The notes under the pieces: generated by a model
Databases searched by the model: none
What the model saw: the letters and a program-made list of their open reading frames with translations, nothing else
Told to the model about the DNA's origin: nothing
Shown: piece after piece, positions 1 through 54,546 of the stretch
How positions within the stretch are numbered: the stretch's first letter is position 1
How the letters are laid out: each line of letters begins with the position of its first letter
From: a virus
DNA: 54,546 nt
Strand: one strand, 5' to 3'
IMG/VR virus record: IMGVR_UViG_3300032562_000035
Span: 1-54,546 of that record
Translations under genes and position numbers: made by a program

Positions 1-126
1 CGCATCCAGGCCCCCGCCCCGCCCCCATAGGGTGAAATTCGCGGCAATCGCGCCGTACGTACGCATAAACGAGTGCCGGTCCTGGGCCGGTCCATATGCC
101 GCCCGGGTGCCCCCGGGGCTGACCCC
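1..126. repeat. Terminal direct repeat, left copy
   Basis: The first 126 bases match 54399-54524 exactly. Identity stops at base 127, where the right copy turns into a run of C. This shows the contig is circular or terminally redundant. The length is close to a common assembler k-mer overlap, so an assembly overlap is as likely as a true packaged repeat. Confidence 0.95.
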
Positions 127-170
127 GCCCCCGCCCCGCCCGACGATCCGGGGAAATCCGCCCGGAGCCA

Positions 171-391
171 GGCAGAATCTGCCGAGTCGATTTTGCCGAG
201 TCGAACGTGCCGACCGGCAGAATCTGCCCAGAGTTCCCGGCAGAATCTGCCCAGCCCCAAAACCAGGCGGCACTATTTACCTATGGGCCAAATCTGCCCG
301 GGTGGGCTGCCGGATGTGCCTATCGGCACTATCGGCACGTTCAAGATAGGTCGAATCGACCCATTGTCAATATGCCTAGGCCAAATCTGCC
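171..391. repeat. Array of GGCA-N5-TGCC palindromes
   Basis: Three exact copies of GGCAGAATCTGCC lie at 171-183, 216-228 and 239-251. Near copies GGCCAAATCTGCC lie at 286-298 and 379-391, with half-sites ending in TGCC between them. Centre spacings of 45, 23, 47 and 93 bp are close to multiples of 23. The same palindrome occurs singly elsewhere in the genome, including inside promoters, so this may be a cluster of binding sites for one DNA-binding protein. Confidence 0.7.
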
Positions 392-612
392 ACATTCTAA
401 CTCTCGTCCTATATTCCATTCCAGTTATGCCAATTTGCCCCAGGGCATGCCGAATGGATTCACTAGGGCAATGGGCAGGGCAGACTAGCACTAGGGCATC
501 CTAGGGCATCCCAGAGTTAGGGCAGGGCCTAGAATGAGCTTCTCCGGCAGGGCCTAGAATGCCCTAGGACTAGCCGAATCTCCCAGGGCCTAGACTGGGA
601 TCCCCCAGCTAC

Positions 613-678
613 CCTAGGCCATCCTGGAACCGATCCTAGGCCATCCTAGAACCGATCCTAGGCCATCCTAGAACCGAT
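613..678. repeat. Three 22-bp tandem repeats
   Basis: Units at 613-634, 635-656 and 657-678 each begin with CCTAGGCCATCC and end with ACCGAT. Units 2 and 3 are identical and unit 1 differs by one base. A partial fourth unit starts at 679. The units sit at the end of the CTAG-rich block and just beyond the 3' end of the peptidase gene. No function is evident. Confidence 0.85.
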
Positions 679-745
679 CCTAGGCACGTACATGATTCGG
701 CCCCAGAGAACATCCCCAGGGCCGAATCGCAGTATTAGTCTGTAA

Positions 746-1882
746 TCAATACAGGGGTCGGGATTTACGATCATTCCTCAAATTACGGTAACCGATACGC
801 TTCCCTTCTTTAATTCCATCTTCCCTAGCGCGGGTCAGTGAATCCAGGATCATATCAGATTCAAATCCACTGGGATCTAGTCCCAGGATGTCCACTAGTT
901 CAGCTAATTCCGTATCAATTACTGAAATGGTAGTATCAGCAATTTTGCAAATACCCTGATACGAATAGTCATGACTGGGAGCCGATTTAGGATAATACCA
1001 GTCTTTCTTCTCCCAGGTATAACCATAGGTTGATAGGCCATTATAATCAGAGGATGTATCAGGACCTTCACAAGGTAGTGACTCCCAATCTAGTTTAATG
1101 CATTTATCCCTTAATTCGCTGTAGTATCCATAATCCAATGTTTCCTTGGGTCCATGGTTACTAGCATAGCCAATTGATATATTCACTATTTCTTGAATCT
1201 GCCCTTGGAATTCAGAGTTATCTGTATAGGTCCCGCAGTCCCAGGTATGTCCCATGTCTAGTCGGCTAGAAAGCTCACTAACGAAAGCTTTGGATGCCAA
1301 AGTACCACAAAATTGCTCTCCGCAAATGTCTTTTGTACCTTTGCGATCAAAAGCAATGCACCTTTTAACACCTTTAATCATATGCTTCATTTTTGTAGCG
1401 GCGTATTTTCCCCCCGATCCACCTTTTTCCTCATTCTGGGAGAACAGGTATAACGCTGGGATGTTTGCCTCAATCATGCATCCCAGTAGGCCAATACCTG
1501 CCCCATCATCTGCCCCTAATACAGTGGATCCATCTGTATTTACAATCCCGTCCAGTCCCATATATATATCAATAGAACCATCTTCGGTTTCAACCGTATC
1601 TAGGTGAGCTTGAAACATCGTGGATTGATCCTCTGGATTGGTCCTAGTGTCAATCCATAAATTACCCTCCAAATCGCGGGATATGGATCTAGCCTTTACG
1701 CTTTCCCCTAGGCCCTGGAGTACATCCATAACAGTCTGGATCCCATTCCCCCCATGGGGACGCTTGGTTCTCAGCGTGAGCCACAGGACCGGTTCATCGT
1801 TGATCCCCGGGTAGCGGTCTTCAATCGCTTTAGCGATTATCCTGGGGGATGATTCATTGGCGTCATTAATTCTAGCATTCAT
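746..1882 (-). CDS. M20/M28/M42-type zinc exopeptidase
   Basis: A 378-aa protein with the ligand series of the co-catalytic zinc peptidase superfamily that contains tripeptide aminopeptidases. H93 and D95 are in 'AHLDTV', D125-D126 in 'GADDGAG', the E151-E152 pair in 'NEEKGG', D179 in 'FDRKG', and H243 in 'NHGPKETLD'. All expected ligands are present, so an active metallopeptidase on small peptides is likely. It is cytoplasmic, with no signal peptide. The start has a GGAG site. It is the last gene of an AT-richer leftward operon (from 3804) with codon use unlike the late genes. A metabolic-type peptidase is not a standard phage gene. Its substrate is unknown. Confidence 0.8.
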   Translation of the reverse strand: MNARINDANESSPRIIAKAIEDRYPGINDEPVLWLTLRTKRPHGGNGIQTVMDVLQGLGESVKARSISRDLEGNLWIDTRTNPEDQSTMFQAHLDTVETEDGSIDIYMGLDGIVNTDGSTVLGADDGAGIGLLGCMIEANIPALYLFSQNEEKGGSGGKYAATKMKHMIKGVKRCIAFDRKGTKDICGEQFCGTLASKAFVSELSSRLDMGHTWDCGTYTDNSEFQGQIQEIVNISIGYASNHGPKETLDYGYYSELRDKCIKLDWESLPCEGPDTSSDYNGLSTYGYTWEKKDWYYPKSAPSHDYSYQGICKIADTTISVIDTELAELVDILGLDPSGFESDMILDSLTRAREDGIKEGKRIGYRNLRNDRKSRPLY

Positions 1883-1904
1883 TGGTTTATCTCCGGTTTA
1901 GTGT

Positions 1905-1934
1905 GGTTTGGTTTGGTTTGGTTTGGTTTGGTTT
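1905..1934. repeat. Pentanucleotide tandem repeat (GGTTT)6
   Basis: Six perfect GGTTT units (AAACC on the coding strand) lie between the stop of the 481-aa gene and the peptidase start, immediately upstream of the peptidase ribosome site at about 1890-1894. Such tracts can change length by slippage, so this one could alter spacing or structure ahead of the peptidase. It is outside coding sequence and would not shift a frame. Confidence 0.9.
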
Positions 1935-1941
1935 AGGCTAT

Positions 1942-3387
1942 TTAGTCGACTTCAGTCACTGGGATACTGTCGATATTGGTTACCCTCAAGACAGTGTTAT
2001 TCAACCGATTAAATCTAGCTGTCACGCCAGTATCCCATCTGACCCTAAAGATATTGTCGTCAATAATACCGTATACGGTTCCCATGACATTTACAGGTTG
2101 GCTCTCATTATAACATTCATACATTTGGTCATCATGCATAACGACCCGATCATTAAGTGTAGGCATCAAACTATTATATGATTCTCCATGCCCAAGCTGA
2201 TATGCAAGCCGGGGATTATCCCTATAGATATCTTCCATCATTTTATAGAGCCCAATATTATCATCGTAATAACAATGGGTATGGTATACATAGATATGAC
2301 CAATACCAGACACATAGACACATATACAGTCCGACTGTAGTTCCCGGTCATATAACGCCCCAGGGTATCTAGTAACTACAGTGTCACAGGTAGCATAGTA
2401 TGCATCATACCGATCCAGGTATGATGCTTCCTCTTCTCTGATATACGTTCCATCGTCTAATTGTAATGATTCGTTCTCATTAATCCAATATCCATATCTG
2501 TCCTGTATCTGCCCCTCATGATCCTCATAATCCAGTATTCCGTCCGTTCTGCAAAATGAACAATTATCGCTTGCATTTGAGATAAAGATACAATCATCGC
2601 CCACTGTCCCACGAATATTATAACCATCCATATATGGGCCTAGCAAAGAGCCATTATAACGAATCTTATCAACTTTTAATCCATCCCAACCGTCAACGCG
2701 AGTATAACCATTGTCCTGTAGCCATTGCCTAGTGGCTGGGTCATCTGGCCTACTGTATTGCGTTGAATCGGTAGGCGTGCCATAGATACGGACATATTTT
2801 TTATCATTTACTAGGACACGGGAATAAGGGATTCCCTTCTCCGTTCGGATAACCATATTCCATCCAAATTTTGGATTATAAACGCGATACGGATGGGTCA
2901 TAGTGTCCCACCCATGGGCATTATGTTTAGTCATACAGGACCTGCAAGTATCGGCACAATCAAACATAGCATTAACAATATCGTCTATATTTGTAAGGAT
3001 CTTATATTCAGATTCTGTTTTATTATATGAGCAGACCAATTTCTCAATCATATGCCCCGGCATAGCGGGGAAAACCCTCGCTAAATATCCCCCAGGTTTA
3101 CAGGATACATGCCTATCTAATGCTCCATATTCAGCATTCCGGGTATAGGCAATGGCTCCAGGGAATTTTTCGGATGGATGGGGATATTCCATTGCCAGAG
3201 CGTTGAGATAAGGATTGATGATCCCAGAAGCCCAATCGAAACCAGTGAATTCCACAAATTCCCAGAATGCATCAATAACGATGGGAGAAAATACGTAATT
3301 AACCTTTTCTCTGTGGATATACGGGAATTCGATAGCTTTATCAGAAGCAAACTGTTCCAGTAGTTTGATAAGGCATTCTTTGCACAT
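1942..3387 (-). CDS. Cys-rich protein of unknown function, 481 aa
   Basis: No family was recognised with confidence. The start at 3387 follows GGGAGGaaaataaa; an upstream in-frame ATG at 3459 has no such site and would overlap the preceding gene. The protein begins MCKEC and holds further close Cys pairs ('CADTCRSC', 'DNCSFC', 'DCIC'), suggesting metal-binding modules. It is rich in Tyr, Asp and Asn. The middle 'TDSTQYSRPDDPATRQW' to 'GSLLGPYMDG' looks like a compact globular domain. It is second to last in the AT-rich operon and sits directly upstream of the peptidase, so the two may act together. Confidence 0.7.
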   Translation of the reverse strand: MCKECLIKLLEQFASDKAIEFPYIHREKVNYVFSPIVIDAFWEFVEFTGFDWASGIINPYLNALAMEYPHPSEKFPGAIAYTRNAEYGALDRHVSCKPGGYLARVFPAMPGHMIEKLVCSYNKTESEYKILTNIDDIVNAMFDCADTCRSCMTKHNAHGWDTMTHPYRVYNPKFGWNMVIRTEKGIPYSRVLVNDKKYVRIYGTPTDSTQYSRPDDPATRQWLQDNGYTRVDGWDGLKVDKIRYNGSLLGPYMDGYNIRGTVGDDCIFISNASDNCSFCRTDGILDYEDHEGQIQDRYGYWINENESLQLDDGTYIREEEASYLDRYDAYYATCDTVVTRYPGALYDRELQSDCICVYVSGIGHIYVYHTHCYYDDNIGLYKMMEDIYRDNPRLAYQLGHGESYNSLMPTLNDRVVMHDDQMYECYNESQPVNVMGTVYGIIDDNIFRVRWDTGVTARFNRLNNTVLRVTNIDSIPVTEVD

Positions 3388-3388
3388 T

Positions 3389-3676
3389 TTATTTTCCTCC
3401 CATGGCATATGAACTAAGGACGTTGATAGCGAGGATTGACATAGGCATGTCATCCCCATACAGGGAGATATTCCGGGCTGATTTGGCGATTAAACGAAGC
3501 TGCTTATTCAGCATTGCGTCAATGGTTCGATATGTAGTATCGGCATCAAATGAGGCTAGAGCTTGACGGTAGGCCAGTTCAAATTGGATATGAATTTGAT
3601 AGGCGTAAAGGGAAGAATCCATAGCCATCGCTGCGGCTGGGATGGCCCTAGAGGACGTGTTAGCGATTCTAGGCAT
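3389..3676 (-). CDS. Unknown 95-aa helical protein
   Basis: The start at 3676 is set by GGGAGGtaacaatc. The longer ORF from 3763 would run through the upstream small gene. The protein is mostly helical and alanine-rich, with 'YQIHIQFELAYRQALASF' in the middle and no membrane segment or known motif. Its stop is one base before the next start, and its ribosome site overlaps the end of the 40-aa gene, so translation is probably coupled. Function unknown. Confidence 0.65.
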   Translation of the reverse strand: MPRIANTSSRAIPAAAMAMDSSLYAYQIHIQFELAYRQALASFDADTTYRTIDAMLNKQLRLIAKSARNISLYGDDMPMSILAINVLSSYAMGGK

Positions 3677-3681
3677 GATTG

Positions 3682-3804
3682 TTACCTCCCAAAGGAAATG
3701 GTCACTAGGATGGCAATTAGGCCTAGCAATAGGCCAAGTTCTAACTCTTCTAAAGTCATACATTTAAGCCATTGGATAGTATGGATTTTATAGTGGTGGG
3801 TCAT
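3682..3804 (-). CDS. Small membrane peptide, 40 aa
   Basis: A short ORF with a good site (GGAGGtactacc) and ATG start. The N-terminus is polar ('MTHHYKIHTIQW') and the C-terminal half, 'LGLLLGLIAILVTISF', is one membrane helix. The stop codon lies within the ribosome site of the next gene. It is the first gene after the strong promoter at 3840-3867. Small leader membrane peptides in phage accessory operons may affect the host envelope; here that is inference only. Confidence 0.6.
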   Translation of the reverse strand: MTHHYKIHTIQWLKCMTLEELELGLLLGLIAILVTISFGR

Positions 3805-3839
3805 GGTAGTACCTCCGACAGGCTGGATCGCCTAAGCAC

Positions 3840-3867
3840 ATTATAGGCCCAGTGTGCCGAATGTCTA
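3840..3867 (-). promoter_or_regulatory. Leftward sigma70-type promoter with operator-like spacer
   Basis: On the minus strand: -35 TAGACA, a 16-bp spacer, and a perfect -10 TATAAT. The spacer holds GGCACACTGGGCC, one mismatch from the GGCA-N5-TGCC palindrome. Transcription would start near 3833 and read the 40-aa, 95-aa, 481-aa and peptidase genes. The spacer closely resembles that of the promoter at 54283-54310. Confidence 0.75.
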
Positions 3868-5005
3868 TCATCTATTAGTGTTTTCCCTATAGCCCAAAAC
3901 TAGGCAATATTTGCCTGGAGATCCAGGTAATCCAGCTAGGGTAGAAAACGAAACCAGGATGCCCCGGGAATGGGCCTAGGATGCCCTAGGACACGCGATA
4001 GGCACGCTGGGCCATAACTACCCTCGAACAATAAAACGGCAGGTTTCCAGTATTCATGCGGTTCTAGCCCATTTTTGAATGTTGTTACATCCAATCTTCA
4101 TTCGCGTTGATATATCATTTCACCATGTCTATTTACGCTTTTCTTTTGTAGATACTAGGCAATAGTTGCCTGGCCCTATCAGGGGGGGTGACCAGAAGTT
4201 GCAACATTATATGTTTGAACATGCATAGGCCAATGGATGAATGTCATAACATGCATGTTGGAACATTGGGTTGCATGACATCCATTAAAGAGGTAATGGA
4301 ATACAACCGAAATGGAATATAGATTGGATCTACAGTGTAGAACATGCATGACCCTTCTTATCTGATTAGTAAGAATACTCTTTACACAGTAGATCAATTG
4401 AGTAAGAAACCATTCCCTGCGTGGTGGGCATAATGTGTAGGGCATAAGGCAAAGGATGCACAATGGGTGTAGTGGGGGATACCCTTTTTGCCCATTGCGC
4501 CCCATCGTATTAAAAAACCTTAGCGCAATACACTCAAGGTATATTCTGCCCAGGCGCAGCTAGACCAGGCAGTATCTGCCGGGAGATCCAGGCAAGACCG
4601 ACCCACCTAGCAAGCCGAGGTAGGCAGGATCTTCCGGGCTTGGCCGGGGTTATAAACACAAACCCGGGGGGGATGGGACCACGAACACTAGGCGGGGGGT
4701 GCTAGGGATACCCTCTCCCCAAAAGCGGGGCGTTTTCAGAACCCATTCACTTGCTGAGTTTACGCTCGGCAGCCAGGTATTGCCCAGGGAGGGGCATGGT
4801 GTTGTCGGAGGAGGTGGAGTGGGTGTCGGGAGACACAAAACGCCAGGGGAAAAGAAAGGCCTTATACCGTCCAGGAACTCGCTAAGTGTTTTAGTAGTGG
4901 TGGTGCGGGTTTGAAAAGAATTCCATTTAAGTAATATGGGGGTATGTTTTGAAATTCTAAAGGACTTACGGCCGCGAAATCTTGAAAGATAAGGAAACTT
5001 GCTTA
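3868..5005. other. Non-coding region with scattered palindromes
   Basis: About 1.1 kb without a supportable gene. Exact GGCA-N5-TGCC palindromes occur at 3903-3915, 4158-4170 and 4568-4580. AACATGCAT occurs at 4218-4226, 4248-4256 (part of the palindrome ACATGCATGT) and 4341-4349. ORFs at 4179-4505 (minus) and 4699-4914 (plus) have neither ribosome sites nor protein-like composition. It separates the AT-rich leftward cassette from the rightward RepL-like gene. Confidence 0.65.
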
Positions 5006-5014
5006 TGTTAAAAT
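5006..5014 (+). promoter_or_regulatory. Possible extended -10 promoter
   Basis: TGT-TAAAAT forms an extended -10 element in an AT-rich stretch, about 27 bp ahead of the winged-helix gene. No good -35 box is at normal spacing. The predicted start is near 5021. Confidence 0.4.
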
Positions 5015-5040
5015 TCGTAAGTGAAGATCGGGGGTGGTAG

Positions 5041-5523
5041 ATGTGGGAGTTGAACCCAGAGTTGGCGTTTACGGTCAGGGGAGGGGTATGCCAGGCAGTG
5101 TTTGCCTATTTGGTGAAGGCCATGCCCCGTGGGTGCCAGACTGTCAGGTTGAGGGACACGGATTTGCGGGAGCGGTATCACCCCCAGGTTTTGTGGGAGG
5201 CGTTGACGGGTTTGGCAGACCAGGGGTTGATCAGGCGGGGTGGGAAAACACGAAGCTGGGGGTTGATCTGGGTCAACCCGTATGTGATCCGGCACCACTG
5301 GCTCCATGGGCAGCGGTTGGATGAGGCCCTGGAGGCATACCGGCAGGGACCCAGTGGATTGGCGGAACTCTTGTCGAAGGGCAAGCATGACAATGGGGCC
5401 AATGCCTTCGGGATGAGTGACCAGGAACGTCTTGAGACCGCCACTAGGCTAAGAGAGATGCGCCTGGAAGAGAAGAGGCTTCTAAGGGAGAGATCCAGTC
5501 TCAAGAGAGAAAAGAAGACATAA
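5041..5523 (+). CDS. RepL-like winged-helix DNA-binding protein
   Basis: A 160-aa protein. The opening 'WELNPELAF' and later 'WGLIWVNPYVI' have the layout of RepL-type plasmid replication proteins and related phage regulators, where a winged helix sits between such strands ('LRERYHPQVLWEALTGLADQGLI' is the likely recognition region). The C-terminus is a charged helix rich in Arg, Lys and Glu. The start follows a GGGGGTGG stretch. It stands alone, in the opposite direction to both neighbours, which suits a regulator or initiator. A GGCA-N5-TGCC palindrome lies inside the gene at 5094-5106, which hints at autoregulation. Choosing between initiator and repressor is not possible from sequence alone. 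Confidence 0.6.
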   Translation: MWELNPELAFTVRGGVCQAVFAYLVKAMPRGCQTVRLRDTDLRERYHPQVLWEALTGLADQGLIRRGGKTRSWGLIWVNPYVIRHHWLHGQRLDEALEAYRQGPSGLAELLSKGKHDNGANAFGMSDQERLETATRLREMRLEEKRLLRERSSLKREKKT

Positions 5524-5545
5524 AAAAGCCACCCCTGCGGGTGGC
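5522..5545 (-). terminator. Rho-independent terminator of the leftward operon
   Basis: A perfect 7-bp stem GCCACCC/GGGTGGC with a 4-base loop, followed on the minus strand by six T. It ends leftward transcription of 8572-5567 and lies just past the stop of the convergent winged-helix gene. Confidence 0.85.
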
Positions 5546-5566
5546 GTGGTGGGTAATGGGTTGGGG

Positions 5567-5743
5567 TTATGGCTTCAAGAGAGGGACCTCTCGGTTGATC
5601 CTTTTGATCTCGTAGCGGATCGACTCCATGCGTTCCTGGATGTCGGAGATGGACTTGATGGCATTATCCCGCAAATCTTCCAGGTCGATGATGGCGCGGG
5701 TCATCTCCCCCAGCGTCAGTTTAAGCATCAGGGTGGGGTCCAT
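5567..5743 (-). CDS. Unknown 58-aa helical protein
   Basis: The ATG at 5743 follows AAGGA, which overlaps the stop of the upstream gene. The product is one long amphipathic helix ('ITRAIIDLEDLRDN'-like heptads running to the C-terminus) ending in VPLLKP. It has no Cys and no membrane segment. It is the last gene before the terminator at 5522-5545. It could be a small coiled-coil accessory protein; function unknown. Confidence 0.6.
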   Translation of the reverse strand: MDPTLMLKLTLGEMTRAIIDLEDLRDNAIKSISDIQERMESIRYEIKRINREVPLLKP

Positions 5744-5746
5744 AGT

Positions 5747-5947
5747 CTAGTCCTTGGATGCCTTCAGTCGTTCATCCAGAACCTCCAGCAGCAGATCCAT
5801 GAGCTTCGCTTGGCGCGATAGCCGGGACTGCTCTTCCGGGTTGACCTTATCCCAGAGTTCCGAACTGATGAAGTTCATCAGGTGGATGTAGCGGTCATCC
5901 AGTTGGTTGCGCTCGTCCAGAAGACGGGCAAGATGGGTTGCGCTCAC
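5747..5947 (-). CDS. Small phage protein, crAss001_48-like
   Basis: A 66-aa helical protein with a GTG start (site GGAGGgcttagtc). The pattern of an 'ERNQLDDRYIHLMNFI' helix, then 'EEQSRLSRQAKLMDLLLEVLDERL', matches a widespread small phage protein family annotated as crAss001_48-related, whose function is not established. It has no membrane segment. It lies between other tiny leftward genes with overlapping or abutting ends. Confidence 0.6.
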   Translation of the reverse strand: MSATHLARLLDERNQLDDRYIHLMNFISSELWDKVNPEEQSRLSRQAKLMDLLLEVLDERLKASKD

Positions 5948-5949
5948 GA

Positions 5950-6180
5950 CTAAGCCCTCCTTTTGTGGGGTCCACCTTCATAGCCATAGACCACGAACCA
6001 GGACCCTTCGGCATCCGTGAAGGCAGCGATGTCATTGGGTCCTACCCCGCCCGGGTGGCCTACAAACTTGGGCAGGATCCGGTGCCGGATGGTCTCCCCG
6101 GTCGCCAAGGTCTCATTCTCATACTCGCAGAACTCAGGGAGATCGCTCAGACGGTTCTTGTCCAGACAGTTATTATTCAT
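5950..6180 (-). CDS. Unknown 76-aa protein
   Basis: The start at 6180 overlaps the upstream stop as ATGA, so translation is coupled; an upstream in-frame codon at 6198 is less likely. The C-terminal half 'DAEGSWFVVYGYEGGPHKRRA' looks like a small beta domain. No motif was recognised. Confidence 0.6.
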   Translation of the reverse strand: MNNNCLDKNRLSDLPEFCEYENETLATGETIRHRILPKFVGHPGGVGPNDIAAFTDAEGSWFVVYGYEGGPHKRRA

Positions 6181-6650
6181 GGGGTCTGAAGCCTCCAAGG
6201 GTTGGGGGTCTCGCCCAGATACCTGTAGCGGTCGGGGTCATAGGTGGCACCCTTCACGTTGGGCTGGTCCTGGTCCTTGGCCGCTTCCGCCGCCTGACCA
6301 CCCCGGGCAGAATCGACCCAGGAGACCGAAGTGGGCTTCGGACCTTCAGCGGCCTGGACGATCTGGGACTGGATAGGGAGTGCGGTCCCGGGAGTCTTCT
6401 GGACCGGATCCGTCCAGGAGGCCGGGATCTTCAAGGAAGCCGGTTCGACCTTCGGGTTCGGCTTTAGGTCCCTGGAACTCGGGGCGGGACTCAGAGTGGG
6501 GGCTGACATCGGCTGGATCGGGCCCAGCCGCTCCGCGATGAAGTTCATCAGATACTTGGCCTCGTTGTGCCGCTCGTAATCGGGCAGGTTAGGCAGGATC
6601 CTGATGGCAAGATCCAAATAGTCGAGTTCGTTGCTGTTGGGTTCAGGCAT
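6177..6650 (-). CDS. Unknown Pro-rich protein, 157 aa
   Basis: The N-terminal 40 residues form a helix similar in style to the 66-aa protein downstream ('YERHNEAKYLMNFIAERLGP' compare 'YIHLMNFI'). The rest is Pro/Ser/Ala-rich and probably disordered, ending in 'YRYLGETPNPWRLQTP'. It may be an extended paralogue of the 5747-5947 product with a linker tail. Function unknown. Confidence 0.6.
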   Translation of the reverse strand: MPEPNSNELDYLDLAIRILPNLPDYERHNEAKYLMNFIAERLGPIQPMSAPTLSPAPSSRDLKPNPKVEPASLKIPASWTDPVQKTPGTALPIQSQIVQAAEGPKPTSVSWVDSARGGQAAEAAKDQDQPNVKGATYDPDRYRYLGETPNPWRLQTP

Positions 6651-6653
6651 GGG

Positions 6654-6773
6654 TCACCAGAATTTGATGATGAAGTGGATGACGGTGTAGATCCCCAGGA
6701 TTGGGAGCCCCAGCCCTATGACTAGGACTCCACAACCAGCCAGGAAAGGTGCTACTCACCTGTCTTTGCCCAT
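6654..6773 (-). pseudogene. Interrupted small membrane ORF
   Basis: The ATG at 6773 overlaps the upstream stop (TGATG), but the frame meets TGA after five codons. The same frame then stays open for about 33 codons encoding a clear membrane segment ('GCGVLVIGLGLPILGIYTVI') ending in IIKFW. No good internal start exists. It reads like a small membrane gene broken by one stop codon, or a reinitiation site. A sequencing error is possible. Confidence 0.35.
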
Positions 6774-7165
6774 CAAAACCCCCGGGGCATGGTGAAGCTG
6801 GTCACCATCTCATGCACCAGATTCTGGAGTGCGATCAGGGCCAGGGCCTGTTGGGCAGGGCTCTCGAAGCGGGGCGAGACATGGGCGACCATGCTGTCCC
6901 CATCCGATTCGTGCAGCCGGATCTCCAGGACCAACTTCCCGGTCTTCGGGGGCTTGCCGGCATCCTTGATCTTCACGGCAAACACCCGCTTCAGTTCCTT
7001 ATGGACATCGGCGGCGGTCGCGGGACCGATCTCCACGATCTGGTAGCATTCAGGCATACCCTTGGTGCGCTGAGACTCGAAAATCTTCAGGGCCATAGCC
7101 TCGTCTTCGGCCAGGCACGTTCCACGGGACTTGCCGGTCCCGTCCACTAAGCGATACTTAAGCAT
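6773..7165 (-). CDS. Unknown 130-aa protein
   Basis: The ATG at 7165 follows GGGGGC; a TTG at 7180 is less likely. A predicted alpha/beta protein: 'KYRLVDGTGKSRGTC' at the start, 'GKLVLEIRLHESDGD' in the middle, and a C-terminal helix 'QQALALIALQNLVHEMVTSF'. It has no membrane segment or catalytic motif. It lies in the leftward small-gene operon below the membrane/coiled-coil pair. Function unknown. Confidence 0.6.
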   Translation of the reverse strand: MLKYRLVDGTGKSRGTCLAEDEAMALKIFESQRTKGMPECYQIVEIGPATAADVHKELKRVFAVKIKDAGKPPKTGKLVLEIRLHESDGDSMVAHVSPRFESPAQQALALIALQNLVHEMVTSFTMPRGF

Positions 7166-7237
7166 CAGATGAGCCCCCAAAAGAGGTGGAGTGATTCCAC
7201 ACTCTCAAGATAGGCTCATCCTAGTTCAGCGCAAGTG

Positions 7238-7393
7238 CTAATTGATTTTATTTTTCAGGTCTTCACCGGCCTTCTGGGCGGCATCAAGCACGGCACTCGC
7301 TTTGGCGGCATTCTTTCGGGTGACGAAGCCCCCGAACAGGGCCCCCAGCGAGAAGACGCAGACCCCCAGGATGACGTAGATGAAACAAGTCAT
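7238..7393 (-). CDS. Small membrane protein, 51 aa
   Basis: The ATG at 7393 follows GGAGGtaac. Residues 4-24 form one membrane helix ('IYVILGVCVFSLGALFGGF'), followed by a polar helical tail ('NAAKASAVLDAAQKAGEDLK') likely in the cytoplasm. It follows the 195-aa membrane/coiled-coil gene with one base between them. The pair resembles lysis accessory genes (holin- or spanin-like), but no family match can be asserted. Confidence 0.65.
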   Translation of the reverse strand: MTCFIYVILGVCVFSLGALFGGFVTRKNAAKASAVLDAAQKAGEDLKNKIN

Positions 7394-7394
7394 G

Positions 7395-7982
7395 TTACCT
7401 CCGGTGTGCCAACAGGCTGATCAATTCATCGGTTCCGACCCCAAAGGCGATCCCCTGGAACCGGCCCTTCCAGGTCCCAGCCTTGTTGGCTGCCAACTGG
7501 GCCTGATAAGCGATTTCCTTCAAGCGGCACTCATTCTGGAGATCCACGATGGCTCCCTCCAGGCCCTTGATCTTCCCAGCCTGGGCCTGGTTGACCCCTT
7601 TCAACTGGGCGATCTCCAGCTTCTGTGCCGTTACCAACTCGTATTCGATGACCCCCGGGGTATCGGGAAGGGCGGGAACTGTTCCCAAATCGGGACCTGT
7701 GGGGGGTTTCTGAACAACCTTGGCCTTCGCCGCCGCCAACTTGGTCTCCAGATCGGCTACCCGGACATCGGAAGCATCGGCCTGACCTTGCAGATCCTGG
7801 ATCCGGGTGTCGTAGTCGGCATGGACCTTCGCCAACTCGTCAGAGACCTTCTTGGCTACTTCCACGGAAGCGGTCTCGGCCTCAGCACCCTTGACGGACT
7901 TCCCTGAGTGCAGCATGACTCCGCAAGTGAAGCCGGTGGCGAACACTAGGGCTACGATGCCCAACTGGTATTTAAGATCCAT
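7395..7982 (-). CDS. Membrane-anchored coiled-coil protein, possible inner-membrane spanin
   Basis: A 195-aa protein with an N-terminal membrane helix (residues 6-24), a coiled coil at about 37-95, a Pro-rich break ('QKPPTGPDLGTVPALPDTP'), a second coiled coil at about 115-160, and a compact end. This is the topology of Rz-like i-spanins, though it is longer than lambda Rz and no outer-membrane partner with a lipobox was found. The site is GGAGGgttgagcc. A structural or membrane-organising role is the alternative. Confidence 0.5.
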   Translation of the reverse strand: MDLKYQLGIVALVFATGFTCGVMLHSGKSVKGAEAETASVEVAKKVSDELAKVHADYDTRIQDLQGQADASDVRVADLETKLAAAKAKVVQKPPTGPDLGTVPALPDTPGVIEYELVTAQKLEIAQLKGVNQAQAGKIKGLEGAIVDLQNECRLKEIAYQAQLAANKAGTWKGRFQGIAFGVGTDELISLLAHRR

Positions 7983-7985
7983 GGC

Positions 7986-8384
7986 TCAACCCTCCAGGAT
8001 GGGACGGTCCACTGGAATCAGAGGGCAACCCTTCTTGTATTCGACCGCCCAGGTCTTGCTCTGGGGCAGGTTCAACCCCAGCCAGTCCAGGAACCGCTGG
8101 AAATGGGGCGCGATCTCTTCCGGGGTCCACTCCGTCTGACTACCGCCAAGCCTCATCTGGATTCCGCTGAAACCGAACTGGGTCATCAGGTAGCCGCTGT
8201 CTAGCACCAGTAGACCATAAGACTCGTCCTTGACCATCCAGTGGATGGGGAGGCCATCCTTCCCTAGGATCTCCACCCCCTCCATCTTCTCCAGATACTC
8301 GCGGAACTGGACTAGAGCCTTCTCGGGGTGGATCGGTCCCTGGGCCTTGGGAATCGGGGCCACAGACTTCTTGGGTTTGGGCAC
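7986..8384 (-). CDS. Unknown 132-aa protein
   Basis: The GTG at 8384 sits 5 bases after GGAGG; an upstream in-frame ATG at 8423 lies inside the preceding gene. After a basic, Pro-rich start ('PKPKKSVAPIPKAQ') comes a folded part with 'FREYLEKMEG', 'YGLLVLDSGYLMTQFGF' and 'QRFLDWLGLNLPQSKTW'. No known motif. Second gene of the leftward operon from 8572. Confidence 0.6.
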   Translation of the reverse strand: MPKPKKSVAPIPKAQGPIHPEKALVQFREYLEKMEGVEILGKDGLPIHWMVKDESYGLLVLDSGYLMTQFGFSGIQMRLGGSQTEWTPEEIAPHFQRFLDWLGLNLPQSKTWAVEYKKGCPLIPVDRPILEG

Positions 8385-8395
8385 ACATGCCTCCG

Positions 8396-8572
8396 TTATG
8401 CTACTCGTTGATGACACTGGCACCGAATGGGCCAGACGTTTGAAGGCTCATCATCGGGAGGCGAGGGGTCAACCTCGGTCTCCACCCAGGGAGTGTCGGT
8501 GTCGATGACAACGAACCGGCCCCTCCCATCGGTGACGAGAGCCTGGGAGCAATTCAGCTTGGCGATAACCAT
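8396..8572 (-). CDS. Unknown 58-aa protein
   Basis: The ATG at 8572 follows GGAGGttatt; upstream in-frame codons fall in the promoter region. The start is strand-rich ('MVIAKLNCSQALVTDGRGR') and the tail acidic, ending 'WPIRCQCHQRVA' with a CxC pair. First gene of the leftward operon and directly downstream of the inverted repeat at 8583-8599. Confidence 0.55.
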   Translation of the reverse strand: MVIAKLNCSQALVTDGRGRFVVIDTDTPWVETEVDPSPPDDEPSNVWPIRCQCHQRVA

Positions 8573-8582
8573 AATAACCTCC

Positions 8583-8599
8583 ATTGGGATAACCCCAAT
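8583..8599. promoter_or_regulatory. Operator-like inverted repeat ATTGGG-N5-CCCAAT
   Basis: Perfect 6-bp arms around a 5-bp centre, immediately upstream of the ribosome site of the 58-aa gene. The geometry (arms around N5) is like the GGCA-N5-TGCC sites, but the sequence differs. A weak leftward promoter (-35 TTGTTT, 17 bp, -10 GATACT) lies just upstream. It could be an operator for the adjacent AlpA-like protein, or an RNA hairpin in the leader. Confidence 0.5.
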
Positions 8600-8680
8600 T
8601 AAAGTATCGGTCGCCAACCCTGGACAAACAAGGGGAAAAGACGTAACTTGAGTACGGGAATAAACCCCTTTGGAGATCCT

Positions 8681-8872
8681 ATGACCCATGAACCCACCCC
8701 CTTCCCCAAGCTGATCGACACCCATGGGGCTGCCGACCTCTCTGGGCTGTCCGAAGCCCTCCTGATCACCCTCCGAAAAGAGCAGAAGGGTCCGAAGTGC
8801 ATCAAAATCGGTCGCCAGTATCTGTATGACCCGGAAACGGTCGCTGCCTGGCGCAAGGACCTGAATCTGTAA
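8681..8872 (+). CDS. AlpA/excisionase-type HTH protein
   Basis: 63 aa; the ATG at 8681 follows GGAGatcct. The order of a helix-turn-helix start ('DLSGLSEALLITLRKEQ'), then 'CIKIGRQYLYDPETVAAW', is typical of the HTH_17/AlpA group, winged MerR-like proteins that act as excisionases or transcription regulators. With no integrase in the window, a regulator is more likely. It lies alone between two leftward operons, beside the inverted repeat at 8583-8599, and ends in a strong terminator. Confidence 0.7.
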   Translation: MTHEPTPFPKLIDTHGAADLSGLSEALLITLRKEQKGPKCIKIGRQYLYDPETVAAWRKDLNL

Positions 8873-8892
8873 CCTATCAAGCCTCCAAGATC

Positions 8893-8918
8893 GGCCCCCT
8901 TTCGGGGGCCTTTCTTTT
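8893..8918 (+). terminator. Rho-independent terminator
   Basis: A perfect 7-bp stem GGCCCCC/GGGGGCC with loop TTTC, followed by TTTCTTTT on the plus strand. It ends the AlpA-like gene transcript at the boundary with the convergent helicase gene. Confidence 0.9.
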
Positions 8919-10326
8919 AAGTGTGCCCTTCCGCTTTGGCGAAGTGGTTGGTGGCACCATCGAAGTGCAACTGGAACTTGAAGCCAGCCTTCCCATTCCG
9001 GTTCTTCAGCACCTTGATCCAGGTCGGATCCTGTTCATCAACCTTCGAGACTTCCTTCTGGGTCTCCCAGGGGGCCCGATCAACCCCATTCTTGGCCTTG
9101 GCCCCATACAGAGCCAGGATCGTCTGGGCATCCTGCTCCAACTGACCGGTCTCCCTGAGATCCTCCATCCCGGGTTCCCCTTCGGCCCCGTCCCGGTTCA
9201 CTTGGCACAACAGGACGATGCAGATGCCCAACGTCTGGGCCAGGGACCGGATCTGACCGGACAACTTGGCCGCTTCGTTGTAGACACTGGACCCCTTGCC
9301 CGGGTCAGGCCGACCGATCAGGCCGAAGTAGTCAATGCAGACCATCTTGATGCCATGTCTCAGGACCGCTCCACGGATCTTGGATTCGATCCGGCTCCAG
9401 GGGGTTCGACTGGGGGCAGCCCAGACGATGACCCTGTTCAGGTGGTCCCGGTGGTCGTTCAGGGTGCTGACTTCATGGGGACCATAGTTGCCCTTCCAGA
9501 AGGCTCCCGACCGGTGCATGGTCACCCAGGAGGCAAGACGGGCATGAACCTCCACCTTGGGCAATTCCAGACTGATGAACAGGCACTTATCCCCCGGGAT
9601 CATCTCTGTTTCGGGTCCATACTGCCCCACAAAGGTCTCTGGGCGGTCGGCAGTGGTCTCACAGAGCGTCTGGATCACCAGGGCGGTCTTGCCCCGCCCA
9701 GGTCGTGCACAGATGATCACCAGATTCCCGCTGGAGGCCGGGATCTCTTCATCCAGGTCTCCCACTCCGAAGTAGGCAAGTTTTGCCGAGTTGGGATCGA
9801 CCGCGAACCGTTCGTGGGACGCAACCCTCTCCATGATCTCATCCCCGCAGGGGGTAGGGGCATCATCACCCCCAGCCATGATGTCCAGGGCCTCCCGGGC
9901 CGCTTCGTAGATGATCTCCTGGTGGTTCTCCATGGGGTTGGCGGCCTTTTCGGCAGCGATGGAGAATACCCTGACCGCTTCCCTCCGGTGGAACAGATCG
10001 ACCAACCGCTTGCCCATGGGGATCGGGTCCCCGATGTATTTGATATTCTCAAAGGAAGCACTGTATTCACCCAGTTCCTTGGTGTTCTTGATGATCCCCA
10101 TGGCTCTGAGTTCCCCCAGGATCAACTGGAACTCAGGGCAAGTGCCACCATTCACTAGATTCTTCATGGCCTTGAACCAGTTCCGGGTCATCGGGAAACC
10201 AAGGGCCTCCACGGGGACCAGACTGAGGGCCTGATGCCCATCTGCCGCCCCGGCTTGGAGCGAGTCCATGACCGCATAGACGAAATCCTTTTCGGCGCTC
10301 TCATCGAACAGCCCTTCGTAGTTCAC
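8917..10326 (-). CDS. Replicative DnaB-like helicase
   Basis: A 469-aa RecA-fold helicase. Walker A 'ARPGRGKT' at about 207-214, Walker B 'CIDYFG' at about 330-335, and 'CQVNRDG' at about 374-380 match the DnaB family. An N-terminal helical domain precedes, and 'GDLDEEIPASSGNLVII' gives the domain entry. The length is near DnaB (about 470 aa). The GTG start at 10326 follows AGGAGG and overlaps the stop of the upstream gene (GTGA), which decides against longer upstream starts. It is co-transcribed with the DUF1376 protein, the usual initiator/loader-plus-helicase pairing, and would unwind DNA for host polymerase. A GGCA-N5-TGCC palindrome lies inside at 9775-9787. Confidence 0.9.
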   Translation of the reverse strand: MNYEGLFDESAEKDFVYAVMDSLQAGAADGHQALSLVPVEALGFPMTRNWFKAMKNLVNGGTCPEFQLILGELRAMGIIKNTKELGEYSASFENIKYIGDPIPMGKRLVDLFHRREAVRVFSIAAEKAANPMENHQEIIYEAAREALDIMAGGDDAPTPCGDEIMERVASHERFAVDPNSAKLAYFGVGDLDEEIPASSGNLVIICARPGRGKTALVIQTLCETTADRPETFVGQYGPETEMIPGDKCLFISLELPKVEVHARLASWVTMHRSGAFWKGNYGPHEVSTLNDHRDHLNRVIVWAAPSRTPWSRIESKIRGAVLRHGIKMVCIDYFGLIGRPDPGKGSSVYNEAAKLSGQIRSLAQTLGICIVLLCQVNRDGAEGEPGMEDLRETGQLEQDAQTILALYGAKAKNGVDRAPWETQKEVSKVDEQDPTWIKVLKNRNGKAGFKFQLHFDGATNHFAKAEGHT

Positions 10327-11066
10327 ACTGCCTCCTGATGGGTGATGCGCTCTCGCGCTTGTGACAGATAATCCAGCCAGACCTTCTGGGGTCCCAGGAA
10401 GGTAGCCAAGGCTTTCACATACCGCTTGGTCTTCGCCATGTCCTGGGTATACAGGAAGGCGCACATGGCGAGTTCCTCCCCGTTGGCTTCCCTGGTCTTC
10501 AAGGTTCTCTCGTAGAGAGAACGGACCTTGGTGCTGGAGGTGTAGGGTGCTGACGAACCATCGTATTGCTTCCTGGGCCACACCTCACAGAGCCTTGAAA
10601 CCCAGACATCTACAGCACCGTCAGGTGCGGCTTTTGACATATCTTTTTCTATACTCTTCTCTTCTCTTCTATATGGCATGTGCTTAGCACTTGCTAGCAC
10701 TTGCTTAGCACTTGCTATAGATGTAGATCTGGCGCGGCCTCCAGAGGCACCTGCAAACTTGCGAGATACCCTCTCTTTATCTTTTTCAGTACGTTCCGTG
10801 TTGAGCCGTTCATTAACAAGTCGCCCAGGAAGGATCTCAATGAAGCACTTGCTTAGCACTTGCCAAGCACTTGCCATAACCTCTTCGGGGCACCCACAGA
10901 TGTCGGCAAGTTTTGCCTGGTCGTTGGGGATGCACCCTTCAGCCCAGCATTCATCCAGGAGATCCCGGTAGAGTCCCCGTTGGATGTAGGTCATGCGTTG
11001 CACGGTACGGCTGGCCCGGAAATCCTGCCAGAACCATTTGTAGTAGGGTAAGGGCGGTAGGGTCAT
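10323..11066 (-). CDS. DUF1376 replication protein carrying an internal origin
   Basis: A 247-aa protein. Residues 1-60 ('PLPYYKWFWQDF', 'YIQRGLYRDLLDECWAEG') are a clear DUF1376 domain, found in phage replication proteins next to DnaB-like helicases. The middle is basic and low-complexity. The C-terminus ('CEVWPRKQYDGSSAPYTS') looks like a helicase-interaction domain. The start is placed at 11066, before MTLPPLPYY; its ribosome site is weak, and a GTG at 11123 is possible. Two groups of phased 9-bp repeats and an AT-rich tract lie inside the gene, as in lambda O. It probably binds these and loads the helicase. Confidence 0.8.
   Translation of the reverse strand: MTLPPLPYYKWFWQDFRASRTVQRMTYIQRGLYRDLLDECWAEGCIPNDQAKLADICGCPEEVMASAWQVLSKCFIEILPGRLVNERLNTERTEKDKERVSRKFAGASGGRARSTSIASAKQVLASAKHMPYRREEKSIEKDMSKAAPDGAVDVWVSRLCEVWPRKQYDGSSAPYTSSTKVRSLYERTLKTREANGEELAMCAFLYTQDMAKTKRYVKALATFLGPQKVWLDYLSQARERITHQEAV
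10632..10874. repeat. Iterons and AT-rich tract, probable replication origin
   Basis: GCAAGTGCT (minus strand) occurs six times in two groups: plus-strand positions 10686-10694, 10696-10704, 10707-10715, and 10844-10852, 10855-10863, 10866-10874. Spacings of 10-11 bp put them on one face of the helix. An AT- and pyrimidine-rich tract (10632-10678, about 30% GC) follows in the coding direction. Iterons then an AT-rich tract inside the initiator gene is the arrangement of lambda ori. A GGCA-N5-TGCC site is nearby at 10905-10917. Confidence 0.75.
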
Positions 11067-11193
11067 CGAAAGGTGCCAAGGTGGACCCACCCCCCCCCGT
11101 TGTTTGGTCGAGTTCTGCCGCACTGGCAGACAAACAGGGGGGGGGATGGGAAGTCAGGATGGGGGTTTGTTCGGACTCGACTCCGACCACCCT

Positions 11194-11221
11194 AGAATAA
11201 TCTACCGGGACCTCTTGTCAA
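11194..11221 (-). promoter_or_regulatory. Leftward promoter of the replication operon
   Basis: On the minus strand: -35 TTGACA (11216-11221), 16-bp spacer, -10 TATTCT (11194-11199). It would start near 11187, giving a leader of about 120 nt before the DUF1376 gene. Its -35 box overlaps that of the rightward promoter at 11215-11243. Confidence 0.65.
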
Positions 11222-11243
11222 GGACCAAAGCGGAACGTATCTT
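11215..11243 (+). promoter_or_regulatory. Rightward promoter, divergent from the replication promoter
   Basis: -35 TTGTCA (11215-11220), 17-bp spacer, -10 TATCTT (11238-11243). It starts a leader of about 195 nt that reaches the terminator at 11419-11445, then the SSB operon if read through. The shared -35 region means the two polymerases would compete. Confidence 0.55.
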
Positions 11244-11249
11244 GATCTC

Positions 11250-11445
11250 GCCCCAGCGTTGTTCTCCCTCTCGCGGGAGAGAGACTCTATCCCAATGGAT
11301 TGTGCTGCCGCCCGGGGCAAGAGAAACAGCCACCCACCGTCATGAGTGTCCCCAGAGATGGGATGGCTGAAGGGAACACTCCCCAATGGTCGGAGCAACC
11401 CGATCCCAAAAAAGCCCCACAGCCCCTCCATTGGGGCTGTTTTTT
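11250..11445 (+). ncRNA. Possible leader RNA with attenuator-like end
   Basis: No convincing gene lies between the promoter at 11215-11243 and the SSB gene. The transcript would hold a small hairpin around CTCTC-GCGG-GAGAG and end in the terminator at 11419-11445. CCCCAATGG at 11381-11389 is perfectly complementary to CCATTGGGG at 11428-11436, which is part of the terminator. The two pairings exclude each other, as in an attenuator. It may instead be a short stable RNA. Confidence 0.4.
11419..11445 (+). terminator. Rho-independent terminator before the SSB operon
   Basis: An 8-bp stem ACAGCCCC/GGGGCTGT with loop TCCATT, followed by a T run (11440-11445). It lies between the rightward promoter and the SSB gene, so it either ends a small RNA or acts as an attenuator. 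Confidence 0.85.
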
Positions 11446-11448
11446 GTC

Positions 11449-11496
11449 TTGACTACGGGTCATAAAGGCTTACCCTAGCAATTGACGGTCACCGTC
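11449..11496 (+). promoter_or_regulatory. Promoter with downstream palindrome, SSB operon
   Basis: -35 TTGACT (11449-11454), 16-bp spacer, -10 TACCCT (11471-11476). The predicted start near 11483 abuts the perfect palindrome GACGGT-C-ACCGTC (11484-11496), placed as an operator would be. It drives SSB and the rightward genes. Confidence 0.5.
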
Positions 11497-11512
11497 TACT
11501 AGGGAGATGTTT

Positions 11513-11929
11513 ATGAAGGACTGGAACTCCATCACCATCATCGGGTTCTGCGGAAGGGACCCGGAGATCAAGGAGACCAAGGGTGGCAAGGCTTGCTGCC
11601 GCATGTCGGTTTCCACCTCTGAATACTGGAACGATAAGGCAAGCGGGGAGCGCAAGTCCACCACGGAGTGGCACATGTGCGTGGCGTGGGAGAAGGTCGC
11701 CACCCTGATTGCCGCCCAGGGGATCAAGAAGGGCACCCGGGTCATGGTCAAGGGCAAGATGCACTACAACTCCTTCAAGAAGCAGGATGGGACCGACTCC
11801 AAGGAAGCCCAGATCCTGGTGGAGGACATCGGGGTGCTGGAGAAGAACGCTCCTACGGGTGGCGAGTCCTACACGGGGCCCCGGTCCAACGTGAAGGTCG
11901 TTGAGGATGATGACGATATCCCATTCTGA
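11513..11929 (+). CDS. ssb: Single-stranded DNA-binding protein
   Basis: 138 aa. The start at 11513 has AGGGAG at good spacing; an ATG at 11507 is too close to it. The N-terminal OB fold opens 'NSITIIGFCGRDPEIKETKGG', then 'WHMCVAWEKVATLIAAQGIKKG' with the VKGKMHY strand. A short linker leads to the acidic tip DDDDIPF, the SSB tail that docks replication and repair partners. Length and layout are those of phage SSBs. It leads the rightward early operon. Confidence 0.93.
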   Translation: MKDWNSITIIGFCGRDPEIKETKGGKACCRMSVSTSEYWNDKASGERKSTTEWHMCVAWEKVATLIAAQGIKKGTRVMVKGKMHYNSFKKQDGTDSKEAQILVEDIGVLEKNAPTGGESYTGPRSNVKVVEDDDDIPF

Positions 11930-11936
11930 GGTCCCC

Positions 11937-12155
11937 ATGATCATCTTCGACACGGAACACCGACTGCCGGAAGCCTTTGTCAAACAAGGGCTGGAATGGG
12001 CAAAAACCGCACGGCTATTCGGTGTTCCGGTCGAAGGCATGACCCGGGAGGAACTCAAGGCTTCCGTTTGCCAGGGCTGGAAGCGGTATGCGGAGATGGT
12101 CGGGGATCTGACCAAGGACCAGTTCATGGGCAAGATCGACCAGGGGCGCAGATAA
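11937..12155 (+). CDS. Unknown 72-aa protein
   Basis: The start at 11937 has GAGG upstream; an earlier in-frame ATG lies inside SSB. A helical protein: 'EHRLPEAFVKQGLEWAKTARLFGV', then 'MTREELKASVCQGWKRYAEMVG'. Its stop overlaps the start of the RusA-like gene, so the two are probably co-translated. Function unknown, possibly a recombination accessory. Confidence 0.6.
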   Translation: MIIFDTEHRLPEAFVKQGLEWAKTARLFGVPVEGMTREELKASVCQGWKRYAEMVGDLTKDQFMGKIDQGRR

Positions 12156-12655
12156 TGCCTTCCAAGGATGTCATCACCAAGAACATCCCCCACATCGAAG
12201 GCGAGTTCTGGCTCCCCTATGAGCCGGTAGCCAAAGGGAGGCCCCGGATGGGCAAGTGGGGTGCCTATACCCCCAAGAAGACCGAAGACGCTGAGATGTA
12301 TATCAGGAACTGGGTAGCGGCTCACCATACCCTGCATGGGCCGCTACCCTATCCTCTGTCCATGGACATCACCTTCTTCTGCTCCGCAACCAAGGCTGGT
12401 TACCATGTCAAACGACCCGATGTCGATAACTTCCTTAAGCTACTGCTTGATGCGCTCGGCCCCAACAACCAGCGGCCTGGCCTCCTATACCTGGATGACG
12501 CTCAGGTCTGCGACATCCATGTCCGTAAGCTCTGCCATCCGATCCGGGGTATCTGGGTCAAATGGTCTACACTCCCTGACTACACCCCCGTTGACCATCC
12601 CATGACCAGGGAGTTGACCCATGCTGGAACGAAGAAAGCCTCACTTTTTGCCTAG
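12155..12655 (+). CDS. rusA: RusA-family Holliday junction resolvase
   Basis: A 166-aa protein with the RusA signature: 'KGRPRMGKWGAYTPKKT' at 28-43, 'RPDVDNFLKLLLDAL' with D89, D91, K95 and D99, and the 'YLDDAQV' pair D114-D115. These acidic residues bind metal in RusA dimers. The enzyme cuts four-way junctions, clearing branched DNA before packaging. The length is somewhat above E. coli RusA (120 aa), with extra residues at both ends. The start is the ATG overlapping the upstream stop (TAATG). It fits with the nuclease/ERF recombination pair at the other end of the genome. Confidence 0.9.
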   Translation: MPSKDVITKNIPHIEGEFWLPYEPVAKGRPRMGKWGAYTPKKTEDAEMYIRNWVAAHHTLHGPLPYPLSMDITFFCSATKAGYHVKRPDVDNFLKLLLDALGPNNQRPGLLYLDDAQVCDIHVRKLCHPIRGIWVKWSTLPDYTPVDHPMTRELTHAGTKKASLFA

Positions 12656-12722
12656 GATTTTCTTTATCACCCTGCGCGACCTGAATTTCAAATTCAAACT
12701 CTGGATTACGAGGTGGTTGTGA
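12621..12722 (+). CDS. Small basic hydrophobic peptide, 33 aa
   Basis: The ATG follows GGGAG at 8 bases, within the end of the RusA-like gene. The stop overlaps the next start as GTGA. The product is basic with mixed aromatic/hydrophobic content ('PRIFFITLRDLNFKFKLW'). End overlaps on both sides support translation. No function can be assigned. Confidence 0.45.
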   Translation: MLERRKPHFLPRIFFITLRDLNFKFKLWITRWL

Positions 12723-12937
12723 CTGAAGAAGGAAAACGGGAACACAACGACAACAATGCCAGGGCGACCGTCCAGATGGCGATGGAGCTATTAGGCCGGT
12801 GCCATGAGGACCGCGACCGTTATAGGGATGCCCTAGTCCGAAGCGATATTATTCTGGGGGAATCCTCCAGGAGCAACTACGAGTTGATCGTCAAGATGGA
12901 AGCTGTCCAGAAAATCATCAAGGCATCGTTGGAGTAG
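12719..12937 (+). CDS. Unknown 72-aa coiled-coil protein
   Basis: The GTG at 12719 follows GAGGtggtt; a GTG six bases earlier is the alternative. The start is polar ('TEEGKREHNDNNAR') and a long amphipathic helix follows to the end. It has no membrane segment or motif. It sits between the RusA-like and glycosyltransferase genes in the rightward early operon. Confidence 0.55.
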   Translation: MTEEGKREHNDNNARATVQMAMELLGRCHEDRDRYRDALVRSDIILGESSRSNYELIVKMEAVQKIIKASLE

Positions 12938-12939
12938 CC

Positions 12940-13941
12940 ATGCATATCAAACTCAGTATGATCGTCAGGAATGAGGCCCATGTGTTGGGCCGGTGCCTGA
13001 AGTCGGTCCTCCCCCTGATCGACAGCTATCGGATCGTGGACACGGGGTCCACCGACAACACAGTCCAGGTCATCAAGGCTTGGCTTGGACACCTGGACGG
13101 GGAGATCCTGCACAGCCTATGGCAGAACGATTTTGCCTACCACCGGAACGAAGCCCTGCCGGAACCCGGAACCTGCGATTACGTCCTGATCATGGATGCC
13201 GATGACGAGTTGGTGGTCAACCCTGAACTGGATAAGGAAGCCCTGGAATTCGACTGTTACAGCATCGCAGACATCCAGCAGGGGATGATCAACTACAGGC
13301 CCCACCTATTCAAGCCGTTGCCTGGAGTCGAGTGGTATGGTGTGCGCCATGAGGATGTCTGGGGATTCCCGGTATCCCATCCCTTCGACCCGAAGGACAT
13401 GCGGATCTACGTCAAGCATGAGGGGGACCGGTCGAAGAACCCGCGCCGGTTCCTGGATGATGCGGAGGCCCTGATCGAAGCCAGGAACAAGATCGACCGC
13501 GCCAATGACCACCGCAAGATGTATGACATCTACACTTCGCACATCGGCCAGAGCTTCTGTGATGCCAAGATGTTCGACCAGGGGATCAAGTATTTCAAGG
13601 AATACACCAAACTCACCAATGGCCTTACCAAGGATTTCCAGTATGGAGCCTACCTGAAGATCGCCGCCATGCTGGACGAGTCCCAGGAACCCCTGGAGAA
13701 GACCGTGAAGGCTTACAAGGCTGCCATCAAGTGCAACCCGAGCCGGATCGAAGCCTACACCCTGCTTTCCTTCTACCTATGTCGGGCTGGGCAGTTCCTG
13801 GAAGCCAAGAAGATCATGGGCAAGGCTGTGAAACTCCCGTTCAAGCTTGATGCCATCAACCAGATGACGGTCTGGTGGAGGGACCGTCAGGCCATCTATG
13901 ACAAGATTTGTGAAACTGCCAAACTCCAGGAGGTCAAATGA
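12940..13941 (+). CDS. GT2 family glycosyltransferase with TPR-like C-terminus
   Basis: 333 aa. The N-terminal GT-A domain has 'LSMIVRNEAHVLGRCLKSV', the nucleotide-binding 'VDTGSTDNT' (about 33-41), 'WQNDFAYHRNEAL', and the metal-binding 'MDADDE' (85-90). Residues from about 190 form helical repeats. This matches GT2 enzymes of the TPR-fused type, which transfer a sugar from a nucleotide donor. The start has GGAG and the end overlaps the methyltransferase gene (ATGA). The target may be the phage particle, host surface glycan or DNA; none is shown by sequence. All key acidic residues are present. Confidence 0.85.
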   Translation: MHIKLSMIVRNEAHVLGRCLKSVLPLIDSYRIVDTGSTDNTVQVIKAWLGHLDGEILHSLWQNDFAYHRNEALPEPGTCDYVLIMDADDELVVNPELDKEALEFDCYSIADIQQGMINYRPHLFKPLPGVEWYGVRHEDVWGFPVSHPFDPKDMRIYVKHEGDRSKNPRRFLDDAEALIEARNKIDRANDHRKMYDIYTSHIGQSFCDAKMFDQGIKYFKEYTKLTNGLTKDFQYGAYLKIAAMLDESQEPLEKTVKAYKAAIKCNPSRIEAYTLLSFYLCRAGQFLEAKKIMGKAVKLPFKLDAINQMTVWWRDRQAIYDKICETAKLQEVK

Positions 13942-14531
13942 AGTATATCGGAGACATCTCAAAGGAGGACGCGCATGTCCTGGGAATCCTGGGCAAGGGG
14001 GGACAAGTTCTGGAGTTCGGCATGGGTGGATCAACCCAAGTGCTTGCCCAGGTCGCTGAACATCTCATCTCAGTTGAGACCGATCCTGATTGGGTGGTGC
14101 GAACCAGAGGCAACCTTGACGCTCTGGGCATCGACCCGAAGAGGTATGACCTGATCCCCTACTTCAAATGGCCTGAGTTCGTGCGTCCCCTGAGAAAGAA
14201 GTTCGACCTGATCTTCGTGGATGGGGTGGACGAGATGCGCTTCCCCTTCGCCATCATGTCCTTCCCGATGCTGAAGGTGGGTGGGTTCATGTGCTTCCAT
14301 GACACTCGGCGCACCCCCGACATGGCGAACTTCCTGAACACGGTCCTGAACTTCAAGGACGAGATCGACCACTCCAACCTGAACTGGAGGTCCAGCAACA
14401 TCTCCTGCGCCCTCAAGAAAATGCCTGAACCCTATGTGGACTGGAACAAGGTCGAGAAGCGGGAGCCTTGGATGACCGGTGCCGTGCCTCCCCCCGCCGA
14501 TTGGGTCAAGAAAGTGAAGGGTGTCCAGTGA
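13938..14531 (+). CDS. Class I SAM-dependent methyltransferase-like protein
   Basis: 197 aa. The glycine motif 'VLEFGMGGSTQVLAQVA' (about 24-40), then 'LISVETDPDWV' with the ribose-binding acidic end of strand 2, and 'LIFVDGVDEMRF' in the position of motif IV, outline a Rossmann methyltransferase of the kind linked to sugar modification. 'CFHDTRRTPDM' may be in the active site. The ATGA overlap with the glycosyltransferase suggests the two act on the same product. It could be a degenerate or non-catalytic homologue. Confidence 0.7.
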   Translation: MKYIGDISKEDAHVLGILGKGGQVLEFGMGGSTQVLAQVAEHLISVETDPDWVVRTRGNLDALGIDPKRYDLIPYFKWPEFVRPLRKKFDLIFVDGVDEMRFPFAIMSFPMLKVGGFMCFHDTRRTPDMANFLNTVLNFKDEIDHSNLNWRSSNISCALKKMPEPYVDWNKVEKREPWMTGAVPPPADWVKKVKGVQ

Positions 14532-14815
14532 CTTTTATCGTCCGTCTTGTCGATGAGAAGGGGATCGAATCCTGCGGTTTCCACCTCCCCAACCAGGAGA
14601 TGATGGAGGAATATGTGGCCTCCGTCATGGCCCATGTCAGCTTCTACGTCCAGCGCATCATGGTCTATGAGTCGGAATATGAGCCTAGGACACTCATAGT
14701 TGGAGCAACCTCTTTCCATGTGAGTGCAGACCGGATGCGGCTCTTCAAGGAAATCTATGTGGGCCACCGCCCCAAGGAAAAGTCTAGGCACTCCTTGCCT
14801 ACTTGCGGAGTTTGA
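14528..14815 (+). CDS. Unknown 95-aa protein
   Basis: The GTG start overlaps the upstream stop (GTGA). An alpha/beta protein: 'TFIVRLVDEKGIESCGF', helix 'QEMMEEYVASVMAHVSFYV', strand 'RTLIVGATSFHVS'. 'LLVGATKV' in the next gene echoes 'LIVGATSF' here, so the two may be distantly related. Function unknown. Confidence 0.6.
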   Translation: MTFIVRLVDEKGIESCGFHLPNQEMMEEYVASVMAHVSFYVQRIMVYESEYEPRTLIVGATSFHVSADRMRLFKEIYVGHRPKEKSRHSLPTCGV

Positions 14816-14842
14816 CGCATCCTGGAGGTCAGAGGGTGTGCC

Positions 14843-15493
14843 ATGTTGAGACCCAACGAACTGTTTGACGGACCAATCCTTGACCCGGAGGCTTTCGAGC
14901 GGGTCACCGAAGCCTTCAGCCAAGCCTCCAATTTCTTCTACCACGGCTGGGATGTTCAAGGGCAGGACCAGTATCCCGATTTCCCCCTCTGTGTCGAGTC
15001 CGACCAGGGGGGGTTTCTGGTTTGGATCGTAGGGGTGGTGATTGGCAACCGTCCCGGGAAAGCCTTACTGGTCGGTGCCACCAAGGTCCGTGGTTACAAG
15101 GACACCATCCATTCAGCCTTCGAGATCCTGCCGGGGATACCTGCCGGGATGGACGCAGACTCCAGGAAACACGCACTCCAGTCCTTACGCAGACGCATGA
15201 GGTTCGGGACCGTGATCCTGGCGAAGAAAGCCAAGTTGCTAGTGCATAACGACCCCTCCCAGGAGTACAACCATGGACTTCTACCCGCATTATCGAACCC
15301 CACACCTGACGATCAGGCGGGACGAAACGCAGTCCACGGTGCTGATCCAGGACGGGAGGTCCCTGCTGAAGGACCCGCTGCCGCCCGATGCGACCCTGGA
15401 CGAACTGAGGAACGCTGCGACCACGGAAATCCTGACTTTAGTGGTGCGCGATCTGGTGGACCTTATCCCTCTCTTGAGGGAACACGATGTTGA
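14843..15493 (+). CDS. Unknown protein with an overlapping tail, 216 aa
   Basis: The ATG at 14843 follows AGAGG. Residues 1-143 look like a folded protein ('FPLCVESDQGGFLVWIVGVVIG', 'KALLVGATKVRGY'). The last 73 or so residues overlap the 430-aa gene for 221 bp in another frame and are Pro/Gly/Arg-rich like a shadow frame; the third-position GC pattern there fits the downstream gene. The original stop was probably lost, giving a non-functional tail, or a frameshift lies near 15270. Function unknown. Confidence 0.55.
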   Translation: MLRPNELFDGPILDPEAFERVTEAFSQASNFFYHGWDVQGQDQYPDFPLCVESDQGGFLVWIVGVVIGNRPGKALLVGATKVRGYKDTIHSAFEILPGIPAGMDADSRKHALQSLRRRMRFGTVILAKKAKLLVHNDPSQEYNHGLLPALSNPTPDDQAGRNAVHGADPGREVPAEGPAAARCDPGRTEERCDHGNPDFSGARSGGPYPSLEGTRC

Positions 15494-16565
15494 GGCTCCC
15501 TACATTGAGATAGACGAGCAGGAGATGAAGGTGATCCGCAGGATGGCCTTCCTGCGAGGGCGCATCCTCTTCCTGCCGAAACAGACCGCCAGGAAGCTCG
15601 GGAAACGGATGTGGACTCAGGCCATGAAGAGCCCTTTCTTTAAGCCTGAAGAGTTTGAGGGGAACATGCCCAGCATGGTGGTCTTCTCTTGCGATTTCGT
15701 CTGCTCCCAACTTTACCCGCCGATCTACCCCGACATTTATGCCAATGGGCGCACGGGAGGGGGTAGGGGGTTCAACAAGGAGTCCGTCTTCGACCTGGCC
15801 TCCGACCGTGGCATCCTGATCTCTTCGATGCCCCAGCACCCCCTAGAACGCTATACACGGCTGACCCCCCTGGAAGAGTGCAAGCAGATTGGAGTCCCTG
15901 AAGTGAAAAACGACCTGGAACTGCCAGAGGACTTCGAGCCGGTCAAGGGGAGCGACTTCCCTATCGCCAGGGAAGCCCTGCGTGGCCAGAAAGAGGCTAC
16001 CGGGGCCTTCATCAGTGACCGGACCTTCGATAACCTAATAATGCGGATCAATCGGGACGCACGGGAGAAGATCTATCGGGTGGGGAAGACCGCCATGAAC
16101 CGTTTTGAGATGATGGCTTACATCCCCTGGGCCATCTCTGAAGGCAGGACTAGGCGCGATCTGTGCCAGGGCATCAATGGGTGCCCTTCCATGCTGGAGA
16201 TTGCCAAGTGGGAGACCCTGTACCCTGACTTCAAGGAATCCCTACGTTTAGCGGAACAGGTCCAGGCCCATACCTTCATGGATCAGGCCCATGACATCGT
16301 GATGAACGTCCGTGCCGACAAGGACGAGATCGCCCAGGCGAAGCTCCAGAGCAACTTCCTGATGAAGAGGGCTGCCCTCCAGGACGAGAAGTTCCGCGAC
16401 AAACAGGTCATCCAGACGGAGAACCTGAACCAGAAGAACGAACTGGAACTCAAGCGCACCCTGAAGATGCTGATCATGGGCCATGCCGAAGCCCTGGATG
16501 GGGTGATTGACGTAACCCCGAATGCCCCGGTCCCCGAAGGGGAGGAAGACGATGCCCAGGCATAA
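15273..16565 (+). CDS. Terminase small subunit-like domain in a 430-aa protein
   Basis: The start has AGGAGtacaacc. The C-terminal 150 residues resemble phage small terminase proteins: helix-turn-helix 'EGRTRRDLCQGINGCPSMLEIAKW', then 'YPDFKESLRLAEQVQAHTFMDQA' and long helices ending in an acidic tail. The N-terminal 260 residues are an extra unknown region ('YIEIDEQEMKVIRRM', 'FSCDFVCSQLYPPIYPDIY'). Usual small subunits are 140-200 aa, so this is a long variant. The large terminase lies at 17425, separated by two leftward genes. It would bind phage DNA and start packaging. The domain call is by pattern only. Confidence 0.6.
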   Translation: MDFYPHYRTPHLTIRRDETQSTVLIQDGRSLLKDPLPPDATLDELRNAATTEILTLVVRDLVDLIPLLREHDVEAPYIEIDEQEMKVIRRMAFLRGRILFLPKQTARKLGKRMWTQAMKSPFFKPEEFEGNMPSMVVFSCDFVCSQLYPPIYPDIYANGRTGGGRGFNKESVFDLASDRGILISSMPQHPLERYTRLTPLEECKQIGVPEVKNDLELPEDFEPVKGSDFPIAREALRGQKEATGAFISDRTFDNLIMRINRDAREKIYRVGKTAMNRFEMMAYIPWAISEGRTRRDLCQGINGCPSMLEIAKWETLYPDFKESLRLAEQVQAHTFMDQAHDIVMNVRADKDEIAQAKLQSNFLMKRAALQDEKFRDKQVIQTENLNQKNELELKRTLKMLIMGHAEALDGVIDVTPNAPVPEGEEDDAQA

Positions 16566-16569
16566 GAAA

Positions 16570-16590
16570 GCCCCCGAAGGGGCCTTCTTT
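16570..16590. terminator. Terminator between convergent genes
   Basis: Stem GCCCC/GGGGC with loop CGAA, followed by CTTCTTTTCT on the plus strand and TTTCTTA on the minus strand. It lies between the small-terminase-like gene and the leftward 98-aa gene, and probably works in both directions. Confidence 0.65.
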
Positions 16591-16611
16591 TCTCGTCACA
16601 GTAGGTGGTGG

Positions 16612-16908
16612 CTAGTCCTCAGTGTCCTTCCCCTGGGGGTTCTGCGAGTTGCAGTTCATGCGGTTCATGGTTTCCGCATCCCTTTTCTGCCGTTCCCTGA
16701 AACGCCCCGCGATATTCACAGGATCCAGAGGGTCTATGGGGGAGGGTTCAGCCATGTGGCTGTGGACAACCTCTCCAGTCCGGGCGTTGTAGATGGTGAC
16801 ATTCTGGGAGGCAACATGACCACCCTTGTTGTCGCCTTGCAGGAACGGCTTGTGCATCTTCTTGGGGAGGATGCGGCACTTCAAATCTCGTTCAGGATCA
16901 AAGGGCAT
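16612..16908 (-). CDS. Unknown 98-aa protein
   Basis: The site AAGGAagggatacc fixes the ATG at 16908. The product is polar and probably partly disordered: 'KCRILPKKMHKPFLQGDNKGGHVA', 'VTIYNARTGEVVHSHM', then an acidic/Asn-rich end. It is transcribed against the late region with the His-rich gene, as an inserted pair. Function unknown. Confidence 0.6.
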   Translation of the reverse strand: MPFDPERDLKCRILPKKMHKPFLQGDNKGGHVASQNVTIYNARTGEVVHSHMAEPSPIDPLDPVNIAGRFRERQKRDAETMNRMNCNSQNPQGKDTED

Positions 16909-16929
16909 GGTATCCCTTCCTTTCAGGGA

Positions 16930-17343
16930 CTACTTGTGGGGGTGCTTGTGGCTCTTGCCCTTGTGCATGTGGTGTTCGGGGTTGTGCTTGGCGTGATCAC
17001 CACGGAGTTCGTGGGGATGGCCCTCACTGGTGTGGCTGTATTCGCTGGGCACACCCTCGTCCTTGCGTTCGCCCTCGCCCTTCTCACGCTTGGTATCGTG
17101 CTTGATGTGGGCAAACGACCCGCCCAGGTGACCCGCCTTGGCGTGGCCCAGGACATGCTCGGCGGGTTCGTGGAGAACATGGTCGATATGCTCCCCGATC
17201 ACCTCGCCCAGGGGGCCGGTGAAATGCTGCGGGGGCAGAACCACAGCGGCCTCGGCCAGCGTGGAATGCCCTGCGGTGGTGATGGTGCCCTGCCCGATGG
17301 TCTGGTGATACTTGATCTCCAGCTTCTCCGCGACGGTTTTCAT
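16930..17343 (-). CDS. Unknown protein with His-rich tail, 137 aa
   Basis: The ATG at 17343 follows GGGAG. The N-terminal part may fold ('KLEIKYHQTIGQGTITTAGHS'). From residue 50 it is rich in His, and the tail has closely packed His/Lys ('HNPEHHMHKGKSHKHPHK'), which could bind metal. Possible roles include a metal store or a minor capsid-associated protein; none is shown. It is co-directional with the 98-aa gene and divergent from the large terminase. Confidence 0.6.
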   Translation of the reverse strand: MKTVAEKLEIKYHQTIGQGTITTAGHSTLAEAAVVLPPQHFTGPLGEVIGEHIDHVLHEPAEHVLGHAKAGHLGGSFAHIKHDTKREKGEGERKDEGVPSEYSHTSEGHPHELRGDHAKHNPEHHMHKGKSHKHPHK

Positions 17344-17368
17344 GGTTTCTCCCTTTTATGCCCGTAGT

Positions 17369-17424
17369 GGGCAAATTGTGCCCCATGCACAACCCCATGG
17401 TACGTCTTCCCTAGGAGCAGTCAA
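17369..17424. promoter_or_regulatory. Divergent control region with GGGCA-N5-TGCCC palindrome
   Basis: The palindrome at 17369-17383 is an extended copy of the recurrent operator-like site. A leftward promoter fits on the minus strand: -35 TTGACT (17419-17424), 16 bp, -10 TACCAT (17397-17402), with the palindrome just downstream of the start. No rightward promoter is clear. The ribosome site of the large terminase (GGAG) is also here. Confidence 0.45.
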
Positions 17425-18903
17425 GTGAACGAACCCGCCCCACCCCAGCGCAGAAAGATGACAGAGGAAGAACTTGATGCCTACTTGGCAAAGATGTCGG
17501 CTCCCCAGGCCGCTGCGGCGGTCAAGGAGATGGAGGCCCTCCTAAAGAAGAAGCGGGAGGGTATGTTCTATACCTATAAGCCTCAAAACCATCAGATACC
17601 TATCCATAGCGACAAAAGGAAGATCGTAGAAGTCATGGGCGGGAATCGCAGTGGGAAATCGCATTGTTGCGGGTTCACCATGGCATGTCATATTTTAGGG
17701 GAGTATCCAGATTGGTGGCAAGGGCTTCGCCTAAATACCCCACCAGATGTCGGTGTTGTGTCTATCTCCACGGAACAGATGCGGAAATCGGCCCAGGTAA
17801 AATTAATGGGAGAACCACACGCCTTGGGCACTGGGTTCATCCCCGCCGACCGGATCATCGACAAGGCATGGCGTGGCGGCACCAACGGGTGCCTGGACTG
17901 GGTTCTGGTGCAACATGCCTCGGGAGGGGTCAGCCGGATCAATTTTATGACCAACGAGCAGGGGCAGACCAAGTTCATGGGTTACGCCTGGGACCTGTGC
18001 TGGTTTGATGAGGAACCCGACCTGAACATCTTCAACGAAGTCCAGATGCGTATGATCGACAAGCGTGGGCACATCATCATGTCCTTCTACCCCTACAATG
18101 GGACCACGGAACTGATCACCAAGCTGGACAACATATCGGGCGAATTCTGTGGGCATTACACCTTGTCGATGGAGGACAACAGCACCCTTGACCCGGAAGA
18201 GATCCGTATGCACATCGAATCCATGCCTGAATGGGAGAAGGAATCCCGTATCTATGGTCGCCCAGGAGTAGGCGAAGGCCGAATTTTTACCATGAGCCGC
18301 GATGAATATACAGTCGATCCGTTCGACATCGAACCAAACTGGAGGTGTATCGCTGGCCTTGATGTTGGTTTCGGACACGCCACCGGGGCGATTGAGATCG
18401 CCATTGATGACCAGGCAAATGTTGCCTATGTCTTCAGGGAATATATCAACAAGGGCAACCTGCCTATAGTCCACGCATCGGCCTTGCGTAAGTGGGGGGA
18501 TGTCGAGTTCAAGATCGACACATCGGCGCACCGGAGATCCGCAACGGACGGGAAGAACCTGTTCCAAATGTATACGGACGAGGGCCTGAACGTGTCCAAT
18601 GCCGACACTAAGGGCGGTTCGGTCCAGGCTTCGATCAATACCATCAACCAGATGCTGGCTGAAGGGAGGCTGTATATTTTCTCGACATGCCGCGAATTAT
18701 TCAAGCAAATGGGGCTTTATCGCATGACCAAGAATCAGAAGACCGGACAGGTTAAAGTCATTGAAAAGGATGATGACTTGATTGACCCTCTGCGATATGC
18801 GGTCATGGCGTTAGACCAAGCGAGAGTCCCCGGAGTCCCCCGGATGAAGCCGGTCCCAAGGATCGTGCAGTGGGCACCGACAAACCCGCGCATCGGCATT
18901 TAA
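17425..18903 (+). CDS. terL: Terminase large subunit
   Basis: 492 aa, GTG start after GGAGcagtcaa. Walker A 'GGNRSGKS' (72-79), Walker B with catalytic Glu 'LCWFDEEP' (191-198), and the RNase H-like nuclease strand 'GLDVGFGHATGA' with D313; 'DDLIDPLRYAVMALD' near the end supplies a further acidic metal ligand. It is the ATP-driven packaging motor and headful/cos nuclease, acting at the portal. The length is typical. A GGCA-N5-TGCC site lies inside at 18414-18426. The packaging strategy cannot be told from this sequence alone. Confidence 0.95.
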   Translation: MNEPAPPQRRKMTEEELDAYLAKMSAPQAAAAVKEMEALLKKKREGMFYTYKPQNHQIPIHSDKRKIVEVMGGNRSGKSHCCGFTMACHILGEYPDWWQGLRLNTPPDVGVVSISTEQMRKSAQVKLMGEPHALGTGFIPADRIIDKAWRGGTNGCLDWVLVQHASGGVSRINFMTNEQGQTKFMGYAWDLCWFDEEPDLNIFNEVQMRMIDKRGHIIMSFYPYNGTTELITKLDNISGEFCGHYTLSMEDNSTLDPEEIRMHIESMPEWEKESRIYGRPGVGEGRIFTMSRDEYTVDPFDIEPNWRCIAGLDVGFGHATGAIEIAIDDQANVAYVFREYINKGNLPIVHASALRKWGDVEFKIDTSAHRRSATDGKNLFQMYTDEGLNVSNADTKGGSVQASINTINQMLAEGRLYIFSTCRELFKQMGLYRMTKNQKTGQVKVIEKDDDLIDPLRYAVMALDQARVPGVPRMKPVPRIVQWAPTNPRIGI

Positions 18904-18913
18904 TACCTGGCTA

Positions 18914-18942
18914 TTGACAGGGCATATCTTGCCCACCATACT
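18914..18942 (+). promoter_or_regulatory. Late promoter with operator in the spacer
   Basis: -35 TTGACA (18914-18919, perfect), 17-bp spacer, -10 CATACT (18937-18942). The spacer contains GGGCATATCTTGCCC, an extended GGCA-N5-TGCC palindrome (core 18921-18933). A protein bound there would block polymerase. It lies between the large terminase and portal genes and would drive the structural region. Confidence 0.75.
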
Positions 18943-18961
18943 CCAGGACAGAGGTGGGTAA

Positions 18962-21280
18962 ATGCCTGGACCCAAGGGTCTCTCGATGATGGAGTCAGAG
19001 TCCACACCTCCATCCATTGTGGAAGGTTACGGGGGAACCGAAACCGGAGATAAGCTCGCTACCAGGGTCTTGAAGGACTGGACGCTTTCATCTTCCGCAA
19101 GACTCTTCCAGGAGCAACAGGTCTTCGTTCGTGCCTTATTCAACTCCAGGGCTTATTACCTTGTGGAGCGGGATGACACGGGTGGGACCACCACCACTTC
19201 CCAGGCGGCAGTGAACTCCACCCGCCCCAAGTTGCAGACCGCTGAAGCCCTTCTGATGCCCATCGTGTGTCCTCCGGGTCAGAACTGCTTCACCATCGAC
19301 CCCGACCCAGAAGCGATGGACCCGAAGGACGCATGGGAACTGCTGCAAAAGCAGATCCCCCCTGACCAGATCAGGGACATGCTGTTCCAGAAGGCGGGGC
19401 AGAAGGCTGACCGGCTCACCGCGAAGATCCAGAAGAGTGATGACTTCACTCGGATGAACGACAAGCTTCTACTTCACAACTGGGACTTCATCACTTTCGG
19501 GACCGGCATCATGCTTGGCCCCCTCGCGGTCAAGAACCCGGAACTGTCGGAAGCACCCCAGGAAGACCAGGAGCAGGACAGCACGGTCTGGACCCCAACG
19601 GTCGGCCAGCCCTTCGATGGCAAGGCCATGAAGATGATGATCGACATGGGTCTGTTCGATGAATATCTCGCTGACATGCAGCGCATCTGCCCCCTGGACT
19701 GCTACCCCGACCCTGCCGCCTCCACGGTTGAGATGTGCCGGTTCATCATCTGGCGTATGAGCCTGGGCAAGGGCCAGGTCATGGCAATGGCCGAAGAGGA
19801 CGGATTCCGCAAGGATGTCATCAAGCAGATCCTGGAAGACCACCCCAATGGCATCTGGCAGCCGACCTACTGGGAAACGGCAGTCAATTCTCTCAACAAG
19901 CAACCGGCGCAGACCTTGCCCAACGGTCGCTTCGTCTGCCACCAATGGTGGGGCTACCTGACTGGTCGGGAACTGGCGGAACAGCCTGGGCTTGAGGAAG
20001 CGATCCCCAAGTCCCGTTACGATGAGCGGGTGGTGGCGCAGATCTGGGTCATGGCGAACAAGGTGATCAAGGTCGCCATCTCCGAACTGCACAACGAGCG
20101 ACTCCCCTTCTATTTCTCCCCCTACTCCGTGGCTACCAACTCCATCTGGGGTGTCGGTGTCGCGGAGATGATGTTCGACCAGCATGATGGGATCCAGGCT
20201 TGCGAGCGAGCCATCATGGATGCCATGGCTATGAGCATCGCCCCCCAGATGACCGTGGATGTGGATCAGCTTGCCGACCCGATGACGGTCCTGGAACTGA
20301 AACCCCGCAAGATCTGGGCAATCCGGGGCAAGGTTGGAGCCACCGGGAAACCCATCGACTTCTTCCTGCCCCAGTACGATTTCTCGGCCATGCTCCAGGT
20401 CCAGCAGAACGAAGAGCGTCTGGCTGACGAGCAGACCGGCCTCCCCCGCTTCCTGAATGGCAACAACGATGGTGCCCATAACCGGACACTCGGTGGTGCC
20501 AGTCTCCAGTGGGACAATGCCCTGACCACGCTGAAAACCGCTGTCTACAATATGGAGAACAACCTGATCGTCCCAATGACGAACAAGAAGATCCGGTTCT
20601 TCCAGAAGTTCTCCAAGGATCCACTGGTCAAGGGCAGTTACCGTGTCACCGCGCATGGGGTCAAGGGCCTCTTAGCCAGGGAAACGCTCATCCAGGCCAT
20701 GGGTCTGCTGCTTCAGAATGTCGGGAACATCCCCGATGAAGTCGGTCGGCTCAAGATGTCCAACTTCTTCGCCTCCTACCTGCGCTACTCCGGTCTGGTC
20801 AACGAGGATTTGGTCTACTCCGATTCCGAATACCAGCAGATCCAGCAGCAGAAGGCGGAAGAGGCAGAGAAGTCGGCAGCCTACCAGGGCGGTATCCAGG
20901 CTTCCGTCAATGCCCAGCCGAAACTGAGGGCGGAACTCCCACCGAAGGATGCCCTGGTCGAAATGGTCAAGGAAGCCCCGGAGAATTCGCCCCTCCGCAT
21001 TGCCTACATGAAGATGGTCAACCAGGTCTATGGCTTCCAGTCCCCTGAGATCAATAAGGCCATGGCCGAAGAGGACCAGATGGCGCACCTCACGGATCTC
21101 CATGAAGCGCACGGGATGGGCCATGACGTTGGCAACCGGCCTTTCGAGCCAGCCAATAATCCGCTCCAGAATCATCCCCACCTGATGCCTCCGGTCCCCG
21201 GTGGAGACAACGGCATCACCCTCCCCAAGGGGATGTCTATCGGCCCGACCAAGCCTCACGGGAAGGGAGGTAGACGATGA
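18962..21280 (+). CDS. Portal protein
   Basis: 772 aa, a large portal of the podovirus kind (P22 portal is 725 aa). An N-terminal helical region, a central wing/stem with 'QWDNALTTLKTAVYNMENN' and 'MTNKKIRFFQKFSKDP', and a long Gln/Glu-rich helical C-terminus (from about 620) suggesting a barrel. The position directly after TerL and before the scaffold and capsid genes is diagnostic. Twelve copies would form the capsid vertex ring that anchors TerL and the tail. The start has GGTGGgtaa. It ends with an ATGA overlap. Confidence 0.85.
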   Translation: MPGPKGLSMMESESTPPSIVEGYGGTETGDKLATRVLKDWTLSSSARLFQEQQVFVRALFNSRAYYLVERDDTGGTTTTSQAAVNSTRPKLQTAEALLMPIVCPPGQNCFTIDPDPEAMDPKDAWELLQKQIPPDQIRDMLFQKAGQKADRLTAKIQKSDDFTRMNDKLLLHNWDFITFGTGIMLGPLAVKNPELSEAPQEDQEQDSTVWTPTVGQPFDGKAMKMMIDMGLFDEYLADMQRICPLDCYPDPAASTVEMCRFIIWRMSLGKGQVMAMAEEDGFRKDVIKQILEDHPNGIWQPTYWETAVNSLNKQPAQTLPNGRFVCHQWWGYLTGRELAEQPGLEEAIPKSRYDERVVAQIWVMANKVIKVAISELHNERLPFYFSPYSVATNSIWGVGVAEMMFDQHDGIQACERAIMDAMAMSIAPQMTVDVDQLADPMTVLELKPRKIWAIRGKVGATGKPIDFFLPQYDFSAMLQVQQNEERLADEQTGLPRFLNGNNDGAHNRTLGGASLQWDNALTTLKTAVYNMENNLIVPMTNKKIRFFQKFSKDPLVKGSYRVTAHGVKGLLARETLIQAMGLLLQNVGNIPDEVGRLKMSNFFASYLRYSGLVNEDLVYSDSEYQQIQQQKAEEAEKSAAYQGGIQASVNAQPKLRAELPPKDALVEMVKEAPENSPLRIAYMKMVNQVYGFQSPEINKAMAEEDQMAHLTDLHEAHGMGHDVGNRPFEPANNPLQNHPHLMPPVPGGDNGITLPKGMSIGPTKPHGKGGRR

Positions 21281-21525
21281 CCACGCGCCGGTTCGCCAAC
21301 GCCTCCGACCGGGAACTGGTTTCCAAGGTGATTTCCCTCGCTCATTCAGAGATGGGGGATGCCTTGAACGAGTTCTGCGAGAGGGCCGTGGACTCCGCGC
21401 ATAGGGACCTGGAAAAGATCTACAATGACCCCCCTGCCGTGACTCTATTGCAGGGTCGCATCGCTCAACTCAGAGACCTCCTTAACCTACTCAACCCATC
21501 AGCACCTCTGGTTGGAAACTTCTAG
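21277..21525 (+). CDS. Unknown 82-aa helical protein
   Basis: The start overlaps the portal stop (ATGA). The product is helical ('SEMGDALNEFCERAVDSAHRDL', 'LLQGRIAQLRDLLNLLNP'), with no known motif. Small helical genes between portal and scaffold are common in podoviruses, some being head-assembly or accessory proteins. No specific role can be given. Confidence 0.6.
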   Translation: MTTRRFANASDRELVSKVISLAHSEMGDALNEFCERAVDSAHRDLEKIYNDPPAVTLLQGRIAQLRDLLNLLNPSAPLVGNF

Positions 21526-21544
21526 AGCCTGAACAGGAGAACCC

Positions 21545-22675
21545 GTGCCTACCACTGAATACGATCCCGCAACCCTGAAGCGTGTCATCAATCACGATGC
21601 GTCCCGAAGGCAGAAACAGTTGGATGCCGTTATGGCGAAGCTGGCCGAAGAACAGCCAGGACTCGTTGAACAGCCTTCCCTGCACGAAGCCCCGACTCCC
21701 GCACCCATTGAAGACGAGAAGACTGCCCTCCCCGCGCCGGTCCTTGAACCCGCCAGCGAACTCCCCGAACTGCCTCCCCTGGAGCCACCTCCCGCTGAAG
21801 AACCCGCACCGGCAACGGACTGGGAAACGGAAGCGAAGCGGTGGCAGAAGCGGTACGGTGACATCCAGAAGATCGTCACCCCCCTCCAGCAGAAGAGCAT
21901 CGTGGAAGCGAAGGAACGGGAAAGCACCAAATCTGAGATCCAGGCCCTGAAAGAGATGATCACCACCCTGGCTCAGACTGTCGCGCAAGCTTCTCTCCCC
22001 AAACAGGAACCGTCCTACGATCCCGACCTGGATCCCGACCTGGACAACATCGACCCCATTCTCGCGGAACGGTTCCGCAGGATGAACCGGTCCATGGCCC
22101 AGTCGAACCAGGCCGCTGAACGGAAACTGCGTGAAGAGATTGAGGCTTTGAAGCAGAAGGACCAGGAACGGCAGCGACTCAGCGAAACGTCACAGGCACA
22201 GGCGCAGGACACAGCCTGGGAAGCCACCTTCACCACCCTAGTCCCCGACTTCGCCCAGTTCCTGCCTGGGACCCCGCACGGTCAGAATCTGGCTGTATGG
22301 GCCTCGAAGATGGCCCCCGAATACACGGCTGCCATCGAGAGACCGAAATCTTATACCCCTTACTTCGTGGCGCAGATCGTCAACGCCTACAAGGCATCCC
22401 TGAGGCCTTCAGCCGCCACCCGCAAGCCTTCCCTGGGTGACATCGCCAATCCGTCCCTGACGGGTTCGGCTCCCGTGAAGGTCTCCGTGGTCGAACCGGA
22501 ATCGTTCTGCTCGACCTACGAGATGCAGAACGCCTCCAAGATCATGGACGAGATGATGAGGAAGGCTACCAACACGAAGAATAAGGATGACCGTGCTGCG
22601 CTTCTCCAGGAAGCGGAAGACTTCTCTTCCAAGTATCAGCGAACCCTTCAGAAACGAAACAACCAAAGAGGATAG
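21545..22675 (+). CDS. Scaffolding-type protein
   Basis: 376 aa with a GTG start after AGGAG. An acidic Pro/Glu-rich stretch at 40-95, long coiled coils at about 95-145 and 175-220, and a basic helical C-terminus ('SSKYQRTLQKRNNQ'). The position between portal and capsid genes, low sequence complexity, and charged helical end match capsid scaffolds, whose C-terminus binds coat protein. No protease domain is visible. Confidence 0.75.
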   Translation: MPTTEYDPATLKRVINHDASRRQKQLDAVMAKLAEEQPGLVEQPSLHEAPTPAPIEDEKTALPAPVLEPASELPELPPLEPPPAEEPAPATDWETEAKRWQKRYGDIQKIVTPLQQKSIVEAKERESTKSEIQALKEMITTLAQTVAQASLPKQEPSYDPDLDPDLDNIDPILAERFRRMNRSMAQSNQAAERKLREEIEALKQKDQERQRLSETSQAQAQDTAWEATFTTLVPDFAQFLPGTPHGQNLAVWASKMAPEYTAAIERPKSYTPYFVAQIVNAYKASLRPSAATRKPSLGDIANPSLTGSAPVKVSVVEPESFCSTYEMQNASKIMDEMMRKATNTKNKDDRAALLQEAEDFSSKYQRTLQKRNNQRG

Positions 22676-22678
22676 AGC

Positions 22679-23179
22679 ATGGCGATCTATGACCTAACTA
22701 CCCCTCTCAGTGCTGGTAACTCGGTCGGCTTCCTGCCGAATCGTGTCAATCAGCTTTGGGAAGGCCCCCCCACCCGTGTTCGCCGCCGCATTGTCACCAT
22801 CGGGTCTCCCGACTGGACGAACAGTGTGACCGGCGTTTACACCACCCCCGCCCCCGGTGATGTTGCCAGGACCAACCCCATCGACCTCGGGGCCCTGGTC
22901 ACCGCTGTCTGGCTGAACGTCCTGAACACCTCAAGTGTAGCTTCTTCGATCGCCTATCTGGGCGACTCCGCTGCCTACAATACCTTCACTACCGTCGGGA
23001 TCCCCCTCACGGCTACCACCTCGAACATGATCACCACCGGCACCCCGAAGTGGTATTCGACCGCTGCGGATTACCTGCTGCTCACTCTGGGCAACACGGC
23101 TGCCACTGCCGGGACGGGTGCAGTCGTGGATACGGGCTTCGTTGCCATCAGCGTGATCCCCTACGCTTCCATTGAATAG
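22679..23179 (+). CDS. Capsid decoration-like protein, copy 1
   Basis: A 166-aa Thr/Ser/Ala-rich beta protein with no signal peptide. It is a paralogue of the next gene: both begin 'DLTTPL', share 'PNR.NQLW.GPP' followed by an Arg cluster, 'KWYST.ADYLL', and end 'SVIPY'. It lies immediately before the major capsid gene, so a capsid surface or head-tail decoration protein is likely. The tandem copy suggests duplication and divergence. Confidence 0.6.
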   Translation: MAIYDLTTPLSAGNSVGFLPNRVNQLWEGPPTRVRRRIVTIGSPDWTNSVTGVYTTPAPGDVARTNPIDLGALVTAVWLNVLNTSSVASSIAYLGDSAAYNTFTTVGIPLTATTSNMITTGTPKWYSTAADYLLLTLGNTAATAGTGAVVDTGFVAISVIPYASIE

Positions 23180-23186
23180 GTGAACC

Positions 23187-23657
23187 ATGGCGAGCAATAT
23201 TGACCTGACCACCCCCCTGACCTCCGGTTCCAACACCGGTTATCTCCCCAACCGTGCCAACCAGCTTTGGGCTGGACCTCCGTCCTATCTGCGCCGCCGC
23301 ACCTTCACGGTCGGTGGCCCTGAGTGGGGTGGGGTCACCCCCGCCGCCGCCGATACCATCAAGTGCTTCCCCTTCGGTATTGGTGATATCTCCGAACAGG
23401 TCTTCACCAACGTTGTGGTCGGCTTCGGTGCCGCTTGCAACTTCAGTGTCGGTGACTCCGGTGGTGCCACCCAGTATCTGAGTGCTGTTTCTGCCCAGAC
23501 TGCTGGGAATACCCAGCTTGCTGCCGCTACCACCGCCAAGTGGTATTCCACCACTGCCGACTACCTCCTGATCACCATCGGAGCCACCGCCGCCACTGGA
23601 GTCCAGTTGGAAGTCGGCTGTGTGGTTGACTCCGTCATCCCCTACACCAACGAATAA
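23187..23657 (+). CDS. Capsid decoration-like protein, copy 2
   Basis: A 156-aa paralogue of the preceding gene, with the most conserved parts at the N-terminus ('DLTTPLTSGSNTGYLPNR') and in 'KWYSTTADYLLITIGATAAT'. The middle has diverged, as expected for surface-exposed loops. The start has AGGTG and the major capsid gene follows 18 bases downstream. It probably forms part of the particle in defined proportion to the capsid protein. Confidence 0.6.
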   Translation: MASNIDLTTPLTSGSNTGYLPNRANQLWAGPPSYLRRRTFTVGGPEWGGVTPAAADTIKCFPFGIGDISEQVFTNVVVGFGAACNFSVGDSGGATQYLSAVSAQTAGNTQLAAATTAKWYSTTADYLLITIGATAATGVQLEVGCVVDSVIPYTNE

Positions 23658-23675
23658 CTTTCTAGGAGCATTACC

Positions 23676-24611
23676 ATGGCTGGCAATATCACCGGCAGTT
23701 CCTTCAACAACCTTACCTCCTTCAAGCCCCAGCTTTACCCCCTCCAGTTCATCCAGAAGTTCTATGCGGGGTCGATCACCAACTACATCTGCAATACCAA
23801 CTGGGAAGGTGACATCCTCGGACCTGGCACCACGGTCAACCTCCGTCAGATCCCTGACGTTGCGGTTGCCGCAGCGACCAATGACGGTGATGTGAACTGG
23901 CAGTCCATCCAGGCTTCCTCCATCCAGCTTGTCATCAACTATGCGTTCAACGGCGCGTACTGGGTGACCGATGTGGATCGGGTCGCCATTGATGTGGACA
24001 TGGAAGGTGCCCTGATCAATGAGATGATCAACAAGCTTCGGCTTGCCATCGAATCCACGATCCTGGGTTCCATCTACGCTTCGGCGGCGAACATCATCCC
24101 CATCGCTTCGATGAACTCCACCACCACTTGCTGGAATGGCGGCATCTCCGCTACCCAGCCGAACTCCAACGCTGTCGCCTACGTCAACATGGCAGCGCAG
24201 TACCTGGATGTCGGTGCCGGTAACGGCATTGACGTTGCGCCCTGGGAGGACCGATTCCTGGTCATCCACCCCAACATGCGCTTCGGTCTCGTCCAGTCCC
24301 CCGGCTACTACGCTCTGAACGCCGGGACCCCCAAGGGTGCGCTCTACGAGGGCTGGCTGGGCTACGCTTCCGGCTTCAACATCCTCCAGTCCCCCCTGGT
24401 CCCCGGTGCTGGCACCAACGCTTCGCCCTACCAGGCGATTGCTGGTCACCCCGAAGCTACCACCATGGCGACCAAGTTCACCAACGTCCAGGCTGACATC
24501 ATCCTGCCCAACAAGTTCGGCATCGGCACCCGCTGCCAGAACTTCTTCGGCTTCGTGGTGACCAAGCCCTGGCTCCTGGTCAACCTCCAGACCGGCCTCG
24601 CCGGTTCGTAA
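23676..24611 (+). CDS. Major capsid protein
   Basis: 311 aa, site TAGGAG. Size, position after scaffold genes, and a terminator directly after the gene all indicate the major coat protein. Sequence cues for the HK97-type fold are weak to read by eye: a spine-like helix 'DVDMEGALINEMINKLRLAIES' and 'EDRFLVIHPNMRFGLV' as in many coat proteins that carry a central domain. GC3-rich, regular codon use fits very high expression. It forms the icosahedral shell. Confidence 0.8.
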   Translation: MAGNITGSSFNNLTSFKPQLYPLQFIQKFYAGSITNYICNTNWEGDILGPGTTVNLRQIPDVAVAAATNDGDVNWQSIQASSIQLVINYAFNGAYWVTDVDRVAIDVDMEGALINEMINKLRLAIESTILGSIYASAANIIPIASMNSTTTCWNGGISATQPNSNAVAYVNMAAQYLDVGAGNGIDVAPWEDRFLVIHPNMRFGLVQSPGYYALNAGTPKGALYEGWLGYASGFNILQSPLVPGAGTNASPYQAIAGHPEATTMATKFTNVQADIILPNKFGIGTRCQNFFGFVVTKPWLLVNLQTGLAGS

Positions 24612-24623
24612 GCGGCAACAATG

Positions 24624-24659
24624 GCGGGGGGTTTCGGCCCCCCGCTTACTTTCTTCTTC
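24624..24659 (+). terminator. Terminator after the major capsid gene
   Basis: An 8-bp stem GCGGGGGG/CCCCCCGC with loop TTTCGG, followed by a T-rich stretch (TTACTTTCTTCTTC). It probably ends part of the transcripts, so that the capsid and upstream genes are made in excess over the tail genes. Confidence 0.75.
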
Positions 24660-24689
24660 AACCTCAACCCACTCCCATGGAGACCTCCA

Positions 24690-25091
24690 ATGCCTGTCGA
24701 ACTCATCGAACTGATCCCCCCCGAAGTGAAACTGGAATCCCGCCAGTGCAAGGAGATCATCAACAAGATCAGTGGTTTCTCTTGGACCCGTGATCTGGAC
24801 CCCCGTGCCCGTTGGGCCACCCTGTATTACGAAGCCAAGATGAACGAGAAGCAGTTCGACTGCATTATGGACGATAAGGAGCAGACCGTCATGGAGGTGG
24901 AGGGCGAAGAAGGCCCCGAAATCCGTGAGGTCTTCAACCAGATCGAACTGGAGGCGCAGTCGATGCGGAAACTCCAGGAAGTTGGTAGACTGTATGGTGT
25001 CAGGGGAGTGCGGAAGCGCGACCTGATCCTCCAGATCCTCCAGGCGCAGACCAAACTCGTTCTTAGGGCAAAGACAGAACAGGGGAAGTAA
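24690..25091 (+). CDS. Unknown 133-aa protein after capsid
   Basis: The start at 24690 follows GGAGacctcca; the ORF's first ATG at 24621 lies in the terminator hairpin. The product is acidic and helical: 'LIELIPPEVKLESRQCKEIINKI', 'MDDKEQTVMEVEGEEGPEI', then 'LYGVRGVRKRDLILQILQAQ', which resembles a small SAP-like helix pair. It may be a head-completion or internal protein. Confidence 0.6.
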   Translation: MPVELIELIPPEVKLESRQCKEIINKISGFSWTRDLDPRARWATLYYEAKMNEKQFDCIMDDKEQTVMEVEGEEGPEIREVFNQIELEAQSMRKLQEVGRLYGVRGVRKRDLILQILQAQTKLVLRAKTEQGK

Positions 25092-25094
25092 GCC

Positions 25095-26219
25095 ATGAGC
25101 TTCACCACCAGGTCGCTTCTTGGACGAGTCTCTAAGTTCCGATCCGATCTACCGGACTCGGGAGTCACTGAGTACTTCCTCCAGGAAGCGGCTAGGCGTG
25201 TAATGCAGGACACGTTCCTTGGGCAGATCGTGCAGAGGACGTTCTTCCTCCCTAGGCGGGTGGACACGATCCTGTTCACGGCGAACATCCCCTGGTGGGA
25301 TGTCACCAATGCCCAGCCGAACATGGCTTACGTCCCGAATACGAACACCTACTTGACGGGGACCAACTCGCTCGGGTTGGACCCCAACATGATGTTCCTC
25401 CCGGCCTGTGATGACTACAGCACGGCGACCTCTGGGCAGCTTGACCCTGTAGACATCCTCCGGTTCACGAACCTGAAGATCGCCAATGCCGCGATCTCTC
25501 CATCTCCGGGTACTGGAAATTTCAGAGGGTATTTCAAGGCCATTCCATCAACCACGGGGTGGACGATGGGAGATTTTATCATCCTGATGGTGGGGGGATC
25601 CATCACCCAGAGTTCCATTACCTCTTATTGGAACGGGGACGATGTTGCCTATTGGAATAATGCCACCTCCATGTGGACGTTCCTCCCGGCGAACCAGTTC
25701 ATCAACCTCGCGCAGCAGAGCGCAGGTAACGCAGAACACTCCCCATCGGCTCCAGTGATCCTGCCCCCGCAGTCTAACCCATCGAACACCTATCCGGCCT
25801 TCTGGACGCAGCGCAGCGGCAGGATGGCCTATCTCCAGTCCGGTGCGAACCTGTACACAGGGTTCACCGGGATGCAGATCAAGCTCTACAATGCGTCCTC
25901 CTACGACACGGCTTTCCAGGTTCAGTATTCATGTATCCCGAATGGGGACATCGGGAACATGGAGTTGAACCTGCCCGATGAAGCCAGGGATGCCATCGTG
26001 GATCTCTGCTTGTCGGATATCCTGTCCCTGCCAGGCACGGGGCAGAACCTGATCTTGTCGGAGAACAAGCGGGTGACCTACGAACAGGTCAAATCCAAAC
26101 TCGCTGCCCTTGGTGTCATGGGCATGGGTGGATCTACCACCTTCCACTCCCCGAACTTCGGCTCCAGGACGGGGCGGTCTTCGCCTTACTGGTTCTCCAA
26201 CTCGTTCCCCGGATGGTGA
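25095..26219 (+). CDS. Head-tail connector or tail protein, 374 aa
   Basis: N-terminal helix 'SRDLPDSGVTEYFLQEAARRVMQ'-like, a beta-rich middle with many Asn/Ser/Thr, and a helical C-terminus ('LPDEARDAIVDLCLSDILSLPG'). The position between capsid and adaptor-like genes suggests a connector or tail-associated component of the short tail. No specific family is asserted. Confidence 0.5.
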   Translation: MSFTTRSLLGRVSKFRSDLPDSGVTEYFLQEAARRVMQDTFLGQIVQRTFFLPRRVDTILFTANIPWWDVTNAQPNMAYVPNTNTYLTGTNSLGLDPNMMFLPACDDYSTATSGQLDPVDILRFTNLKIANAAISPSPGTGNFRGYFKAIPSTTGWTMGDFIILMVGGSITQSSITSYWNGDDVAYWNNATSMWTFLPANQFINLAQQSAGNAEHSPSAPVILPPQSNPSNTYPAFWTQRSGRMAYLQSGANLYTGFTGMQIKLYNASSYDTAFQVQYSCIPNGDIGNMELNLPDEARDAIVDLCLSDILSLPGTGQNLILSENKRVTYEQVKSKLAALGVMGMGGSTTFHSPNFGSRTGRSSPYWFSNSFPGW

Positions 26220-26222
26220 GCC

Positions 26223-26900
26223 ATGACCACTGTTTTAGTTACCCCCTATACCCTGCTGCAACTCCAGACGGACCTCTACGCTCTGTTGGGGGACTTCCAG
26301 CAGACTCGGTTCTCGGCAACGATGGTTACGGATGGCATCAACTTCGCCATCAAGACTATGGCGAGAAAGATGCGCTGCACCCGGGTAGAGGGTGTCATCC
26401 CAGTGATCGCAACCCCGACCGGGGAGAACTTTGGGATGGCAAGTCTGGTCTCCACGGTGACTCCGATCTACAACTTCACCGACTACCTGGAACTGATCAG
26501 GCTGGTCTGGGGTGGGGTTGGTTACACCTATGGGAACGGCCCCTACTATGAGATGACCCGCACCACCATTGAGTGGGAAGCGGAACGCAACCCTTACTGG
26601 AGACAGGCTGTCGGCCTCCCGCTGCGGTGGGGTTCCTGGGATGGGGCCTCCATCTTCGTCACCCCCTACAACCCCGTCCTGATGGGGACCAACGACAACT
26701 TCACCCTGTCGTATCTCCAGGCCCCCCAGTTGTTGGTCGCGGCATCAGACACGGTTGATGCCAGGGTCCCGATCAGCACCCAGCAGTACATCAAGTATGG
26801 TGCGGCTTCCTGGTTGCTGAGTCTCGACCAGAGCGACACCACTTCTCTCCAGACCGCCAAGACCTATTTGGACACGTTCAACGCTCTGCTGGAGGGTTGA
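26223..26900 (+). CDS. Probable head-tail adaptor, 225 aa
   Basis: An alpha/beta protein: the opening helix 'LLQLQTDLYALLGDFQQTRFSATMVTDGIN' style and closing 'YIKYGAASWLLSLDQSDTTSLQTAKTYLDTF' match the layout of podovirus adaptor (gp4/gp11-like) proteins that ring the portal. The size and position before the large nozzle-like gene also fit. It may alternatively be a second tail component. The end overlaps the next start (TGATG). Confidence 0.55.
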   Translation: MTTVLVTPYTLLQLQTDLYALLGDFQQTRFSATMVTDGINFAIKTMARKMRCTRVEGVIPVIATPTGENFGMASLVSTVTPIYNFTDYLELIRLVWGGVGYTYGNGPYYEMTRTTIEWEAERNPYWRQAVGLPLRWGSWDGASIFVTPYNPVLMGTNDNFTLSYLQAPQLLVAASDTVDARVPISTQQYIKYGAASWLLSLDQSDTTSLQTAKTYLDTFNALLEG

Positions 26901-27631
26901 TGATCACGAATTCGACCATCTACCAGAGCCCTTCAAGCCAGGACCCGTTCACCACCCTGGGGTCGGCGTTCCTCCCCCAGAGCATCTGGTACCAGACGGA
27001 CAATGGATTCCTGTTTGTCAGAAACACCGCAAATACGGGGTGGACGCTGTGGACCGCCCCCACTGTGACGGTGAACACGGCGAACCTTGGGCTTCTTCCC
27101 AAGAGCGGTGGCTTCACTGGGGGAGCCATGTTCGGAGCCAACGGGGTGATGACTGCCGATGGCACTTCGCTCCCCTTTAGTTCGGTTCCCCAGATTACAA
27201 GTAAGAATTCCCTTGCCGCTACCTTGGCTGATTTGGCTAACTTCTATGCCGCTGTCCAAGCCCAGATATCTGCCGCCACAGTCGCTGCGCTGAGTGCGAT
27301 CTATGTCCCCACTCTCCATAAGAGCATGTCATTCTCTATCGTCCAAAGTGTCGGGAGCAACTCTTCTTCTATCATCCCCGTGACAGCACCGATCTCAGGG
27401 CTGACCTACAGCGATGGTTCGGTGGTGAACCTGTTTGACATCTACGGGTTCGCTACTCCCCCCTTCCTTGGGGTGGGGGCCGCTATCGTGTCCCCATATG
27501 ACAACGGGAATTGGGCGGTGGATACGGTCCATGGGTCGGTTTGGGATGCCTACTACAGGGCCGCCGGAACCTACCAAATTTATAATCAGTCTCTGACATG
27601 GTTTATCTGGGCCATTAAGGCTACCGCTTAA
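26900..27631 (+). CDS. Particle protein, tandem paralogue 1, 243 aa
   Basis: The ATG at 26900 follows GGAGGG. It shares with the next gene an N-terminal 'SPSSQDP', 'W..N..G...VRN.ANT.WTL', 'G.MTADG', and 'SKNSLAATLADLANF' in a helical region. The C-terminal half is a beta domain ending in 'WFIWAIKATA'. It is probably a small tail-fibre or head-fibre protein with an N-terminal attachment part and a variable C-terminal domain. Confidence 0.55.
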   Translation: MITNSTIYQSPSSQDPFTTLGSAFLPQSIWYQTDNGFLFVRNTANTGWTLWTAPTVTVNTANLGLLPKSGGFTGGAMFGANGVMTADGTSLPFSSVPQITSKNSLAATLADLANFYAAVQAQISAATVAALSAIYVPTLHKSMSFSIVQSVGSNSSSIIPVTAPISGLTYSDGSVVNLFDIYGFATPPFLGVGAAIVSPYDNGNWAVDTVHGSVWDAYYRAAGTYQIYNQSLTWFIWAIKATA

Positions 27632-27642
27632 CAGGAGTCCCG

Positions 27643-28371
27643 ATGAGCATCACCAACGGAGCAATTTGGACCTCCCCCAGTTCTCAGGACCCTTCCGGTC
27701 AAGGCGGGTTCACTGGGGCCGGGAACATCTGGGCGCAGAACGACACCGGCAACTGGTATGTGCGGAACATGGCAAACACAGCATGGACCTTATTGGGTTC
27801 AGGGGACCAGCAGTCTTTCGGGTTGATGCCCCTGTCTGGAGGGGCCATGTCGGGTGCCCTCACGGGGTCCACAGGGTTGATGACCGCAGATGGATCGACT
27901 CCCTTCGCGGTCCCCCCGACCGTCACCAGCAAGAGTAGCGTCATCGCGTCCATGGCTGATCTAACGGCATTACAGAACAATATTGTGACCTTGATCAACC
28001 AGACGGTCGCCCAGTCACTTTCGTCACTCCCGTCTTTCGGGATACGGAGCAACATGGCTTTCTCCTACGGGACAGTCACCAGCACCCAGGTAACATCAAC
28101 CCCTGTCATCCTGAACCTCCCCTACTCAGGGATGACTTACCCAGACGGGACAGCCGTTGCCCTGGCCGACTGCTTCGGGTTCGCCTCCATCCAGAACGTC
28201 ATGACTGGGACCAGTGCCTCTGCCTACCAGACTGCCCTTATTCCCCAGGGAACCACTACAAATAATTTCTACAATGGGATGCAGTGGGTCTGTTTCAATT
28301 TCATCTCCCCAAGCACCTATTCGGGTGGAACCTTGAATTACCTGATCATTGCCATCAAGCCGAATGCCTAG
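27643..28371 (+). CDS. Particle protein, tandem paralogue 2, 242 aa
   Basis: A paralogue of the preceding gene. The N-terminal 110 residues align best ('SPSSQDPSG', 'NWYVRNMANTAWTL', 'GLMTADGSTPF', 'SKSSVIASMADLT'), and the C-terminal domain has diverged apart from 'YPDGTAV' and the closing 'YLIIAIKPNA'. The AGGAG site and 11-base gap suggest joint expression. It likely occupies the same structure as copy 1. Confidence 0.55.
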   Translation: MSITNGAIWTSPSSQDPSGQGGFTGAGNIWAQNDTGNWYVRNMANTAWTLLGSGDQQSFGLMPLSGGAMSGALTGSTGLMTADGSTPFAVPPTVTSKSSVIASMADLTALQNNIVTLINQTVAQSLSSLPSFGIRSNMAFSYGTVTSTQVTSTPVILNLPYSGMTYPDGTAVALADCFGFASIQNVMTGTSASAYQTALIPQGTTTNNFYNGMQWVCFNFISPSTYSGGTLNYLIIAIKPNA

Positions 28372-28383
28372 TGGAGGGTCTGC

Positions 28384-31300
28384 ATGAAGACCTATAAAGT
28401 TGATTTCTCCAAGGGCATCAACGTGGTTGCCGACAAGAGATTGACCCCTGAAGGCTACATCGTTTTGGCCGACAATGTGGATCTCCGCAGCGGCAGCCTC
28501 CACCCGTTCAAATTCCCAGAACCGTTCATGCTACCGACTGCCGGTGTCCCTGCGGGGACCAACTGCATCTATGAGTTCAAGAACCAGTGGTTCTTCTCCA
28601 GCCTGTATCGAAACTACACCTCTGAATATGTTAGTTCACAGGCACGGGTCTACTTCTGCGAAACGACCATCGGAGCGGCTTATGGCGTATCCCACCTGGC
28701 CCCCCAAAAGGTCGTGAATGGAGTCCAGGCCAACCTCGGGTCCAATGTCCCAACCATGTCCTTGTCTGTATCGGAATCGACCACCGATAGCCCCTCCGCA
28801 TTCCTGGCGACTCCGATGACCACGGGTGGGGATCTCCCCACTGGGCAATATTCATACATGATCTCAGCGGTCATCGGGAACCAGGTGCTTCCTCCTTCGG
28901 GTTCTTATCTGGTGAGCATCCCCCAAGTGGCCGGGGCCAATATCACCACTGGGTCGGTTGTCCTGACCTGGGCAGCTACCGCGAATGCAACGGGGTATAT
29001 CATTTTTGGCAGGACCCAAGGGAAAGAGCAGACCTTGTTCACTCTTGGGTCTGGTGCATCTACCGTGACGGATATCGGGGTCTACAGCCCGTCTGGGGCT
29101 TACGCTGCCAATTACGCCCCTATCGACCCCCTCACCTATGTTTACACCTACGTCAGGGATGTGGGGACCATGGTGGATGAGAGTGGGCCTAGCCCATTAT
29201 CGGCAGCCTCCAGTTCATCGTATGTCAGGACATTGACCAGGAACCCTTTGACGGATGGTTTCTACGCTTCGTCCAATGCCTACACTGGGAACCTGTCTGC
29301 GTCTTCCTCCAACGGGTCAACCCCAATTACGGGTGCTGTTTTCCAGGGGTCACTGACGATCCTGACCCTTGCTGGATCAGCCCCTATTTCTTCGGGACCA
29401 TGGTGGGTGCCCGGGATGTCGATGGTGTTCTCCGCTTCTGACACTACCTACACCCCCTATCCGTTCTCTTTACCTGCCCCCCTGGGGACCCCGGTGGCAC
29501 CTAACCAGCCAGTCAACGGGGGTCTTGGGTCTGGCCTTGCCGCTGGTACCTACTCCTATAAGGTGGCAGCAATCAGGGGTGCTGTTGCAGGGCTTACTAG
29601 CCCCGCTACAACGATAGCTTCTGCCATCTCGCCATCCCTAGTTCTTCCGTCTGCCAACAGCATCAACGTGTCTTGGACTGGGGTTTCCGGGGCAACAGGC
29701 TATGTCCTTTACCGATATAACGGTACGAACTACCAGATTGCAGCGACAATCAACGGGAGTGCCACCAGTTTCGTTGACGTTGGGGCAGGGACTACGGTAG
29801 TGACCCCCCCGACCGTGGATGATACCGGGGTTACATATGGAAGCCCTGTTGTTGGGTATCCTCTGAGTTGGGAGAACCCTCCCGCGACTCACTGTGGCAG
29901 GATCATGATCATCCCCCAAGTCCTTCCGGCCAATACGAAGGTGAACCTGTTGCCGGGGACCCCCATTGCCAGTTTCTCTCTGGCTGCCTCTACGATCACT
30001 TCCATCGCTCCGACCTTCACCGGAGTTGACCAGGATGCGGTCTACATCTCGGGACCATCGACCCTGACCAAGAATCAGCTTGGCGGCAGAACCTACTACC
30101 ATGATGCGATGGGGATCTTCACCAACCCGGCATGGATCAACTGCTACTCCAAAGTATCAGTGAATGGGGTTTCCTTCTCGGATGTCCCAAATAATAATTA
30201 CTACACCTACTGGAACATCTATCGTGCTGGCGATACCGGGACCGCCTTTTCATTCGTGGCATCGGTCCCTATCCAGACCACAGTATTCAATGACGTTGTG
30301 GGGACGGAAGGGTTGGGCTATACCCTGCCTACCGAATACCCTGATGCCGATACCGGTGGAACGGTTATTTTCGCCCCACCCCCGGCAGACCTGATTGGGG
30401 TCACTGCCTACAATGGGATGCTGATGGGGATCAGTGGGAACTCGGTTCGGTGGACTCCCATCGGGATGCCTGATGCCTGGCCACTCATCTACTCCCAGAG
30501 TTTCCCCTTCCCCCCGCAGTGTGTCATTTCCCATTCTGGTGGTGCCTGGATCTTCTGCGAGGACGCGATCTACCGGATGGATGGCTTCACCCCGGGCGGG
30601 ATGGGGGTCCAGAAGACCCGCTGCGATGGGTGTATCGGTCCCCTGACCCCAAAAGTCATCGGTTCCGTGATCGTCTATCTGGCGAAGCGGGGCATCATGG
30701 TCATCAATGGCATGGATGCTACCTGTGCTACGGAGAGGGTGATCCCCTACAGACTGTTGACGCAACCGTCCTATTACTTGGGCGGGGTCTCCCAGCAGAA
30801 GTTCTGGTGGAACACCACCGACCACATGTCCTCCTACGGGGCACTCCTTGACATCGGCATGAACCCGATCCCCGCTGCGGATACCTTCGGGGTGGTCACG
30901 GCCAAGGACAAGCCGATCAATGGGGTCATCTGGGAGGCCCGATCCTTCGTCTGGCAGAACAAGTATTACCTGTATTTCTCCAATGTGCCGACCACGGAGT
31001 TCGCCGGTAACCCGACTTGGTGCCTGGACTTCGGGACCCTCCAGCAGTTGTATCAGATCCCCAACCACCCCGTCACTACCCTGGGGTTCAAGCCCACCGA
31101 TGTCCATGTCTCGTCCACGGGGGAGTGTTATACCCTGCTTGGGATTGACGCGACCAACGATCCTGAGAACCAAGCCAGACTCGCCATGGCCGAAGCCCAG
31201 TTTAATACCGCCTTGGCCTTAGTGAACCCTTCCTACACGGCATCCCAGGCGATCTACCGGTTCAACCCGACCTTCGGTCTGAATGTGCCGATGCGGTTCA

Positions 31301-31590
31301 GAACGTCTGAGAATACGGCGAACTCCCCCCAGACCCGGAAACGGTGGCGGGAGGTCAGGATGAATGGCATCGGGACCTGCCAGGTCCGTGTCTTCATTGA
31401 CGGGGTTCTGTGGACTCTGGCAAATGGACAGACTGCTACCACGGTGACCCTATCGGAAAGTCCGATCCACCCGTCCAGAATCCTTTTGCCGGTTGGGTCT
31501 TGGGGGTATTCTTGTTCTGTTGAGGTCTGTGGTGACATCACCGTCCGATTCATTGAATTTGGCTACGACCCGATGACCGGTGAAGACTGA
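28384..31590 (+). CDS. Large tail nozzle/hub-like protein
   Basis: A 1068-aa beta-rich protein. The N-terminus 'FSKGINVVADKRLTPEGYIVLADNVDLR' and later 'MLMGISGNSVRWTPIGMPDAW', with a C-terminal 'NKYYLYFSN', resemble podovirus tail nozzle proteins built on a propeller-like fold. Two inserted Ig/FN3-like domains ('TGYIIFGRTQG', 'ATGYVLYRYNG') lie at about 150-480. It probably forms the tail tube end through which DNA leaves. It overlaps the next gene by one base. The exact family is not established. Confidence 0.65.
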   Translation: MKTYKVDFSKGINVVADKRLTPEGYIVLADNVDLRSGSLHPFKFPEPFMLPTAGVPAGTNCIYEFKNQWFFSSLYRNYTSEYVSSQARVYFCETTIGAAYGVSHLAPQKVVNGVQANLGSNVPTMSLSVSESTTDSPSAFLATPMTTGGDLPTGQYSYMISAVIGNQVLPPSGSYLVSIPQVAGANITTGSVVLTWAATANATGYIIFGRTQGKEQTLFTLGSGASTVTDIGVYSPSGAYAANYAPIDPLTYVYTYVRDVGTMVDESGPSPLSAASSSSYVRTLTRNPLTDGFYASSNAYTGNLSASSSNGSTPITGAVFQGSLTILTLAGSAPISSGPWWVPGMSMVFSASDTTYTPYPFSLPAPLGTPVAPNQPVNGGLGSGLAAGTYSYKVAAIRGAVAGLTSPATTIASAISPSLVLPSANSINVSWTGVSGATGYVLYRYNGTNYQIAATINGSATSFVDVGAGTTVVTPPTVDDTGVTYGSPVVGYPLSWENPPATHCGRIMIIPQVLPANTKVNLLPGTPIASFSLAASTITSIAPTFTGVDQDAVYISGPSTLTKNQLGGRTYYHDAMGIFTNPAWINCYSKVSVNGVSFSDVPNNNYYTYWNIYRAGDTGTAFSFVASVPIQTTVFNDVVGTEGLGYTLPTEYPDADTGGTVIFAPPPADLIGVTAYNGMLMGISGNSVRWTPIGMPDAWPLIYSQSFPFPPQCVISHSGGAWIFCEDAIYRMDGFTPGGMGVQKTRCDGCIGPLTPKVIGSVIVYLAKRGIMVINGMDATCATERVIPYRLLTQPSYYLGGVSQQKFWWNTTDHMSSYGALLDIGMNPIPAADTFGVVTAKDKPINGVIWEARSFVWQNKYYLYFSNVPTTEFAGNPTWCLDFGTLQQLYQIPNHPVTTLGFKPTDVHVSSTGECYTLLGIDATNDPENQARLAMAEAQFNTALALVNPSYTASQAIYRFNPTFGLNVPMRFRTSENTANSPQTRKRWREVRMNGIGTCQVRVFIDGVLWTLANGQTATTVTLSESPIHPSRILLPVGSWGYSCSVEVCGDITVRFIEFGYDPMTGED

Positions 31591-34532
31591 TGGCAAGACC
31601 GCCCTTCCTGATCCATGACGTAAGCCTCGATGAATTAAATCGGGTCTTCCGGCATATCCAGGCAGCGTCAACCAACGCAAGCAAGGGCGGTAATAGCATC
31701 ACGGAGATCACCGGCACCGGGGGGTCCGTATCGGCCTCCTTCGGCGGTGGTGGCGGTGGTGGTGGGACCTGGGGCAGCATCACCGGGACCCTGAGTGCCC
31801 AGACGGATCTGTGGACTGCGCTGGGGGGGAAGCAACCCCTGGCGACCAACCTGACCACTTTCTCAGGGCTGGCCGATGCCTCTGGGTGGCTCCAGAACAA
31901 CGGGAGCGGAACCTATACCTGGACCGTCCCCCAGGCTACCTTGGCGAGGGCCAACTTCAACTACACCACGGGGGTCTTGGCCCCGAATGCCCAGGTGATC
32001 TACACGGTCCCCATGGGCACAGAGACCTTCCAGTTCCAGAACATGCAGGTTACCGCCCCTTGTCGGGTGCGGGTCTATGGGACCATGGCCGCTGCGGTGG
32101 CCGACCAGGCTCGGATCTCCACGGTAGATCCGACCGGGAACCACGGCATGTATCTGGAGATGCTCTTCAATGCAGCCAACCTCGTATGGACGGTAACCCC
32201 GATTGCAACCATTGAGAACCAGGACGTGGTGGAGAATGGCGCGATCTACATGACCGTGCAGAACCTGGGAGCCAGCACTGGGACGATCACTATCACCGGG
32301 GTCTACCTGGGCATGGAGATCACCGGGAGCAGCACCAGTTCCTGGATGCTCAACCCAATGACGAGCGTGGGTGATCTGATCGTTGGCAGCACGGCTGGCA
32401 GCCCCTCCAGGCTGTCGATTGGGGCCAATGCCTACGTCCTCACCAGTAACGGGACAACGGCCTCCTGGCAGCCTTCTACAGGGGGTGGCGGGGCTTCATG
32501 GGGTTCGATCACGGGGACCCTGAGTGCCCAGACCGACCTCAATTCTGCGCTGAATGGGAAACAGCCCCTGGCGACCAGCCTGACCACGTTCTCCGCCCTG
32601 GCGAATGCAAATGGTTACCTATCCAACAACGGGTCCGGGGTGTTGACCTGGACTGCCGGAACGGGTGGGGTGGCCTGGGGATCCATCACCGGGACGCTGA
32701 GTGCCCAGACCGACCTGAACACGGCGCTTGGCAACTTGCAGCCGCTAGCCACGCCGCTCACCAACTTCGCCGCGCTCTCGAATGCTTCGGGCGTGCTCAC
32801 CAACAACGGCACCGGCACGCTCTCGTGGGGCGCTGCCTACACGCTGCCTACAGCCACCTCCACGGTGCTTGGCGGCGTGAAACCGGACAATGTGAGCATC
32901 CTCAATGCGGCTGGCGTGCTGACGGCCACTGCCGCCTCAGTCGGGGCCGTCCCTGCGGGCGGCAACGCTGGCACGGCCACCTCCCTCGCTGCTGGCACAG
33001 CCAACCAGATCCCCTACCAGACCGGAGCGGGAGTCACCTCGTTCTTCTCCGCTGCGAACTACGGTGTCCCTATCTACGGAGCGACTGGAGTTCCACAGAG
33101 CATCGCAGGTGCTGCCGGTGTGTTGATCGGCAGTGCTTCGGCCATCCCTGCATGGTCAACCTACCTCCCTGCCGCTCAGTTCCCTGCGATGACGGGAGAT
33201 GTGACCTCTGTGGCTGGTGCCTTGGCTACGACCCTCGCCACCACCCAGAGTGCCGTTCACACTTGGTCAGCCGCGCAGACGTTCAGTAGCACCCTGAACA
33301 AGGTCACGATCACCGCTCCCACCACCTCTGCTACTTTGACGCTGGTGACAGGTTCTACCCTGCAAACAACCGGGGCATTCACCCTCAATCTGACCACCAC
33401 AGCCGCTTCCACCCCGACCTTCCCGGCTGGGTCAGGGACGCTTGCCTACCTGGGCGGAACCAACACCTGGAGTGCCGCCCAGACTTTCGGTTCCACCATC
33501 AACAAGGTCACGATCACCGCGCCGACCACTTCGGCCACCCTGACCCTGGTAACTGGATCCACCTTGGTCACGGCTGGGGCGTTCTCGCTCACGCTCACCA
33601 CCACGGCAACGACTGTGGCGACCTTCCCGGCTGGGACCACGACCCTGCTCCAGAACGTCCTTACCACGACCGGCGATCTCATGTACTCCTCGTCTGGCAC
33701 GACTCCGGCCAGACTTGGGGTTGGTTCTTCGGGCCAGGTGCTTGGTGTCTCTGCGGGGCTACCGGCCTGGGTCAACTCGACCGCCGACATGCTCTCATCC
33801 ATCGTAAACGCAGAGATCGCGGTATCGGGCGCAACCACCGCCACCATCCTGTGCTGGCACAACTGCACGGCAACGAGCGCCAACTACGCGCTGACCCTGC
33901 CGACCGCCGCATCGTCTTCCGGCAAACTCTTGGGCATTCGTATCGACCCGTCCTCCACCTACCTAGTCACCGTTACGGGCAACGGTGCGGAGACCATTGA
34001 TGGCTCGAACACCCGCATCATGTGGGCCAATGAGGTAGCGGTTCTGAAAAGCAACGGAACCACCTGGACGAAGGTGAGCGGCAAGACCATCCCCATGGTC
34101 AGTGTGCTGGGTTTCCAAGCGGCACAACTGTTCTCAGCCTCAACGCTCACCAAAGTAAATCTGACAACCAGCCTGCAACTGACCGCTCCCCCAGCCTTCC
34201 AGATTACGGCTTGGGCCCAAGTCACGATCCTGCGCCCAGGGAACTACCGATCAGAAATCTGCTTGGTATATAACCTAAATAATGCTTCAGCCTGTATCGT
34301 CCAGGCTTCCCTCTGCAAGAACGGCGCGAACGCCGTTGATGGCTACAACTACGCACAGGCCAACTTGCAGCAATCCGCGATCAACGCCTCCCTGCTGCCC
34401 TTCGTAGCCGGGGACGCACTGACTGCCTATGGATTCTTTGGGGCTGGTTCCTACACCACCTCGACCCTGATCGTGGACGTATCGCCACTCAGCCGGAACA
34501 GCTTCATCGTCACGGAGATCCCCACATGGTAG
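31590..34532 (+). CDS. Tail fibre protein
   Basis: 980 aa. The N-terminus 'DVSLDELNRVFRHIQAAS' is a likely attachment helix. Then come repeats of 'WGSITGTLSAQTDL..AL..KQPLAT.LTTFS' (three copies, about residues 60-400) and a second repeat pair with 'TWSAAQTF.ST.NKVTITAPTTSATLTLVTG', the pattern of trimeric beta fibre shafts. Codon use changes near 32740, where CG-ending codons become common. The C-terminal 200 residues look like a receptor-binding knob. It likely recognises the host surface. Confidence 0.8.
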   Translation: MARPPFLIHDVSLDELNRVFRHIQAASTNASKGGNSITEITGTGGSVSASFGGGGGGGGTWGSITGTLSAQTDLWTALGGKQPLATNLTTFSGLADASGWLQNNGSGTYTWTVPQATLARANFNYTTGVLAPNAQVIYTVPMGTETFQFQNMQVTAPCRVRVYGTMAAAVADQARISTVDPTGNHGMYLEMLFNAANLVWTVTPIATIENQDVVENGAIYMTVQNLGASTGTITITGVYLGMEITGSSTSSWMLNPMTSVGDLIVGSTAGSPSRLSIGANAYVLTSNGTTASWQPSTGGGGASWGSITGTLSAQTDLNSALNGKQPLATSLTTFSALANANGYLSNNGSGVLTWTAGTGGVAWGSITGTLSAQTDLNTALGNLQPLATPLTNFAALSNASGVLTNNGTGTLSWGAAYTLPTATSTVLGGVKPDNVSILNAAGVLTATAASVGAVPAGGNAGTATSLAAGTANQIPYQTGAGVTSFFSAANYGVPIYGATGVPQSIAGAAGVLIGSASAIPAWSTYLPAAQFPAMTGDVTSVAGALATTLATTQSAVHTWSAAQTFSSTLNKVTITAPTTSATLTLVTGSTLQTTGAFTLNLTTTAASTPTFPAGSGTLAYLGGTNTWSAAQTFGSTINKVTITAPTTSATLTLVTGSTLVTAGAFSLTLTTTATTVATFPAGTTTLLQNVLTTTGDLMYSSSGTTPARLGVGSSGQVLGVSAGLPAWVNSTADMLSSIVNAEIAVSGATTATILCWHNCTATSANYALTLPTAASSSGKLLGIRIDPSSTYLVTVTGNGAETIDGSNTRIMWANEVAVLKSNGTTWTKVSGKTIPMVSVLGFQAAQLFSASTLTKVNLTTSLQLTAPPAFQITAWAQVTILRPGNYRSEICLVYNLNNASACIVQASLCKNGANAVDGYNYAQANLQQSAINASLLPFVAGDALTAYGFFGAGSYTTSTLIVDVSPLSRNSFIVTEIPTW

Positions 34533-34906
34533 ACGCTCTATGGGTAGACGATGGCAATGGCCCCATCCAGAACCCTGCTATCAGCCCAGAAGATTTCCCG
34601 GCCCTACTAGCAGCGTGGCAAGCCAACAACGTGGCCTCGCTCTGGCAGAGTGCCTACAGCTACGAGTTCAACCGCATCAGCGGTACGGCGGTCGCTCTCC
34701 TGGCCCAGGGCGTGGTCAAAGGCGGTCCCGTTGCCAAGGCCATCCTGGAGTGGTCGAACTCCCTATGGGCACTCTACTATGAGCGGAAGCCGTTGGTGTT
34801 GGCATGGGCTTCTCCGGCTGGCACCGACTGGACCCTGATGGACTTTTCCAGCCTTGGGGAACTGCCCCACTCCATCCCCGAATTGCTTGCTGAAGTTTCT
34901 TCTTAG
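34526..34906 (+). CDS. Unknown 126-aa fibre-associated protein
   Basis: It overlaps the fibre gene by 7 bases. Alpha/beta, with 'FPALLAAWQANNVASLWQSAY' and 'ALYYERKPLVLAWASPAG'. The position directly after the fibre gene suggests a fibre chaperone or small tail protein, but no motif supports either choice. Confidence 0.55.
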   Translation: MVDALWVDDGNGPIQNPAISPEDFPALLAAWQANNVASLWQSAYSYEFNRISGTAVALLAQGVVKGGPVAKAILEWSNSLWALYYERKPLVLAWASPAGTDWTLMDFSSLGELPHSIPELLAEVSS

Positions 34907-34915
34907 GAGCACCGC

Positions 34916-36967
34916 ATGTCCACCTTCCAAGGCTATGCCGCATCGCTGGTGCCACTGGGTTACTCGATCCTACAGACTCAGCAGCAGTTCATCTCCTGGC
35001 TCTGCACCAGCCCTGGGCAGTGGCAGTGCCACCGGCAGGCCTATCCGCCCATGAACACCACCGGCTCCACCATCCCCAACCCCGGCAACGCCATTGACGG
35101 CACGCCCACGACCTCTGCGGGAGGTGCTGGCGCGGCTCCAGGCTACCTGGAACTGACCTTCCCTGCCGCCTTCACGCCGACCGCGCTCTACATCCAGGTC
35201 GGGCTGACCTACGCCACCTCCACCACCTACGAGCTTGACGCGCCCTCCGCGTGGACGCTCGACTACTACAACGGCTCCACCTGGGTCAACGTGCAGACCT
35301 GGAGCGGTCAGGTCGGCTGGGCACCGGGAGAGCGCAGACGATTCACCGTGGCCGGTGCGCCCTCAACATGGACGATCTGGCGCGTGAACTTCACCTCGAA
35401 CAACGGCTCCGCGAACACCTACATCGCTGAGTGCGTGCTGGAGGATCTGAGCAGCACCACCAACGCGACCACGGTGGCGAACTGGGGCACCTCCTACAAC
35501 TTCGCCGACTTCGTTCCGGTGGCAACGGAACTGATCGGCAACAGCGTGGCTCGCGAAGTGCTACGCATCAACTTCCTGGCCGCGTCCATAAACTTTGCCA
35601 TCGGCCAGGAGTTGCTTACCTCCATGGCTGGCGTGTTCTCCTGGGACACGGCGGCAGCGGCAGCGGTGACGCTCACCATCACCGGCCCTGGTGGCAACAG
35701 CTACAGCTACACCGGCTCTGCTGGCAACACTGCGACTCAGAACGCTCGTGCGCTGTTCGAGTTGTGCGCGGCCAACGCCAACTCCTACTCCGATTTCGCG
35801 GCGTGGAACTGGGTGTGGTTCGGCTTCAACCAGGGCGTGACCGGCTGCGGCTACTTCTACGCCGTGCAGAAGACTCCCGGCATGACCGCGCCGTTCACCT
35901 CCAACGCCAACATCGTCACCCGCATTCGCATGGCCTACGCGCAGGGCGTGCCGTCCATCGGCATGATGCAGGGCTGCTCCTGGACCTACACGCAGTCGCT
36001 CACCTACGATCTGGTCAATGGCTTCATCGCGTATCTCCAGATCAGTTCGCGGTCGATCTGCCTGGGCGTGAAGACCAACGTGGGCTACAACGGCCCCATC
36101 TACGCTGGCTACGGCGCGAATGCCGATGCGCTCGCGCAGTTGCCGACCTCCGACCTGTCCGTGGCTGGTGGCCCTCCTTGTACACCCATCGAGCTTGTCA
36201 TCGGAGCAACGGACGGCACCGCTGCGAACTCTGGCGGTACCTACTACGTGGGCCATGTGTGGGGCATCTGTTCGGCACAGTCCACCATGGCGAACAACGG
36301 AATCCTGCTCAGTACGGAAACCAATGGCAACTGCCCCTTCTGGTCGAAGGGCATCATCCCTGGCTTCATGCAGGAGTTCGGCATGAACTCCGCCGGACTG
36401 AACTGGTCCAGCAACTCGCTGAACGCCGGCTCTCTGAAGCTTGGTTCTGAAGGGCAGGCCTCTGGTGCTGATACTGCCTCCACTTGGGCCTCAATTCATC
36501 GTATGGGTGCTGTCAGTTTCACAATTGGCATCGGCACCGTGCAGAATACCTCTTGGGCGAGCGGCCGTGGCGGCACGCCTGGACTGCCCATGCTCGACTT
36601 CTACCGCTACGTGGGCACGCCGCCCTCCAGCGAGCAGATGATCCTCGCTCCCGACCAGGACTACACGGCGGTCGCCAACGGCAACCAGACCAATGCCGCG
36701 ACTACGATCAACATCACTTCATTGCAAACGTGGCCTCCCGTGTCCACCATGGGCTACGCCATCATCGATGGTGAGGTCGTCACCTACACCGGCATTACGA
36801 ACACCGGAGCGGGTGGCACCACCAACTCGCTCACCGGCTGCGTGCGAGGAGCCTACTCCACCTCGCCTGTGAACATCATCGGCGGTGTGACCAACGTAGT
36901 CATCGGCGGGTGGTTCATCGCGTTCAACAACGGTCTGCTGTTCTTCGGCTACACGAAGCCGGTCTAG
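34916..36967 (+). CDS. Tail fibre/spike-type protein with a lectin-like domain
   Basis: 683 aa. Residues about 50-180 have a discoidin/galactose-binding pattern ('GYLELTFPAAFTPTALYIQVG', 'ERRRFTVAGAPSTWTIWRVNF'), a glycan-binding beta sandwich. The middle is beta-rich with no recognised enzyme motif; an all-beta C-terminal region follows. Codon choice (GCG, CGC, CTC) differs from core late genes, suggesting transfer together with the second half of the preceding fibre. It probably binds a host surface polysaccharide. Confidence 0.65.
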   Translation: MSTFQGYAASLVPLGYSILQTQQQFISWLCTSPGQWQCHRQAYPPMNTTGSTIPNPGNAIDGTPTTSAGGAGAAPGYLELTFPAAFTPTALYIQVGLTYATSTTYELDAPSAWTLDYYNGSTWVNVQTWSGQVGWAPGERRRFTVAGAPSTWTIWRVNFTSNNGSANTYIAECVLEDLSSTTNATTVANWGTSYNFADFVPVATELIGNSVAREVLRINFLAASINFAIGQELLTSMAGVFSWDTAAAAAVTLTITGPGGNSYSYTGSAGNTATQNARALFELCAANANSYSDFAAWNWVWFGFNQGVTGCGYFYAVQKTPGMTAPFTSNANIVTRIRMAYAQGVPSIGMMQGCSWTYTQSLTYDLVNGFIAYLQISSRSICLGVKTNVGYNGPIYAGYGANADALAQLPTSDLSVAGGPPCTPIELVIGATDGTAANSGGTYYVGHVWGICSAQSTMANNGILLSTETNGNCPFWSKGIIPGFMQEFGMNSAGLNWSSNSLNAGSLKLGSEGQASGADTASTWASIHRMGAVSFTIGIGTVQNTSWASGRGGTPGLPMLDFYRYVGTPPSSEQMILAPDQDYTAVANGNQTNAATTINITSLQTWPPVSTMGYAIIDGEVVTYTGITNTGAGGTTNSLTGCVRGAYSTSPVNIIGGVTNVVIGGWFIAFNNGLLFFGYTKPV

Positions 36968-36976
36968 GGGTGAAGC

Positions 36977-37315
36977 ATGGCAACGCCGGTCAAGGCTCTC
37001 GTCCAGCCAACCTCGCCCACGCTGGGCATCGCGTCCAGCGGTGTGAAGTGCTACCTCAAGCCGTTCACCATCGGCCGCTCCACCTTGTGGGAATGCACGA
37101 TCACCTCGACCTCGCCGTGGAGCCACGCCCCACGCTTCTGCCTTCGCAACTTCACGCTGGGCACAGCCACCACCACCGTGCGCCTGACCCTCAAGCCGTT
37201 CACCCTCGCCACGGCACGGTTCGCCATTGACTGGCCTCCGTTCTACCAACCCACACTGCGCCCCACAGTCGGGCAACTCTGGCCCCGTGGGTTCTACTCG
37301 AAGGGTGCCCTATGA
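36977..37315 (+). CDS. Unknown 112-aa beta protein
   Basis: It has two repeats of 'KPFTIG'/'KPFTLA'-like strands with 'CYLKPFTIGRSTLWECTITS' and 'VRLTLKPFTLATARFAID'. It is part of the fibre-region block with CG-ending codons. The end overlaps the next gene (ATGA). It may be a small particle component. Function unknown. Confidence 0.5.
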   Translation: MATPVKALVQPTSPTLGIASSGVKCYLKPFTIGRSTLWECTITSTSPWSHAPRFCLRNFTLGTATTTVRLTLKPFTLATARFAIDWPPFYQPTLRPTVGQLWPRGFYSKGAL

Positions 37316-37983
37316 GATTCGCCACCCCTGGAGATAGGCCCATCATTGAAGCCATCCTGGCGGAAGCAGGGGCTTCTGGGGAGACCATGATCATGGGTGA
37401 TTCGAGCCTTGAATGGTTCTTCGATAATGGGTTCTTCCTGGTGTCAGAGGGCGGGGAAGGGTGCTTTTGGCTCCGGGTCTTGGATGAGCAGACGCTAGAA
37501 GTCCACGCCACCTATAAGCCATCAGCCCGGGGCAGGGTCGCTCGTCAGATCGCTAAGGATGGCATCCGCGAAGTGTTCTCGTCCTTGCCGACTCAACGCT
37601 TGATAACACGATGCAAGACCAAGCATAAGCATGTCATCATGTTTGGCGAATGGCTTGGGTTCCGGCGAGTCGGGACGATGGGTGACGATGTAGTGATGGA
37701 ATGCACCCTGGATACCTTTGTTGCCAATGACGGGATCCTGATGGAGCGGGTCATGGACGCCGGATTCCCGCTGCCGCTACCCTGCACTTTGGGGCAAGCG
37801 ATATATGCTGGGTTCTTTTTAGAGTGTTTAGAGCATGGGCAAGTGTTCAAAGGGGTTGATGTGTATAACCGAATGGGGTCCCTGTTAGGCTGGGAACCCT
37901 TGCTAATCTCAGGTAACGACCCTATGCTTTTTAGCGTAGGGACTAGGCAATTCTCGCCCATCAAAGTGGAAACTGAGGCATAA
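37312..37983 (+). CDS. GNAT-like N-acyltransferase, phage type
   Basis: 223 aa. Residues about 55-125 ('TLEVHATYKPSARGRVARQIAK', 'LITRCKTKHKHVIMFGEWLGFRRVG') have the order of the GNAT acetyl-CoA-binding loop and following helix and strand, as in acyltransferase-like proteins found beside podovirus ejection genes. The C-terminal 80 residues are an extra domain. Whether it is catalytic or structural in the virion is not known. Confidence 0.65.
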   Translation: MRFATPGDRPIIEAILAEAGASGETMIMGDSSLEWFFDNGFFLVSEGGEGCFWLRVLDEQTLEVHATYKPSARGRVARQIAKDGIREVFSSLPTQRLITRCKTKHKHVIMFGEWLGFRRVGTMGDDVVMECTLDTFVANDGILMERVMDAGFPLPLPCTLGQAIYAGFFLECLEHGQVFKGVDVYNRMGSLLGWEPLLISGNDPMLFSVGTRQFSPIKVETEA

Positions 37984-37984
37984 C

Positions 37985-38878
37985 ATGGGGCAGAACGCGC
38001 AAGATCCAGGATCAGGGATGGCACAGGGGGCACAGGCTGGCTCTTCCATGGGTCCGTGGGGTGCCGCCATTGGTGGTGTAGCCGGTCTCTTTGGAGGAAT
38101 CAGTAACGCGAATAAGGCTGACGATGCTAAGTTTGCCCAGATCCAGGCCCTCCAGGCAGACCAGATTAAGCGAGATCAGTTCGCTTCCCAGGAAAAAAAT
38201 GCCTTCGACCCGATGCGGCAGAGATTACTGGACGAGGCTGCCAACCCGAACCCTCTGAACTATGGGCCGATGGCGGGTGCGATCAACCAGAACTACGATG
38301 CCGCCCAACGGAACTCGGCTACCCAGATGGCGCAGCGGGGGATGACTGGGAGCGGCCTCCAGGGTGGGCAGATCCAGGGCCTTGAGATGGGCCGTGCGGG
38401 TGCCCTCGCCGGGGCCTTCCAGACGGGGCTACAGGCTCGCCAGAACCTCGGGATGAATCTCTTGCAGCACTACAACCCCCTGGGCAACGCGCAGCTTCAG
38501 GTGGGTGCCTTGCCCCAGCAAGTGCAGAACGGTGAGTTCCAGCAGCAACTGGCGACCAACCAGGCCAACAACGCCTTCGCTGCGGCAGGGAAGGGATTGG
38601 GTGCGCTGGAGACCATGTGGTCGAAACCCAACCCGAATTCGGCAAAGATGCAGCAACTACAGGGTCAGATGCCGACCTCAATGCCCCAAATCCAGAATTC
38701 AGGGATGGCCCCTGACCAAGTTCAGATGATGGGTGGGATTGGCACCCCTTCTGGGTTTACTGCAGACACCACTGGGATGATCGGCCTTGGGATGGGGGAT
38801 GGTTCCTTCCAGATGCCGCCCATGGGATCTGATCTTACAGCCGGAACTGACTTCACGGGTGGAGGGTTCTTCGGATGA
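37985..38878 (+). CDS. Putative DNA ejection protein, 297 aa
   Basis: Gly/Gln/Ala/Met-rich. An N-terminal hydrophobic stretch 'GPWGAAIGGVAGLFGG' could insert in membrane, followed by a helical middle and low-complexity Met/Gln tail. Composition and its place as first of three linked genes match small internal virion/ejection proteins of podoviruses, which leave the capsid ahead of DNA to line a channel in the cell envelope. Confidence 0.6.
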   Translation: MGQNAQDPGSGMAQGAQAGSSMGPWGAAIGGVAGLFGGISNANKADDAKFAQIQALQADQIKRDQFASQEKNAFDPMRQRLLDEAANPNPLNYGPMAGAINQNYDAAQRNSATQMAQRGMTGSGLQGGQIQGLEMGRAGALAGAFQTGLQARQNLGMNLLQHYNPLGNAQLQVGALPQQVQNGEFQQQLATNQANNAFAAAGKGLGALETMWSKPNPNSAKMQQLQGQMPTSMPQIQNSGMAPDQVQMMGGIGTPSGFTADTTGMIGLGMGDGSFQMPPMGSDLTAGTDFTGGGFFG

Positions 38879-40560
38879 GCGGCCTTTCTGGATTGAACCT
38901 GGGTGGCATCGCTACGATGGGTGCCGACATCGGGCAAGCGGCAGCCAATGCCCCTGACTTCTGGGCCAAGACCCAGATCGCCCAGGGACAGGCGCAGGGT
39001 CTGAACCTGGAGAACCAGCAGAAGCAGATGGAACTCCAGGGCAACCAAGCGCAGAATGCGGCACTTGCCAAGAATATGCAGGGGCTCAACCTCACGGGTG
39101 ATCCGCTGGCCGATATGGACCTGAAGGCTGAAGCCAAGTTGAAGACCGCCCAGGAACTTGCGGCACAGGGGCAGGGGGATAAGGCCACCGCCATGCTTGG
39201 GGAAGTGGCGAAGGATAAACAGGCCAAGCAAGGGATGATCTATAGCCGCTTGGCCCAGGCATCGCTACTGAACGATGCCGATGCCATCCAGAAGATCGTC
39301 ACCGACCATCTCGGGCACAAGGATGTAGCGAAGGTGGCCCTGGATGAGGGCGGGGAGAACTGGAAATATCTGGACAAGAATGGGGACACCTTGGCGGTTG
39401 TCCCCAAGAAGCCGATGGACCGGCTTGACTGGACCCCCGCAGAACATGCAACGGAATTGACTCGAATGGGGGTTGCCAATGTGGCCGCTCAGAGCAGGGT
39501 GGACGTTGCCCAGAAGAATTTCGAGGCCAGGACCAAGGTAGCCGAACTCATGTCTGCCAAGGCCCAGTCCGACATCGGTAGGATTCGTGCTGACGAGGCC
39601 AAGGGAGTCGAGAACGGTGGCATCTCCCATGCTGATGCGGAAGCGAGGATCAAGAAACTGCTAGAGCCACACGCCACTGTTGGTGGCGCAGCGGGGGGGA
39701 TGTTCATGCCCCCTGCCGGTTCTTCCCCGGGCAGTGTTTTCGAACCTGATCCGATGCGACCGTGGAGGCAGCATCCTTCCTTCCAGGCCCTGGTGCGCGA
39801 TCCGAAGATGGCAGAGATGGCGAATGCCGTTGACATGTATCTCAACGGGGATGCCCAGATCCAGGCCGGTCGGGCATCTGCCCATGACAAGGCGGTAATG
39901 GCTTGGGCACACCAGATCGACCCCAATGCAAATCAGGGAGACTATGGACGCAAGCAGAGGGTCCTGCTTGACCATGGCGGCGAGATTGAAGCTGGCAACA
40001 CCACAATGAAGCACTTGAATGACTTCGTGAACAAGTACAACCAGCTTGATTCCCAGACACAATCGAGGCTTGCCAACACCAAGATCAATGATTGGGAAAC
40101 GGCCTTCAAAAACAACGAAAATTCCAAGATCATTTCGGAACTCAAGGCAATCAACCTGTCCCTGTCCAACGAATATGGGGATGCCCTGGGAGCCAGCAAG
40201 AACGTGGTCGGGGATGTCAAGCGGGAAGAAGTATTCGACCCTGCCCAGCCTCCCAAGAATATCGAGGGTCGGGTCCAGGCTGTGGCTACCCTGTTGCTGC
40301 GCCGGTTGAACTCCAAGGAGAACATGATCACTCTTGGCAATCCGAACCGCATCCCCATCTCCCTGGTGAACCCTGGGGTGGCCGACATCTTCGACCGGTT
40401 CGGGGCGCATTACTACCCCGGGGGGAGGCCCAATGCCCCCACCCCCAAGCAGACGCTCCCCAACCCCGAAGGCCCCACTGCTGCCCCCAAGGAATCCCCC
40501 GCTCCGACCGGGAAAGAGGCGAAGGCTGTTGCCAACCGGTGGCTTTCTGAACAGAAATAG
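38875..40560 (+). CDS. Putative internal virion (ejection) protein, 561 aa
   Basis: The start overlaps the previous stop. It is rich in Ala, Gln, Lys and Asp, mostly helical with long coiled parts ('AKTQIAQGQAQGLNLENQQKQM'). A compact region at about 280-470 holds 'HDKAVMAWAHQIDPNANQGDYG'. No transglycosylase motif was found. It is the middle of three ejection-type genes. Confidence 0.6.
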   Translation: MSGLSGLNLGGIATMGADIGQAAANAPDFWAKTQIAQGQAQGLNLENQQKQMELQGNQAQNAALAKNMQGLNLTGDPLADMDLKAEAKLKTAQELAAQGQGDKATAMLGEVAKDKQAKQGMIYSRLAQASLLNDADAIQKIVTDHLGHKDVAKVALDEGGENWKYLDKNGDTLAVVPKKPMDRLDWTPAEHATELTRMGVANVAAQSRVDVAQKNFEARTKVAELMSAKAQSDIGRIRADEAKGVENGGISHADAEARIKKLLEPHATVGGAAGGMFMPPAGSSPGSVFEPDPMRPWRQHPSFQALVRDPKMAEMANAVDMYLNGDAQIQAGRASAHDKAVMAWAHQIDPNANQGDYGRKQRVLLDHGGEIEAGNTTMKHLNDFVNKYNQLDSQTQSRLANTKINDWETAFKNNENSKIISELKAINLSLSNEYGDALGASKNVVGDVKREEVFDPAQPPKNIEGRVQAVATLLLRRLNSKENMITLGNPNRIPISLVNPGVADIFDRFGAHYYPGGRPNAPTPKQTLPNPEGPTAAPKESPAPTGKEAKAVANRWLSEQK

Positions 40561-40568
40561 AGGTCGCA

Positions 40569-43295
40569 ATGGCTTGGGACGATAAGGCAGTTTCCAGTTT
40601 CCTGGACCTCCCTGACGAGGCCCAGGGGCACGTTGCCAAGGCCCTCCAGTCCCAGGACCAGAAGCAGGGCACCACTCGCTTCTCGGACCTTGTGGCAGCC
40701 TACAAGGACTTCAACAAGAGAACGCTCGCCTCCAAGGAGATGGGCCCCATCCAGGGATCTCCTGGGGGTATCGGTGGAGCTACCCCCCCCGTTCAGCCTG
40801 GGGTCGCTGGGGCACCGTCCTACTATGGAGGGTCAACCCCTGACCCTGATCAACTTCGGGTTCAGGGTTCGACCACCTTCGGGGGTGGTGCCGCCCCTGA
40901 CCCGGAGAAGCCATTTGTCGCGCAGCATCCGTCCACGGAAGAAGCTATCAGAACCTACTCAGGGCCTGGCGGGACGCTCGGACGCATCGGCCTCAACCTG
41001 AACTCTGGCCTGGAGAACACGGCAATCAAACTGAAGAGTGCCGGGGAATGGGCAGAGGACAAACTCGGGTTCCCTGGCAACCCCGAAGAGAACGCCAAGA
41101 ATAAGGAATACCGTGAAAAGAGGCTGGAAGCCGGGGAACTGAACGAAAAATCCATGACCGGTGGTGGGCTGGTTCAGTCGGCTGTCCCCATGGCTCTGTC
41201 TGAGGCGTTCACGGGACCGCTTGGAGCAGAGGCGGGTATCGGAGCGAGGACGCTACGGGCTGGCAATGTCGGCGCGAAGATGGCATTGCTCAGTGCTCAC
41301 TCCGCAGACTTCGACCCTGTTCGGTTCATGGCAGAGGGACCCATTGGCTGGGGCCTTGGCGCAGCGGGTCACCTCATCCTGAATGAGGCGGGGGGAGCCA
41401 TCGGCAGCAAACTGTTGGACAAACTGTCAACCACGGCTTGGGGCCAGAAATATCTTGGGTTGGTCCCGAAGGTGGCAGAGAAGTATGGCGGCGAAGCCAC
41501 TGCCCACTACGCTGATGATCTCCCTCCCGATGCCCCGCTGACGGTTGCCCAACGGAGCGGTAACCCGAAGTTGGTGTCGAATGAGGGCAAACTCGCTCAG
41601 ACCAACGAAAAGATGATGGCTCATCGGCTTGAAGAGAATAAGTATGGAACCGATGCTGCGGCGAAGGCTGTCACCGACCTAAAGAAGGTCGCTGACGAGG
41701 CTGGGTGGGACAACCTGGATGACATTCTGAAGGCTTCGGCAAGTGGTGGACCCAGAAAAGCGAAGGCAGACTTCTTCCTTGGGCTGATCCACAACATGTC
41801 GGATTCCGGGGGGAAGGGGACCTCCGACTACTGGAACATGGCGAAGGCGAATGGCGGTCTTCAACTGGTTTTCAATAAACTGGTGGGGGATGCCAAGGCC
41901 GACACCGTGATGGCAATCGCCAACCCCTTGGGCAAGGTGGCACCAACGGAGTTGGAGAGTGTCCTGGCTCGGGAGACCGCCGCTCTGAAAGGGAATACCG
42001 GGGCTCCCGCTGGCGGTCTTGCCTACCTTGAGAAGATTAAGAATGGTATTGAGGGCACTCACGCCCCTGGCGGGATGCGTCCAACGGGTCCGCTCCCCGC
42101 TGGCTATGGTGCCCCGACCCCCGAAGCCCCGGTTGATCCTCTCCACCTACAGCATGGCAATCCGGTAGTCACTCATGGGGATAACCCTTTCGCCCCGCCG
42201 ACTCAGGAACCAGTTGACCCGCTCCATCTACAGCATCCATCTGAAGTCAAGCCGGGGCATCAGGTAGATCCCCGTGCCCTTGACCCGATGGCAAACTTCG
42301 ACCCCAAGACCGGCTATGCCGCCCCCAAAGCAGAGACTCCTGCGGCTGCCCCGGGCCAGGCCCCTATCCAGGGTGCCTATATCGCTCCCCAGCAGAACTT
42401 CTCCTGGGGCGGGATGCGCCAACTCCGGTCATCCATCCAGGCTCGGATCTCAGCCATCATGGAGGGGAAACTCGCCACCACTTCAGACGAGTTGGCACCA
42501 CTCCAAAGGACGGTGGATGCCATCACCAAGGACATGAACGACTTCGCAGAGGCACACCCGGAGTCCGGTCTCAAGGAAGCCAATGCGGATCTCAATCTCC
42601 ACCACGCTACGAAGGTGGCCCCCTACAAGAACCCGTTGCTTGGGCAAGCCCTCGCTGATAGCAACCCCCAGGCGTTCATCGACCTGATGGTCGGAAGCAA
42701 CGCCACCGCCCAGAGGGACATGCTGAAGTTGGTGGGGGACAAGGGGACCAAGGCGATCCAGGCCGGATGGCTTGATAGCGCAGTGAGGGCAGGAGGTAAA
42801 ACCCAGAGGGGCGGCATGGGTTCCACCATGAGCCTGAAGGCTGTCGCTGATACCATCCAGGAAGCGGAGAACAGTGGCTCCCTGGATGCCATCTATCCCC
42901 GTGGTTCCCAGGCTCGCTCGGTCACGGGTGGGGTTCTGAAACTTCTCAGGACGCTGGACAGTTCCGATACCGTCCACTTCCAGGCGGCGGGGAATACCCC
43001 TGGTATCCCCACCAACGCAGGGGGAGTCCTTCACACGGCTGTCACCAAGGTCATGGACTGGATCAACGGGGAAAGGCTCTACAAGGCTTATACCGACCCA
43101 CAGATGAAGATGCTCATGATCAGGGCCAACTCTCTGGACCCGAAGTCGAAGGCGTTCCTGGACATCGCCTCTCGCCAGTTGCCCAAGCTGGTAGCCAAAT
43201 ATGGGACGGACTACCTGCCTTCTTCACTGTCTTCCCCGGGCGGGGATACCGCTCCCAAGCAGCAGATCTTCGCTGAGGAAGGGGGCACCCAGTGA
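40569..43295 (+). CDS. Putative internal virion (ejection) protein, 908 aa
   Basis: The largest of the ejection block. Disordered Pro/Gly-rich N-terminus, then helices with a hydrophobic part ('AEGPIGWGLGAAGHLILNEAG'), a central 'DPLHLQHGNPVV' motif repeated as 'DPLHLQHPSEVK', and an amphipathic helical C-terminal half ending 'DYLPSSLSSPGGD'. Size and order match the long ejection proteins of podoviruses. No lytic domain was seen. Confidence 0.6.
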   Translation: MAWDDKAVSSFLDLPDEAQGHVAKALQSQDQKQGTTRFSDLVAAYKDFNKRTLASKEMGPIQGSPGGIGGATPPVQPGVAGAPSYYGGSTPDPDQLRVQGSTTFGGGAAPDPEKPFVAQHPSTEEAIRTYSGPGGTLGRIGLNLNSGLENTAIKLKSAGEWAEDKLGFPGNPEENAKNKEYREKRLEAGELNEKSMTGGGLVQSAVPMALSEAFTGPLGAEAGIGARTLRAGNVGAKMALLSAHSADFDPVRFMAEGPIGWGLGAAGHLILNEAGGAIGSKLLDKLSTTAWGQKYLGLVPKVAEKYGGEATAHYADDLPPDAPLTVAQRSGNPKLVSNEGKLAQTNEKMMAHRLEENKYGTDAAAKAVTDLKKVADEAGWDNLDDILKASASGGPRKAKADFFLGLIHNMSDSGGKGTSDYWNMAKANGGLQLVFNKLVGDAKADTVMAIANPLGKVAPTELESVLARETAALKGNTGAPAGGLAYLEKIKNGIEGTHAPGGMRPTGPLPAGYGAPTPEAPVDPLHLQHGNPVVTHGDNPFAPPTQEPVDPLHLQHPSEVKPGHQVDPRALDPMANFDPKTGYAAPKAETPAAAPGQAPIQGAYIAPQQNFSWGGMRQLRSSIQARISAIMEGKLATTSDELAPLQRTVDAITKDMNDFAEAHPESGLKEANADLNLHHATKVAPYKNPLLGQALADSNPQAFIDLMVGSNATAQRDMLKLVGDKGTKAIQAGWLDSAVRAGGKTQRGGMGSTMSLKAVADTIQEAENSGSLDAIYPRGSQARSVTGGVLKLLRTLDSSDTVHFQAAGNTPGIPTNAGGVLHTAVTKVMDWINGERLYKAYTDPQMKMLMIRANSLDPKSKAFLDIASRQLPKLVAKYGTDYLPSSLSSPGGDTAPKQQIFAEEGGTQ

Positions 43296-43540
43296 GCATC
43301 TATCATCAGGTCGTTCACCAGCGTCATGCCCAGATCAAGGATACCTTCGACCAGAAGATGGCGAAGATCGACAAGTTGAAGGCCACCGCACCCACTGACG
43401 AAGAGGGTGCCACAGCGGCCAGGGCGCATCGACATAAACTGCGGGTTGAGGCAGCCAAGGAATACTGCGATGCCCGTCATACCCTCAACGATGTCTATGG
43501 CAAATATGCCGGGACAAACACCCACCAGGAGAAGAAATGA
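43292..43540 (+). CDS. Unknown 82-aa coiled-coil protein
   Basis: A GTG start overlaps the upstream stop, and the end overlaps the next start. Charged helix ('HAQIKDTFDQKMAKIDKLKA') with His and Lys. One of three tiny genes directly after the ejection proteins; perhaps virion-associated or assembly-related. Function unknown. Confidence 0.6.
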   Translation: MSIYHQVVHQRHAQIKDTFDQKMAKIDKLKATAPTDEEGATAARAHRHKLRVEAAKEYCDARHTLNDVYGKYAGTNTHQEKK

Positions 43541-43836
43541 GCGTGTATGACCAGTTCGTGGCCCTGCGGAAGAACCAGTTCCGGCACTCTGCCAACAAGC
43601 AGTTGCTGGGTGCCAATGCCAAGCGACCCAAGCCGACCCCTGGAGCGAGTCCTGAGATGAATGATGTCCAGGTGGCCCAGAACCGTGACCTCAAGAAGAT
43701 GGCTGCCCAGGAATACGGGAAGAATATGAACGAACTGACCGGTGCCTACGGCGATTTCATGGATGGCAAGACGGAGAACCAGTCTGCCTCCGGTGGCTCG
43801 TCCAGGTCTCCCCAAGTCAAGACCCCCAAGTCGTAG
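43537..43836 (+). CDS. Unknown 99-aa protein
   Basis: It overlaps the previous gene (ATGA). Helical first half ('YDQFVALRKNQFRHSANKQLL'), similar in length and charge to its upstream neighbour, with a Ser-rich tail. 'YGKNMNELTGAYGDF' here resembles the neighbour's 'YCDARHTLNDVYGKY', so the two may be diverged duplicates. Confidence 0.55.
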   Translation: MSVYDQFVALRKNQFRHSANKQLLGANAKRPKPTPGASPEMNDVQVAQNRDLKKMAAQEYGKNMNELTGAYGDFMDGKTENQSASGGSSRSPQVKTPKS

Positions 43837-43843
43837 GTGCATC

Positions 43844-44032
43844 ATGCCGCTGAAACCTGGCCGAAGCAAGAAGACCCGTGAAGAGAACATCGAAGAAGCT
43901 GCCCACTCCGCTAAGGCTTCGGGCAAGTTCGGCAACCAGAAGGGGTCGATCAAGAAGTTGATGCCCTCCATCTTGGCGGCAGCCTACAAGAAGTCAGGGG
44001 AGAGCAAGACTCCCCCCAAGCGCAAGAAGTGA
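43844..44032 (+). CDS. Small basic phage protein, 62 aa
   Basis: The ATG at 43844 follows GGTG; the longer upstream frame is a shadow of the previous gene. The opening 'MPLKPGRSKKTREENIEEA' is shared by a widespread family of small basic phage proteins near particle genes. The end is Lys-rich. The exact role is unknown; it may bind DNA. Confidence 0.6.
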   Translation: MPLKPGRSKKTREENIEEAAHSAKASGKFGNQKGSIKKLMPSILAAAYKKSGESKTPPKRKK

Positions 44033-44355
44033 TTATGGACAACTGTGAGAAGGCATCCACCTGTGGGAATCGGATACGACCGGCAGCCAAGAAGGCCCTG
44101 GTGGAACTTGGCATCCACTCTGCCCTGAACCTGATCCTGTTTATCTGCGGGATCATGCTCGGGGTGTCCTTCCATTCGGCGGCACAAACGCATAAGATGG
44201 AAGTGTTGGAGGCAGACAGGGATCACTGGAGACAGTCGTATGCGGAGTTACACCTTCAGGCACAGAGTATTCAGGACCACTTCGACAAAATCAACGAAGA
44301 ACACAACTTGGTCCTGATAAGGATCGAAGCCGCGATTAAGGGGCAAAAGAAATGA
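44029..44355 (+). CDS. Membrane-anchored coiled-coil protein, spanin-like
   Basis: 108 aa. Start GTG at 44029 (overlapping the upstream stop) or ATG at 44035. One membrane helix at about 31-48 ('SALNLILFICGIMLGVSF') is followed by a coiled coil to the C-terminus ('LEADRDHWRQSYAELHLQAQ'). This is i-spanin (Rz-like) topology, next to other lysis-type genes. No outer-membrane partner was identified. Confidence 0.55.
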   Translation: MIMDNCEKASTCGNRIRPAAKKALVELGIHSALNLILFICGIMLGVSFHSAAQTHKMEVLEADRDHWRQSYAELHLQAQSIQDHFDKINEEHNLVLIRIEAAIKGQKK

Positions 44356-44684
44356 TCCTGGACAACCCCGACACGATCTACGCTCTTGGTTTCAAGGAAG
44401 CCCTCTCTGTTGGTGGTTTGGTCGTTGTAGCCATGCTGGCCGGGTTCGGCGGGATGCTGCAATGGTTCGTCAAGGCCAAGTTGACCGACCTCGCCGCCTC
44501 CATCAAGGAACTCCAGGACGGTCAGGACGAGACCAATGCGCGGCTACGCGATGATGTGACTGCCATGAAGACCGAAGCCTTCGAGTTCAAACTTTACGCA
44601 GAGCGGGAGTTCGCCAAGAAGGCATCACTTGAGCGGGTGCATGAGCGTCTGAACGATGTCCTGAACGCAGTGAACAGCAAATAG
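44352..44684 (+). CDS. Membrane protein with coiled coil, lysis accessory
   Basis: 110 aa, overlapping the previous gene (ATGA). One membrane segment at about 17-40 ('ALSVGGLVVVAMLAGFGGML') precedes a long charged helix. A holin/antiholin-like or spanin-like protein of the lysis cassette. The choice is unresolved by sequence. Confidence 0.55.
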   Translation: MILDNPDTIYALGFKEALSVGGLVVVAMLAGFGGMLQWFVKAKLTDLAASIKELQDGQDETNARLRDDVTAMKTEAFEFKLYAEREFAKKASLERVHERLNDVLNAVNSK

Positions 44685-44692
44685 GAGAGACC

Positions 44693-45220
44693 ATGCTTTA
44701 TTTCGTGCAGACCGGAGGCTTCTACCACGGCCCCGACAATGCCACCCCTGGCGATCTGGCCCTGATCTCTGACAAGGGCTGGGCTGGCCGGTTCTCGGGC
44801 AAGGGCAACCCCAAGCTTGAATCTGCCCATGGCATCGGGCCTCTCCCCTGCGCGTACTACACGCTCGACAGTTGGGAAGAGAACCACCTTAAACTCGGCA
44901 AGATGGTCGCTCACTTGACCCCTGACCCAGGTTCGCAGATGTGGGGTCGGGATGGCTTCTACATCCATGGGCCTTCCAATGATCCTTCGGAATACGGGAA
45001 TGAGTCGATGGGATGCATCGTGGAACCCCATCCCCAGCGTCAGGCGATCAAGGACACTGGAGATATGCGTCTACGGGTGATCTCTTGCATGGATGATCTC
45101 CTGCCGAAGCCGGAACCAGTTTCTGAACCCGACCCCATCCCTGAACCTGAACCGATCCCCGAAGTCCCCGTGGTTGAGCCTGAACCAGTGGTGGATGAGG
45201 GTGGACCCGTATCTGCTTGA
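44693..45220 (+). CDS. L,D-transpeptidase-fold protein, candidate lysis enzyme
   Basis: 175 aa. 'GFYIHGP...YGNESMGCIV' holds H92, S105 and C108 in the H...S-x-G-C order of YkuD/DUF2778-type cysteine peptidases, which cut or join peptidoglycan cross-links through the Cys. The C-terminus (from 138) is a Pro/Glu repeat tail ('EPDPIPEPEPIPEVPV') of unknown role. It lies between membrane/coiled-coil genes and a holin-like gene, and no lysozyme, amidase or glycosidase was found, so it is the best endolysin candidate. Confidence 0.65.
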   Translation: MLYFVQTGGFYHGPDNATPGDLALISDKGWAGRFSGKGNPKLESAHGIGPLPCAYYTLDSWEENHLKLGKMVAHLTPDPGSQMWGRDGFYIHGPSNDPSEYGNESMGCIVEPHPQRQAIKDTGDMRLRVISCMDDLLPKPEPVSEPDPIPEPEPIPEVPVVEPEPVVDEGGPVSA

Positions 45221-45243
45221 TCCCTACTGGGAGGACCCCTACG

Positions 45244-45486
45244 ATGTCGAACTTCCTGATGGCACTCCAGACGATCCTTCGGAATACCTTTACCGGGAAA
45301 GACAACAAGACCCATGACATCGGAGCGATCTCATGGGGCGTGTCTGCCGCTGCGATCATTGGCCTTGCTGCCTGGCAGACGGGGCACCATACGCATGTTG
45401 CGGTGACCGATCTAGCCTATGCCCTTACTGCGATCTCGGCTGGGCACGGCCTAGCCATGGGGGCCAAGGCCAATACCCAGCCGTAA
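45244..45486 (+). CDS. Holin-like membrane protein, 80 aa
   Basis: The start at 45244 follows GGGAGG; an ATG at 45217 is the weaker option. Two hydrophobic segments: 'GAISWGVSAAAIIGLAAW' and 'VTDLAYALTAISAGHGLAM', joined by a short His-rich turn, with a polar N-terminus. Size and topology match class II holins, and it follows the candidate lysis enzyme. The last rightward gene; it meets the leftward region at 45488. Confidence 0.65.
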   Translation: MSNFLMALQTILRNTFTGKDNKTHDIGAISWGVSAAAIIGLAAWQTGHHTHVAVTDLAYALTAISAGHGLAMGAKANTQP

Positions 45487-45487
45487 T

Positions 45488-45760
45488 TCACTTGGGGTTG
45501 AGGGCGGCGCTGGCGATGCAATGGCTGCACCACTCGCTGGTCTGGTCGGGGTGGGTGTCGCGGCAGGTAGTGCCCTCGTAGAGGGTTTCGCAGGCTCCCT
45601 CGCGCCGGATCCGCTCCAGGGCCTCGCGGTAACGGTCCAGCAGGGCCATAGGGTCAGTCCCCTCGGAAACCCCTCGGTTGGTGTAGGCATCGAGCATCCG
45701 GCGTTTCTCAGCCTCCAGTTCCGCGACCCGCAATTTCAAAGCATCGGTTATTGGCCTCAT
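45488..45760 (-). CDS. Coiled-coil protein with CxxC tail, 90 aa
   Basis: The start at 45760 follows GGGAGG. Helical ('DALKLRVAELEAEKRRML'), with a C-terminal 'WCSHCIASAALNPK'. The 46312-46587 product has the same build and ends 'CVWCAARRALNP', so the two are likely paralogues. The CxxC could bind metal. A TGTCCA junction precedes the gene. Last gene of the leftward array. Confidence 0.6.
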   Translation of the reverse strand: MRPITDALKLRVAELEAEKRRMLDAYTNRGVSEGTDPMALLDRYREALERIRREGACETLYEGTTCRDTHPDQTSEWCSHCIASAALNPK

Positions 45761-45782
45761 GGATGCCTCCCGCATCTGGACA

Positions 45783-45983
45783 TTATTCGGGGGTGATGGC
45801 GATGGTAGATCGGTTTATTTCGATGCGAGTGACCCTCCACGGTTCATGGACCTGGGCAGCGAATTTCATCGCCTCATCTTCGGTCATAAATTCCATGTAG
45901 CGTTCCCACCCGCCAAACCGAAAACCCCATACTTCGTATTGATTCCAGGTGGTTCTGGGGGCGAAGTTGGTTATGGCATCCAC
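45783..45983 (-). CDS. Unknown 66-aa protein
   Basis: The GTG at 45983 lies 7 bases after AGGAG of a TGTCCA junction. An alpha/beta fold is suggested by 'WNQYEVWGFRFGGWERYMEF' and 'WRVTRIEINRSTIAITPE'. The reading frame continues upstream without a stop as far as the TAG that ends the 44-aa gene at 46101, so an amber codon separates two pieces of one frame. Function unknown. Confidence 0.55.
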   Translation of the reverse strand: MDAITNFAPRTTWNQYEVWGFRFGGWERYMEFMTEDEAMKFAAQVHEPWRVTRIEINRSTIAITPE

Positions 45984-46100
45984 GGCAATCTCCTGGACAA
46001 CTTCAGTTGTTGTAGTGGCGGCAACCCTGGCAGTATGGACATGATTGTTTTTGGTTTGAAAATCGACAGGTCGCGGGGATGTGTCGATCTCCTGGACAGG

Positions 46101-46235
46101 CTACGCAGCCTGGATGCGATTAATGAGGTAGTAGCCCTGCGACCAGGGGAGGCGCAGGATGCTGGCAACCTCGGCGGGGCTGTTGACCAAGGTCATGGGC
46201 GGGAACCCGTTGGGGCACTCAATGATTTCCCACAT
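46101..46235 (-). CDS. Unknown 44-aa protein
   Basis: The ATG at 46235 follows GGAGG. A short globular-looking protein: 'WEIIECPNGFPPMTLVNSP', 'VASILRLPWSQGYYLINR'. It ends with TAG, after which the frame is open for a further 106 codons including the 66-aa ORF. Readthrough would join them; alternatively the downstream part lost its start. Function unknown. Confidence 0.5.
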   Translation of the reverse strand: MWEIIECPNGFPPMTLVNSPAEVASILRLPWSQGYYLINRIQAA

Positions 46236-46311
46236 GGTTCCTCCAGTTGACAAGTGAAGCGGGTGGGATTGCGTTCCACGTTTAAAGCCGCTTGGCTCCC
46301 GCAGATGGACA

Positions 46312-46587
46312 TTACGGGTTGAGGGCTCTACGGGCAGCGCACCAGACGCAACCCGTCTTATGGGGCTCGAAGTAGGCCATGGATTCCTTGTGGCGGTCGG
46401 GTTCAGCGGTGAGCATGTCGTTCAACCGCGCCTCCAGTTCCGATACCCTGGCGGTCAGGGTGGAATTGTCCCGGTGCATGGTCTGGATGATGGCATCCAG
46501 TTCCGCGACCCTGGCGCGGAGTTCAGCGTTGTCCACGAAGGCAGTTGCCTGGAGGCGCGTGACGGATTCAGGGAAAAGGGTTGCCAT
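46312..46587 (-). CDS. Coiled-coil protein with CxxC tail, 91 aa
   Basis: AGGAG within a TGTCCA junction fixes the ATG at 46587. A long leucine-type coiled coil ('ELRARVAELDAIIQTM', 'TARVSELEARLNDML') precedes a C-terminal 'CVWCAARRALNP', shared in pattern with the 45488-45760 protein. It probably forms dimers and may bind zinc. Function unknown. Confidence 0.6.
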   Translation of the reverse strand: MATLFPESVTRLQATAFVDNAELRARVAELDAIIQTMHRDNSTLTARVSELEARLNDMLTAEPDRHKESMAYFEPHKTGCVWCAARRALNP

Positions 46588-46605
46588 ACCTGCTCCTGGA
46601 CAACT

Positions 46606-46950
46606 TCAGTTGGGGATGATTTCTCGCCCACACTCAACGGGTTGGCATGAAATGAAGCGCACCGGCAGGTTCGCGGTGTGGGGAAGGCGTTCCGCATACC
46701 AAGCGAGGTAGGCGGTTAGGTCTTCCCGGCTAGGCGCGTCCTTCTTATCCAGCCACCAGTAGTAGGGGACGGATGGGCGAACCCGATGGGCCGTGAGCAT
46801 CCACCTCCCATAGCCGAAGGTGCGAGCCTCCCAGCAGGGCGGGTAGACCTTCCGGTTCCGCCCTGCCTTCTTGGGCTTCTGGGTGGGAGGGTCAACCCGG
46901 CGCTGAGTTGAGACGGATGGGAGGCCCTCGCCTCTCCAGTCTTTTGACAT
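46606..46950 (-). CDS. Unknown 114-aa protein
   Basis: The start at 46950 follows TGTCCAGGAG; earlier in-frame ATGs lie in the site or beyond. A basic, Pro-rich start ('PPTQKPKKAGRNRKVYPP') leads to an aromatic compact region ('FGYGRWMLTAHRVRPSVPYYWW') and a helical end with two Cys. No motif known. Part of the TGTCCA-joined array. Confidence 0.55.
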   Translation of the reverse strand: MSKDWRGEGLPSVSTQRRVDPPTQKPKKAGRNRKVYPPCWEARTFGYGRWMLTAHRVRPSVPYYWWLDKKDAPSREDLTAYLAWYAERLPHTANLPVRFISCQPVECGREIIPN

Positions 46951-46970
46951 GAGCATCTCCTGGACAGGCG

Positions 46971-47147
46971 CTACGGAAGGATGGAGGTCAGCATTCGGAG
47001 CGTGTCGGCGCACTCGCGCTTGCCCTGGCGAATGCCTTCCGCGATGTTATTACCTCGCTGCGCCTCGGGCGACCCGTCCTCACAGACGGGGTTGGCGGCA
47101 TCGTTGTCCCAGCGTTTTGCCAGTTCAAGCAGGATTTCGTTTTTCAT
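46971..47147 (-). CDS. Unknown 58-aa protein
   Basis: The ATG at 47147 follows AAGGA of a TGTCCA junction. 'LLELAKRWDNDAANP' then 'NNIAEGIRQGKRECADTLRMLTS' suggests two helices. This resembles short phage proteins of unknown role, with one Cys in each half. Confidence 0.5.
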   Translation of the reverse strand: MKNEILLELAKRWDNDAANPVCEDGSPEAQRGNNIAEGIRQGKRECADTLRMLTSILP

Positions 47148-47166
47148 GGTGGTCCTTTCTGGACAT

Positions 47167-47382
47167 TCACTTCTTGGTTTCAAAGGCTTGGGGGAATTCG
47201 GCACGGAGAACGGCAACCCGATCTCGCGCCCGTTCACGCTCCAGGGCATCCATGCGATACCAGCAGTCAGCCATTTCTTCGGATATGGCGTCCTCCTCGG
47301 CTTCGGTGATGGTCCCGGCGACTCGACCAGAGATCAGTTTCTTCTCCAGTCTCCGGTGGCTTTCTTCATCAGCCCACGACAT
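47167..47382 (-). CDS. Unknown 71-aa helical protein
   Basis: The ATG at 47382 follows AAAGG. Acidic/charged helix pair: 'EESHRRLEKKLISGRVAGTIT' and 'EDAISEEMADCWYRMDALERERARD'. Its start is within the TGTCCA array; longer N-terminal extensions are shadows of the neighbouring gene. Function unknown. Confidence 0.55.
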   Translation of the reverse strand: MSWADEESHRRLEKKLISGRVAGTITEAEEDAISEEMADCWYRMDALERERARDRVAVLRAEFPQAFETKK

Positions 47383-47404
47383 AGGTTCACCTTTCTGGAC
47401 AAGA

Positions 47405-47632
47405 TCAAGCGTTGGGGTTTGCGGTCTGCCACTTCTCAAAGAGGGCGACCACTTGAGGACGTTCATACCAGTCGTGCATGGGCTTCTGGCAATCCTTGTC
47501 GTGGTAGAAGGACGGCCCCAGGTAGGAGTGCCACTCCATCCAAACGCCCCGGCCCAAGTGGTGGACCGGGGACCAACAGATGAAACCAACCCGGCGCTTG
47601 CCGCAAAAGTCGAGGATGGGGGAGCAGGGCAT
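47405..47632 (-). CDS. Unknown 75-aa protein
   Basis: The ATG at 47632 follows TGTCCAGGAG. Rich in aromatic residues, Cys and His: 'PCSPILDFCGKRRVGFICW', 'YLGPSFYHDKDCQKPMHDWYERP'. Spaced Cys/His pairs may bind metal. No family recognised. Confidence 0.5.
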   Translation of the reverse strand: MPCSPILDFCGKRRVGFICWSPVHHLGRGVWMEWHSYLGPSFYHDKDCQKPMHDWYERPQVVALFEKWQTANPNA

Positions 47633-47651
47633 CGTGGCTCCTGGACAGGTG

Positions 47652-47894
47652 CTACTTGGGGCGATGCTTGGAGCAGGTGCGCCGGTAGCCAGTGGGAGTG
47701 GGGGTGCCGCAGGTGTCGAAGTCAAAGCACTCCGGTTCATCGCAGCACGTTCTCAGGTCGTTGATCGAATGGCAGAGAGGGCAAGCCATCAACGTTTCGC
47801 CGGGGTCGAAGGGATCGGGGGCGGAAAGGGTTTCGTTCTCCACCCCGATCCAGCCGCATCGGTAGTTCGGGCAGCGCAGATACCCAGCGGTCAC
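47652..47894 (-). CDS. Zinc-ribbon-type protein, 80 aa
   Basis: The GTG at 47894 overlaps the previous stop (GTGA) after AAGGTG. Three Cys groups: 'RCPNYRCGW', 'ACPLC', and 'CCDEPECFDFDTC', the layout of small zinc ribbons. Together with the next gene upstream it makes a pair of zinc-binding small proteins that could interact with nucleic acid or host polymerase. The role is unknown. Confidence 0.55.
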   Translation of the reverse strand: MTAGYLRCPNYRCGWIGVENETLSAPDPFDPGETLMACPLCHSINDLRTCCDEPECFDFDTCGTPTPTGYRRTCSKHRPK

Positions 47895-48067
47895 GGGTTC
47901 ACCTTGAACTTCTTCAGGTCGGTGCAGTGGCAATGGGGACAGGCGAGGGTGGACCAGCCGCCCGAATCGGGGAGCCGCGCCATGTCCTTGTATTTCGTGA
48001 CGCGCTTGCAGGACTCGCAGATGTAGTCCTTGTTCGCCATGCGCTGGGTCAGGACTCGGGTGGTCAT
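47891..48067 (-). CDS. Zinc-ribbon protein, 58 aa
   Basis: The ATG at 48067 follows AAAGGGG of a TGTCCA junction. 'ICESCKRVTKYKDM' and 'ACPHCHCTDLKKF' form a CxxC...CxxC ribbon of about 20 residues' spacing. Small ribbons of this kind occur in phage early genes as transcription or translation modulators, but no target is evident. Confidence 0.6.
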   Translation of the reverse strand: MTTRVLTQRMANKDYICESCKRVTKYKDMARLPDSGGWSTLACPHCHCTDLKKFKVNP

Positions 48068-48090
48068 ACTTCCCCTTTCTGGACAGTGGA

Positions 48091-48648
48091 TCACGCAGCC
48101 TTGCGGAGCAGCGAGGGTCTGATGGTCGGGCACTCGGGGAAATAGCCCCGGATGATGTCGGACTGGGCGTCCCGTGCGGCGGCCCCTGCGGCGTCCCGTG
48201 CGGCGGCCCGTGCGGCGGCCCATGCGGCGTCCCGTGCGGCGGCCCATGCGGCGGCCCATGCGGCGGCCCATGCGGCGGCCCCTGCGGCGGCCCCTGCGGC
48301 GGCCCCTGCGGCGGCCCCTGCGGCGGCCCCTGCGGCGTCCCATGCGGCGTCCATCTCATCTCGGGTGGCCTCGCCACGGGCAAACCTCCGGGCGCACTCG
48401 ATGGCGAGGCGGGGTCGGTCCTCCCCGGCAGGGACGAGATGCAGCACCGCCTCGGCAAAATCACAGGCCATGAGGCGCAGCCGGGGGTCGTCCTGGCCCA
48501 GTGTGGTCCGGGTCAGCAGCCAGAGCATCCAGTCGGGGCGTTTGCAATTCGCCCATGCAGTCTGGAGGTCGGGCTGGGACTCAGCCCAGCATGTGGCCTC
48601 GTTACAGGCGTTGAGGCATTGCAGGATCGTGGAGAGTTTGAGTTTCAT
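48091..48648 (-). CDS. Alanine-repeat protein, 185 aa
   Basis: Residues 1-100 look folded ('LNACNEATCWAESQPDL', 'DWMLWLLTRTTLG', 'IECARRFARGEATRDEMD'). Residues 101-160 are tandem 4-residue units of the type AAGA, AAWA and AARD, coded by 12-bp repeats (48169-48348), predicted to form one long alanine-rich helix. The C-terminus is short and conserved-looking. Similar Ala/Trp/Arg repeats occur in phage and bacterial small-gene regions and are prone to length change. Function unknown. Confidence 0.6.
   Translation of the reverse strand: MKLKLSTILQCLNACNEATCWAESQPDLQTAWANCKRPDWMLWLLTRTTLGQDDPRLRLMACDFAEAVLHLVPAGEDRPRLAIECARRFARGEATRDEMDAAWDAAGAAAGAAAGAAAGAAAGAAAWAAAWAAAWAAARDAAWAAARAAARDAAGAAARDAQSDIIRGYFPECPTIRPSLLRKAA
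48169..48348. repeat. 12-bp tandem repeats inside a gene
   Basis: About 15 units of the type GCGGCCCATGCG, with substitutions at two positions, code for the four-residue alanine repeats. They keep the frame when units are gained or lost. On the opposite strand they create long false reading frames rich in Arg and Pro. Confidence 0.85.
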
Positions 48649-48671
48649 GGGTTCCTCGGAATGGACAGGTG

Positions 48672-49013
48672 CTAGATGTGGTGGACGTAGACCCGGAGGC
48701 CCAACGATAGGGCGGTTCGGATCATATTGGCGGTGCCTTTGCTCCTGCCATCCCAGATGGCAATCAGGGCATCGGATTCTTGGGCCATCTGCCTGTTGCG
48801 GATCGGGCCAGCGGCTTTTCCGTGGGCCTTCCAGTCGGCGGGAAACACCCGGAGCGGGACAGCGTAGAGCGCGGCCCAGAGTTCGCCGTAGTGGTCGGCC
48901 CCAGGTGCGCCACCGGAAATGACTTCGGTGATGATGAAGCCGGAAGCCCTGATGGCCTCAACCACTGGCTTGGAGTCGGTCAGGGTTCGGCCCCCGGCGA
49001 TGATGGTTTTCAC
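48672..49013 (-). CDS. DUF2493 (SLOG-type Rossmann) protein
   Basis: 113 aa. The GTG at 49013 lies after GGGAGG; upstream in-frame codons are unsupported. 'TIIAGGRTLTD', 'EVISGGAPGADHYGELWA' and 'RNRQMAQESDALIAIWDG' are the nucleotide-binding pattern of the DUF2493 branch of the SLOG superfamily, which is frequent in phages. SLOG proteins bind or process nucleotides, and some sense signalling nucleotides in defence. The first gene of the TGTCCA array. Confidence 0.8.
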   Translation of the reverse strand: MKTIIAGGRTLTDSKPVVEAIRASGFIITEVISGGAPGADHYGELWAALYAVPLRVFPADWKAHGKAAGPIRNRQMAQESDALIAIWDGRSKGTANMIRTALSLGLRVYVHHI

Positions 49014-49123
49014 GGTTGCCTCCCGGCAGAGGATGGACAAAATCAGATGGTTTATTTGGGTAAAAAACATTAGGACCCCATTGGTTCTGGTGGTTCGGAT
49101 CCTTGAATAGCAGTTGAACCTAG

Positions 49124-49345
49124 TTAGCGGTCCCGGTGCTTCCTTGCTTTCCTTAGGTTCTCGCTGGTTTCCTTCAGATTCTCGTAGTAGGAAGACACCC
49201 TGGGATCATAGTCTTCCTTCGCGGGGTTCCCCTCTGCTGATCTCTGCCTAGCCTCCAGGACATGCGCCCTGGCTTCCTGTTTGGCCCTGCCAACAACCTC
49301 AGAAAGGCTGTTGGTCAGGGCAACCTGCGGGACCGGAGGTCTCAT
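49124..49345 (-). CDS. Unknown 73-aa charged protein
   Basis: It overlaps the previous gene (ATGA). Highly charged, helical ('AKQEARAHVLEARQRSAEGNPAK'), ending with Arg/Lys. It is adjacent to two other small basic genes, which may act with it, for example on nucleic acid. Function unknown. Confidence 0.55.
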   Translation of the reverse strand: MRPPVPQVALTNSLSEVVGRAKQEARAHVLEARQRSAEGNPAKEDYDPRVSSYYENLKETSENLRKARKHRDR

Positions 49346-49524
49346 TTGTGCATCTTCTTGAGAGTTTCGGCCAACCTGGCCCTCTTCCCCTCAACGCCAC
49401 CCTTCTTCTCGGCAGCCTTCAACTTCTTCTCGGGGATATTCTTCCCCTTTGGGACACCCAACTCTTCGTGGAGCGCCCCGGGATGCTTGATGGCACCCTT
49501 GATCCAGTTCTTCTTCTCGGCCAT
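49342..49524 (-). CDS. Small basic phage protein, 60 aa
   Basis: 'WIKGAIKHPGALHEELGVPKGKNIP' is a recognisable pattern of a small basic phage protein family (often 'WI..AIKKPGALH..LGVP.G..IP..KL'), of unknown function. Lys-rich C-terminus. The site TAGGAGG overlaps the upstream gene's stop. Confidence 0.65.
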   Translation of the reverse strand: MAEKKNWIKGAIKHPGALHEELGVPKGKNIPEKKLKAAEKKGGVEGKRARLAETLKKMHK

Positions 49525-49533
49525 GGGAGCCTC

Positions 49534-49686
49534 CTACTTGCAGCCCTTCTTGCCCTTCTCTTCCTTCTTCTCCCGCTTCTCGACCTTCTTCTCGACCTTC
49601 TCAGCCAGCTTCTTGTCGGCCTTCTTGTCTTCCTTCAGAAACTCGCGCTTGGCTTCCTTGCCCTTCTTCTCGGCTTCCTTTTTCAT
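49534..49686 (-). CDS. Lys/Glu-rich 50-aa protein
   Basis: The start follows GGAGAAAGA. Almost all residues are Lys, Glu, Ala or Asp with one Cys near the end ('KKGCK'). A single charged helix, probably disordered or DNA-binding. Co-transcribed with the two small basic genes that follow. Low complexity makes homology inference unsafe. Confidence 0.5.
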   Translation of the reverse strand: MKKEAEKKGKEAKREFLKEDKKADKKLAEKVEKKVEKREKKEEKGKKGCK

Positions 49687-49714
49687 TTCTTTCTCCTAGA
49701 GGGCCATCGTGATT

Positions 49715-49746
49715 GACGGTCTAACACAAGATAAGTCCGTATAGCA
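49715..49746 (-). promoter_or_regulatory. Possible leftward promoter
   Basis: Minus strand -35 TTGCAC, 17-bp spacer, -10 TATCTT, upstream of the 50-aa gene. The -35 is a weak match. The gap before this gene (49687-49757) is otherwise empty, which makes an internal promoter plausible. Confidence 0.35.
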
Positions 49747-49757
49747 CACCGTGCAAC

Positions 49758-50021
49758 CTATTCAAGCATGTCAACGTGGATATTCTCCCCTTTCTTTCTG
49801 AGGAAGATTGAGACCGCCATCTTCCCGCCCGGATGGGGCGTGGACTCCATGACCAGTTCCGCTTCACTGGGGAAGCACCCTGCGTTCTTGATGAAGTCCT
49901 CAACGATCTGCATCTTCTTCATCTCCACTCGTTCCAGGATGGTCGTATTCATCTTGTCGAGCGAGGTACGGTTCTTACGGATGTTCTCAGTGATGTATTT
50001 GAACTTGGCACCATCAGTCAT
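49758..50021 (-). CDS. Unknown 87-aa protein
   Basis: It overlaps its upstream neighbour (ATGA). 'NTTILERVEMKKMQIVEDFIKN' and 'AELVMESTPHPGGKMAVSIFLRKKGENIHVDML' suggest an alpha/beta fold. It has local similarity in layout to the 63-aa protein at 50265-50456 (both end in a strand with 'RKKG'), so they may be distant paralogues. Function unknown. Confidence 0.6.
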   Translation of the reverse strand: MTDGAKFKYITENIRKNRTSLDKMNTTILERVEMKKMQIVEDFIKNAGCFPSEAELVMESTPHPGGKMAVSIFLRKKGENIHVDMLE

Positions 50022-50263
50022 TTCTGCTCCTGGGAGTGTGGGATCATCTCATCAACAAGTCGGTTCATGGCAATCTCTTCGGTCTCGAAGGGACCCCTTG
50101 GGGCGGGTTCCATGACCTTGCCATCCATCAAAAAAACATAGGCATAGGTTCTCCCGTCACGCCCAGGCCAAAGGTGAGCCAGTTTCTTGCCCCGGAACCC
50201 CGTAAGCCACCAGCCCAGCCCATTGGGTGGCCGCTTCCATTTGTAGGCACTCGGACTAGCCAT
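50018..50263 (-). CDS. Unknown 81-aa protein
   Basis: Alpha/beta with 'WKRPPNGLGWWLTGFRGKK', then 'RTYAYVFLMDGKV', and a C-terminal helix with 'EEIAMNRLVDEMIP'. The overlap of start and stop codons with the next gene supports translation. No motif known. Confidence 0.6.
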   Translation of the reverse strand: MASPSAYKWKRPPNGLGWWLTGFRGKKLAHLWPGRDGRTYAYVFLMDGKVMEPAPRGPFETEEIAMNRLVDEMIPHSQEQK

Positions 50264-50264
50264 A

Positions 50265-50456
50265 TCACACCCCCTTCTTGCGGATATAGGTTCGGATGAC
50301 CAAACCTTCCTGGGTGGTCACGGGTTCGATCTTGTCCAGGCCAAGGCCAGATTCAGCCATGTAAGCCAGCATCAGGGTCTCCACCCCCATCTGGTAGACC
50401 TGGATCATGGGGCCGAGGGCTTCGTCTTCCATCTGTTCGAGTTTGCTGCGGTCCAT
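50265..50456 (-). CDS. Unknown 63-aa protein
   Basis: The start at 50456 follows GGAAGG; the longer frame overlaps the nuclease gene. Helix 'LEQMEDEALGPMIQVYQMGVETLMLAYM' then a beta hairpin 'VTTQEGLVIRTYIRKKG'. It lies 2 bases after the nuclease stop in the same operon. Function unknown. Confidence 0.55.
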   Translation of the reverse strand: MDRSKLEQMEDEALGPMIQVYQMGVETLMLAYMAESGLGLDKIEPVTTQEGLVIRTYIRKKGV

Positions 50457-50458
50457 GG

Positions 50459-51433
50459 TTACACCTTCCAGGTGATGCTTGGGAAACGGGAAGCCGACTT
50501 CCGGTATTGTGCCGCAAGATCGGGGTAGTCCTGGGAAAATTTCACAGAGTCGAAGGAACCGGCGCGGTCCTTCCACTTGACGCTGGCGGTCTCGGTGTCG
50601 AAGCCTTCCTTGGGCAGCAGATCCTTGAGTTCAGCCTTCAGGGTTTCGATGCGCTTGTCCTTGGCACGATCCTCGTCCGTCTTGGGGGAGTCCAGTTCTT
50701 GCAGTTCCTCCAGGATGGTCTTGAGCCGCAGTTCGACCACGAAATCGCCCTGCTCTTTGGGCTGGTCATGCTTCCAGGTGGGGCAACCATCCCTGATGGG
50801 GCACTTGTCACACTGGTACCCCAGTTCACCCTTGGCCAGCATCCCGAAGATGATGGCAGTCTGGGCATCCACCGCTTTCTGCCGAAGGGCGGCATAGGCG
50901 GTCTCGTCCCAGGGGATGGTGACCATCTCGCACTCGCTGAGATCATCGGCCTGGAAGTACCAGAGGGTCCCCTCGTTGCAGGGTTCCCCTTCGGCACGGG
51001 CTGACCCGATCTGGGCCAGGATCTGGTCCTGGTGATAGCTGGGAACCTTGCCCTGCCGGATCTTCCGGAAGACTCCCTGGGTGGCGGTCTTGATGTCGCA
51101 GACCACCATCTGGTCGTTCTTATAGGCCAGGAAGTCAGGGTGCGCGGTGACCGGTCCATCCACATATTCGATGCAGTTGTCACCCTGGGTTCGGGCCACC
51201 GTCCAGCCCTGGTTCCCCAGGATCACTTCGGCCAGAGCGATGCACTCAGGCTCCAGGACATGACCACGGGCAGCCTTCCCGATCCAGGAGTCGGTGTTCT
51301 CCGGGTTGCCCCTACGATGCACCAGAAGCCTGGGGCAACCACCGATCTCACTGGCCCCGATCTGATGTGGGTTATTTTTGCCTGGTCGGGGGGGCTGACG
51401 AAGCTGGAGTGCGTTCGTGACGTTGATTTTCAT
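50459..51433 (-). CDS. PD-(D/E)XK nuclease with Cas4/RecB-like Cys cluster
   Basis: 324 aa. 'GASEIGGCPR' with C33, 'ARGHVLEPE' with E61, 'AHPDFLAY' with D100, 'VVCDIKTAT' with D113 and K115, and 'HQDQILAQ' (Q138 region) make up the RecB/Cas4-type nuclease core. C208, C211 and C217 with C33 form a likely iron-sulfur cluster as in Cas4. The C-terminal part is coiled and charged. It likely resects DNA ends for the ERF annealing protein two genes upstream, as an exonuclease-recombinase pair. A CRISPR role is not indicated, as no cas or repeat array is nearby. Confidence 0.85.
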   Translation of the reverse strand: MKINVTNALQLRQPPRPGKNNPHQIGASEIGGCPRLLVHRRGNPENTDSWIGKAARGHVLEPECIALAEVILGNQGWTVARTQGDNCIEYVDGPVTAHPDFLAYKNDQMVVCDIKTATQGVFRKIRQGKVPSYHQDQILAQIGSARAEGEPCNEGTLWYFQADDLSECEMVTIPWDETAYAALRQKAVDAQTAIIFGMLAKGELGYQCDKCPIRDGCPTWKHDQPKEQGDFVVELRLKTILEELQELDSPKTDEDRAKDKRIETLKAELKDLLPKEGFDTETASVKWKDRAGSFDSVKFSQDYPDLAAQYRKSASRFPSITWKV

Positions 51434-51440
51434 GTTCCAC

Positions 51441-51545
51441 CTAAGAAAAAAGAATGTAGAGAAGACCCAGGAAGACCATCAGGACGCACAGGAAGGTCCA
51501 TGGGTGGTGCAATGCCTCACTTAGGAACCATCTTGTGCGCCCCAT
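51441..51545 (-). CDS. Small membrane peptide, 34 aa
   Basis: The ATG at 51545 follows GAGGTagtc. One membrane helix ('WTFLCVLMVFLGLLYILF') after a polar start. It lies between the ERF and nuclease genes with short gaps and a good site, so it is likely translated. Function unknown; small membrane peptides are frequent in early phage operons. Confidence 0.5.
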   Translation of the reverse strand: MGRTRWFLSEALHHPWTFLCVLMVFLGLLYILFS

Positions 51546-51552
51546 GACTACC

Positions 51553-52275
51553 TCACCGGCTCACGAACTCTTCCATGTCCTTCTTGGCCTGATCACGCTT
51601 CGCCTTGGTGTGTGGCAGGATCTTGGCTGGGCCGTACTCGCCCATGGCCTTGGTCGCACTGGTCAGCAGATCCTCGTACTCATCGAACAGGTTCATGGAG
51701 TGCATGTAACCCTTGATCTCCGTCATCAGCCCGTTGAACTCATCGGTCTCTTCGGGAGTCCATGTGTTCTTGAGGTCTGCCGGGGCCTTGGCGACCTTCT
51801 TCGGCTTGTCGGCTACGGGAGGGGCGGGAACGGTATTCTGCGTCCCCTGGGCGGTGCTGGGGCGACCGCTGGCCGCTTCCCCGTCATCGTCAGACTCGTC
51901 CTGGGCAGCCACAAGGCCCATGGCAGCCATGGCATACCGGCAAGCGTAGGTGGTGCCGCTGCCGATCACCTGGGGATCGACCTTGCCCGGGGCCAGGGGA
52001 ACCGTGGTGGACCCAAGGATCCACTCGCCCGACTCATGCAGGAACAGGGTCTCGACCGTGATCCGGTTCTCAGCGTCCAGCCCCTGGGGGATCTGGGTGA
52101 TGGCTACCCCATGCTTCGAGTAGATGGGACGGACAGTGTTCAGGATGGTAGCCAGATTGGCATACCTGCTCTTGAAGAACGGATTATCGGAGTCCTTGAC
52201 CACGTTCTTGACTTCCGACTGAGCGGCAGCCATGGCCTTAGCGATATTCCCGATGTTGTCCGAATGGGTGAGCAT
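51553..52275 (-). CDS. erf: ERF-family single-strand annealing protein
   Basis: 240 aa. 'NPFFKSRYANLATILNTVRPIYSKHGVAI' and 'GSGTTYACRYAMAAMGLVAAQDE' are the ERF signature, the P22 Erf type of ssDNA annealing recombinase. A Pro/Ala linker and a C-terminal helical part follow. The site is GGAGAG. With the Cas4/RecB-like nuclease it forms a recombination module for repair, circularisation or concatemer formation. Confidence 0.9.
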   Translation of the reverse strand: MLTHSDNIGNIAKAMAAAQSEVKNVVKDSDNPFFKSRYANLATILNTVRPIYSKHGVAITQIPQGLDAENRITVETLFLHESGEWILGSTTVPLAPGKVDPQVIGSGTTYACRYAMAAMGLVAAQDESDDDGEAASGRPSTAQGTQNTVPAPPVADKPKKVAKAPADLKNTWTPEETDEFNGLMTEIKGYMHSMNLFDEYEDLLTSATKAMGEYGPAKILPHTKAKRDQAKKDMEEFVSR

Positions 52276-52276
52276 A

Positions 52277-52525
52277 CTAGCTCTCCGTAGAAGTGGCAGG
52301 GTTGGTCCCTGCGGGGGTGGCGGTGGTCCCCCAGGTTGGAGGGGTCAGGTCGTGTGCTTCAAAAAAAATATCCAGTAGCCGCTTCCCCGCTGCGCCCGGG
52401 ACTCGCTCCCCATGGGCCCATGAAAAAAATGTCCTACGGGAAACACCTAACAGCCTGATCACGTTCTCAATGGTGCCGTGCTTGGCTACCAGTTGCGTCC
52501 AGGGTTCGGTCAGCGTGGTCTTCAT
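52277..52525 (-). CDS. HTH regulator-like protein, 82 aa
   Basis: 'TIENVIRLLGVSRRTFFSWAHGERVPG' is a helix-turn-helix of the Cro/CI or MerR-like phage type, followed by 'KRLLDIFFEAHDLTP' and a disordered Thr/Pro tail. It is the first gene after the promoter at 52543-52570, in front of ERF and the nuclease. It may regulate its own operon. It is a candidate binder of the GGCA-N5-TGCC sites, but nothing in the sequence proves it. Confidence 0.65.
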   Translation of the reverse strand: MKTTLTEPWTQLVAKHGTIENVIRLLGVSRRTFFSWAHGERVPGAAGKRLLDIFFEAHDLTPPTWGTTATPAGTNPATSTES

Positions 52526-52542
52526 GTCATCCCTCTCTCCCT

Positions 52543-52570
52543 AATATAGGTTTGTTGTGCCGATTGGCAA
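52543..52570 (-). promoter_or_regulatory. Leftward promoter of the recombination operon
   Basis: Minus strand: -35 TTGCCA, 16-bp spacer, -10 TATATT. The spacer begins ATCGGCACA, as in the promoters at 3840 and 54283, but lacks the second half-site. Predicted start near 52536, just 11 bases before the HTH gene's start codon. Confidence 0.65.
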
Positions 52571-52573
52571 GGG

Positions 52574-52813
52574 CTAAAGTTTGATCCTGAAACTTTTCAG
52601 GAAGTCCCGGTCCTCAACGGTCCAGGTGGAGTTCGGGTTAGGCGCAACTAGGCGGAATTTGCCGTATCCGGGGACCCTGACCTGGGCCATTACGGGTTCC
52701 TCGTATCCTCGCAGCATCCCGAAGGCGAGTTCAGCTTCCAGCATATGCTGTAGGGTGTTCCTCACCCTCATCTCCTGGCACTCGCGGCAGACACATCTCA
52801 GATCATGGTTCAT
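52574..52813 (-). CDS. Unknown 79-aa protein with Cys cluster
   Basis: The N-terminal 'LRCVCRECQEM' has Cys at i, i+2, i+5, likely metal-binding. Then 'NTLQHMLEAELAFGMLRG' and a strand-rich end 'VRVPGYGKFRLVAPNPN'. The site is AGAGGTG. No known family. Confidence 0.55.
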   Translation of the reverse strand: MNHDLRCVCRECQEMRVRNTLQHMLEAELAFGMLRGYEEPVMAQVRVPGYGKFRLVAPNPNSTWTVEDRDFLKSFRIKL

Positions 52814-52816
52814 GGG

Positions 52817-52999
52817 TCACCTCTGGAGGAAACGGATCAGGGCATCGGCTTCCATTGGGCCATTCTCATACAGCGCGATGCTGATGCACTCGGCAACGAA
52901 CTTCGCGGCTTGCACAGGGCACTCGAAGCGGGTGATAGCCAGGAACAGGGGCTGGGTCTCCCCCTGCAAAAAAAGTTTCATGGCATAGTCGGGGGTCAT
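52817..52999 (-). CDS. Unknown 60-aa protein
   Basis: The ATG at 52999 follows AGGAG. Helical/strand mix: 'FLQGETQPLFLAITRFECP', 'AAKFVAECISIALYENGP'. A single short domain in the leftward early operon. Function unknown. Confidence 0.55.
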   Translation of the reverse strand: MTPDYAMKLFLQGETQPLFLAITRFECPVQAAKFVAECISIALYENGPMEADALIRFLQR

Positions 53000-53027
53000 G
53001 AGGTCTCCTGGAGGGTCATGGTGAATT

Positions 53028-53225
53028 TTAGTTTTTGGTATAACCCGGGTTCTTCTGTTTGTACCGCTTGATGGCGATCATAGTCCGGTCGGCCTTGATC
53101 TCACCGGACCCCTTACAACGTTCACAGATCTGCCAGCCGGTCCAGCGGTCGGTGTTGGTCACTTGCCCCGACCCCTTGCAGTCGGTGCAGACGAAATAGT
53201 GGCGGGTCACTAGGCGGTATCTCAT
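53028..53225 (-). CDS. DnaJ-type zinc-ribbon protein, 65 aa
   Basis: Overlaps the methyltransferase stop (ATGA). 'CTDCKGSGQV' and 'CERCKGSGEI' are two CxxCxGxG motifs, the DnaJ zinc-finger pattern, without a J domain. Small free-standing CxxCxGxG proteins are common in phages. They may bind metal and proteins, but the role is unknown. Confidence 0.65.
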   Translation of the reverse strand: MRYRLVTRHYFVCTDCKGSGQVTNTDRWTGWQICERCKGSGEIKADRTMIAIKRYKQKNPGYTKN

Positions 53226-53962
53226 ATGCGATCCTGGGCATAACCACGGTTCAGTTCATCGTAGTAGGCAGCTTCTTCGGAAGTGGCATAGTCTTCGGCA
53301 AATTTTCGCTCCGCCGACCGGATCCAGGCATCAGCCAGCCCCCGGGGCACTCCATCGGCCAGAGCCTCTTGCAGTTGGGCGCAGGGAAACTTCAGGTCTG
53401 CGAATTCGGGCCAACCTTGCAGGACCGCTCCCTGCTTGGGGCCATAGATCCGGCCAGCCACCACCGGATAGGCCATGAGTTCATCCACGTTGCCCGGATA
53501 GAGTGGCTTGGGCGGGGTGAGGCCATCGGAGTAGGTGAACCACCGTTCCCGGCTCTGGTGAGGCTTGCCATAGTTCATGGCATTCATCTTGATCTTATGG
53601 AAGCCGGGGATGTCCAGGGCGCGAACGTTCTCGAAGATCGCCCAACCCCAGGTGCAGTTCCCCAGAATCTCCAGGACCGGTGCCAACAGATCCCCGAATT
53701 TCGGGGCGCGGATCGACCGGAGAGTGGAGCGGGACTGGCAGGGGATGCCGCCGATGATGCCATCGTAATATTTCCCCTTCGACCATGCCACCACATCATG
53801 CAGGTCATCGAATAGGTGGATGTCGTATATGACGCCCAGGAAGTCCCGGTAGATCGCCCTCTTGTGGGGCATGATCTCACAGGCCGGGATGACCGTATGA
53901 CCGGCCTCCATCCACGCCTTGTCCCATAGACCGGCTGAAGTGCAGAGCGAAAGAATTTCCAT
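53222..53962 (-). CDS. C5-cytosine DNA methyltransferase, compact
   Basis: 246 aa; start after AGGAGaagtaact. Motif order fits the Dcm/C5 family: motif I 'ILSLCTSAGLWDKAWMEAGH' (an unusual glycine-poor version), motif IV 'GGIPCQSRS' with nucleophile C75, motif VI 'ENVRALD', motif VIII 'QSRERW' and motif X 'GVPRGLADAW'. It would transfer a methyl group to C5 of cytosine in a short target. The recognition region between VIII and X is only about 65 residues, shorter than usual (target domains are often 80 or more), so its target may be short. No restriction enzyme is adjacent, so protection of phage DNA is the likely role. Confidence 0.85.
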   Translation of the reverse strand: MEILSLCTSAGLWDKAWMEAGHTVIPACEIMPHKRAIYRDFLGVIYDIHLFDDLHDVVAWSKGKYYDGIIGGIPCQSRSTLRSIRAPKFGDLLAPVLEILGNCTWGWAIFENVRALDIPGFHKIKMNAMNYGKPHQSRERWFTYSDGLTPPKPLYPGNVDELMAYPVVAGRIYGPKQGAVLQGWPEFADLKFPCAQLQEALADGVPRGLADAWIRSAERKFAEDYATSEEAAYYDELNRGYAQDRI

Positions 53963-53964
53963 AG

Positions 53965-54261
53965 TTACTTCTCCTGGGCGGAACGGATGATCCGATCCAA
54001 ATAGATCTTGCACATGTCAACAGAAGCGACCGCCATGTCGTTCAGCATGTTCTCGTCAACGGCCATATTCGGGCCTCCATTGATCCACTTTGAGATGTGC
54101 TTGCCCGTGGTGCGGCTGGAAGCCATGCCCGAACGCTGGTATACACAACAGCCTTCGACAGCGACTCCAACCAGGGTCTCGTAGCTGAAGAGAAGTTCGC
54201 GGTCGTTCACGCAGACCACATGGGCATGAGGCCCAAGTTCCTTGAGGGTGATGACGTTCAT
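53965..54261 (-). CDS. Unknown 98-aa protein
   Basis: The start at 54261 follows GGAGGTagcaccc; the earlier in-frame ATG at 54276 lies at the predicted transcript start. 'VVCVNDRELLFSYETLVGVAVEGCCVY' looks like a beta domain, followed by 'TTGKHISKWINGGPNM' and a helical end. It resembles small phage proteins of unknown role. It is the first gene of the leftward operon that ends with the zinc ribbon. Confidence 0.6.
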   Translation of the reverse strand: MNVITLKELGPHAHVVCVNDRELLFSYETLVGVAVEGCCVYQRSGMASSRTTGKHISKWINGGPNMAVDENMLNDMAVASVDMCKIYLDRIIRSAQEK

Positions 54262-54282
54262 GGGTGCTACCTCCATGCCCCT

Positions 54283-54310
54283 AGTTTAGGCACCGTGTGC
54301 CGCTCGTCAA
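54283..54310 (-). promoter_or_regulatory. Leftward promoter with exact operator in the spacer
   Basis: Minus strand: -35 TTGACG, 16-bp spacer, -10 TAAACT. The spacer is almost wholly the palindrome GGCA-N5-TGCC (54289-54301 on plus). Predicted start near 54276. The spacer matches that of the 3840-3867 promoter at 13 of 16 positions. Confidence 0.75.
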
Positions 54311-54319
54311 GAGGTGGTG

Positions 54320-54383
54320 AAGAAAAAAATAATAAAAAAAAATATTTCCCCGCTTTTGGCGCATGGCACACGCGACGTGCGCC
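54320..54383. other. A-rich tract and hairpin in the end region
   Basis: 54320-54347 is a run of A with few interruptions, upstream of the -35 box of the promoter at 54283-54310, where A tracts can act as an UP element. 54358-54363 and 54378-54383 form a 6-bp stem (GGCGCA/TGCGCC). No gene is present here. Confidence 0.5.
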
Positions 54384-54398
54384 TTTATCTTCTCATCA

Positions 54399-54524
54399 CG
54401 CATCCAGGCCCCCGCCCCGCCCCCATAGGGTGAAATTCGCGGCAATCGCGCCGTACGTACGCATAAACGAGTGCCGGTCCTGGGCCGGTCCATATGCCGC
54501 CCGGGTGCCCCCGGGGCTGACCCC
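54399..54524. repeat. Terminal direct repeat, right copy
   Basis: Identical to 1-126. Bases 54525-54544 are all C, where the left copy reads GCCCCCGCCCCGCC, and two more bases end the window. The C run probably comes from two-colour sequencing poly-G read ends rather than real DNA. Confidence 0.9.
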
Positions 54525-54546
54525 CCCCCCCCCCCCCCCCCCCCAC

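What the first reader, a model, noticed from the sequence alone, without database searches (positions are those of the whole stretch)
746..3867. AT-rich leftward cassette with a peptidase and Cys-rich protein under its own promoter
The cassette has lower GC than the rest, different codon use, a perfect -10, and four tightly linked genes: a 40-aa membrane peptide, a 95-aa protein, a 481-aa Cys-rich protein, and an exopeptidase with all metal ligands intact. It reads as a horizontally acquired accessory unit (moron). An exopeptidase acting on small peptides could degrade a host signal or defence peptide, or recycle peptides; this is inference. It could be a new phage-host conflict or signalling module.
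Basis: partly seen in the sequence, partly recalled or inferred. Interest (0 to 1): 0.72.

Follow-up and report, generated by a model that had tools for sequence, protein, structure and literature searches.

The report
Paired phage peptidase and partner protein
A low-GC gene block in this virus carries one copy of a two-gene unit, a metal-dependent peptidase and a never-studied partner protein, that many phages and a few plasmids keep side by side, so the two probably work on the same unknown target early in infection.

Summary
At 746-3867 (minus strand) lie four tightly spaced genes with GC 0.43 and GC3 0.38-0.48, against 0.58 and 0.73 elsewhere, behind an 11-of-12 sigma-70-like promoter. Only two of the four travel: the 378-aa peptidase and the 481-aa protein ("SCM protein", after its conserved Ser-Cys-Met). 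SCM ORFs sit just upstream of the peptidase in 79 of 80 fetched IMG/VR loci (the 80th is cut at its contig end), in the five Autographiviridae-type regions opened, in a 121-kb Bradyrhizobium phage and on three plasmids. Counts by host genus match in isolate phages (Klebsiella 231/231, Pectobacterium 51/51, Vibrio 42/42). The two gene trees agree (r 0.94). No match was found for the 95-aa gene; the 40-aa gene had none among loci held. The peptidase is a dizinc exopeptidase, PepT-like, without lid, all ligands intact. The SCM protein matches no Pfam, NCBIfam or PADLOC family; its model suggests, weakly, a GNAT-like core with the CoA loop not conserved. Best reading: an early phage/plasmid unit in which the SCM protein modifies or presents an amino-terminal or aminoacyl group and the peptidase trims it. 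The pairing is shown; chemistry and target are inferred.

The parts
3840..3867 (-). sigma-70-like promoter, TAGACA-16-TATAAT (11 of 12)
   Evidence: 12 of 100 shuffles of 1-5100 hold one as good
3682..3804 (-). 40-aa peptide, hydrophobic stretch read by eye; no significant relative among the loci held (best phmmer E 0.08)
3389..3676 (-). 95-aa protein; no relative found
1942..3387 (-). 481-aa SCM protein, partner of the peptidase
   Evidence: HMM and tblastn relatives directly upstream of the peptidase in phages and plasmids
2689..3021 (-). residues 123-233 of the SCM protein, GNAT-like core in the predicted model
   Evidence: best Z 7.8, under the level the tool calls safe
2935..2940 (-). codons of S150-C151, identical in all 88 ungapped of 93 aligned sequences
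746..1882 (-). 378-aa dizinc exopeptidase (phrog_4191), PepT-like catalytic domain without lid
1427..1432 (-). codons of E151-E152 (catalytic Glu and metal ligand, roles recalled), identical in 93 of 93
490..672 (.). left-flank CCTAGGNNNNCCTAG-type repeats
3975..3990 (.). right-flank copy of the same repeat; with the left flank these hold all 12 matches in the window

Best explanation
The low-GC block is a horizontally acquired operon whose functional core is a conserved two-gene unit of phages and some plasmids: an SCM protein followed by a lidless dizinc exopeptidase. Shown: the adjacency across lineages, the agreement of the two gene trees, the intact metal site, the invariant S150-C151 and Y170 and near-invariant H165 and R190 of the partner, and the early-region place in Autographiviridae. 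Inferred: the unit is made early; the SCM protein uses its GNAT-like core and invariant Cys to attach (or present) an acyl or aminoacyl group at an amine of a host protein, peptide or small molecule; and the peptidase removes or trims the N-terminal or aminoacyl residue of the same substrate. This would be a modify-and-trim pair serving host takeover or counter-defence.
For: SCM ORF upstream of the peptidase, same strand, in 79 of 80 IMG/VR loci; 97 of 107 peptidase ORFs in loci L002-L103 plus the window scored as adjacent pairs. RMN1-SCM query: Klebsiella 231, Vibrio 42, Escherichia 10, Shigella 4; PP16-SCM query: Pectobacterium 51, Dickeya 3, Pseudomonas 3; peptidase query: the same numbers for these seven genera. 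Pair on three plasmids. Tree distances of 93 pairs correlate at 0.94, best of 500 permutations 0.26. Peptidase model aligns to PepT-type tripeptidases, Z 25.6 over 236 residues; all ligands in 93 of 93. In the SCM model nearly all of the 50 VIA rows shown are, by title, acetyltransferases or related enzymes over about residues 123-233, some of them (MprF, ATE1; in Foldseek also FemX and Sba18) aminoacyl-tRNA users by title or recalled knowledge. Precedent: the phiKMV-type GNAT Rac leads to cleavage of host RNA polymerase alpha (PMC7552054, abstract and passages).
Against: The GNAT match is weak: best Z 7.8, which the tool says unrelated folds can reach, and Foldseek found nothing at E <= 0.001 in PDB. 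The acyl-CoA loop (Q/R-x-x-G-x-G/A, recalled) is not conserved: position 203 is K in 37, G in 16, A in 11 of 93. No Pfam, NCBIfam, PADLOC or PDB-sequence match. The peptidase also occurs without an SCM gene: huge phages L099/L100, L088, L091, L092 and, going by annotation, Thermus phage G20c. The window copy lacks the CxxC...C ribbon of most relatives. No substrate, expression or phenotype data exist here.
Confidence: 0.37

Rival explanations
1. The SCM protein is not an enzyme but an adaptor or inhibitor of the peptidase: it recruits or gates substrates, taking the place of the missing lid, and the complex degrades host peptides such as signals, bacteriocin-like peptides or degradation products.
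For: Near-obligate adjacency, gene order and short gaps or overlaps; the peptidase lacks the M20 lid; SCM changes faster than the peptidase (median ratio 2.25 at close range), as expected of a target-binding part; no known catalytic family.
Against: Invariant S150-C151 and Y170 and near-invariant H165 and R190 look like an active site; some phages keep the peptidase alone.
Confidence: 0.25
2. Counter-defence by detoxification: peptidase and SCM protein together inactivate an amino-acid-linked signal or peptide-nucleotide made by a host immune system, like the acetylase/peptidase immunity MccE/MccF to microcin C (recalled).
For: Early region in lytic phages; on plasmids near relaxase, methylase, toxin-antitoxin or toprim genes; next to ArdA antirestriction in Pasto and rIIA in BDU-MI-1.
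Against: No known signal with a matching bond was tested; 0 PADLOC matches; a pair kept in whole phage genera is more than an occasional counter-defence gene.
Confidence: 0.2
3. Plain metabolism: the peptidase recycles small peptides for phage protein synthesis and the SCM protein is an auxiliary factor.
For: PepT-like catalytic domain.
Against: Does not explain a large, fast-changing, near-obligate partner or the plasmid copies.
Confidence: 0.1
4. DNA modification: the SCM protein is a Mom-like GNAT acting on nucleobases, its zinc ribbon binding DNA.
For: Family zinc ribbon, GNAT-like core; Mom-type GNATs occur in phages (PMC7824862, passages).
Against: The window copy lacks the ribbon; an exopeptidase partner has no evident role in that chemistry.
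Confidence: 0.05

Closest known systems
phrog_4191 'peptidase' of Autographiviridae (e.g. KP34 gene 11)
   Same: same family (5e-51), same metal ligands, same kind of partner upstream (KP34 genes 10 and 11)
   Different: window virus shows no relative of the T7-type RNA polymerase (partial Pasto query) or of the two DNA polymerases, one helicase and one primase tested; about 30% identity
phrog_6980 / phrog_13313, unknown function (KP34 gene 10 type)
   Same: S-C-M, R190, P-Y-x-D motifs and place before the peptidase
   Different: window protein is shorter at the N-terminus, 21-23% identical in alignment A1, not matched by these PHROG models, and lacks the zinc ribbon
PepT / M20 tripeptidases (SAV1512, 3rza)
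   Same: catalytic domain, Z 25.6 over 236 residues at 18% identity
   Different: no lid or dimerisation domain; NCBIfam TIGR01883 29 bits against a cut-off of 274
Rac, GNAT of phiKMV-like phages
   Same: phage protein with a predicted GNAT fold in Autographiviridae; its action is tied to proteolysis (PMC7552054)
   Different: sequence relation was not tested; Rac needs its acetyl-CoA pocket and the passages read describe no phage peptidase partner; the SCM core lacks a conserved CoA loop
PcfJ (pCF10; Pfam PF14284)
   Same: similar order of motifs by eye, two weak Foldseek rows
   Different: profile comparison gives probabilities of 0.1 to 0.4 percent

Membership tests
M20/M28/M42-type dizinc exopeptidase | five metal ligands plus catalytic Glu | tested here: met
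   H93, D95, D125, E151, E152, D179, H243 identical in 93 of 93 aligned
M20/M28/M42-type dizinc exopeptidase | catalytic-domain fold | tested here: met
   AlphaFold2 model mean pLDDT 77; Z 25.6, 236 residues, rmsd 2.5 to 3rza
M20 (PepT) | inserted lid/dimerisation domain | tested here: not met
   the catalytic domain is covered by residues 25-271 with no room for the lid
Pfam M28 (PF04389) | score over the gathering cut-off | tested here: not met
   13.6 bits against 21.3 for the window; relative PP16 gp11 passes with 35.4
M20/M28/M42-type dizinc exopeptidase | hydrolysis of peptides | not testable with these tools
   needs an assay
SCM protein family (phrog_6980/13313 and relatives) | conserved core S150-C151, Y170, R190, P251-Y-x-D254, G283 | tested here: met
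   independent tblastn E 1e-18 to plasmid pTEGF4
SCM protein family | gene directly upstream of phrog_4191 peptidase | tested here: met
   window 1942-3387 then 746-1882
SCM protein family | CxxC...C zinc ribbon after the core (most members) | tested here: not met
   window has gaps or other residues at three columns with C in 98% of 47 rows
SCM protein family | match to phrog_6980 or phrog_13313 models | tested here: not met
   only phrog_18715 at E 0.11
GNAT superfamily | GNAT fold | tested here: inconclusive
   nearly all 50 rows shown are acetyltransferases or related by title, but best Z 7.8; Foldseek best E 0.036
GNAT superfamily | acyl-CoA loop Q/R-x-x-G-x-G/A (recalled) | tested here: not met
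   position 203 variable
PcfJ (PF14284) | sequence-profile similarity | tested here: inconclusive
   hhalign probability 0.1 and 0.4 percent
phage moron | deviating base composition and own promoter | tested here: met
   the promoter only as a consensus match
phage moron | own terminator | tested here: inconclusive
   no terminator-like site with a T run after 746
phage moron | non-essential, expressed in a lysogen | not testable with these tools
   no expression or deletion data
known anti-phage defence proteins (PADLOC) | profile match | tested here: not met
   0 families for 6 proteins at E <= 0.1

The most novel reading that the evidence does not exclude
The pair is an undescribed two-enzyme system of phages and plasmids: the SCM protein founds a new family of Cys-dependent, GNAT-like aminoacyl (or acyl) transferases working without acetyl-CoA, and the lidless exopeptidase edits the same mark, together rewriting the N-termini or aminoacylated signals of the host early in infection.
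Probability: 0.25. Interest if true: 0.86.

Novelty: new variant of a known kind. Interest (0 to 1): 0.57.

Why it matters
Genes 10 and 11 of KP34 and their relatives are conserved early genes of a large group of isolated phages (231 Klebsiella records), yet they are annotated apart as 'hypothetical protein' and 'putative peptidase'. Recognising them as one unit that also rides on plasmids turns two dead annotations into one testable question: what do they act on together? If they edit host proteins or immune signals, this is a new route of takeover or counter-defence.

Tried and rejected
Four-gene unit: rejected. 95-aa protein: no match in 'phages' or IMG/VR; 40-aa and 95-aa: nothing significant by phmmer among the loci held. 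Single-sequence IMG/VR scans with the peptidase and the 481-aa protein found nothing; the peptidase alignment scan did.

PcfJ relation: suggested by motif order and two weak Foldseek rows; I fetched pCF10, seven phage regions and four Pfam-PF14284 loci and compared profiles twice: no support. MprF-type loci were fetched but not compared.

Defence-system membership: no PADLOC match. RNA elements and tRNAs: none in the window. Promoter count as evidence: dropped, not above shuffles.

Seen: abstract and passages of PMC7552054; passages of PMC7824862, PMC6115819, PMC4411677, PMC6834552, PMC9145550; listings only for the rest. The library lacks most subscription journals and all preprints. MccE/MccF, the GNAT motif and the roles of FemX, MprF and ATE1 are recalled.

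Dropped rows: four of 97 pairs were left out of the trees because a fragment was short; L084 was counted unpaired there because the two stop-to-stop ORFs overlap by more than 300 nt, though its SCM ORF is adjacent. In one search the peptidase rows were misnumbered; one search replaces them.
Full report
What is there. The window is the whole of a 54,546-base virus record whose two ends repeat about 137 bases at 98.5% identity (140 of 148 letters). On the minus strand at 746-3804 lie four closely spaced ORFs of 40, 95, 481 and 378 aa. GC is 0.428 against 0.584 beyond 5041; GC3 is 0.38-0.48 against 0.73, sd 0.05, in the 30 ORFs chosen for comparison; codon distance is 0.66 and 0.71 for the two large genes against at most 0.39 in 18 genes. 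A TAGACA-16-TATAAT site stands 36 nt before the first ATG. By itself such a site is not rare: 12 of 100 shuffles of 1-5100 have one.

The peptidase. It matches phrog_4191 at 5e-51 and, under their cut-offs, Pfam M28 and NCBIfam PepT-like models. Its model (mean pLDDT 77) aligns over residues 25-269 to tripeptidase 3rza with Z 25.6, rmsd 2.5, 236 residues; the lid of M20 enzymes is missing. Seven catalytic or metal-binding positions are identical in 93 of 93 aligned sequences.

The partner. The 481-aa protein has no Pfam, NCBIfam or PADLOC match; 47 family members gave only stray Pfam rows, none better than E 0.014, and a profile of them finds no PDB sequence better than E 1.3. tblastn led to Rhizobium phage Pasto (E 2e-3) and Klebsiella phage RMN1 (E 0.1); in both the matched gene is directly followed by a peptidase of the same family. 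The same order was found in Pectobacterium PP16, Pseudomonas C171, Vibrio FE11 and Bradyrhizobium BDU-MI-1. The match is not only by profile: against plasmid pTEGF4 the window protein alone gives E 1e-18.

How general the pairing is. An iterated profile of the partner finds it upstream on the same strand in 79 of 80; in the other the peptidase ORF begins 49 nt from the contig end. In L021, L023 and L025 a small gene lies between the two. Over loci L002-L103 and the window, 97 of 107 peptidase ORFs were scored as paired; of the ten others two are cut by contig ends, one overlaps its SCM ORF too far for my cut-off, four are in two phages of 635-642 kb and three in bacterial MAG contigs. In 84,980 species genomes the scan gave 11 peptidase loci, seven with an SCM gene upstream; of 398 genomes of one phylum only the seed genome had an SCM gene. 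Plasmids gave four peptidase records, of which I opened three, all with the pair; pVL1_2 has three SCM genes and two peptidases. The 80 loci are not independent: many share neighbours and seem to be one group of uncultured phages. Independent carriers are Autographiviridae, that group (terminase phrog_38 in the representative tested), BDU-MI-1, the plasmids, and the window virus, whose terminase and portal match phrog_2 and phrog_332 best.

In isolate phages the numbers agree by host genus: partner 231 Klebsiella, 42 Vibrio, 10 Escherichia, 4 Shigella and 51 Pectobacterium, 3 Dickeya, 3 Pseudomonas; peptidase the same for these seven genera. Records were counted by the first word of the organism name, not matched one by one. 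The peptidase also occurs in 10 Thermus, 7 Bacillus and 5 uncultured records; searches list no Thermus, Bacillus or uncultured record, and the one Thermus region opened shows no partner of that size before the peptidase. Trees of 93 pairs give distances correlating at 0.94, best of 500 permutations 0.26. The partner changes faster, median ratio 2.25 at close range, 1.18 at long range.

What the partner may do. S150 and C151 are identical in all 88 ungapped of 93 rows, Y170 likewise; H165 is kept in 84, R190 in 90 and G283 in 93 of 93. The model (mean pLDDT 77; the N-terminal 290 residues are the confident part) gave no PDB match at E <= 0.001; the best Foldseek rows and nearly all of the 50 VIA rows shown are acetyltransferases or related enzymes over about residues 123-233, best Z 7.8. 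That is suggestive only. The CoA-binding loop is not conserved, so I do not file it as an acetyltransferase. A link to PcfJ was tested and not supported. Most relatives carry a CxxC...C ribbon that the window copy lacks.

Mechanism. In Autographiviridae the pair lies before the primase, in what the CB5 paper defines as the early region, where only the peptidase had a predicted function (PMC6115819, passages). The Kp34likevirus paper lists KP34 genes 10 and 11 as separate core genes (PMC4411677, passages). The phiKMV-type GNAT Rac, which leads to cleavage of host RNA polymerase alpha, shows that phages of this family do use a GNAT tied to proteolysis (PMC7552054). I therefore favour a modify-and-trim unit acting on a host protein, peptide or amino-acid-linked signal, at 0.37; an adaptor role of the partner is the nearest rival.

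Boundaries. CCTAGGNNNNCCTAG-type repeats (12 matches, 0.9 expected) occur only at 490-672 and 3975-3990, on both sides of the block, which fits, without proving, entry as a unit.

Verdict. A real block of foreign composition, whose core is a widespread gene pair that I found described nowhere as a unit.

Noticed in passing
window 171, 216, 239, 3903, 4158, 4568, 5094, 9775, 10905, 17370, 18414, 18921 and others: Palindrome GGCA-N5-TGCC occurs 18 times against 2.1 (sd 1.6) expected in shuffles; seven copies lie around the cassette. Possibly a phage regulator's operator.
   Followed up: partly
window 613-685: Three copies of a 29-nt repeat at 22-nt spacing just after the peptidase.
   Followed up: no
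window 694-728, minus strand: Hairpin GATTCGGCC...GGCCGAATC after the peptidase stop, read by eye, without a T run.
   Followed up: no
window 1-148 and 54399-54546: Near-identical ends (140 of 148 letters; mismatches only near one end), so the record is probably a complete genome with a terminal overlap.
   Followed up: partly
L102 54-9452 (plasmid pVL1_2 of Methylobacterium indicum): Tandem SCM-SCM-peptidase then SCM-peptidase: amplification of the unit on a plasmid.
   Followed up: partly
L087 1709-6339 (Bradyrhizobium phage BDU-MI-1): Order SCM, peptidase, rIIA lysis inhibitor.
   Followed up: no
L013, L014, L019, L024, L076, L084: These loci carry, downstream of the peptidase, three further shared genes (clusters c28-c30); by eye one looks like a MoxR-type ATPase and one like a zincin.
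   Followed up: no
L021, L023 7548-7976; L025 7667-7975: A small gene of a family with an HTPGPW motif lies between SCM and peptidase genes; relatives sit elsewhere in L025, L055 and L070.
   Followed up: partly
L104 35873-37983 (pCF10): The PcfJ gene lies beside a gene annotated as AcrIIA9-family Cas9 inhibitor, so PcfJ may have a partner too.
   Followed up: no

What the first reader, a model, noticed from the sequence alone, without database searches (positions are those of the whole stretch)
10632..10917. Lambda-like replication origin inside the DUF1376 initiator gene
Six copies of GCAAGTGCT lie in two groups of three with 10-11 bp spacing (same helix face), followed in the coding direction by an AT/pyrimidine-rich tract of about 47 bp. 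Iterons then an AT-rich tract inside the initiator gene, with the helicase gene downstream, is how lambda ori is built in the O gene. The family here is DUF1376, not O, so the same design may have arisen separately. The repeats also shape the protein ('ASAKQVLASAK').
Basis: partly seen in the sequence, partly recalled or inferred. Interest (0 to 1): 0.82.

Follow-up and report, generated by a model that had tools for sequence, protein, structure and literature searches.

The report
Phage replication origin inside initiator gene
This phage hides its likely DNA-replication start site inside the gene (DUF1376) that encodes the protein predicted to recognise it, and the same 11-base-spaced binding-site pattern recurs in dozens of other phage replication genes, which gives a family of "unknown function" a likely job.

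Summary
Six exact GCAAGTGCT words lie in two groups of three (10-11 bp apart) on the coding strand of a PF07120 (DUF1376) gene; synonymous shuffles never exceeded three. A seventh, degenerate copy follows, then the least stable 50 bp of the 5-54.5 kb part of the window. The reading as an intragenic origin is well supported, not proven. Relatives keep the groups and phasing. The true unit is a palindromic core, GCA-NN-TGC, spaced 11 bp. A blind DNA scan of IMG/VR for three such cores at 11 bp found at least 119 stretches, against 2 at 14-bp spacing; most coding ones lie in phage replication-initiator genes (34 DUF1376, 20 Lin1244_N). Downstream, never upstream, many carry 5-7 bp tandem repeats. 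The junction word ATATAGAAG is kept in 18/18 close relatives although the window reads it in another frame: selection is on DNA, not peptide. The model has a winged-helix N-domain, a disordered linker encoded by iteron group 2 plus the tract, and a helical C-region; a DnaB-like helicase gene overlaps downstream. The design matches lambda O and plasmid pSK41 RepA_N, but the protein is a member of neither. GC skew was uninformative.

The parts
10323..11066 (-). DUF1376 (PF07120) initiator gene, 247 aa: winged-helix N-domain (res 8-107), disordered linker (108-152), helical C-region
   Evidence: Pfam E 1.2e-12; PHROG 'primosomal protein'; AlphaFold models
10844..10874 (-). Iteron group 1: three GCAAGTGCT, 11-bp steps, encoding ASAWQVLSKCF inside the winged-helix domain
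   Evidence: conserved in relatives as GCANNTGC pair or triple
10676..10715 (-). Iteron group 2: three GCAAGTGCT plus a fourth core GCACATGC, steps 11/10/11, encoding the linker ASAKQVLASAKHMP
10666..10674 (-). Junction word ATATAGAAG directly after the last iteron; 18/18 subfamily genes, read in another codon phase in the window than in the other 17
   Evidence: scan of IMG/VR for GCANNTGCCATATAGAAGAG gives 5 stretches, all in DUF1376 genes
10631..10680 (-). Unstable tract (candidate DNA-unwinding element) with AGAAG tandem repeats (about 10654-10670)
   Evidence: least stable 50 bp in 5-54.5 kb; short-period repeats on this side of arrays across the family
8917..10326 (-). DnaB-like helicase gene; its GTG start overlaps the DUF1376 stop codon (GTGA), so translation is probably coupled
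   Evidence: PF03796 E 2.8e-33; phrog_19; overlap read from sequence
11507..11929 (+). SSB gene, divergent from the initiator-helicase operon
   Evidence: PF00436 E 4.5e-25
12155..12655 (+). RusA-like resolvase gene
   Evidence: PF05866 E 5e-19

Best explanation
The stretch 10631-10874 is the phage's replication origin, embedded in the gene of its own initiator. Inferred mechanism: the DUF1376 N-terminal winged helix binds the GCANNTGC cores. The palindromic core suggests a dimer or two half-site contacts per core, and one helical turn between cores puts all bound protomers on one face, building two stacked nucleoprotein blocks (3 + 4 sites). Wrapping by this complex melts the adjacent unstable AGAAG-repeat tract. 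The C-terminal region, held on the flexible linker that the origin DNA itself encodes, delivers the phage DnaB-like helicase made from the overlapping downstream gene. Shown: the repeats, phasing, polarity, conservation, family association, domain layout (predicted) and gene order. Inferred: binding, melting, helicase loading.
For: Repeats far beyond codon-shuffle chance. Groups, spacing and the following tract are kept in relatives found by protein search. Blind scan: at least 119 IMG/VR stretches with three GCANNTGC at 11 bp against 2 at 14 bp. Of 83 with an ORF over the array, 34 are DUF1376 and 20 Lin1244_N, and several PHROG 'replication initiation' families recur; the DUF1376 hits form 18 clusters at 70% identity. 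In 25 DUF1376 genes chosen by protein only, self-similarity against synonymous shuffles peaks at lags 11, 22 and 10, and is flat in 12 following genes. 5-7 bp tandem repeats on the downstream side only (lag 5: 9, lag 6: 16 of 55; upstream 0). Same junction DNA in a different frame in the window. Winged-helix model with disordered linker. Helicase gene adjacent. A PF07120 member, YdaU, is in Rac, a prophage stated to have an active origin oriJ (PMC3945230).
Against: No binding, footprint or replication data for any DUF1376 protein that I could find. GC skew gives no clear switch. Not every DUF1376 gene shows the array (for example L259, L260, L264), so the design or the word is not universal. 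36 of 119 arrays are not in a long ORF; they look origin-like but show that the array is not tied to the gene.
Confidence: 0.88

Rival explanations
1. The arrays are an operator: DUF1376 or another phage regulator binds them to control transcription of the replication operon, without being the origin.
For: Short palindromic cores spaced one turn apart are also typical of cooperative operators; the fold is a generic winged helix shared with repressors.
Against: The arrays lie 200-400 bp inside the gene rather than at its promoter, with a one-sided unstable repeat tract, and recur inside several initiator families with helicase, loader or DnaA-like genes often following.
Confidence: 0.07
2. The true origin lies elsewhere, for example the left-end non-coding repeats (22-bp units at 613-685), and the DUF1376 arrays are a secondary or loading-control site.
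For: Left 1-5 kb is AT-rich and has the lowest-stability windows; three 22-bp units with CCTAGG palindromes.
Against: No replication gene is recognised beside the left repeats; no initiator association was shown for them.
Confidence: 0.04
3. Peptide-level repeat: duplicated codons giving a useful protein motif (ASAKQVLASAK), without a DNA role.
For: The linker peptide is visibly repetitive.
Against: The word is read in all three frames (ASA/QVL/SKC); the linker is predicted disordered; the junction DNA is kept across a frame change; relatives keep DNA cores while residues change (NASKC, QMPSTC, QVPSNC).
Confidence: 0.01

Closest known systems
Bacteriophage lambda ori within gene O (and Stx phage origins)
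   Same: Initiator-binding iterons, then an AT-rich tract, in the middle of the initiator gene; replication-helicase function encoded just downstream (PMC7466680)
   Different: Lambda has four 18-bp iterons at 20-24 bp steps; here 8-10 bp palindromic cores at 10-11 bp in two separated groups. O and DUF1376 share no detectable profile similarity. Lambda uses loader P with host DnaB; here a phage DnaB-like helicase gene follows directly
RepA_N plasmid initiators (pSK41 Rep)
   Same: Winged-helix N-domain binds Rep boxes centrally within rep, and the ori DNA encodes the linker between the domains (PMC5703833). RepA entries 4pql, 4pt7 and 4pta are among the top Foldseek matches of both models
   Different: Structural match is weak (E 0.014; VIA Z 6.0, rmsd 3.7 over 82 residues, tied with generic winged helices); no Pfam or sequence match; different host group and boxes
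YdaU of the E. coli Rac prophage (oriJ)
   Same: PF07120-type protein; degenerate GATGTTCAA-type repeats at both places, then an A-rich tract; loader-type gene ydaV next
   Different: Different repeat word and weaker array; the position of oriJ relative to ydaU was not verifiable here
Lin1244_N (PF14297) phage initiators
   Same: Same GCANNTGC/11-bp array in the post-domain linker; the N-domains are related by profile comparison (91% probability)
   Different: Different Pfam family

Membership tests
DUF1376 (PF07120) | Match to the Pfam profile over the curated cut-off | tested here: met
   48.5 bits against cut-off 30.1, residues 7-91
Lambda-type ori / O protein family | Initiator belongs to the phage replication protein O family | tested here: not met
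   No O-family Pfam hit; hhalign against lambda O probability 0.3%. The C-terminus matches phrog_270 'replication initiation protein' only weakly (E 0.004)
Lambda-type ori / O protein family | Iterons plus adjacent unstable tract inside the initiator gene | tested here: met
Lambda-type ori / O protein family | Initiator binds iterons and the region drives replication in cis | not testable with these tools
   needs footprinting and plasmid assays
RepA_N plasmid initiators | RepA_N sequence domain | tested here: not met
   No RepA_N family among Pfam matches and no PDB sequence match to RepA
RepA_N plasmid initiators | Winged-helix N-domain fold of the RepA type | tested here: inconclusive
   RepA among top hits but weak and tied with generic winged helices
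RepA_N plasmid initiators | Linker encoded by origin DNA | tested here: met
   Group 2 iterons and tract encode residues about 118-143, inside the pLDDT<50 segment 108-152

The most novel reading that the evidence does not exclude
Phage initiators of several winged-helix families (DUF1376, Lin1244_N and other PHROG initiators) share one origin grammar: palindromic GCANNTGC-like cores every 11 bp written across the linker of the initiator gene, followed by a 5-7 bp tandem-repeat unwinding tract. The origin is a portable element that dictates the linker peptide, and swapping the repeat word re-specifies the replicon.
Probability: 0.55. Interest if true: 0.78.

Novelty: new variant of a known kind. 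Interest (0 to 1): 0.66.

Why it matters
If right, a large Pfam family of 'unknown function' becomes a replication-initiator family with a readable origin signature, so origins can be called in many uncultured phages from sequence alone. It also gives a clean case in which DNA signal overrides protein sequence: the same origin word is kept while its reading frame changes. The shared array across families makes initiator-iteron specificity and its evolution directly testable.

Tried and rejected
Protein search of the phage collection with the window protein gave no match; relatives had to come from IMG/VR. GC skew was examined and judged uninformative. Exact-10-mer counting against shuffles was too blunt for degenerate arrays (several relatives not significant), so I moved to the palindromic core and lag tests. 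Frame counts of the arrays (70/71 use all three frames) mostly restate the 11-bp spacing and are not counted as separate evidence; the 14-bp control has the same property. Purine content did not differ on the two sides of arrays, so 'pyrimidine-rich' is a feature of this window and its close relatives, not the general rule; AT content and short repeats are. The control palindrome GACNNGTC at 11 bp gave 16 hits, many themselves in initiator-like genes with other words, so it is not a clean null; the 14-bp control is. Sequence search of PDB found no relative. Full text of the oriJ plasmid paper (PubMed 10964622) is not held. The few papers naming DUF1376 do not, as far as titles and abstract starts show, treat it as an initiator.

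Full report
OBSERVATION. The gene is DUF1376, PF07120. Shuffling synonymous codons 20,000 times never gave more than three copies. Group 1 reads as ASA-W-QVL-SKC and group 2 as ASA-K-QVL-ASA-K-HMP: one DNA word in three frames. A degenerate further copy (GCACATGC, 10676-10683) extends group 2. The following tract, 10631-10680, is the least stable 50 bp between 5 kb and the right end.

UNIT. Aligning relatives shows that the conserved unit is a palindromic core, GCA-NN-TGC, with a free central dinucleotide and spacing of 10-11 bp. Relatives L004-L015 and L024 keep group 1 (inside the winged-helix domain) and/or group 2 (in the linker), although encoded residues change. L018 and L023 have near-identical proteins around the array but differ at the same central base in two of the four cores (GCAAATGC to GCAAGTGC), changing ANASKCLANAS to ASASKCLASAS: the copies change together.

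SELECTION ON DNA. The word ATATAGAAG sits just after the last core in 18 of 18 genes examined; 17 read it in one codon phase (..IE..), the window in another (..YRR..). The word occurs once in the window. A longer form, GCANNTGCCATATAGAAGAG, occurs in five IMG/VR stretches, all in DUF1376 genes (contigs matched to those).

BLIND TEST. The same motif at 14-bp steps returned 2. 83 arrays have an ORF of at least 90 aa; of these 34 are PF07120 and 20 are PF14297 (Lin1244_N), and PHROG 'replication initiation' and 'primosomal' families dominate. The 34 DUF1376 genes form 18 clusters at 70% identity. Spacing in 71 initiator arrays is 11 bp in 159 of 163 steps; this is partly built into the query.

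PROTEIN-SELECTED TEST. In 25 DUF1376 genes chosen by protein similarity only, self-similarity against synonymous shuffles peaks at lags 11, 22 and 10 (mean z 1.48, 1.16, 0.99); 12 following genes show no peak. The AGAAG tract contributes to lag 10. Other subfamilies use other words, for example ACGNNCGT-type cores in L255 and L258 and GATGTTCAA in YdaU.

POLARITY. In 55 non-redundant arrays the downstream 80 bp is enriched for 5-7 bp tandem repeats (9, 16 and 6 arrays above z 2.5 at lags 5, 6 and 7); the upstream side has none. AT content is higher downstream (57.6% against 52.3%, p 4e-8; that set includes near-duplicates, so the p-value is optimistic).

PROTEIN. AlphaFold gives a confident winged-helix domain (pLDDT about 90), a disordered linker 108-152 encoded by group 2 and the tract, and a poorly resolved helical C-region. 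Staphylococcal plasmid RepA is among the best structural matches but weakly (E 0.014; VIA Z 6.0, rmsd 3.7, 82 residues). DUF1376 and Lin1244_N N-domains are related by profile comparison; lambda O is not detectably related.

CONTEXT. The helicase gene starts within the initiator stop codon (GTGA), and SSB and RusA genes diverge to the right. Among 74 next genes in related loci, 12 match DnaB_C, 5 IstB/DnaC-like and 3 DnaA-like ATPases. Annotated phages also place a DnaB-like helicase or a DnaC-type gene directly after DUF1376.

MECHANISM AND COMPARISON. The layout is that of lambda ori in O (PMC7466680) and of pSK41 rep, where the origin encodes the linker (PMC5703833). I conclude that the window carries an origin that works like these, in a different initiator family with its own repeat geometry. 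Binding, melting and helicase delivery are inference. I found no paper in the library treating DUF1376 as an initiator; subscription literature is not covered, and intragenic phage origins as a class are well known.

LIMITS. No binding or replication data; skew uninformative; some DUF1376 genes lack a recognisable array; host unknown.

Noticed in passing
window 613-685 (and 1-745): Left-end non-coding region with a 22-bp unit x3.3 (CCTAGGCCATCCTAGAACCGAT, 11-12 bp sub-period) and several GGCAGAATCTGCC palindromes, beside a phrog_4191 peptidase gene; function unknown, a possible second protein-binding array.
   Followed up: partly
L119, L144, L157, L196, L207 and other marine viral contigs: Arrays of GCAAATGC at 11 bp outside long ORFs, followed by ATAAG x3 repeats and an AT-rich stretch: look like stand-alone origins with the same grammar.
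   Followed up: partly
L235, L243, L246, L247, L234, L248: Other initiator-like genes with 11-bp-phased palindromes of another word (GACNNGTC), some with a GA-rich tract after; suggests that the grammar, not the word, is general.
   Followed up: partly
L123/L127, L137, L154, L194, L224: Another putative initiator family (FRQQ-R-K-SK-P motif before the array) carrying up to about eleven GCANNTGC cores in the linker (L194); not named by Pfam at the threshold used.
   Followed up: no
window 48166-48349: 12-bp unit x15 (GGCGGCCCCTGC), probably a Gly-rich coding repeat.
   Followed up: no
window 54521-54544: Run of 24 C at the right end of the record, probably a sequencing or assembly artefact.
   Followed up: no
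window 1001-5000: This stretch is markedly AT-richer (41-47% GC against about 58% elsewhere), with genes mostly lacking family matches; possibly a recently acquired module.
   Followed up: partly
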